NCBI GenBank assembly: GCA_013349695.1
Contig: DUZD01000003.1
Coordinates: forward strand, 1-32,711
Source of the DNA: Rhodospirillaceae bacterium
Lineage (GTDB): Bacteria; Pseudomonadota; Alphaproteobacteria; Rhodospirillales; 2-02-FULL-58-16
DNA length: 32,711 nt
Reading direction: 5' to 3'
Below are positions 1 through 32,711 of this stretch, piece after piece; position 1 is the first letter of the stretch; each line of letters begins with the position of its first letter. The notes beneath the pieces are model-generated. The model made no database searches. It worked only from the letters and a program-made list of their open reading frames with translations, and was not told where the DNA came from. The position numbers and the translations under genes were made by a program.

Positions 1-117
1 TCTCCCGGGGCGTCGAGAACGCTTGACGATGTACCCGCATCGCCGGCGCGTCCGCTCCTACCGGGAGAGCGGGAAAAGCGATCGTATGGGGTCAGGAATC
101 CCGCCGGGGTGTACTAG
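1..117 (-). repeat. Truncated (by window edge), diverged copy of the structured inverted-repeat element found at 32293-32564
   Basis: Positions 7-86 align to the reverse complement of 32325-32404 with roughly 12 mismatches in 80 nt (e.g. GGGGCGTCGAGAACGCTTGACGATGTACCCGCATCGCC vs GGGGCGTCGGGAACGCTTGACGATGTCCCTGCATCGCC, and identical CGGGAAAAGCGATCGTA). Stem TCTCCCGG (1-8)/CCGGGAGA (61-68). Ends with CTAG at 114-117, as in the other copy. Confidence 0.75.
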
Positions 118-356
118 CCGCTTTTGCCGGTCTTGGGCGGCGCCGCGGGGATACTTTTTCCGCAGCCCGCGTTCAGCCAAACGGTACAGATCTTGATCCA
201 ATTGTCGACGGCATCGATGCGCCGCACGCTCAAATCGGGAACGCTGTTGCAATAGACCTGCAGCGGCTTGCCGCTCGACGTTTGCTGCTCGGCCAAGGCC
301 GGCGCCGCGCCGACCGTTAGCAGTGTCAAGGCGGAACTCAGCAAAATTCGTTTCAT
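114..356 (-). CDS. Small predicted exported protein (signal peptide MKRILLSSALTLLTVGAAPALA, 3 Cys)
   Basis: ORF 114..419 (-); most plausible start at MKRILLSS (356). Classical signal peptide ending ALA; Cys residues in YCNS, KICTVW and GCGK contexts. Confidence 0.5.
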   Translation of the reverse strand: MKRILLSSALTLLTVGAAPALAEQQTSSGKPLQVYCNSVPDLSVRRIDAVDNWIKICTVWLNAGCGKSIPAAPPKTGKSG

Positions 357-510
357 GGTTCGAATCTCCATCGGAAAATGTCGCCGACAGCATAGACGTT
401 TCCCGCCGCGTTTTCTCAAGTGCCGCCGTCACCGGACTGGCGGCGGACGCGGCTATGGGCTATGGTCCGGCGGCCGTTGATCAACCTGGCCCGATCCCTT
501 CGGCCCGCCC

Positions 511-2061
511 ATGAGCGAACGCATCCTCATCATCGATTTCGGATCGCAAGTGACCCAGCTGATCGCCAGACGGGTGCGCGAAAGCGGCGTCTATTCGGAA
601 ATCCATCCCATCAACAAGGTCAGCGAACGCTCGATCCGGAATTTCGCCCCCAAGGCGGTGATCCTTTCGGGCGGGCCAGCGTCGGTGACCGACAGCGGCA
701 CGCCCAGGGCGCCGGACGCACTCTTCGCATTGGGTATTCCCGTGCTCGGCATTTGTTACGGGCAGCAGGCCATGGTCGAGCAGCTGGGCGGCAAAGTGGA
801 AAGCTCGGAACGGCGCGAATTCGGCCGCGCCCATGTCGAGGTGACGGACGACTGCGAGCTGTTCCACGGCGTCTGGGACAAAGGCGGCCGCCAGCCGGTG
901 TGGATGAGCCACGGCGACCGGGTCAGCGAGCCACCGGCCGGTTTTCGCTCCGTGGCGGCCTCCGAAGGCTCTCCTTACGCCGCCATCGCCAACGACGAGA
1001 AACATTTTTACGGCCTCCAGTTCCACCCGGAAGTGGTGCACACCCCGCATGGCGGCAACCTGCTCAGGAATTTCACCCATCGGGTGGCGGGATGCAAGGG
1101 CGATTGGACGATGGCCAGGTTCAAGGATGTCGAAATCGCCAAGATCCGCGAACAGGTGGGCGATGGTCGGGTCATTTGCGGCCTCTCCGGCGGCGTCGAT
1201 TCTTCGGTCGCCGCGATGTTGTTGTTCGAGGCCATAGGCGATCGGCTGATCTGCGTTTTCGTCGATACCGGGCTTTTGCGCCTGGGCGAGGCGGAACAGG
1301 TGGTGGAGATGTTCCGCGGCCACTACAACATCCCGCTGGTGCATCGCGACGCCGCGGCCTTGTTTTTGCGCCATCTCGAAGGCGTCGGCGCGCCGGAGAA
1401 GAAACGCAAGATCATCGGCGCCACCTTCATCGATGTCTTCGAAGAGGAAGCCGAAAAGGCCGGTGGCGCCGATTTTTTGGCGCAAGGGACGCTCTATCCC
1501 GACGTCATCGAATCGGTTTCCTTCGCCGGCGGCCCTTCCGCCACCATCAAGTCCCATCACAACGTCGGTGGCCTGCCGGAGCGGATGAGCTTGCGGCTGG
1601 TCGAACCCCTGCGCGAACTGTTCAAGGACGAGGTCCGGGAACTGGGCCGGCAACTGGGACTGCCGGAAACGTTCGTCGGCCGCCATCCCTTCCCCGGGCC
1701 GGGGCTGGCGATCCGTATCCCCGGCGCCATCACGGCGGAAAAACTCGACGTCCTGCGCAAGGCCGACGCCATCTACCTGGAAGAGATCCGATCGGCCGGC
1801 CTTTATGACGCCATCTGGCAGGCTTTCGCCCTGTTGCTGCCGGTGCGGACCGTCGGCGTCATGGGAGACGCCCGCACCTATGACTATGTCTGCGCGCTAC
1901 GCGCCGTCACCTCCACCGACGGCATGACCGCCGATTGCTACCATTTCGACAATGATTTCCTGGCCCGAGTGGCGGGCCGCATCGTCGGCGAGGTCAAGGG
2001 CATCAACCGGGTGGTCTACGACGTCACCTCGAAACCGCCGGCAACCATCGAGTGGGAATAG
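511..2061 (+). CDS. guaA: GMP synthase (glutamine-hydrolysing)
   Basis: [24 protein letters not shown]; GATase motif GICYGQQ; PP-loop [13 protein letters not shown]-term [11 protein letters not shown]. Confidence 0.97.
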
Positions 2062-2206
2062 GTTGTCTTCGCCGATCATCCGACAAGTTACCGGGAAACA
2101 GCCCCTTCAATGGTTTTCGCGAGTTACAAAGCTACCCCACGAGCGTTTGTCCGGCCGCGTGTTTGACTGGAACCTCGGCTCGGAATTCCAATGAAGAGGC
2201 ATAGAA

Positions 2207-3460
2207 ATGAAATCAAGCAAAGATGCCGCGGCGATGGGCAAAGCCGTGTTATCCGACTTATACGACGTCAACCTAGACTCGTTGCCCGAGGCGCTTTCGC
2301 GAGCTCATCTGGCGAGCAGTCAACCGGACCGCAATCTTGCCCTTGCTAACCACCTGTATGGCAGAATCGTGTCAAAAATTAAAATGCACCACGACGCCGG
2401 CAAGACAGTAGATATCTACGGGCCGGAGTGGTCTAGACAGAAAGCGAATGTTCAAAAGGCGGCCGAGGCGCATGCTCGAATCATCATCGACACGTACGGA
2501 CCGAATTACGCCTTCCCGAATAAGTACCCGGACCAAAACGCCAAAGTCATCGAGGCTGGCGCCGTGGACCTTTATTTTCTCGTCATCGACGGCGAGTTTG
2601 TTGGAACAACCTGCTTGTGCGATCAAGGAGAGATGAGAGCCGAGCTAGGGCGCTCGGCCGCCATTCGGCCGCGTGTCGGCAATACCATAATTCAAGACCT
2701 GAGCATTCTGGAATGGCTGCTGAATGACCGCGTATCCGACAAGTACCACACATTATTCACAACGCTTCGAACCGCGCCGGATCAGGATATCGGCTTGGAG
2801 CAACCGATGCGGGGCGGACAGGCGATAACAAGTCAATGGCAAAAGTTTCCCGAGCTGTTCGTCAACGGTACCGCACCGCTTTACTCGCTTTACTGTAAGC
2901 ACGGCAGCCTTGAGCAGTTCACCATCGCACAAATTACCCGAGCCGAATTTCAGACTGTACCCCTCTTCATCGCCGATGAGACCGATCGTCTGTTCGTTCG
3001 GCGGTGGCACGCGTTCTATGGGCTGGACGAGCCGCCCGCGGGAAACGTGGCCGAAGCGCCCCTCGTGGAAGCTCGTGTCCAAGTTCATGCGCCCCCTGAC
3101 CACTCCAGCATTTTCAAATTCGTATATGCCGCCATGACGTTTGGCGATGGGGCGATCGACGAACACGGCGAATCGATCGAAACTTACTTCACCAAGGAAG
3201 TTCCGTTTATCCAGGCAGCGGTGCCAATTGGCGACAACTCGATAGATGTCCAAAGGCAACTTCGAGATGCCGGCTTTCAGGCTTTCGGATATGAACCGGC
3301 AAATAATTTCCGGCCCGCCCATCTGTTCTTCGGAAAGGTAAGGCCCGGAAACAAGGTCGTTCCAACAAACTGGACGGTAGAGAGCGAGGCTCATCCATAT
3401 TGGACGGGCGAACTCGCAAACCACGCGGCACGAATTGAAAAAGCGTGGCAATCGATGTGA
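2207..3460 (+). CDS. Hypothetical protein, possible GNAT-like acyltransferase
   Basis: 417-aa ORF; segment ELGRSAAIRPRVGNTIIQDLSILEWLL is reminiscent of an acyl-CoA-binding GNAT motif; no firm family match by eye. Confidence 0.55.
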   Translation: MKSSKDAAAMGKAVLSDLYDVNLDSLPEALSRAHLASSQPDRNLALANHLYGRIVSKIKMHHDAGKTVDIYGPEWSRQKANVQKAAEAHARIIIDTYGPNYAFPNKYPDQNAKVIEAGAVDLYFLVIDGEFVGTTCLCDQGEMRAELGRSAAIRPRVGNTIIQDLSILEWLLNDRVSDKYHTLFTTLRTAPDQDIGLEQPMRGGQAITSQWQKFPELFVNGTAPLYSLYCKHGSLEQFTIAQITRAEFQTVPLFIADETDRLFVRRWHAFYGLDEPPAGNVAEAPLVEARVQVHAPPDHSSIFKFVYAAMTFGDGAIDEHGESIETYFTKEVPFIQAAVPIGDNSIDVQRQLRDAGFQAFGYEPANNFRPAHLFFGKVRPGNKVVPTNWTVESEAHPYWTGELANHAARIEKAWQSM

Positions 3461-3687
3461 CGGAATGAAGCTTGGCATGAGCGGAGATTGGCACGAAGGC
3501 CGCCGAGAAGAATTCGACCGCGCCGAATTGGCGGCAAGCTATGGACCCGCCCGCTGTGAGCTGGATCAGACCGCCTGGCCATCCGCCGGCGGGATAACGC
3601 CGGCATCGCCTTCGCCAGCCTGAAGCCTTATATATCAACCAGGATCCGGTGCCGGCCGCCGGGGAGCCAAGACGCAACCACGAGCCG

Positions 3688-3738
3688 TTAGAGTGCGATC
3701 ATTTCAAATTGAATAAATTTGAAATGATCGCACTCTAA
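3688..3738. repeat. Perfect hairpin/palindromic repeat, 23-bp arms, 5-nt loop
   Basis: TTAGAGTGCGATCATTTCAAATT-GAATA-AATTTGAAATGATCGCACTCTAA. Confidence 0.92.
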
Positions 3739-3749
3739 TTCATATACTT

Positions 3750-3798
3750 TAGGGTCTTATCGTCCTGGATCGTTTCGATCCAGGACGATAAGACCCTA
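3750..3798. repeat. Second perfect hairpin, 23-bp arms, 3-nt loop, immediately upstream of the ABC transporter
   Basis: TAGGGTCTTATCGTCCTGGATCG-TTT-CGATCCAGGACGATAAGACCCTA; ends 14 nt before ATG at 3813. Confidence 0.92.
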
Positions 3799-3812
3799 GC
3801 GGACGAGAGACG

Positions 3813-5729
3813 ATGAGAGCCAATAACATGGGCCCGCCGGCGGCGGGTCCGCGCAGTGATATCAAGACGATCAGAACCCTGCTGCCCTATCTCTGGCCCA
3901 AGGGCGAGGTGGAATTGCGCATCAGGGTGGTCGTCGCCATAGGGTTTCTGGTTGCGGCCAAGCTCGCCAACGTCACCGTTCCGGTTTTCTACAAGTACGC
4001 CGTCGACGCCCTCGACGGCGGGACGCAGGCGGTGGTCGCGGTGCCGGTGTTCATGTTGGTCGCCTACGGCCTGGCGAGGGTCATGGCGCTGGCTTTCGGC
4101 GAGCTCCGCGACGCCGTCTTCGCCAAGGTCGCCCAACGGGCCATCCGCTTGGCGGCGCTCAAGACCTTCCGCCATTTGCACCGGCTCAGCTTGCGTTTTC
4201 ATCTCGACCGCAAGACCGGCGCCGTCAGCCGCGCCATCGATCGCGGCACCGAGGGCATTGAGTTCCTGCTCAATTTCATGCTGTTCAACATCCTACCGAC
4301 CTTGTTCGAGATCTTCCTGGTCTGCGCCATCCTGTGGGTGCTGTTCGGCCCTAGCTTCGCCGCCGTCACCTTCGTCGCCATCGCCGGCTACATCGCCTGG
4401 ACCATGACGGTGACCGAATGGCGCATCAAGTTCCGCCGCGCCATGAACGAGGCCAACAACGAAGCCAACACCAAGTCCGTGGACTCCTTGCTCAATTACG
4501 AAACCGTCAAGTACTTCGGCAACGAGGCCCACGAGGAGCGGCGCTTCGACGCCGGCCTCAGGTGTTACGAGACCGCCTCGGTGAAAAGCAAAACCTCGCT
4601 CGGCCTACTCAACATCGGCCAGGGGGCGATCGTCTCGCTCGGCCTGGTCGTCGTCATGCTGATGGCCGGCGCCGGCGTCACCGGCGGCGCCATGACCATC
4701 GGCGACTTCGTTCTCGTCAATACTTACCTGATCCAGCTTTTCATGCCCTTGGGTTTCCTCGGCTTCGTCTACCGGGAGATCAAGCGCTCTCTCACCGACA
4801 TGGAGAACATGTTCGCACTTTTGCGGGAGCAGGCGGAGATCGAGGACGCCCCCAGCGCCGGGCCGCTTCAACTTGACGGCGCCCGGGTGGCCTTCGAAGG
4901 CGTTTCGTTCGCTTACGATCCCAGGCGGCAGGTGCTGAAAGACGTCACCTTCACGGTGTCCGCCGGCAGTACCGTCGCCATCGTCGGCGCCAGCGGCTCC
5001 GGCAAGTCGACCATCTCGCGCATCCTGTTCCGCTTTTACGACGCCGGCGCCGGACGCGTCCTCATCGACGGCCAGGACATCCGCGGTGTGACGCAAGAAT
5101 CCCTGCGCGCTGCCATCGGCATGGTCCCCCAGGACACGGTGCTGTTCAACGACAGCATTTACTACAACATCGCCTACGGCCGCTGCGGGGCCAGCCCGTC
5201 GGAGGTCGAAGAGGCGGCGAAGATGGCCCGCATCCACGATTTCGTCATGTCTCTTCCCGACGGATATCAGAGCATCGTCGGCGAACGCGGCCTGAAGCTC
5301 TCGGGCGGTGAAAAACAGCGCGTCGCCATCGCCCGCGCCATCCTGAAAAAACCCCGCATCCTGCTCTTCGACGAGGCGACTTCGGCGTTGGACAGCCGCA
5401 CCGAGAAGGAAATCCAGAAATCGCTCGCCGAGGTCTCGTCCGGCCGCACGACGCTGGTCATCGCCCACCGGCTGTCGACGGTGGTGGACGCCGACGAGAT
5501 CGTGGTCCTCGAGGCCGGCCGCGTCGCCGAACGCGGAAGCCACGCCGATCTCCTCGGCCGCAAGGGCCGTTACGCCGAGATGTGGGCGCGCCAGCAAGAG
5601 GCCGAGCAGGCGCGCCAGGTCTTGGTGAAGACGGGCGAGGCGGACGGCCCCGGCGGCGGCGATGCGGAAGAAACCGTGGAGGCCATAAAGGACGGTGGCG
5701 TTTCCGTAGCGGCCGAGGCGGCTGTATAG
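3813..5729 (+). CDS. ABC transporter ATP-binding/permease, Atm1/HMT1 type (Fe-S/glutathione-type exporter)
   Basis: N-terminal TM domain; NEANTKSVDSLLNYETVKYFGNE is typical of the Atm1 family; Walker A GASGSGKST, signature LSGGEKQR, Walker B ILLFDEATSALD. Confidence 0.92.
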   Translation: MRANNMGPPAAGPRSDIKTIRTLLPYLWPKGEVELRIRVVVAIGFLVAAKLANVTVPVFYKYAVDALDGGTQAVVAVPVFMLVAYGLARVMALAFGELRDAVFAKVAQRAIRLAALKTFRHLHRLSLRFHLDRKTGAVSRAIDRGTEGIEFLLNFMLFNILPTLFEIFLVCAILWVLFGPSFAAVTFVAIAGYIAWTMTVTEWRIKFRRAMNEANNEANTKSVDSLLNYETVKYFGNEAHEERRFDAGLRCYETASVKSKTSLGLLNIGQGAIVSLGLVVVMLMAGAGVTGGAMTIGDFVLVNTYLIQLFMPLGFLGFVYREIKRSLTDMENMFALLREQAEIEDAPSAGPLQLDGARVAFEGVSFAYDPRRQVLKDVTFTVSAGSTVAIVGASGSGKSTISRILFRFYDAGAGRVLIDGQDIRGVTQESLRAAIGMVPQDTVLFNDSIYYNIAYGRCGASPSEVEEAAKMARIHDFVMSLPDGYQSIVGERGLKLSGGEKQRVAIARAILKKPRILLFDEATSALDSRTEKEIQKSLAEVSSGRTTLVIAHRLSTVVDADEIVVLEAGRVAERGSHADLLGRKGRYAEMWARQQEAEQARQVLVKTGEADGPGGGDAEETVEAIKDGGVSVAAEAAV

Positions 5730-5775
5730 GCCGGCGGGAACGGCTCGGCGCTTGCCAAAACCGAACGCCGGAGCA

Positions 5776-6900
5776 TCATTCCGCCGCCTTGGTCTCAGCC
5801 TCCTCGCGCATGATCCAGCCACCACCCAATAGACTTTCGCCATCATAAAAAACGCAGGCCTGACCGGCGGCGGCGGCGGCGAAGGGCTCATCAAGCATGA
5901 CTTCGGCACTGGCGCCGGCGCAGGCGACGATGGCCGGCACCGCCGCCATCGCCGAGCGCAGCTTGACGGAAACGCGAAGCCGCCGCGCCGGCGGCTCCCC
6001 GGGGCCCAGCCAGTTGACGCCGCGTAAATTGACATGGTTCCCGAGTAGCGCCCGTCTGGGTCCGACCACGACCCGCGCCGCCGCCGGCTCCAGGCGGACG
6101 ACGTAGAGAGGCCTAGGCGCCGAAACCCCAAGCCCCCGGCGCTGGCCGATGGTGAAATGGACGATGCCCCGGTGGCGGCCCAGGACCCGGCCTTCGAGAT
6201 CGACGATGTCGCCGGGGCGGCGAGCCTCGGGACGCAGTTTTTCGACGACGCCGGCGTAGTCGCCTTCGGGGACGAAACAGATATCCTGGCTGTCGGGCTT
6301 GGCGGCGACGGAAAGATGGAAGCGGCGGGCCAGTTCGCGGACCCGCTCCTTGGCCAGATCGCCAAGGGGGAAGCGCAGGAATTCGAGCTGCTGGCGCGTC
6401 GTGGCAAAGAGAAAATAACTCTGATCGCGGCTCTCGTCGGCGGCGCGCAGCAGTTCGGCGCCGTCCGGGCCCATCCCGCGCCGGACGTAATGGCCGGTGG
6501 CCAGCGCATCGGCGCCCAGTTCCCTGGCGGTCCGCAAAAGATCGCCGAACTTGACCGTCTCGTTGCAGCGGACGCAGGGGATCGGGGTTTCGCCCCGAAG
6601 GTAGGATTCGGCGAAATCGTCGATCACCGAGGTCCGGAATCGGTCCTCGTAGTCGAGCACGTAATGGGGGATGCGCAAGGCGGCGGCGACGTGCCTGGCG
6701 TCATGGATGTCCTGGCCGGCGCAGCACGAGCCCGGCTTCGCCACCGCTTGGCCGTGGTCGTAAAGCTGCAGGGTGACGCCGACGACGTCATAGCCTTCGC
6801 CGGCCAACAGCGCGGCCGTCGCCGAACTGTCGACGCCGCCGGACATGGCGACGACGACGCGGGTCTCGGAAGGCGCCTTGTCGATGCCGAGGGTGTTCAT
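5776..6900 (-). CDS. mnmA: tRNA-specific 2-thiouridylase MnmA
   Basis: [59 protein letters not shown]. Start set to [12 protein letters not shown] (6900) rather than the ORF start at 7002. Confidence 0.95.
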
Positions 6901-7006
6901 GTGGGAAATATAGGTCTCGGAGCCTGTTTGGGAAGTCATAAACCTTGTGACTTCGCTCGGTTCCGTCAAACGCCGGGCGCTTTCACGGTATCCTCCCAGC
7001 AAGGTT

Positions 7007-7648
7007 TCAAAGACTCTTCGCGGCCCGCAAAAAAGCGCCTATTTTCTCCGCGTTTTTGACCCCCGGCTGGTCTTCGACGCCGGACGAAACGTCGACCGCG
7101 GCGGCGCCGCTGATATCGACCGCGGCGGCAAGGTTGCCGGTATCGATGCCGCCGGCCAGCAACCATGGCAGCCGCCAGCTTGCGCCGCTGATCAACCGCC
7201 AGTCGAAAACGAGAGCGTTGCCGCCGGGCCGCTCGGCGCCTTCGGGCGGCTTGGCGTCGAACAGCAGCAGGTCGGCAACGTCTTCGTACGTCCGCGCTTT
7301 TTCGATGTCCTCGGGTCCCGAAACGGCGATGGCCTTGATCACGCCGAGACCGAAACGGTCCTTGATTTCCCTGACCCGTCGAGGGTGTTCATCACCGTGA
7401 AGTTGCAGGAAATCCAGCGGCGTCCGGGAAAGGATCGTCCGCAAGGCCTGGTCATCGGCATCGACCACCAGTCCCACCTTGGCGATGCCTTCGGGAACGG
7501 CGGCGGCAAGCTCGCCGGCTTCGTCCGGCGTCACGCGGCGCGGCGATGGCGGGAAAAAAACAAAACCGAGATAAGCGGCGCCGCCATCGACGGCGGCGGC
7601 CACCGTCTCGGCCGTCCCGAGGCCGCAGATCTTGACGTCAACCTGCAT
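7007..7648 (-). CDS. trpF: Phosphoribosylanthranilate isomerase
   Basis: [51 protein letters not shown]. Confidence 0.95.
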
Positions 7649-7846
7649 CGGCGATTCCCTTGGCGATCTTTAATGCCGCATCGGCGGCGGCGGTGGAACC
7701 AAACAACCAAAATCGAGACAGCAAAGACATTCTCTCATGCCCAGCCAAGAAAGAAATAAGCTTTGATAGATTCCCATATATGGATTAGGTCATGTACTCA
7801 TTAATTTTTTGGAACGCCAATAATTCAATGAGCTAAGAGGAACGCG

Positions 7847-8061
7847 GGTAACATCGGCAAAACACCGGGCGAACTCATGCCAGATGGCGGACCCGCCAAT
7901 TCCCCGCCTTCCTATCGCGTCATTCCCGCGAAAGCGGGAATTCAGGATTATCAAGAGGCTACTGGATTCCGGCTCGGCGCTCCGCGCCGTCCGGAATGAC
8001 ACCGGGAGGATAGTCCGACGCCTTTTCGAACCGGCTTGCCCGGTGTTTTGCCGATGTTACC
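7847..8061. repeat. MITE-like element with 24-bp perfect terminal inverted repeats enclosing another palindromic repeat
   Basis: GGTAACATCGGCAAAACACCGGGC (7847-7870) and its exact reverse complement GCCCGGTGTTTTGCCGATGTTACC (8038-8061). Confidence 0.85.
7919..8000. repeat. GTCATTCCCGCGAAAGCGGGAAT-type dispersed palindromic repeat
   Basis: GTCATTCCCGCGAAAGCGGGAATTCAGG...CTGGATTCCGG...CCGGAATGAC; resembles a repeat common in proteobacterial intergenic regions. Confidence 0.8.
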
Positions 8062-8157
8062 AAGCCTGCCCATAACATAATGATTCTTACACCAAAACCC
8101 GGGTACCCTGTCGTCAAATCACAAGGTCATCTGGGCAATGCTTTCTTAGTTCGACGG

Positions 8158-8182
8158 GCAATCGATCCACTGGATCGATTGC
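8158..8182 (+). terminator. Hairpin followed by T-run (possible terminator or regulatory hairpin upstream of trpB)
   Basis: GCAATCGATCCA-C-TGGATCGATTGC then TTTT. The one-base spacer is too short for an unpaired loop, so the real hairpin would open some inner pairs. Confidence 0.4.
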
Positions 8183-8320
8183 TTTTCCGTCTCACCCTTC
8201 AGCGTGTAGAAAATTTCTCCGTTTTTCCATGAATTTGTGGTTTATTACCCGCCTCGCAAACCGGAGAAGGGAGGGAACGGCTGCTTTCCCAAGCCGAGGC
8301 GGGAACAAAAATCCGGGCAA

Positions 8321-9546
<1,226 letters not shown>

Positions 9547-9547
<1 letters not shown>

Positions 9548-10389
9548 TGCCGGAAACCCGCATCGATCGCCGTTTCGCCGTCTTAAGGAGAGAAAACCGC
9601 GGTGGCTTGGTGGTCTTTGTGACGGCGGGCGATCCCGATCCGCGAACGTCGGCGGAAATCCTGCGGGGTCTTCCCGCCGCCGGCGCCGATTTTATCGAAC
9701 TGGGCATGCCGTTCAGCGATCCGATGGCCGACGGCCCGGCCATCCAGATGAGTTCCCAGCGGGCCCTAAAAAGCGGCGCGACATTGAAAACGACCCTCGA
9801 ACTGGTCGCCGATTTCCGCCAACGCGACAGCGAAACGCCGATCATCCTCATGGGTTATTACAATCCGATTTATATTTTCGGCGTCGACGCTTTCTTGAGC
9901 GAGGCGAAAGCCGCCGCCGTCGACGGCTTGATCATCGTCGACCTGCCGCCGGAAGAGGAAAATGAGATCTGCCTGCCGTCGCGAATGGCGGGAATCGACT
10001 TCATCTATTTGACGGCGCCGACCACCGACGAGATCAGGTTGCCCAGGGTGGTCAAAAACGCCAGCGGTTTCGTCTATTATGTTTCCATCACCGGCATTAC
10101 CGGCACCGCCTCGGCGCGGATCGAGGACGTCCGCAAGGCGGTCGAACGCCTGCACCGCCATACCGACCTTCCCATCGCCGTCGGTTTCGGCATCAAGACG
10201 CCGGAGCAGGCGGCCGGGGTTGCCGCCGTCGCCGACGCCGCCGTCGTCGGATCGGCCCTGATCGGCAAGGTAACGGAAAATCTGGACGAGGACGGAAAGG
10301 CTCGTCCCGGCCTGACCAACGCGGTGCTGGATTTTACCGCCGAATTGGCCAAGGGTGTGCGCGGCGCAAGGGTGAAAGGGGCAGCTTGA
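9547..10389 (+). CDS. trpA: Tryptophan synthase alpha chain
   Basis: [73 protein letters not shown] overlaps the trpB stop (TGATG). Confidence 0.96.
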
Positions 10390-11343
10390 ATGAATTGGCT
10401 TAAGAACCTGGTCCGGCCGAAGCTGAGGGAACTTGTCGGCAGGCAGAAGGGAACCGCCGGCAACCTCTGGCGCGATTGCCCCGAATGCGAGGGGATGATT
10501 TTTCACAGCGATCTGGAGAAGGATCACTGGGTTTGCCGGTTCTGCGGCCATCACATGCGTCTGGAGGCCGGAAAACGGCTGGTAATGTTGTTTGATGAAG
10601 ACGCCTATCAGACCGTCGAACTGGACGCCGTGCCGACCGATCCCCTGAAGTTCCGCGACCGCAGGAAATACACCGAGCGCATGAAAGAGGCGCAGAACCG
10701 AACCGGCGAGACCGACGCCCTGATCGTCGCGCACGGAAAAATGGGCGGCTTCAATGTCGTCATCGCGGCCCTGGATTTCTCCTTCATGGGCGGTTCCATG
10801 GGTGTTGCCGTCGGTCAAGGGTTGCTGACGGCGGCCCGCTTGGCGGTGGTCCAGGACGCATCGCTGATCGTGGTACCGTCTTCCGGCGGCGCCCGCATGC
10901 AGGAAGGCATTCTCTCGCTCATGCAAATGGCCCGGACGACCATCGCCGTCGAGGAGGTCCGTGAAGCCGGCCTGCCCTATATCGTGGTCCTCGCCGATCC
11001 AACCACTGGCGGCGTAACGGCCTCGTTCGCCATGCTGGGCGACATCGCCATCGCCGAACCGGGAGCCATCATCGGTTTCGCCGGCGCCCGTGTCATCGAA
11101 CAGACCATCCGCGAAAAGTTGCCCGAGGGTTTTCAGCGGGCTGAATACCTGCTCGACCATGGCATGATCGACATGGTGGTTCATCGCCACGAATTGCGCG
11201 ACACTTTGATTCGCGTCATCGGCCTTCTGCGCAACACCGTTCCGGCGGCTGATGTCGCCTCCATTCCCGCCGCCGCCGAAACGCCCGCCGCCAATCCGGC
11301 CCCCTCCGAGGACCACCCAGCCGAGGACCGTCCAACTGAGTAG
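10390..11343 (+). CDS. accD: Acetyl-CoA carboxylase carboxyltransferase subunit beta
   Basis: Zn ribbon [85 protein letters not shown]. Confidence 0.96.
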
Positions 11344-12607
11344 CGAAGCCATCCTCGAACGCCTCACTCGGCTTCATCCCAAACTGATCGATCTCTCGCT
11401 TGGGCGCATCGAGACCCTGCTTGGAAGATTGGGCCATCCGCAAAGGCGGCTTCCCGCCGTCGTCCATGTCGCCGGAACCAACGGCAAGGGCTCGGTGATC
11501 GCTTTCCTGCGCGCCTTCCTGGAAGCGGCCGGCCACCGCGTTCATGTCTATACCTCGCCGCATCTGGTCCGCTTCAACGAGCGGATCAGGCTCGCCGGCG
11601 AACTGATTTCGGATACCGAATTGATAACCATGTTGGAGGAATGCGAGACGGCCAATGGCGGCGATCCCATCACCTTTTTCGAGATCACCACGGCGGCGGC
11701 GTTCCTGGCTTTTTCCCGCCACCCGGCCGACCTGTTGTTGCTGGAAACGGGCCTTGGCGGGCGGCTGGATGCGACAAGCGTGGTCGAACGGCCGGCACTG
11801 ACGGTGCTCACCCCCATCTCGTTGGATCACCAGCAGTACCTGGGCGACAGGCTGGAGAAAATCGCCGGCGAGAAAGCCGGTATCCTGAAAGCCGGCGTCG
11901 CCTGCGTTGTCGCCAGCCAGCAACGAAAGGTAGAAAAAGTTATCGCCCGGCGGGCGGCGGATCAAGGCGCGCCGTTGATCCGGGAAGGCAAGGAGTGGTT
12001 CGTCCGCGGCGGCGTGGTTTTCTCGGGCGGCGGAAAGACGCGGCGTCTGCCGCCGCCGCCGCTGGCCGGGGCGCATCAAGTCCGCAACGCCGGGCTGGCG
12101 GTGGCCTGCCTAGACCAACTCGGGGATTTCGCCGTCGCCGATGCCGCCATCGCCCTTGGAATGAAAGCGGTGCAATGGCCGGCCCGGTTGCAACGGCTTG
12201 CCGGCGGCCCACTTGTCGATATTCTGCCCGATGGCTGGGAGCTTTGGCTGGATGGCGGGCACAACGCGGCGGCCGCCCGCGCCCTCGCCCGGCAAGCGCG
12301 GCGCTGGCGGGAGCGGCCCTTGCACTTGATTTTCGGCATGCTGCGAACCAAGGATCCGCTGGCATTTCTTCAGCCTCTGGCGGGGAAAGTAAACGCCCTT
12401 CGCGCCGTCGCCATCCCCGGCGGGGAGAGCAGCCTGAGCGCCGAGGAAACGGCCGCCGCGGCGGCAAGGCTCGGCATCGACGCCGCCGCCGCGGTAGAGA
12501 TCGGCGCCGCCCTGCAAAGCCTTGTCGATCATTTTCCCAGCCCCGCCCGGGTGCTGATCTGCGGGTCCTTGTATCTGGCCGGCGAGGTGCTGAGGGAGAA
12601 CGGATAG
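11252..12607 (+). CDS. folC: Bifunctional folylpolyglutamate synthase/dihydrofolate synthase
   Basis: [78 protein letters not shown] start overlaps accD; the true start may lie nearer 11340 at a non-ATG codon. Confidence 0.93.
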
Positions 12608-12636
12608 AGCGTTTGCGGCTTTTTGCATGAAATGAA

Positions 12637-12659
12637 AACCCCGCCGGGTGGCGGGGGTT
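12637..12659 (-). terminator. Intrinsic terminator for trxA between convergent folC and trxA
   Basis: On minus strand: CCCCGCC-ACCC-GGCGGGG followed by TTTT. Confidence 0.8.
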
Positions 12660-12691
12660 CGTTTCCGGTGGCGGAGATTGCAAGCTCCGGA

Positions 12692-13009
12692 TCAGATCAC
12701 CGATTCAATCCATTCGGCCATCTTGTTTTTGGGCAAGGCGCCGATCTTGGTGGCGGCGACCTCGCCATCCTTGAACAGAATCAGGGTCGGAATTCCGCGA
12801 ACGCCGTACTTGGACGGAGTTATCGGGTTTTCGTCGATGTTGATCTTGGCGACGGTGACCTTGTCGCCCAACTCCGAGGCCAACTCCTCGAGTACGGGAG
12901 CGATTTGTTTGCAGGGTCCACACCACTCCGCCCAGAAATCGACGATGACTGGCATCGAAGACTTGAGAACCTCGGAATCGAAGGTCTCATCGGTAACCTG
13001 TTTCGGCAT
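12692..13009 (-). CDS. trxA: Thioredoxin
   Basis: [42 protein letters not shown]. Confidence 0.96.
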
Positions 13010-13113
13010 TAACTCTTTCCTATCAATATGTTAACTTAAAATACGTGGAATTTTCCTTGACTGGATCGCCGCCCCATGCACGGACTTGAACTTAGGCAGG
13101 CGCCGGCCTTGCG

Positions 13114-16100
13114 TCAAGGCGCATACCGGTCCAAAAGGGGCTCGGGCAGGGCCATCAAGTCGGCGTTGGCGGTCCACAGCAGGAGGCACCGCACCGGCCG
13201 GTCCGGATAAATGCGCCGAAGCGCCGCGCGGTAGGCGGCCATCTGCGCGAGGTAGATGGCGGGAACCTCGTCAACGGCGGCCGGCGGCAATCGGTTGGTT
13301 TTGTAGTCGATGACGCTGACGGCCCTGTCGGTGACCAGCAAACGGTCGATTTGCGCCGAGATGACGGTGCCCGAGACGTCGCCGATCAAAGACACTTCGG
13401 CCCGGCTGCCCGGTCCGAAAAGGGCGGCGAAATCGGCATGCCCAAGGATGGCCAGGACCTCGGCGGCGATTTCCGCCTGTTCCTCCAGCGAAAGATCGTG
13501 GGCGGGGCGGGCCAGATAGGTCCGCGCCGCCTCGAAACGGAAATCGCCGGACACATCCGGCAGGCACTGCAACAACCGATGGGTAAGGCGTCCACGTTTG
13601 AACTTGGCTCCGCCGTCGTCCGAGAAGGGGGAGATCACCGGCGGTTCCTCTTTTAGCGGCGCCGACGGGGTCAGGGGTCGCGGCGGTTCGGCCTCTGGCG
13701 GTGCCGGTTGCCGCGCCCAGGCGGGCAACGCGCTCGCCGCCGCCGCCGTTTCCGCCATCGGCGAGCTTTGATCCGGCGGCGCCGTTTGCTCGTCCCTCAG
13801 GCGCCAGCCGGTTTCGCCGCTATCCGATAAGAAGGTTTCGACGTCGTTGGGGTTGGCGGCGGCGATGGCGGTTTCGAGCAAGTCGTACCAGCAACCCGGA
13901 CCGCGGCGCCGCTTGCCATCCCAGCCGCAGATGTAAAGGCGGTCCTTGGCGCGGGTCATGGCGACGTAAAGCAGGCGGTGGTATTCCCCGACGACGCGGC
14001 GGCGGGCTTCCTCGCGCAGGCGCCTGCATTGGGCTTCCTCGTTTTCCTTGCGTACCGGCCACAACAGGTAAGAGTCCGCCCCTTTTCCCCACAGTAACCG
14101 GGGGTCGAGCCTGGAGTCGGGCACGGTGCGGGTGTCGGGCAGGAAAACGATGTTGGACTGCAGGCCCTTGGCGCCGTGGACGGTCATCACCCGCACTTCG
14201 CCGCGCCCGTGCTCGAGGTCGCGCTTGATTACGGTCTCGCCGGCGGCGAGCCAGTGCAAGAACCCCTGCAACGAGGCGACGTGTTGGCGTTCGAAGTCCA
14301 GGGCCAGGGCGAGGAACTCGTCAATTGGGTCTTCGGCGTCGGGTCCCAGCCGCGCCAAAAGCCGTTGGCGGCCACCGCCACGGCCCAACAGGTCGGAGAA
14401 AAATTCGAAAGGCGGGGTGAAATCCGCCATCTCCAGCATCGCCGCCAGTTTTCCGCAAGCGGTGTCGTAAAGGGGGCGTTGGTCCCGGTTTTTTTTCAGC
14501 TCCATCCACAGGCTTCCAGCGCGGCCGTATGCGAGATCGAACAAGGCCTCGTCGTCGAAACCGAAAAAAGGGCTTTTCAGGACGACGGCTAAGTTCAAAT
14601 CGTCCTCCGGCAGCAGCGCGAACTGGCCGAGCGCCACCAGGTCCATCACCGCCAATTGTCCGGTCAGGACCATGCGGTCGCTGCCGGCGACGGGAATGCG
14701 GCGTTGCTTGAGGCAACTGACCATTTGCTCGGCGAACCGGCCGCGGGTGCGGACCAGGATCATGATGTCGCCCGGACGGATCGGCCGCCCCGTCGATTCC
14801 AGGATCTCTTCATTTTGCAGCCATCCCTCGATGCGCCTGGCGATGCGGTTGGCCAGCCGGGCCGGCGGGCTGGCGGCGGGCATTTGGTCGAGGGGCGCGT
14901 CCCACGGATCGGCGGCGGGATCTTCTTCGGGCTTAAGCGTCGGCCACAGCTCGACCAAGCCGGCCTGGCCGTCCCGCGCCGAAAGATGGCGGATCTGAGC
15001 CTCGCCGGAGGACATGCCGTCGCGGGCCTCCGCCGTCTCGAACACTCGGTCGACGAAATTAAGCACCGTCCAAGTGGAACGGTAGGAAAGCGTCAAATCG
15101 ACCGGCCGCCACTTGCCGCCGGCATCCCCGACCCGATCGGCGAAATGGGCGCGCATACGGTCGAATTCGTCCGGATCGGCGCCCTGGAAGCTGAAAATGG
15201 ACTGCTTTTCGTCGCCGACGGCAAAGACCGTGCGTGGACCTTCCCTGCTTCCCTCGCCGGCGAAAAACTCCCCGGCGATGGCGGCGATGACCTGCCATTG
15301 TTCGGGGCTGGTATCCTGGGCTTCGTCGACAAGTATGTGATCGATGCCGCCGTCGAGCTTGTAATGCACCCAGGAGGCGCCGCCCTCGGCGGCGAGGAGA
15401 TCCCGGGCCTTGGCGATCAGGTCGTCGTAATCTAGAAGGGCGCGGTCTTCCTTCATGGATTCGTACGAATCGAGAAGGGCGGCGCCCAGATGCAGCAAGG
15501 CGTCGGTCGAGCAGGCGACCTCCAGCGCCTTCAGCCTGTCCTTGACCGCCAGCACTCGCGCTTGTTCGTCAAGGAGGATGCCGAGCGCCCCTGGATCGGC
15601 GGTCTTGGCGGCTTTGGTGATCAGGTTTTTCTCGGCGCAAGGGCCGCCGTCCGTTTTTTTGATGAAAACCGGGGCGTAAGCCTCGAGGAACCCTGCGGCC
15701 CGTTGTAGCGCTCCGCCATCGAGCCAGGCGCGGATGGCGGCGGCCCGCTCCCGGTCTTTCGCCGTTCCGTGATCCAGCGCCGCCGAGGCGCGGCGAAGGT
15801 CCTCGTCATGGCCAGCCGCCGCGGCGGCGGCGAGGACCGTTTCCCTGCTGTCGTCCGGGTCCAAGCCGAGGGCGGCGCGCGCCGCCCGGAGCAGTCCCGC
15901 GCGGCCGCCGTGCTGGCGCAAAAGACCGCGCAGGCGGCCGCGGTTGGCGTCCAGTTCCCGCATCAGATCGGCGAACCCGTTTTCGTCCACCTGCCCGGCC
16001 AGATGCTCCAACGCCGCGCCGAGGCGATGGCTGTCGCCGTCGAAAGACCGGGCCAGCACCCGGTCCCTCACCTCAATGCGAAGTTCCGCCGCCGTGCGCT

Positions 16101-16578
16101 CGTCGATGACCGAGAAATGAGGCGCGACGCCGGCCTCCAGGGGGAAGCGGGCAAGCAGGGATTCGCAAAACGAGTGGATGGTGCGGATGCCGAGCCCGCC
16201 GGGCGTTTCCAGGGTTTCGGCGAATAGGCGCCGAGCCTTGGCGAGGGTTTCGCCGCCAGGATGCCGGGCCAGCAGTCGGCGCAACGTTTCGGCAAGTTCG
16301 CCCTCGGCCATCACCGCCCAATCGCCCAACTGGCTGCTCAAACGGTTGGCCATCTCCGCCGCCGCCGCCTTGGTGAACGTCAGGCAAAGGATTCGTTCCG
16401 CCTTCGTGCCCGCCAACAGCAGCCGCGAGATACGGTCGATCAGCACGCGGGTCTTGCCGGTTCCGGCGTTGGCCGAGACCCATGCCGAATGCGTCGGGTC
16501 GGCGGCGGTCATCTGCCCATGCGGGACCCGGTGGTTTTGGGCGCCGTTCACTTCCCTTCTCCGATTGCCGCCGCCCAT
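13114..16578 (-). CDS. addA: Double-strand break repair helicase AddA
   Basis: SAWVSANAGTGKTRVLIDRISRLLLAGTKAERILCLTFTKAAAAEM; HILVDEAQDTSPEQW; VMTVHGAKGLQ; C-terminal nuclease motif VSVIDYKTNRLP. True start may be MTAADPTHS (16512). Confidence 0.94.
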   Translation of the reverse strand: MGGGNRRREVNGAQNHRVPHGQMTAADPTHSAWVSANAGTGKTRVLIDRISRLLLAGTKAERILCLTFTKAAAAEMANRLSSQLGDWAVMAEGELAETLRRLLARHPGGETLAKARRLFAETLETPGGLGIRTIHSFCESLLARFPLEAGVAPHFSVIDERTAAELRIEVRDRVLARSFDGDSHRLGAALEHLAGQVDENGFADLMRELDANRGRLRGLLRQHGGRAGLLRAARAALGLDPDDSRETVLAAAAAAGHDEDLRRASAALDHGTAKDRERAAAIRAWLDGGALQRAAGFLEAYAPVFIKKTDGGPCAEKNLITKAAKTADPGALGILLDEQARVLAVKDRLKALEVACSTDALLHLGAALLDSYESMKEDRALLDYDDLIAKARDLLAAEGGASWVHYKLDGGIDHILVDEAQDTSPEQWQVIAAIAGEFFAGEGSREGPRTVFAVGDEKQSIFSFQGADPDEFDRMRAHFADRVGDAGGKWRPVDLTLSYRSTWTVLNFVDRVFETAEARDGMSSGEAQIRHLSARDGQAGLVELWPTLKPEEDPAADPWDAPLDQMPAASPPARLANRIARRIEGWLQNEEILESTGRPIRPGDIMILVRTRGRFAEQMVSCLKQRRIPVAGSDRMVLTGQLAVMDLVALGQFALLPEDDLNLAVVLKSPFFGFDDEALFDLAYGRAGSLWMELKKNRDQRPLYDTACGKLAAMLEMADFTPPFEFFSDLLGRGGGRQRLLARLGPDAEDPIDEFLALALDFERQHVASLQGFLHWLAAGETVIKRDLEHGRGEVRVMTVHGAKGLQSNIVFLPDTRTVPDSRLDPRLLWGKGADSYLLWPVRKENEEAQCRRLREEARRRVVGEYHRLLYVAMTRAKDRLYICGWDGKRRRGPGCWYDLLETAIAAANPNDVETFLSDSGETGWRLRDEQTAPPDQSSPMAETAAAASALPAWARQPAPPEAEPPRPLTPSAPLKEEPPVISPFSDDGGAKFKRGRLTHRLLQCLPDVSGDFRFEAARTYLARPAHDLSLEEQAEIAAEVLAILGHADFAALFGPGSRAEVSLIGDVSGTVISAQIDRLLVTDRAVSVIDYKTNRLPPAAVDEVPAIYLAQMAAYRAALRRIYPDRPVRCLLLWTANADLMALPEPLLDRYAP

Positions 16579-19505
16579 TCCTTGACCCGGGCGAGATGGT
16601 CGTAATCGCCGTATTGGCTTTCGAACATCGGAACCGGCCGCGACCGGTAAGGCATCTCGGGTTCATCGAAGGCGGCAATGCGTTTTAGCAGTCCGCTAAT
16701 GGCCTTGTCGGCGGCCTCGGCGGCGTCCAGTTTGAGTACCTTCATCTCACCCGCCGGCCGGCCGCCCGACAGGCGCAAATAAATGAGTTGGTCGATTTTT
16801 TCGCCGCCGATGCCCTCGAAACCGCCATCTCCGGCTATCGCCGCCTCCAGAGGCAGCTGCGGCGCCAAGCCGCATTCCACCTGCGGCGACGTCGGTGTTT
16901 GTCCGGTCTTGTAGTCGATGATTGCCAAACCGCCGCCGCTCAGGCGGTCGATGCGGTCGGCACGGGCGGTGAGGGTGAAATCTCCCGCCGGGCCGGCCAG
17001 CGCGAGCCGGCCGTTGACCTCGGTGGCGGCGGTCATTTGTCCCCCGCCGCGGCGGCCGCGTTCGAAGTCGACGAACCAATGGGCGATGCGTTTAAACCTG
17101 GGCCACCAAAAAGCGCGCACGCCGGGACGGTCCAGGTGTTCCTCGAATACCTGCCGGCCGATGGCGATCAGTTCGCCGGCCGGGTCGGCGGGAAGCTCTC
17201 CGGGATGGGCGGCGATGAAGCGCTCCAAGGCCTTGTGGATAACACTGCCCCTTTCGGCGGCGCCGGGGTCGGCGTCGAGGGGATCGAGCGGCCGCAGGCC
17301 AAGGATACGTTCGGCGTAGATGGCGTAGGGATCGCGGACCCAGGTTTCGACGCGGCTGACGGACAACTGGCGGGGACGGGCGGCGACCGGCGGCGTCGGG
17401 GCCGGCGGCGGGATCGCGCCCGGTTTTTCGGAGGCATCCAGCCTGGACACCCATTGCAGCCATTCGAGGTCCGGCTTGAGGGCGTTTTCCAATCCTGAGC
17501 CGCGGAGCTGTGTTTGCAGCCTGAGGAGCCAGCGCGACGGCACCGTCGGCGTGCCCTCGACGCGGGTGGCGCGGGTCAGCACCACGTTCGGGGCGCAAAA
17601 AGCCTGGGCGAAGTCGTGGGCGGCGAGGCCGACGCGCCGTTCCGGCGGCGGCAGGCCGAAGGCCTTCAGCATGGGCCGGCTCATCCACGGATTGGCGGTC
17701 GCCTCGGGCGGCCAAGTGCCCTCGTTGAGGCCGCCCAGGATGAGGGTATCGGCTTGTTGCAGCCGCGCCTCCAGCAGTCCCCAAATGTGCAGCCGGGGAT
17801 GCCGGCCGTAACGAGGCCTGACGACCCGTCCGGCCATCAACGAATCGAGCAACGCCGGATACTGGCCGCCCTCGATGCGGGCAAGAACGCCGCCGGCTTC
17901 GTTCAATTCGGCGACGAAGGCGGCGGCGGCTTCACCGGCCTCTCCGGCCCAAAGCCGTTCGCCGCCGTCCGCTACGTCCGAAGCCGCCATTGCCTCGGCC
18001 ATTTCCACATGCAGCCGCAAAAGATCGTCGAAGGGGACGCTTTTGCGTTTCATCGCTTTCGCCAGGGGGGCCACGGCGGCGCCAAGTGTTTTGAGGAAAC
18101 CCTTCAGTTCCTTGCGCTCTTTGGGTCTTAGCGCGGCGCCAAGTCCTTTGATTCCCGCCGCTGGACGCGGCCCGCGCAAGGCGGCGATTTCCAGGCGGCG
18201 AACCTGGGCGCGGAAAAGAGCGGGGTTTCGGCCGGCCGCCGCCAGGGGGTGTTTGCAGGCGCCAAGCAGGGCCACCGGCGCCAGGTTTTCGGCGGCCATG
18301 CGGGCGGTGAGCCGGAGGAAAGCTCCCGGCGGCGTCCGCGCCAGGGGACGGCCGGCGGAATCGTCGACCTCCACCCGCCAGCGCCTGAGCTCGGCGGCGA
18401 CCCGCCGGGCCAGACCCCGGTCCGGTGTCACCAAGGCGGCGGTCCGGGTCTCCTTTTCGAGGACCCGGCGCATGATCAAGGCGATGACCGCGGCTTCTTC
18501 CCGCGGGCCGGGGCAGTCGATATGAGTGACGCCGGCCAGGGCGTTTTCGTCCATGCGCTTCGCCGGTTGCCGACAAACGGCGGCGGGTTCCACGGCGCCG
18601 TAAATCAACGCTTGGCGCGCCGGTGCCGTCGCCGCGATGCCGGCGGCCGGCCATTCCTTCACTTGCCCGGGAGTGACGCCGAGATGCCGCAACAAACTGG
18701 CCAAGCCATACTGGGGATGGGACGGCTCCAGAACCTCCCAGGCATCGGGCGAGGCCCGCCGGTAGAGGCCGGGCAGAACCACGCATCCTCTTGGCAGGTG
18801 GGCGACGACCTTCAGGAGGTCGGCGGTGGCGGGAATGGAACCGGTGGAGCCGGCGGCGATGACGGGACCGGCGGGAGGCTGGTTTGCCCAAGCTTCCGCC
18901 TGCCCCCGCAGAAGCAAATCGCGGCGGGTCGCCGGGTCGACGGAACCCTCCCGCTCCAGGATGGCGGGCCAGTTGTCGGTGACAATCTTGAGGAAATCCA
19001 GTGTCACTTGCCAGTGAACGGCGAAGTCGCCGGAAACCAGGCCCTCGAGCCCGTCGAAGCCGAGGCGCTCGGTATGGACCTGGTCGACAAGCCGCGCCAG
19101 TTCACCGGCCAGCCGCGCCGCCTGGTCCGGTGTCGTTTGCCCTTTATCCTTGGCCAGGATCAGCCTGGTCAGCAACAGCAGCCGTTTGAGACCGGAAACG
19201 GCCGGTTTTGCTTCGATGCCGCCGCCGTTCATTGCCGTTTCCCGCCAGCTTGCGAAAGCCAGTTCCTCTTCGTCGATATCGCCCAGCGGCGTCAGCCTCG
19301 GCAAAAGCAGCGGCCGCCCGCCGGAAAGGCGCAGGAAAGCCTCGCGCAGGGCACGGCAGGCGCGCCGGGTCGGTAACAGCACCGTCACAGTGGCCGCGGC
19401 ACTCGCCTCGCCGCCGGTTTTGGCCAAAATTCCCGCCGCCAGGGCGTCAACGAAAGGAATCCCGGCGCCGATGTTGTAAACTTCGGGTGGAGTCCTGTCG
19501 TTCAT
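16548..19505 (-). CDS. addB: Double-strand break repair protein AddB
   Basis: TVLLPTRRACRALREAFL; LILGGLNEGTWPPEATANPWMSRPM; C-terminal GGLAIIDYKTGQTP nuclease motif; start MNDRTPPEVYN overlaps the upstream stop. Confidence 0.93.
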   Translation of the reverse strand: MNDRTPPEVYNIGAGIPFVDALAAGILAKTGGEASAAATVTVLLPTRRACRALREAFLRLSGGRPLLLPRLTPLGDIDEEELAFASWRETAMNGGGIEAKPAVSGLKRLLLLTRLILAKDKGQTTPDQAARLAGELARLVDQVHTERLGFDGLEGLVSGDFAVHWQVTLDFLKIVTDNWPAILEREGSVDPATRRDLLLRGQAEAWANQPPAGPVIAAGSTGSIPATADLLKVVAHLPRGCVVLPGLYRRASPDAWEVLEPSHPQYGLASLLRHLGVTPGQVKEWPAAGIAATAPARQALIYGAVEPAAVCRQPAKRMDENALAGVTHIDCPGPREEAAVIALIMRRVLEKETRTAALVTPDRGLARRVAAELRRWRVEVDDSAGRPLARTPPGAFLRLTARMAAENLAPVALLGACKHPLAAAGRNPALFRAQVRRLEIAALRGPRPAAGIKGLGAALRPKERKELKGFLKTLGAAVAPLAKAMKRKSVPFDDLLRLHVEMAEAMAASDVADGGERLWAGEAGEAAAAFVAELNEAGGVLARIEGGQYPALLDSLMAGRVVRPRYGRHPRLHIWGLLEARLQQADTLILGGLNEGTWPPEATANPWMSRPMLKAFGLPPPERRVGLAAHDFAQAFCAPNVVLTRATRVEGTPTVPSRWLLRLQTQLRGSGLENALKPDLEWLQWVSRLDASEKPGAIPPPAPTPPVAARPRQLSVSRVETWVRDPYAIYAERILGLRPLDPLDADPGAAERGSVIHKALERFIAAHPGELPADPAGELIAIGRQVFEEHLDRPGVRAFWWPRFKRIAHWFVDFERGRRGGGQMTAATEVNGRLALAGPAGDFTLTARADRIDRLSGGGLAIIDYKTGQTPTSPQVECGLAPQLPLEAAIAGDGGFEGIGGEKIDQLIYLRLSGGRPAGEMKVLKLDAAEAADKAISGLLKRIAAFDEPEMPYRSRPVPMFESQYGDYDHLARVKEWAAAIGEGK

Positions 19506-20302
19506 CGGCGTCTGTTTCCGGCGTAGCGGACCCGGATGTAGGCTTCGGCTTCGGCTAGACCTTCCGGGGTGCCGATATTGAACCATTCCCCGTCATGGAT
19601 GATGCCGTGGAGCCTTTCCGCCTCGATGGCCCGATCGTAAAGCAGGTTGAGGGAAAAGGCGCCCTCCGGCGCCTCGTTGAACAGCCGTGGATGGAGGATT
19701 TGCAGGCCGGTAAACAGAAAAGGCGAGACCTCGGATTCGGCGCGGCGGGCGAGCAGCCCCGCCGGATCGACGCAGAAATCCCCCCGACCCTGGTAGCCGT
19801 ATGCGTCCACCGTCGAATGGAGCAGCAGCAAGGCGTCCATGCGTCGATGGTCCCAGCCGGCGGCCATGCGGGCGAGCGTGCTTTGCGTGCCGTTCAGCCA
19901 CAAGATGTCGGCGTTGACGGCGTAGAACGGCTCCGCGCCCAAGAGAGGCAGGGCCTTGGCTACGCCGCCCCCGGTATCGAGAAGCTCGTCCTCGGATGAA
20001 AACAAGAGCTCCGGGCGGCGGCCTTTCCTTGGCCGGCGCTGGCGTCTTCCCAAATGCTGCTCGATCAGGTGGCCCAGGTGATGGAGATTGAACACCACCG
20101 TTTCCACGCTCGCTTCCTCCAGGCGGTCAAGGGTCCAGTCGAGCAAGGCCTTTTCCCCCACCTTGACCAGCGGTTTCGGCAGGCGGTGAGTGATTGGACG
20201 CATGCGCTTACCGAGTCCGGCGGCCAGCACCATCGCCCGGCGCGGGGCACCGGCGGCGCTGTCTCCGGCCGGGCGCTTGCCGGGGCTTGTTTTTCTTGTC
20301 AT
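19502..20302 (-). CDS. murU: Nucleotidyltransferase, MurU-like (N-acetylmuramate-1-P uridylyltransferase)
   Basis: RRAMVLAAGLGKRMRPITHRLPKPLVKVGEKALLDWTLDRL; NADILW; IHDGEWFNIGTPEGLAEAE; adjacent to an AmgK-like kinase. Confidence 0.8.
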   Translation of the reverse strand: MTRKTSPGKRPAGDSAAGAPRRAMVLAAGLGKRMRPITHRLPKPLVKVGEKALLDWTLDRLEEASVETVVFNLHHLGHLIEQHLGRRQRRPRKGRRPELLFSSEDELLDTGGGVAKALPLLGAEPFYAVNADILWLNGTQSTLARMAAGWDHRRMDALLLLHSTVDAYGYQGRGDFCVDPAGLLARRAESEVSPFLFTGLQILHPRLFNEAPEGAFSLNLLYDRAIEAERLHGIIHDGEWFNIGTPEGLAEAEAYIRVRYAGNRRR

Positions 20303-21306
20303 TGGACCGTTTCCTCGCGGGGCAGGGCTCTCATCTCTTGCGGAACGTGTTTTTCGAACCAAGCGGCGACGGGGGCGAGGAACGGGTGTTCGAGGGACCG
20401 CGCCAACAGCCGCCACACCCTGGGAATATGAACAAGATAGCCGGACTTGCCGTCGCGGACCGATAGGCGGGTGAAAATACCGATCACTTTCGCATGTCTC
20501 TGGGCGCCAAGAATGGCGTAAACGGTCTCGAAGGCTTGCCGGTCCCGGTCGGGGAAAGCGGCATGGTAGCGGTCCAGCATCGTCCTCGCCAGTCTATCGT
20601 CGATGTCCCGGCGGGCGTCCTCCAGGAGAGACATAAGGTCGTAAGCGGCGGCTCCCGCCACCGCGTCCTGAAAATCCAAAAGACCGCAGGCCTTGATACC
20701 GGGCCTATCCGGCAGCCAGATCAGATTGTCGACATGATAATCTCTCAGCACCAGGGTCCGGGGCTGGGCGTGGACGAGGGGGAAAAGGCCGAGCCAGGCG
20801 TCGATGTAGCTTTGCCGGACGGGCTCGGGCGTCACCGTCCCCGTCGCCCGTGGCAGGTACCAATCGGTGAGCCAAGCGGCCTCGCAAAGAAGCGTTTCGT
20901 CGTCGTAGGCGGGGAGGCCGGACGGCACCGCCGCCGGCCGGCCGTGCAGGCCGATCAGCAGGTCGACGGCGAGGGCGTAAAGGGTTTCCTCGTCGCCGCC
21001 GGCGGCGAGCAAGGAGGTATAGGTGTCGTCGCCCAGGTCTTCGAGCAGCAGCAGGCCGGCCGTTTCATCGAAGGCGAGGATAGCGGGCGCGCTCAATCCC
21101 AGTCTTAGCAAATGACGGGCCACGGCGACGAAGGGGCGGACGTTCTCTCGCGGCGGCGGCGCGTCCATCAACACCGCCCGCCGCCGGCCATCGCGCAAAC
21201 GATAATAGCGGCGAAACGAAGCGTCCCCCGCCAAAGTCGAACGTTCCGCCTCGTCCCAGCAGGCGCGCTTGAGGAATGCGTCGATCGACGCGGCGCGATC
21301 AGACAT
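20299..21306 (-). CDS. amgK: Aminoglycoside-phosphotransferase-fold sugar kinase, AmgK-like
   Basis: LAGDASFRRYYRLRDGRRRAVLMDAPP; LVLRDYHVDNLIWLPDRPG (catalytic loop); CGLLDFQDAVAGAAAYDLMSLLEDAR. Confidence 0.8.
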   Translation of the reverse strand: MSDRAASIDAFLKRACWDEAERSTLAGDASFRRYYRLRDGRRRAVLMDAPPPRENVRPFVAVARHLLRLGLSAPAILAFDETAGLLLLEDLGDDTYTSLLAAGGDEETLYALAVDLLIGLHGRPAAVPSGLPAYDDETLLCEAAWLTDWYLPRATGTVTPEPVRQSYIDAWLGLFPLVHAQPRTLVLRDYHVDNLIWLPDRPGIKACGLLDFQDAVAGAAAYDLMSLLEDARRDIDDRLARTMLDRYHAAFPDRDRQAFETVYAILGAQRHAKVIGIFTRLSVRDGKSGYLVHIPRVWRLLARSLEHPFLAPVAAWFEKHVPQEMRALPREETVQ

Positions 21307-21790
21307 CGATGTCCGCTTCCTTCAGCCACCTCGCCCAGTTGCCGCGGCCGGTGAGCGTCGCCCGGCGGCTATTGGCGTCGCCGCCGTGCGCCAGCGACAG
21401 CCAACAATGGTCGCCGGGCAGGAGCCGGCCCAGCCGTTCCGGCCATTCGATCAGCGAAATGCCGCCCGCGAAGGCCTCCTCGATTCCCAGCTCGAAAGCC
21501 TCGTCCGGCCCGGCCAAGCGGAACAGGTCGAAGTGATGGACGGTGACCCAGTCCAGATCATAGGCCTGGACCAAAGTGAACGTCGGGCTGGGGATTTCCT
21601 CGGGGTTTGGCGCCAGCGCGTTGATGAAAGCGCGGGCGAAGACGGTCTTGCCGGCGCCGAGCTCGCCGGCCAGCGCGAAAACGTCGCCGGCCCGCGCCAG
21701 CCTGGCCAAGGCTCCGGCGAGGGCGGCCGTCGCCGCCTCCGAGGCCAGGCCGATGACGACGGAATGGTCCGTTGATTGGGCCTCGGGCAT
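21299..21790 (-). CDS. tsaE: tRNA threonylcarbamoyladenosine biosynthesis ATPase TsaE
   Basis: VFALAGELGAGKTVFARAFINAL; SPTFTLVQAYDL; VHHFDLFRL; SLIEWPERLG. Confidence 0.93.
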   Translation of the reverse strand: MPEAQSTDHSVVIGLASEAATAALAGALARLARAGDVFALAGELGAGKTVFARAFINALAPNPEEIPSPTFTLVQAYDLDWVTVHHFDLFRLAGPDEAFELGIEEAFAGGISLIEWPERLGRLLPGDHCWLSLAHGGDANSRRATLTGRGNWARWLKEADIDV

Positions 21791-21903
21791 GTCCCGTCTT
21801 TCCATCGGCTCGCAAACAGGCCACAATGTGGGGGCGTACGACAGTCGTTCGCCAAGCTGCTGAACAGCACGCCAATAATAACCCCGCGGGTCGGCGAGTT
21901 TCC

Positions 21904-22932
21904 ATGGTCAAAACGCCCGAAAGCACCGATGTGGCGATTATCGGCGCCGGCCCCGCCGGTTTGTTCGCCGTTTTCGAATGCGGCATGATGAACATGCGCT
22001 GTCACGTCATCGACGTGCTGGAGGCGGTCGGCGGCCAATGCCAGGCCCTCTATCCGGAGAAGCCCATTTTCGACATTCCCGGCCATCCCGAGATTCTGGC
22101 CGGCGATCTGGTGATGAAGCTGGAACGGCAGGCGGCGCCGTTCGATCCCGTCTATCATCTGGGCCAGCAGGTGGTGAAGCTGGCGCAAGGGGAACGGGGG
22201 CGCTGGTTGCTGGAAACCTCGCGGGGCGTTTCGATCGACGCCCGGGTGGTGTTCGTCGCCGCCGGGGTCGGGGCGTTTGGCCCGAAGCGGCCGCCGCTTC
22301 AAGGCATCGAGCGGTTCGAGGGCAAAAGCATCCACTACCTGGTCAAAAACCGCGAGGATTTCCGGGGAAAAAAAGTAGTCATCGCCGGCGGCGGCGATTC
22401 GGCGGTGGACTGGGCGATATCGCTCTCTGGGCTGGCGGCGAAGGTTTCCGTGGTCCATCGGCGGGCCAAGTTCCGCGCCGCGCCGGCCAGCGCCGAGAAG
22501 CTGCAAAAGCTGGCCGACGGCGGCGCCGTCGATCTGGTGATCCCCTTTCAACTGGCCGCCATCGAGGGCGATGGCGACAGTTTGAAGGCGGTGCTCGCCC
22601 GCGACCTGGACGGAAACGAAAGACGCCTGGAGGCGGACGCGCTGTTGGCCTTTTTCGGCCTGTCGCAGAACCTTGGGCCGATCGTCGATTGGGAGCTCGA
22701 CCTGAACGGCGGCTTGATCGCCGTCGACCCGGCGACCGGCGCCACCAACAAGCCGGGCATTTTCGCGATCGGCGACATCGCCACCTATCCGGGCAAGTTG
22801 AAATTGATCCTGAGCGGCTTCGCCGAGGTGGCGCAAGCGGCGCGGGCCGCCCATCCCCTGGTCCATCCGGGCGAGGAGCTACATTTCGAGTACTCTACCA
22901 TCCAGGGCGTGCCGGGCAAGACACGAGGTTAA
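21904..22932 (+). CDS. Ferredoxin/flavodoxin--NADP+ reductase, thioredoxin-reductase-like type 2
   Basis: DVAIIGAGPAGLFAVFECGMMNMRCHVIDVLEAVGGQCQALYPEKPIFDIPGHPEI; VVIAGGGDSAVDWA; IFAIGDIATYPGKLKLILSGFAEVAQAARAAHPLVHP. Confidence 0.9.
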   Translation: MVKTPESTDVAIIGAGPAGLFAVFECGMMNMRCHVIDVLEAVGGQCQALYPEKPIFDIPGHPEILAGDLVMKLERQAAPFDPVYHLGQQVVKLAQGERGRWLLETSRGVSIDARVVFVAAGVGAFGPKRPPLQGIERFEGKSIHYLVKNREDFRGKKVVIAGGGDSAVDWAISLSGLAAKVSVVHRRAKFRAAPASAEKLQKLADGGAVDLVIPFQLAAIEGDGDSLKAVLARDLDGNERRLEADALLAFFGLSQNLGPIVDWELDLNGGLIAVDPATGATNKPGIFAIGDIATYPGKLKLILSGFAEVAQAARAAHPLVHPGEELHFEYSTIQGVPGKTRG

Positions 22933-23055
22933 TTCGGTGACAGCATACTAATTTCCTGTTTCCTCCGTCCCCATTTCGCCAAGCGGTGCCGATCGCTGTC
23001 CCCCGACTGCACGCTATTCTATTGGTCGTCATTTGCCGCCTCCCTTAATTTCTTT

Positions 23056-24220
23056 TAGGGCACGTAACAAAACAATTGAATCGTATTGCCTCGGTCTGTC
23101 GGTGAGGGGTTCCGCATCCTTCGGGTATGCACTATATTTGGTATATGCAGGACACGGAAGGCATCAGGTATCGTTACGAGGCGCTTTATCCGCACCTTGA
23201 CGAGAAGGCACGGCGGCTCTTTGCCGCCGCGGAGGCGCGGACGGTGGGATGGGGCGAGATCAAGCTGGTATGCGAGATCACAGGGATTGCCCGCTCGACG
23301 ATCGGGCGCGGTCTTGATGAACTTGACGGCAAGACGGAGTCGCTCGGGGAAGGGCGGGTTCGGCGTCGCGGCGGTGGCCGCAAGCTGGAGACGGAGAAGC
23401 AACCGAGTTTGCTGGGAGCCCTTGAGAGCCTTGTCGCGCCAGCCACGCGCGGCGATCCGGAAAGGCCGTTGCCTTGGGTTTCAAAAAGCTATCGGCACCT
23501 TGCGAACGGCTTGAGGGAGCTTGGTTTTTCGGTCAGCCACCAACTGGTGGGGCGGCTCCTTGATCGGCTAGGCTACACTCTTCAGGCGAACGTGAAGAGG
23601 CGAGAAGGAACCCATCATCCCGACCGGGACGGCCAATTCGAGCACATCAACGGCCGGGTAACGGATTTCCTGGCCGCCGGGCAGCCGGTGATCTCGGTGG
23701 ACACGAAGAAGAAGGAACTGGTGGGCGACTTCAAGAACGGCGGGCGCGAGTGGCGACCGCAAGGCAAGCCCGAAGAGGTCAACGTGCATGACTTCGCCGA
23801 CAAGAAGCTTGGCAAGGTGGCGCCCTACGGCGGCTCCAACGGAGCCCGGGTCCGGCTATGGAAGGTCGAACTGCAAAAGCTCGCCTCCGAATTGGGGCTT
23901 GAGATCATGGTTTGCTATCTGCCGCCCGGCACCAGCAAATGGAACCGCATCGAACACCGCCTGTTTTCGTTCATCAGCCAAAACTGGCGTGGCAAGCCGT
24001 TGCGGACGCTCGCCACCATTGTCAACCTGATCGGCGCGACCACGACAAACACGGGACTCAAGGTCTATTGCGATGTGGACCATAACGCCTATCCCAAAGG
24101 TGTCGCCGTCAGCGATGATGAAATGACTGCCCTCAACATCCGACGCGCCGAATTCCATGGCCAATGGAACTACTCCTTCCTGCCCGCATAAACGAAGCAG
24201 TTTTTTTGTTACGTGCCCTA
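23056..24220 (+). mobile_element. ISAzo13-type insertion sequence (likely defective)
   Basis: Inverted ends TTAGGGCACGTAACAAAA (left) and TTTTGTTACGTGCCCTAA (right), flanked by or including TA at 23056-23057 and 24219-24220; encloses the transposase ORF. Confidence 0.88.
23127..24191 (+). CDS. ISAzo13-family transposase with apparent internal in-frame deletion
   Basis: RDGQFEHINGRVTDFLAAGQPVISVDTKKKELVGDFKNGGREWRPQGKPEEVNVHDF; PPGTSKWNRIEHRLFSFISQNWRGKPL. The junction KKLGKVAPYGGSNGARVRLWKVEL lacks the block normally ending in ITADGGGSNG. Confidence 0.85.
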   Translation: MHYIWYMQDTEGIRYRYEALYPHLDEKARRLFAAAEARTVGWGEIKLVCEITGIARSTIGRGLDELDGKTESLGEGRVRRRGGGRKLETEKQPSLLGALESLVAPATRGDPERPLPWVSKSYRHLANGLRELGFSVSHQLVGRLLDRLGYTLQANVKRREGTHHPDRDGQFEHINGRVTDFLAAGQPVISVDTKKKELVGDFKNGGREWRPQGKPEEVNVHDFADKKLGKVAPYGGSNGARVRLWKVELQKLASELGLEIMVCYLPPGTSKWNRIEHRLFSFISQNWRGKPLRTLATIVNLIGATTTNTGLKVYCDVDHNAYPKGVAVSDDEMTALNIRRAEFHGQWNYSFLPA

Positions 24221-24363
24221 AGGCGATGCGACGCATCATGCCCCCTTACGTATTCCAGCGAGATTAGAGTCGGATTCTCCCACCAAAATCCGGTCGGATC
24301 AACTGCTCCTTGCCCCGAGGCACGAAAGGGTTCATCGGCCTGGACGTTCGGTTCCGGTTTGGC

Positions 24364-25137
24364 CTATTTGTCGGTGAATTTGGGCTGGCGCTTTTCGGCA
24401 AAGGCGGCCATGCCTTCCTTCTGGTCATCGGTGGCGAAGGTGGCGTGAAACAGGCGCCTTTCGTAACGGATACCTTCGGCAAGAGGGGTTTCCTGGGACC
24501 GCAATACCGCTTCTTTTGCCATCATGACGGTTGGCCTGGACATCTCGGCGATGGCATCGGCCGTCTTCACCGCCTCGTCCACCAGATTGCCGGCGACGAC
24601 GCGGCTGACCAAACCGGAGCTCTCGGCTTCCACGGCCTCCATGATACGGCCGGTGAGAATCATCTCCATCGCCTTCGACTTGCCGACCAAACGGGTCAGA
24701 CGCTGGGTTCCCCCCGCCCCGGGGATCGTGCCGATGGTGATTTCCGGCTGGCTGAACTTGGCGTTGTCGGCGGCGAGAATGAAATCGCACATCATGGCGA
24801 TTTCACAACCGCCGCCCAAGGCGTAGCCGGCGACGGCGGCGATCACCGGCTTGCGGCACGTGGCGATGCGTTCCCAGTCCTTGCTAATGAAATCCTCGCT
24901 GTAGGCCTCGATAAAGGACTTGTCCCTGATCTCCTTGATGTCGGCGCCGGCGGCGAAAACCTTATCCGAACCGGTAATGACGATGGCGCCGATTTCGTCG
25001 TCGTCCTCGAATTCGTCGAGGGCCAGCTTAAGTTCCCCGATCAAGGCGACGTTAAGCGCGTTCATCGCTTTCGGGCGGTTGAGCGTGATCAGGCCGACGC
25101 GGCCTCTTTTCTCGACAATGATGTTCTCGTGTGCCAA
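24364..25137 (-). CDS. Enoyl-CoA hydratase/isomerase
   Basis: [81 protein letters not shown]. Confidence 0.94.
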
Positions 25138-25225
25138 CTGACCCCTCCTTCAAGACCAAGACGCTAGCGCAAATCCCGAGCGGATGGACTCATCCGCGAC
25201 GACGCATTTGCGTTTAAAACAAATA

Positions 25226-25271
25226 GATAGAGCATTTCAGGTGAACGCATGTGAACCGGAAATGCTCTATC
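25226..25271 (-). terminator. Palindromic repeat/possible terminator overlapping the stop of the 135-aa gene
   Basis: GATAGAGCATTTC (25226-25238) / GAAATGCTCTATC (25259-25271), around a partly palindromic GGTGAACGCATGTGAACC. Confidence 0.6.
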
Positions 25272-25674
25272 GGGCGGCGGCGGCGTTTGCCGGCGACAGC
25301 GCGAACCGCACCGTCAGGGCCGGTTTCGCGGCGGCGGTGGAAAATTCCAGTTTCAGGATCTCGTTTTCCCGCTGAAAGGTGGTTTCGCCGCGTCGCCGCC
25401 AGCCCAGTTGCGGCAGGGTCGAGGCGTAGAATTCCAGAACTTGCCGCCGCGTCACGGCGCCGGAAGCGTAGGATTCGACAATCCGGCCCGCCACCGTGTC
25501 GAAGACCATGCTTTCCTCTTCAGCCTCGCGCAAGCCGTCCATCAGCGGCAGGTCCTCGATGCCGCTGACGAAGGCGACGCCATCGCGGTCGGCCGCCGCC
25601 AGTCCCCAACAGCCCATCTGGACAGTGAAGAGGACGGCGGCCAGAAACGTAAACCGACGCAACGAACGGGACAT
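25267..25674 (-). CDS. Hypothetical exported protein
   Basis: N-terminal signal-like hydrophobic segment FTFLAAVLFTVQMGCWGLAAA; co-directional and adjacent to mutM. Confidence 0.65.
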   Translation of the reverse strand: MSRSLRRFTFLAAVLFTVQMGCWGLAAADRDGVAFVSGIEDLPLMDGLREAEEESMVFDTVAGRIVESYASGAVTRRQVLEFYASTLPQLGWRRRGETTFQRENEILKLEFSTAAAKPALTVRFALSPANAAAAR

Positions 25675-25689
25675 AAGATTGCTATTTAA

Positions 25690-26532
25690 TCACCGCTGGC
25701 GAGATGAACAATAAAAAGTTGCCCGTCCCGCCTGAACGATCCGCCTGACGCCGGCCGTTTTTGCGATCTCGCAATCGCATCCGGGGCAGGCCAGGCCTTG
25801 GCGTCCATAGACGGCGAAACGGTGTTGGAAATAGCCGAACCCGCCGTCGGGCAAGCGGTGATCGCGAAGGCTCGAGCCGCCGGCCTCGATGGCTTCCGCC
25901 AGCACCTCGCGGATGGCGGCGGCGAGGCGCCGGGCCCGCCGGCCCTTGACCGACGCCGCCTTTCTCTTCGGCGATATGCCGGCTCTATGGAGGCTTTCCG
26001 AGGCATAGATATTTCCCATCCCGGCGACCACGGCCTGATCCATGATCGCCGTCTTGATGGGGGCTTTCCGCCCATTGAGGCGCGATTCCAACCAAGCCGC
26101 GCCGAAATCGGCGCTCAATGGCTCCGGGCCGAGGCCGGAGAGCAAGGGATGCAAGGCGAGCTCCGGTTCGGGAACCAAATCCATGAAACCGAAGCGCCGG
26201 GGATCCGAGAAGCGGATGGTGGCGGCGGCGTCGGTCTCGAAGGTCACGTGATCGTGAACGTCCGCCGCCGCCGGTGGTTTCTCGAAGACCTTGAAGTGGC
26301 CCGACATGCCGAGATGCATGATCAACACCCAGCCGTCGTCCAGGGTGGCGAGAATGAACTTGCCCCGCCGCCCCAGGGCGAGGACGCGGCGCCCGGTCAA
26401 ACGCCGGACGAAGCCGGCCGGCAGGGGAAACCTGAGATCGGCGCGCCGTTGAAGGACGCGGCGCAACAACTTGCCCTCGAGGACGGGGACAAGGCCCAGT
26501 CGGACGGTTTCGACTTCGGGCAGCTCGGGCAT
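25690..26532 (-). CDS. mutM: Formamidopyrimidine-DNA glycosylase
   Basis: MPELPEVETVRLGL; MDQAVVAGMGNIYASESLHRAGISP; C-terminal zinc finger CPGCDCEI...RATFYCSSRQR (last pair atypical). Confidence 0.95.
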   Translation of the reverse strand: MPELPEVETVRLGLVPVLEGKLLRRVLQRRADLRFPLPAGFVRRLTGRRVLALGRRGKFILATLDDGWVLIMHLGMSGHFKVFEKPPAAADVHDHVTFETDAAATIRFSDPRRFGFMDLVPEPELALHPLLSGLGPEPLSADFGAAWLESRLNGRKAPIKTAIMDQAVVAGMGNIYASESLHRAGISPKRKAASVKGRRARRLAAAIREVLAEAIEAGGSSLRDHRLPDGGFGYFQHRFAVYGRQGLACPGCDCEIAKTAGVRRIVQAGRATFYCSSRQR

Positions 26533-26579
26533 CGGTTCAAGGTAGCGCATGGGACCGGCTTAGGCTATGGTTCGCCGCC

Positions 26580-27365
26580 ATGTCCCGACCCCGTAAGATC
26601 AAGTCTCCGCCCCAGCGCCGGCAACATGCGGGCGCGACCACCCATTTCGGATTCAAGAGCGTCGCCGAGGACGAAAAGGCGTCGCTGGTGGGCGCCGTTT
26701 TCGACAGCGTCGCGCCGCGCTACGACCTGATGAACGACCTGATGAGCTTGGGCATCCACCGTCTGTGGAAGGCGGCCCTGATGGACCGGCTGCATCCGCG
26801 TCCGCGAATGCGGCTCCTTGACGTCGGCGGCGGCACCGGCGATATCGCCATTCGCTTTCGGAAGCGCGGCGGCGGCCATGTCACCGTCTTGGACGTCAAC
26901 AAGGAGATGCTCGCCGTCGGCCGCGGCCGCGCCATCGACCGGGGGCTGTTGGATGGCATCTCCTGGGTTTCGGGCGACGCCGAGCGCCTGCCCGTGGAAG
27001 ACGGCTGCGTGGACGCCTACACGACGGCGTTTTGCATCCGCAACGTCACCCGCGTGGAACGGGTCTTGCGGGAGGCGAGGCGGGTGCTCGGGCCCGGCGG
27101 GCGGTTCCTTTGCCTGGAATTCAGCCGGGTGGCGCTGCCGCTCCTGGGCCGGCTTTACGACGCCTATTCCTTCCGCATGCTGCCGGCCCTGGGACAGGCG
27201 GTGGCGGGCGACCGCGAGGCCTACGTCTATTTGGCGGAAAGCATTCGCCGTTTCCCGCCGCAGGAGGCCTTCGCCGCGATGATCGCCGAGGCCGGCCTGG
27301 ATCGGGTCGAGGTGTGCAACCTTTCCGGCGGCATCGCCGCCATCCATTCGGCCTGGCGAATCTGA
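26580..27365 (+). CDS. ubiE: Ubiquinone/menaquinone biosynthesis C-methyltransferase UbiE
   Basis: THFGFKSVAEDEKASLVGAVFDSVAPRYDLMNDLMSLGIHRLWK; LLDVGGGTGDIA; FCIRNVTRVERVLREARRVL; GGIAAIHSAWRI. Confidence 0.95.
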   Translation: MSRPRKIKSPPQRRQHAGATTHFGFKSVAEDEKASLVGAVFDSVAPRYDLMNDLMSLGIHRLWKAALMDRLHPRPRMRLLDVGGGTGDIAIRFRKRGGGHVTVLDVNKEMLAVGRGRAIDRGLLDGISWVSGDAERLPVEDGCVDAYTTAFCIRNVTRVERVLREARRVLGPGGRFLCLEFSRVALPLLGRLYDAYSFRMLPALGQAVAGDREAYVYLAESIRRFPPQEAFAAMIAEAGLDRVEVCNLSGGIAAIHSAWRI

Positions 27366-27421
27366 GCGGGCTGGCAGCCCGTTGACGAAGTCGTCCTCCA
27401 CTGATTCAATGATCGAGTAAC

Positions 27422-27594
27422 TAAGGGCTCGTCACAAAATAACCGTGTCACTTCACTTCCGTCGTCATGCCCGGCCTTGAGCCGGGTATCCACGCGGTCG
27501 ATGCCGAGCGCGGGACCCGTGGATGGCCGAATCAAGTCCGGCCATGACGACGGAAGGGAGGATGGTGATTCATTTATTCTGTTACGGTCACTTA
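27422..27594. mobile_element. MITE-like element with ISAzo13-like ends and a large internal palindrome
   Basis: Left TAAGGGCTCGTCACAAAATAA; right end reverse-complemented TAAGTGACCGTAACAGAATAAATGAATCA, close to the IS end TAGGGCACGTAACAAAACAATTGAATCG; TA at both borders. Confidence 0.65.
27456..27557. repeat. CTTCCGTCGTCATGCCCGG-type palindromic repeat
   Basis: CTTCCGTCGTCATGCCCGGCCTTGAGCCGGGTATCCACG...CGTGGATGGCCGAATCAAGTCCGGCCATGACGACGGAAG. Confidence 0.85.
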
Positions 27595-27612
27595 AGGTCG
27601 GCGGCCAACTGA

Positions 27613-30600
27613 TCAACGGTCTGGGTCGCCGTCGCGGATGGACTCGGCCAGGGCGTCGAGGATTTCCCGGAGCTTCGCCGGCAGGGCGCCGGGAACCGGG
27701 GGCGGGGGCTTGCCGTCGGCGACGGCGCGGAGGAAGGCGCCGACGGCGTCCAGGGGCGCCGGGTAGTCCGCCAGTCGGGCGAGGGCCTCGGCCGCGTCGG
27801 GCGGCAGGGCGCCGCCGCCACGGGCCTGGAAGGCCGCCTGGGCGAGGGCCAGGATCGCTTTCACCAGGTCGTCGGGCACGGCCCCGTCCTCGCCGCCACC
27901 CCGGCGTAGCCGCCCGATCTCCTCGACCTTGGTGTCATGCTTGGCTTGCCATTCGGCGGCGGCGGCGGTGTCGCCCCGGGCGCGGGCGATCTTGGCGAGG
28001 TTGCCGTAGTCCATGTATACGTCGGGGAGGCGGAGCGATTCGCAGATGGCGAGCGATTCGCGGGCGTTCCGCTCGGCCTCGTCCAGTTCGCCCAGCATGC
28101 GGTGGAGAACGCCGAGTTGAAAATGGGATTTCGCCGCGCCGGGGCGGTCGTTCATTTCCAGCACTATCGCCAAGCTTTCCCTTATGGAGTCGACCGCCCG
28201 GCGAAGCCAGGCCTCGCGCTCCCCAGGGTCCTTTGTCTGCTCGGCGCGATTCTGGTGAAGTATGCCGACATTGTGGGCGTTGGCGGCCAGTTGCCGCCGG
28301 TCATTGAGGCGCTTCGCCAGTTCCCGTGCGCGCCCATACCAGGCCTCCGCCACATCAAGCTGTCCGCGTTGCGCCTCCGCGTTGGCCAGCAAGTCGGCGG
28401 TTTGCATCTCTCCACCCGCATCGTCGGCCCGACGGAAGAACTCCAGCGCCTGCTGGTAGAGCGCGACGGCGCGGTCGAAGCGACCCTGCGCGCCGTGCAA
28501 GATTCCCTGGTGCTGAAGGAACGTCCCCTGTAGTTCGAGGTCGCCCGCGTCCCGGGCGGCGGCAAGCGCCTCGGTGTAGCGGGCATCGGCCTCCGCGTAA
28601 CGCTGCAGCCTTGTCAGGATGGTGGCTGCTCGTCCCAGACCGGCAGCCACCTCCCGGTCGTGGCCGAGGTCGCGTCTGATGGCGAGGCCGCGCTCGGAAG
28701 CCTCCAGGGCTTCATCGAAGCGCCCCAATTCCATCAGCGCGTTGGCGAGGTCGCCCAGGGCGGCCGCGAGATTGCCGCGCTGGGCCTCGCCGAGGCCTTC
28801 GAATTGGGCGATGGCCCTCCCGAGCGGCTCGAGCGCCCGGTCCGGGCGGCCATGGGAGTCAAGCAACCGGCCCAGATAAAGTTGGCTCAGCGCCAACTGT
28901 AACGCCGGATCCGCGCTGTCCGCCAGGCCTTCGTCCGCGAGCCTGCGAATCAGATCCTCCAGGGTGGCGATGGCCTCGTCCCCATGGCCCTGGGTGAAGC
29001 GGCTCCAGGCATGGTCCCGAATCGCCGCGCAGGCGGCCCCGTCCAGCGTCTCGTCCACCGGCATCCGCTCCCGCACCCAGGCCACCACTTCGTCCCGTTC
29101 GCGAGGCCGCCCGGCCATTTGCAGGAATGTCCGCAACGTGCCGGCCAACGCCTGACCCTCGGACCGGCCGCCACGCCGGAAGGCCCGGCGGATGGCGGCG
29201 CGGTAGTTGGCTTCCTCCAGGCTCATGCTCAGCATCGCGGCGGCGGGCTGGCCGCCCCGGAGCGCCTTGTCGGTCGCCCGCATATCGGCGAGGTAGACTC
29301 CGATGAAGCGCTTCTCGGTGGCCTCCGGGTCCGCAACGTCGGCCGCCCGGGCGGCGTGGGGCAGGGTCGGATGGAAGCGCAGAAAGGGGGTCGAAAAAAC
29401 CTCGACGGTCTCCACCCGCACCAAGGCCGTCGCCACCAGTTCCGCCCGCGTCGCTTCCCACGCCTCCGGGTCCAACTCCGCGAAAATGATGAACAACCCT
29501 TCGAACACACCGCCCCGGAACCAAGCGAGATAGGGCAGCGCCGCCTGGGCGGCCTCGCTGAGCCGGCGTTTGGAGAAGGCGAGCGAGGCAAGCAGCGACC
29601 TGTTGCGGCCCTCCGCCGCCGCCGCGTCGGCGAATTCCTCCAGCGGTTCGCCGAACTCTTCGCGGATTCGGTCCGGCGTCCGCGCCTTCAAATGGGGGGC
29701 GACCAGGGCGATGGAGAGGGGATGGTCGGCGAGGGCGTCGAGTAGCCGTTCCACCCGTTCCCGCTCGTAGCCCGGGCGGCCGGTGTCGATGGACTTGGCG
29801 TCGAGCACGGCGGCCAGCAGGTGCAGGCTGTCGGGGCGGGCGAGGCCCTCCAGGGCCACCTCCTTGATGGCGGGGAGCTCTGTTTCCTCCGGACGGCAGG
29901 TCACCAGCAAGCGGCCGAGGGGGGCGCCGTCGGTGAGGTCCCGGTAGAGCCGCGCCAGCCCTTGGCGCGCCTCGGCCGTGTAGACGCCCAGGCCGTCCGT
30001 GCCGCCGTCCGCCGCCTCTTCCCCTTCCTGGAACGCCGGCAGGGTGGATTCGAAGTTGTCCCAGACCAGCAAGACCCGGCGGGTCCTGAACAGCGCCACC
30101 GCCTGGCGCCATTGCTCCTCTTGCGGCAGCGCCGCGAAGCCTTCGTCCCCGAGGGCGGCGCCGATCCGCTGGGCCACCTGGTCCGCCCCCGCCCATTGTT
30201 CGAAGCTGACGAACACCGCCGCCTCGAAGCGGCCGGCGCGCAGCCACCACGCCGCCGCTTCCCGCGCCAGGGCCGTCTTGCCCATGCCCCCCATGGCGTG
30301 GAGCAGCACGGCGGGATGGTCGCGGAATTGCCGCTCCAGGGCCAGCAGTTCCCGAGCCCGTCCGTGGAAGCGGTACACCGGCGGCGGCGGAAATCCGTGA
30401 AGCCTTGCCGCCACGCCGGTCCGCGCCCACTCCCTTTCCGGTTCCGCCGCCGCGCCGGCGGTCAGCGCCGGGTCGTCTCCCACTTGGTAAAGCTGGGGAA
30501 TGAACCAGTCGTCCAGGTTCACCGTCTCGGCCTCGGGTCCCAGGTGCAGCCAGCGCGCCCGGTTTGCGTGCAAGGCCCGGCGGGCCTCGGCGAGGGCCTC

Positions 30601-32001
30601 GCCGACACTCATGCCGGCGGCCAACTCGCCATAGAAGCGCTCGACCAGCAGGCGCGCCGCCTCCACGTGCACCGAATGGCTGAAGGCGACGACGCTCCCG
30701 ACGCCGCTGTTGAGCAGGGCCGGCGCCACCGAGCCGAACACCGGCCGGTCGGCGAGGTCGGCGCTACGGCAAGCCTCCAGCAGCACCAGCGGCACGCCCT
30801 GTCTCACCATCAGGTCGCCGAGGCGGGGTCCCGCGATCAGGTCGGTAGTGGCCGCGCCGTCCTCGAAGGCCAGGGCGCCGACGCCGGTCCTCGGCAGATA
30901 GGTGCCGTGGCCGTCGAAATGGACGATATGGAAGGGCTTGCCGTTCTTGCGCGCCTCGGAAACCTGCTTCTCGAGCTGTCCGAAGGTGGGCGGCTCGCAG
31001 AATTCGAGATCAAGCTGGCCGGGACCCAGGGCCTCGAGGGCGTCGAGCATGGGCGCGATGCTGTCGCGCGGGTCGAGGAATCCGGTGTCGGTGGGCCGGC
31101 TGACGATCGACAGAACCCGGAGCGGCAGGCCAAGCTCGGGTGTTCGGGTCTCGCCGGACTCGCGAAGCTGGCGGCGGAGGCTTACCCCCTGGAAGGTCAA
31201 TGGGCGGTCCTCGGCGTCGCGCAGCATCTCCCAGGGCTGGCCGAGGACCTCGGCGTCGTCGCTGGCCAGCGTCAGCAGCACCGGCCGGCCGTGGGCGACG
31301 GCCTTGGCCAGGTCGCCATGAACCTCCCCACCGGTTCGGTTGTCGAACAGGGCCTCGAATAGTTCCCCGCCCCATCGTGAAAGACAGGACTCCAAACCCT
31401 TGGCGCGCACCCGGTCGCCGGCGCCGGGAAACTGCGGGTAGGTTTCCAGGTACCAACGAAGCTCCTCCAGGCCCTTGCCGTCGAGGGGCAGGGCAAGCTC
31501 GAATGGCGGTGCGTGCCAGCGGCCCATCGGCGCGCCGTCCTTGCTCTCGACCACGAGGCGGGCGTGATAGGGCGGGCGACGGATGCGCGCCCCAGCGGTG
31601 GGCGCGCCCACATGCTTCCGTATGGCCGTCAGCAGCTTCGTCAGCCCGGCGTCGTAGTCGTCCCTGAAATCGGCGTGGCTTTTGTCGCGCAGCAATCGCG
31701 GAATGTCGCAGTCCTCGATCAGGACCGGGACGATGTGAACCTTCCGGCTGGTGGCCTCGTCCGCGATATGGGCCTGCCACTCCTTCTCCACCCAGCCCGA
31801 CCGGACACTTTTCCGGGACAGCACAAGAACGAGAAGGTCCGAGTCATCGAGCCCCAATTGGATGTTTTGCGCGATGGAATCGCCCGGCAGAATTTCGTCG
31901 TCGTCGAGCCAAACGCCGATGCCTTCCGCCTTCAGATCATCGGCGAGGCGCGTGACGAGCAACTTGTCGCTGCTGGAGTGAGAGAGAAAGACTCTGGGCA
32001 T
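27613..32001 (-). CDS. TIR - CHAT - STAND/NB-ARC-like NTPase - TPR multidomain protein (putative immune/defence effector)
   Basis: TIR: MPRVFLSHSSSDKLLVTRLADDLKAEGIGVWLDDDEILPGDSI...SGWVEKEW (Glu74 candidate). CHAT: HIVHFDGHG (H365) and VLLEACRS (C411). NTPase: LHAMGGMGKTALA (Walker A ~aa 571-577), RRVLLVWDNFE (Walker B-like). C-terminal TPR-like helices. SD GGGGGAAGGG precedes the ATG. Confidence 0.93.
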   Translation of the reverse strand: MPRVFLSHSSSDKLLVTRLADDLKAEGIGVWLDDDEILPGDSIAQNIQLGLDDSDLLVLVLSRKSVRSGWVEKEWQAHIADEATSRKVHIVPVLIEDCDIPRLLRDKSHADFRDDYDAGLTKLLTAIRKHVGAPTAGARIRRPPYHARLVVESKDGAPMGRWHAPPFELALPLDGKGLEELRWYLETYPQFPGAGDRVRAKGLESCLSRWGGELFEALFDNRTGGEVHGDLAKAVAHGRPVLLTLASDDAEVLGQPWEMLRDAEDRPLTFQGVSLRRQLRESGETRTPELGLPLRVLSIVSRPTDTGFLDPRDSIAPMLDALEALGPGQLDLEFCEPPTFGQLEKQVSEARKNGKPFHIVHFDGHGTYLPRTGVGALAFEDGAATTDLIAGPRLGDLMVRQGVPLVLLEACRSADLADRPVFGSVAPALLNSGVGSVVAFSHSVHVEAARLLVERFYGELAAGMSVGEALAEARRALHANRARWLHLGPEAETVNLDDWFIPQLYQVGDDPALTAGAAAEPEREWARTGVAARLHGFPPPPVYRFHGRARELLALERQFRDHPAVLLHAMGGMGKTALAREAAAWWLRAGRFEAAVFVSFEQWAGADQVAQRIGAALGDEGFAALPQEEQWRQAVALFRTRRVLLVWDNFESTLPAFQEGEEAADGGTDGLGVYTAEARQGLARLYRDLTDGAPLGRLLVTCRPEETELPAIKEVALEGLARPDSLHLLAAVLDAKSIDTGRPGYERERVERLLDALADHPLSIALVAPHLKARTPDRIREEFGEPLEEFADAAAAEGRNRSLLASLAFSKRRLSEAAQAALPYLAWFRGGVFEGLFIIFAELDPEAWEATRAELVATALVRVETVEVFSTPFLRFHPTLPHAARAADVADPEATEKRFIGVYLADMRATDKALRGGQPAAAMLSMSLEEANYRAAIRRAFRRGGRSEGQALAGTLRTFLQMAGRPRERDEVVAWVRERMPVDETLDGAACAAIRDHAWSRFTQGHGDEAIATLEDLIRRLADEGLADSADPALQLALSQLYLGRLLDSHGRPDRALEPLGRAIAQFEGLGEAQRGNLAAALGDLANALMELGRFDEALEASERGLAIRRDLGHDREVAAGLGRAATILTRLQRYAEADARYTEALAAARDAGDLELQGTFLQHQGILHGAQGRFDRAVALYQQALEFFRRADDAGGEMQTADLLANAEAQRGQLDVAEAWYGRARELAKRLNDRRQLAANAHNVGILHQNRAEQTKDPGEREAWLRRAVDSIRESLAIVLEMNDRPGAAKSHFQLGVLHRMLGELDEAERNARESLAICESLRLPDVYMDYGNLAKIARARGDTAAAAEWQAKHDTKVEEIGRLRRGGGEDGAVPDDLVKAILALAQAAFQARGGGALPPDAAEALARLADYPAPLDAVGAFLRAVADGKPPPPVPGALPAKLREILDALAESIRDGDPDR

Positions 32002-32292
32002 CCCTTCCCCCGAATATCGGAATGCGTTTTCGTTGAGTATAGCGAGCGAAATTCTCGATGGGAAATGTCATCGTCCGCCTGGCGAACCGTTATGGGCGAG
32101 AGGGCGATGCCCGGGGGCGCCAAGCGCAAGTCCTTTGCTTCGGCGGCCAGTCGATCGATGGTCTGGGTCGCCGTCCGACGGGTTCGTTGCGAAGTCGAAA
32201 CATCCGCTCGCCGCAACTGCATTCGAAGTTGGATCGCCAAATAGCCCTGAACATCAAAGCGGACGTCGGAGTGAAGGAGCGGATTTTCCATA

Positions 32293-32564
32293 TCTAGTGG
32301 CCCGCGTCAGCCAAATTGCACCCCTACGATCGCTTTTCCCGTTTCCTCGGCAGAAGGGGGCGCGCAGGCGATGCAGGGACATCGTCAAGCGTTCCCGACG
32401 CCCCGAGGGGACGGGAAAAGCGACCCTTCGGGCGGTCTTGCGAGGCTTCCAGACGTCGTCGCGTGCCGCTTGTGGTGCACAGACACCACGGCGCAACGCG
32501 CTCCTAGCCGGAAACCTCGCAAGACCGTCGTAGGGGTGCAATTTGGCTGACGCGGGCCACTAGA
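32293..32564. repeat. Structured inverted-repeat element (multi-stem, MITE- or ncRNA-like)
   Basis: 37-bp perfect terminal repeats TCTAGTGGCCCGCGTCAGCCAAATTGCACCCCTACGA (32293-32329) / reverse complement (32528-32564). Internal stems 32330-32350/32403-32423 (19 of 21 paired) and 32433-32450/32510-32527 (17 of 18 paired). Confidence 0.92.
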
Positions 32565-32711
32565 ACGTCAATGCCTACGACAGCCGGCTGAAGGGATGGG
32601 TGCAAAGGTTCAACGGAGTGGCGACCAGATACCTGGACAGCTATCTGGGTTGGCGACGGTTCTTTGAGCGTCATAAGGAAGAGGCGACCAATCCAAAATC
32701 ATGGTTGATCG
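32565..32711 (+). pseudogene. 3' part of a transposase ORF (IS1595/ISXO2-like C-terminus), truncated by window end and by the preceding element
   Basis: Translation [49 protein letters not shown]; in-frame TAG immediately upstream (32561-32563). Confidence 0.6.

What the first reader, a model, noticed from the sequence alone, without database searches (positions are those of the whole stretch)
1..117. Second, diverged copy of the same structured element at the opposite end of the window, with compensatory stem changes
Seen: 7-86 matches the reverse complement of 32325-32404 at about 85% identity. The B stem is kept although bases differ: TCTCCCGG/CCGGGAGA here versus CCCCTCGG/CCGAGGAA there, with two pairs changing on both sides (C-G to T-A and T-A to C-G); the other copy also has two C-A mismatches. 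The outer arm here (TCGTATGGGGTCAGGAATCCCGCCGGGGTGTACTAG) differs strongly from the other copy yet ends in the same CTAG. Inference: folding, not primary sequence, is conserved, so this is a dispersed structured family. Prediction: about 120-160 bp upstream of this window there should be a pairing arm close to CTAGTACACCCCGGCGGGATTCCTGACCCCATACGA.
Basis: partly seen in the sequence, partly recalled or inferred. Interest (0 to 1): 0.65.

Follow-up and report, generated by a model that had tools for sequence, protein, structure and literature searches.

The report
Transposon carrying paired inward-facing folded modules
The two repeats at the ends of this window are copies of a jumping DNA element of about 270 bases, moved by IS630-type transposases and found across many Alphaproteobacteria, whose inside holds two mirror-image copies of one strongly conserved RNA-like fold; the same inside has been found joined to several unrelated sets of transposon ends.

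Summary
The window is a whole contig (C3) of a fragmented alphaproteobacterial MAG. Positions 1-117 are a copy cut off by the contig end; 32294-32563 is an intact copy. About 40 places in the genome carry the family, and 76 stretches in marine Rhodospirillales or Proteobacteria MAGs match it. Each copy is TA-TIR(34)-module-spacer-module(reversed)-TIR-TA, usually at CTAG. The predicted upstream arm occurs exactly in a sister copy on contig C90, whose end overlaps the window start by 83 bp. Arms match 93% within a copy but only 42% between copies, because they are transposase sites: four arm families match the TIRs of four IS630-family insertion sequences. Empty sites in a same-genus genome show one TA where occupied sites have two. 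The two modules are homologous: 96.6% of cells pair and 32 of 36 pairs change on both sides. G-U far outnumbers A-C on the inward-reading strand (185:23 and 209:16; arm control 93:57). Orientation is inward in 173 of 174 modules. A covariance model finds the family in 30 of 289 sampled class genomes and a few outside. No Rfam or literature match was found. Mobility is well supported; what the fold does is inferred.

The parts
1..81 (-). Module B of the truncated copy (sense strand is minus; 3' part missing because the contig begins here)
   Evidence: cmsearch with R1: window 1-81 minus, 67.9 bits, E 6.8e-14, cut off at 3' end
82..117 (.). Outer arm (TIR plus CTAG) of the truncated copy, IS630 end type TAGTACACCCCGGCGGGATTCCTGACC
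   Evidence: Exact predicted partner arm in L019 and L028; same end type as the IS630 element in L108 and the MITE L027
115..116 (.). TA (within CTAG) at the outer end, the presumed duplicated target dinucleotide
   Evidence: TA duplication shown for sister copies by empty sites in a same-genus genome
32294..32329 (.). Left arm (TIR) of the intact copy, type TAGTGGCCCGCGTCAGCCAAATTG
   Evidence: 36-nt perfect inverted repeat with 32528-32563; matches the TIR of the IS630 element in L163
32330..32423 (+). Module B, 94 nt, sense strand plus (inward)
   Evidence: cmsearch R1 94.6 bits plus strand against 39.3 on minus
32424..32432 (+). Spacer CCCTTCGGG, a 3-bp mini-hairpin
   Evidence: CCCnnnGGG form kept across copies
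32433..32527 (-). Module C, 95 nt, homologous to B, sense strand minus (inward)
   Evidence: cmsearch R1 84.7 bits minus strand against 33.3 on plus
32528..32563 (.). Right arm (TIR) of the intact copy, ending CTAG

Best explanation
It is a non-autonomous IS630/Tc1-mariner-type element (a MITE) of 267-274 bp. An IS630 transposase supplied in trans recognises the ~27-bp terminal inverted repeats, excises the element and inserts it at TA, usually in CTAG, duplicating TA. Shown by computation: ends match IS630 TIRs, TA duplication, high copy number. Inside are two copies of one 94-95 nt fold (outer stem of about 21 bp; internal loop YA-G-GA / GA-C-GMC; stem of 8-9 bp; a small internal loop with AA on its 3' side; hairpin), placed head to head so that each reads inward from its own end. 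Shown by computation: homology, covariation, wobble asymmetry, orientation. The core is not tied to one IS: the same core lies between at least four different IS630 end families, so ends have been exchanged while the core was kept. Inferred: the fold acts as RNA. Any polymerase entering from either flank first transcribes a module in sense orientation, which folds at once. It is then most likely recognised by a conserved host RNA-handling factor (RNA polymerase/Nus/Rho, or an RNase), changing how the read-through transcript is elongated, terminated or processed. That would make insertions next to genes tolerable and explain why the core is kept whichever transposase moves it. My own weights: mobility by IS630 about 0.9, selected single-strand fold on the inward strand about 0.85, action on incoming RNA about 0.55 given those.
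For: Mobility: DDE_3/IS630 transposases (NF033545 above cut-off for all four) lie between ends that match the arms: L108 CTAGTACMGCCCAGCG..CCTGACC, L163 CTAGTGGCCTGWATCAMYTAAAT, L153 CTAGTGTCCTG..GAAGTTT, L158 TAATACCAA..TGAC. Empty sites in G001 carry one TA where occupied sites have two; cleanest for L026, L012 and L029. Core swapping: arms 93% matched within copies, 42% between; end-family labels need 15 changes on the core tree (minimum 7; shuffled 41). Fold: 96.6% of cells paired, 32/36 pairs with two-sided change, 489 such cells against 154 shuffled and 58-99 when slid. Strand: G-U to A-C is 185:23 in B and 209:16 in C on the inward strand, still 85:22 and 86:13 on pairs predicted from both strands, against 93:57 in the outer arms. 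Orientation: 173 of 174 modules inward, and all pairs in distant genomes. Breadth: 30/289 class genomes, 13/399 phylum genomes including 4 outside the class. No open frame is kept, no intrinsic terminator and no promoter in the element.
Against: No transcript data: expression and any effect on transcription are not shown. The G-U/A-C counts are cells, not independent events. IS630 transposases were not found in several carrier genomes (e.g. G001, G004, G011, G017), though these are draft assemblies. Gene context shows no clear orientation preference (crude gene calls). End matches to IS630 are 11-27 bp, and their recognition by the transposase is untested. One copy (L010) has a flipped B module.
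Confidence: 0.55

Rival explanations
1. The fold works as DNA: a cruciform or single-stranded hairpin of the inward strand is recognised by a host or transposition protein (as integron attC or REP hairpins are), helping excision, synapsis or replication-coupled movement.
For: The element is a DNA transposon; modules stand in fixed geometry relative to the ends; G-T is also the milder mismatch in DNA. REP dimers likewise stand in opposite orientation (PMC3733652).
Against: IS630-family transposition is double-strand cut-and-paste and in vitro needs only ends and transposase (PMC2170065). The core is absent from the four IS630 elements examined, so the transposase does not need it. Strand-specific wobble of 8-13:1 on opposite strands is most simply RNA.
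Confidence: 0.22
2. Plain MITE with long palindromes kept perfect by template-switch correction (quasi-palindrome repair), without function.
For: MITEs commonly form long stem-loops (PMC2229807, PMC10969869); such correction makes two-sided changes; the arms are near-perfect.
Against: Correction has no strand sense, yet G-U exceeds A-C strongly in both modules and only weakly in the arms. Internal-loop letters are invariant (G20, A23, G24, G25, G41, T43, A69, C70 in A1). Orientation is kept although the stems would allow flipping. The architecture persists across Alphaproteobacteria and beyond.
Confidence: 0.13
3. Each module is a small self-cleaving ribozyme that cuts read-through RNA as it enters the element, as HDV-like ribozymes do in R2 elements.
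For: Two conserved internal loops in a rod-like fold, inward orientation at both ends, no coding capacity.
Against: No Rfam ribozyme model matches the element: gathering 0 hits; with the permissive search the only ribozyme hit (Twister-P5, E 4.1) lies outside the element in L146. No cleavage site is apparent.
Confidence: 0.06
4. REP/REPIN-type element mobilised by a Y1 (RAYT) transposase.
For: Paired palindromes in opposite orientation; Y1 transposase genes exist in G000.
Against: Units are 94-95 nt, not 20-40; no kept GTAG or CGTC foot (Y varies at column 22). The three genomes G004, G008, G009, with the most first-look candidates, have no Y1_Tnp match. IS630 ends and TA duplication fit instead.
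Confidence: 0.02

Closest known systems
RUP (Streptococcus pneumoniae) and other TA-ended MITEs (Nezha, Correia/NEMIS)
   Same: Small, non-coding, high copy, TA at the ends; for RUP, TIRs like those of an IS630-family element (IS630-Spn1) (PMC2229807)
   Different: About 107 bp for RUP, one IS partner, simple stem-loop, no conserved internal modules reported; here one core lies between several unrelated IS630 ends and contains two homologous covarying modules
CIR elements of Caulobacter and Brucella (Chen and Shapiro 2003, as described in PMC2229807)
   Same: Alphaproteobacterial, intergenic, RNA model with two arms and a linker, TA at termini, conserved between species
   Different: About 110 bp, no terminal inverted repeat, GANTC motif conserved; here 270 bp with 34-bp TIRs and GANTC is depleted (0.23 per element against 0.76 in shuffled sequence)
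REP / REPIN (BIME) with RAYT; CGTC-tagged REPs of Alphaproteobacteria
   Same: Palindromic units in opposite orientation, dispersed, possibly RNA elements (PMC3733652)
   Different: Unit length, tag and transposase differ; no dedicated RAYT needed
IS630 insertion sequences (Tc1/mariner superfamily)
   Same: End sequences, CTAG/TA target, TA duplication (PMC2170065; Tenzen and Ohtsubo 1991 cited there)
   Different: No transposase gene in the element, and the core modules are absent from the IS630 elements examined

Membership tests
IS630-mobilised MITE | Terminal inverted repeats shared with an IS630-family insertion sequence of the same or a related genome | tested here: met
   Four IS630 elements (NF033545) with ends matching four arm families
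IS630-mobilised MITE | TA target duplication, preference for CTAG | tested here: met
   Empty sites with a single TA, cleanest for L026, L012, L029; most copies end CTAG
IS630-mobilised MITE | Short, non-coding, many copies | tested here: met
   267-274 bp, about 40 places in the genome; no reading frame kept
IS630-mobilised MITE | Interior derived from the parent IS by deletion (usual, not obligatory) | tested here: not met
   Model R1 finds no module inside the IS630 elements of L108, L153, L158, L163
IS630-mobilised MITE | Actually moved in trans by an IS630 transposase | not testable with these tools
   Needs a transposition assay
REP/REPIN | 20-40 bp hairpin with GTAG or CGTC foot | tested here: not met
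   94-95 nt module; column 22 is C or T, no fixed GTAG
REP/REPIN | RAYT (Y1) transposase in carrier genomes | tested here: not met
   No PF01797 match in G004, G008, G009, which carry many copies
CIR element | Conserved GANTC, ~110 bp, no TIR | tested here: not met
   for GANTC; length and TIR
Known structured RNA (any Rfam 15 family) | Match at the gathering score | tested here: not met
   0 hits in the window; in ten element loci only hits far below the gathering scores

The most novel reading that the evidence does not exclude
A portable structured-RNA cargo that has survived by repeatedly exchanging transposon ends: a previously undescribed RNA fold, present twice per element in opposite orientation so that it is transcribed in sense from either side, acting on host transcription (anti-polarity, antitermination, processing or self-cleavage) to make insertions harmless, and conserved across Alphaproteobacteria and sparsely beyond.
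Probability: 0.35. Interest if true: 0.87.

Novelty: new variant of a known kind. Interest (0 to 1): 0.72.

Why it matters
Bacterial MITEs are usually seen as empty leftovers of an insertion sequence. Here the interior is more conserved than the ends and shows strand-specific covariation, so it appears to be under selection and independent of any one transposase. That makes a testable case of an RNA module that a transposon carries for its own tolerance, and gives an uncharted RNA family with very many natural variants for structure and function work.

Tried and rejected
Rfam at gathering and permissive thresholds: nothing credible. Plasmid, phage and viral-contig searches: no match, so the family appears chromosomal. 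Small ORF reading (AGGA..ATG/GTG in the modules): frames, lengths and stops vary, and some distant copies lack the start triplet. Intrinsic terminator or internal promoter: none in the element. CIR/GANTC link: depleted. REPIN/RAYT. K-turn: considered because of the tandem G-A next to a stem, but the 3' strand carries an extra 4 nt, so the canonical form does not fit (own reading of A1). Gene-context bias: no clear preference, gene calls crude (the first attempt was flawed by open-ended ORFs and discarded).

Full report
WHAT WAS CLAIMED. The similarity is real: 68 of 80 bases, blastn E 7.8e-21. The window is a complete contig, C3, of a 255-contig, 2.28-Mb genome, so upstream DNA does not exist in this assembly. 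The end of contig C90 (L019) overlaps the window start exactly over 83 bp and carries the predicted arm letter for letter; L028 has it too, and the intact copy L023 has 35 of 36 bases. Several contig ends share this repeat, so the repeat itself probably broke the assembly, and the C90-C3 join is possible but not unique.

WHAT IT IS. A search of the same genome with the intact copy gives about 40 places. Full copies are 262-274 bp, or longer with secondary inserts, and have one plan: TA, an arm of about 34 nt, module B, a 9-nt spacer of the form CCCnnnGGG, module C, the complementary arm, TA. The intact window copy folds at -199.8 kcal/mol, z -17.7. A pattern from module C finds 76 further stretches, all in MAGs labelled Rhodospirillales, Rhodospirillaceae or Proteobacteria, and none in viral contigs.

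THE ARMS ARE IS630 ENDS. In 90 distinct copies the arms agree at 93% within a copy but only 42% between copies. This is not free covariation of a stem. An IS630-family insertion sequence with a DDE_3 transposase lies next to one copy in the window's own genome and has the ends CTAGTACMGCCCAGCG..CCTGACC, the arm type of L027 and close to that of L023 and window 82-117. Three more IS630 elements in relatives have the ends of three other arm families: L163 (GTGGCCTG type, as in the window's intact copy), L153 (GTGTCCTG type) and L158 (TAATACC type). All four transposases pass the NCBIfam IS630 cut-off. Joined flanks searched against a same-genus genome find empty sites; L026, L012 and L029 show a single TA where the occupied sites have two. 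IS630 and ISY100 are known to insert at TA, IS630 preferring CTAG, and to duplicate TA (PMC2170065). On a tree of the cores the end families need at least 15 changes where 7 would be the minimum (shuffled 41), and strongly supported branches force some of them. So ends have changed several times while the core was kept. The core is absent from the IS630 elements themselves.

THE MODULES ARE ONE FOLD, TWICE. B read on the plus strand of the B-first orientation and C read on the opposite strand align over 95 columns with no internal gap apart from one-base loop and bulge differences (A1). Invariant letters lie in the internal loops or beside them (G20, A23, G24, G25, A69, C70) and in the top helix (G41, T43). 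On 48 diverse modules 96.6% of cells pair; 32 of 36 pairs have two-sided changes; 489 cells carry such changes against 154 in shuffles and 58-99 when the partner is slid. Even the closing pair of the outer stem differs between B (G-C) and C (C-G).

WHICH STRAND. If only double-stranded DNA or palindrome repair mattered, G-T and A-C mismatches would be equally common on a given strand. On the inward-reading strand they are 185:23 in B and 209:16 in C. Restricted to pairs predicted from both strands they are 85:22 and 86:13. In the outer arms the ratio is 93:57. Because B and C lie on opposite strands, a mutational strand bias cannot explain both. Orientation is inward in 173 of 174 modules once a non-member at L081:5753 is set aside; the exception is the flipped B of L010. 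All module pairs in distant genomes are inward too.

HOW FAR IT REACHES. Model R1 finds modules in 30 of 289 sampled genomes of the class (26 of 224 genera) and 13 of 399 of the phylum, four of them outside the class. Distant copies keep the whole plan and length with entirely different ends, e.g. L179, L183, L194, L196. Plasmid and phage collections gave no blastn match.

HOW IT PROBABLY WORKS. Shown by computation: IS630-type ends, TA duplication, multiple end families around one core, covarying modules, strand sense, inward orientation. Inferred: the fold acts in RNA. Inward orientation at both ends means that a polymerase entering from either neighbour always makes a sense module first, which can fold before anything else is transcribed. 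Conserved internal loops with freely varying helices are what a binding site for a conserved partner, or a catalytic fold, looks like. The partner is not a particular transposase, since the core is shared by several. A host transcription or RNA-processing factor is therefore the best guess, with the benefit to the element that insertions are less harmful. No terminator, promoter or kept reading frame is present. No reading direction relative to neighbouring genes was detected, which fits a symmetric device but is weak evidence. Some 15 of 53 gene ends facing an element have the stop codon on the terminal TA(G), as expected from the CTAG target.

KNOWN OR NEW. As a mobile element it is an IS630-linked MITE, a known kind (RUP is the classic case; PMC2229807). 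CIR elements of Alphaproteobacteria have two arms and a linker but differ in length, ends and GANTC. REP/REPIN membership fails on unit, tag and transposase (PMC3733652). No Rfam family matches, and the open literature searched did not describe it; most subscription papers are not in that library, so absence there is not proof. The new parts are the conserved paired module, the strand signature, the exchange of ends and the breadth.

LIMITS. Cells are not independent events; alignments are my own; most carriers are drafts, where repeats break contigs; some carriers show no IS630 gene; no expression data exist here.

Noticed in passing
window 32567-32711: Immediately right of the intact copy the contig ends in the C-terminal part of an IS1595-type transposase (NF033547, 31 bits, E 2e-7, below cut-off): the element may have inserted into another insertion sequence.
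   Followed up: partly
window 27613-32001 (minus): 1462-aa protein with TIR_2, CHAT, NB-ARC/NACHT and TPR domains, a likely defence or signalling protein; the intact copy lies upstream of it.
   Followed up: no
L038, L050, L062, L067, L081, L103 and others, inside modules: A second small G/C-rich palindrome of about 60 nt (GGGGGGCCACCGGGGGG...) sits at about the same module position in several species and in both B and C; another insert of about 42 nt sits in the B module of L006, L011, L012, L024, L025.
   Followed up: no
L010 1641-1777: The inside of module B is inverted within its palindromic stem, so it reads outward; the only such case seen.
   Followed up: partly
L081 5754-6006: Another small inverted-repeat element (CTAGCCCGGATATTTCATGAAGG ends, resembling the ends of L183/L190) with an unrelated interior of about 210 bp.
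   Followed up: no
L022, L078, L101, L027: Copies with a single complete module (B or C), or one partly deleted, between the arms, probably hairpin deletions.
   Followed up: partly
G001 locus L221, site of L002: The site without the element still holds AGTGGCCCGC, the first ten bases of the L002 arm, at the junction: perhaps a deletion or excision remnant.
   Followed up: no
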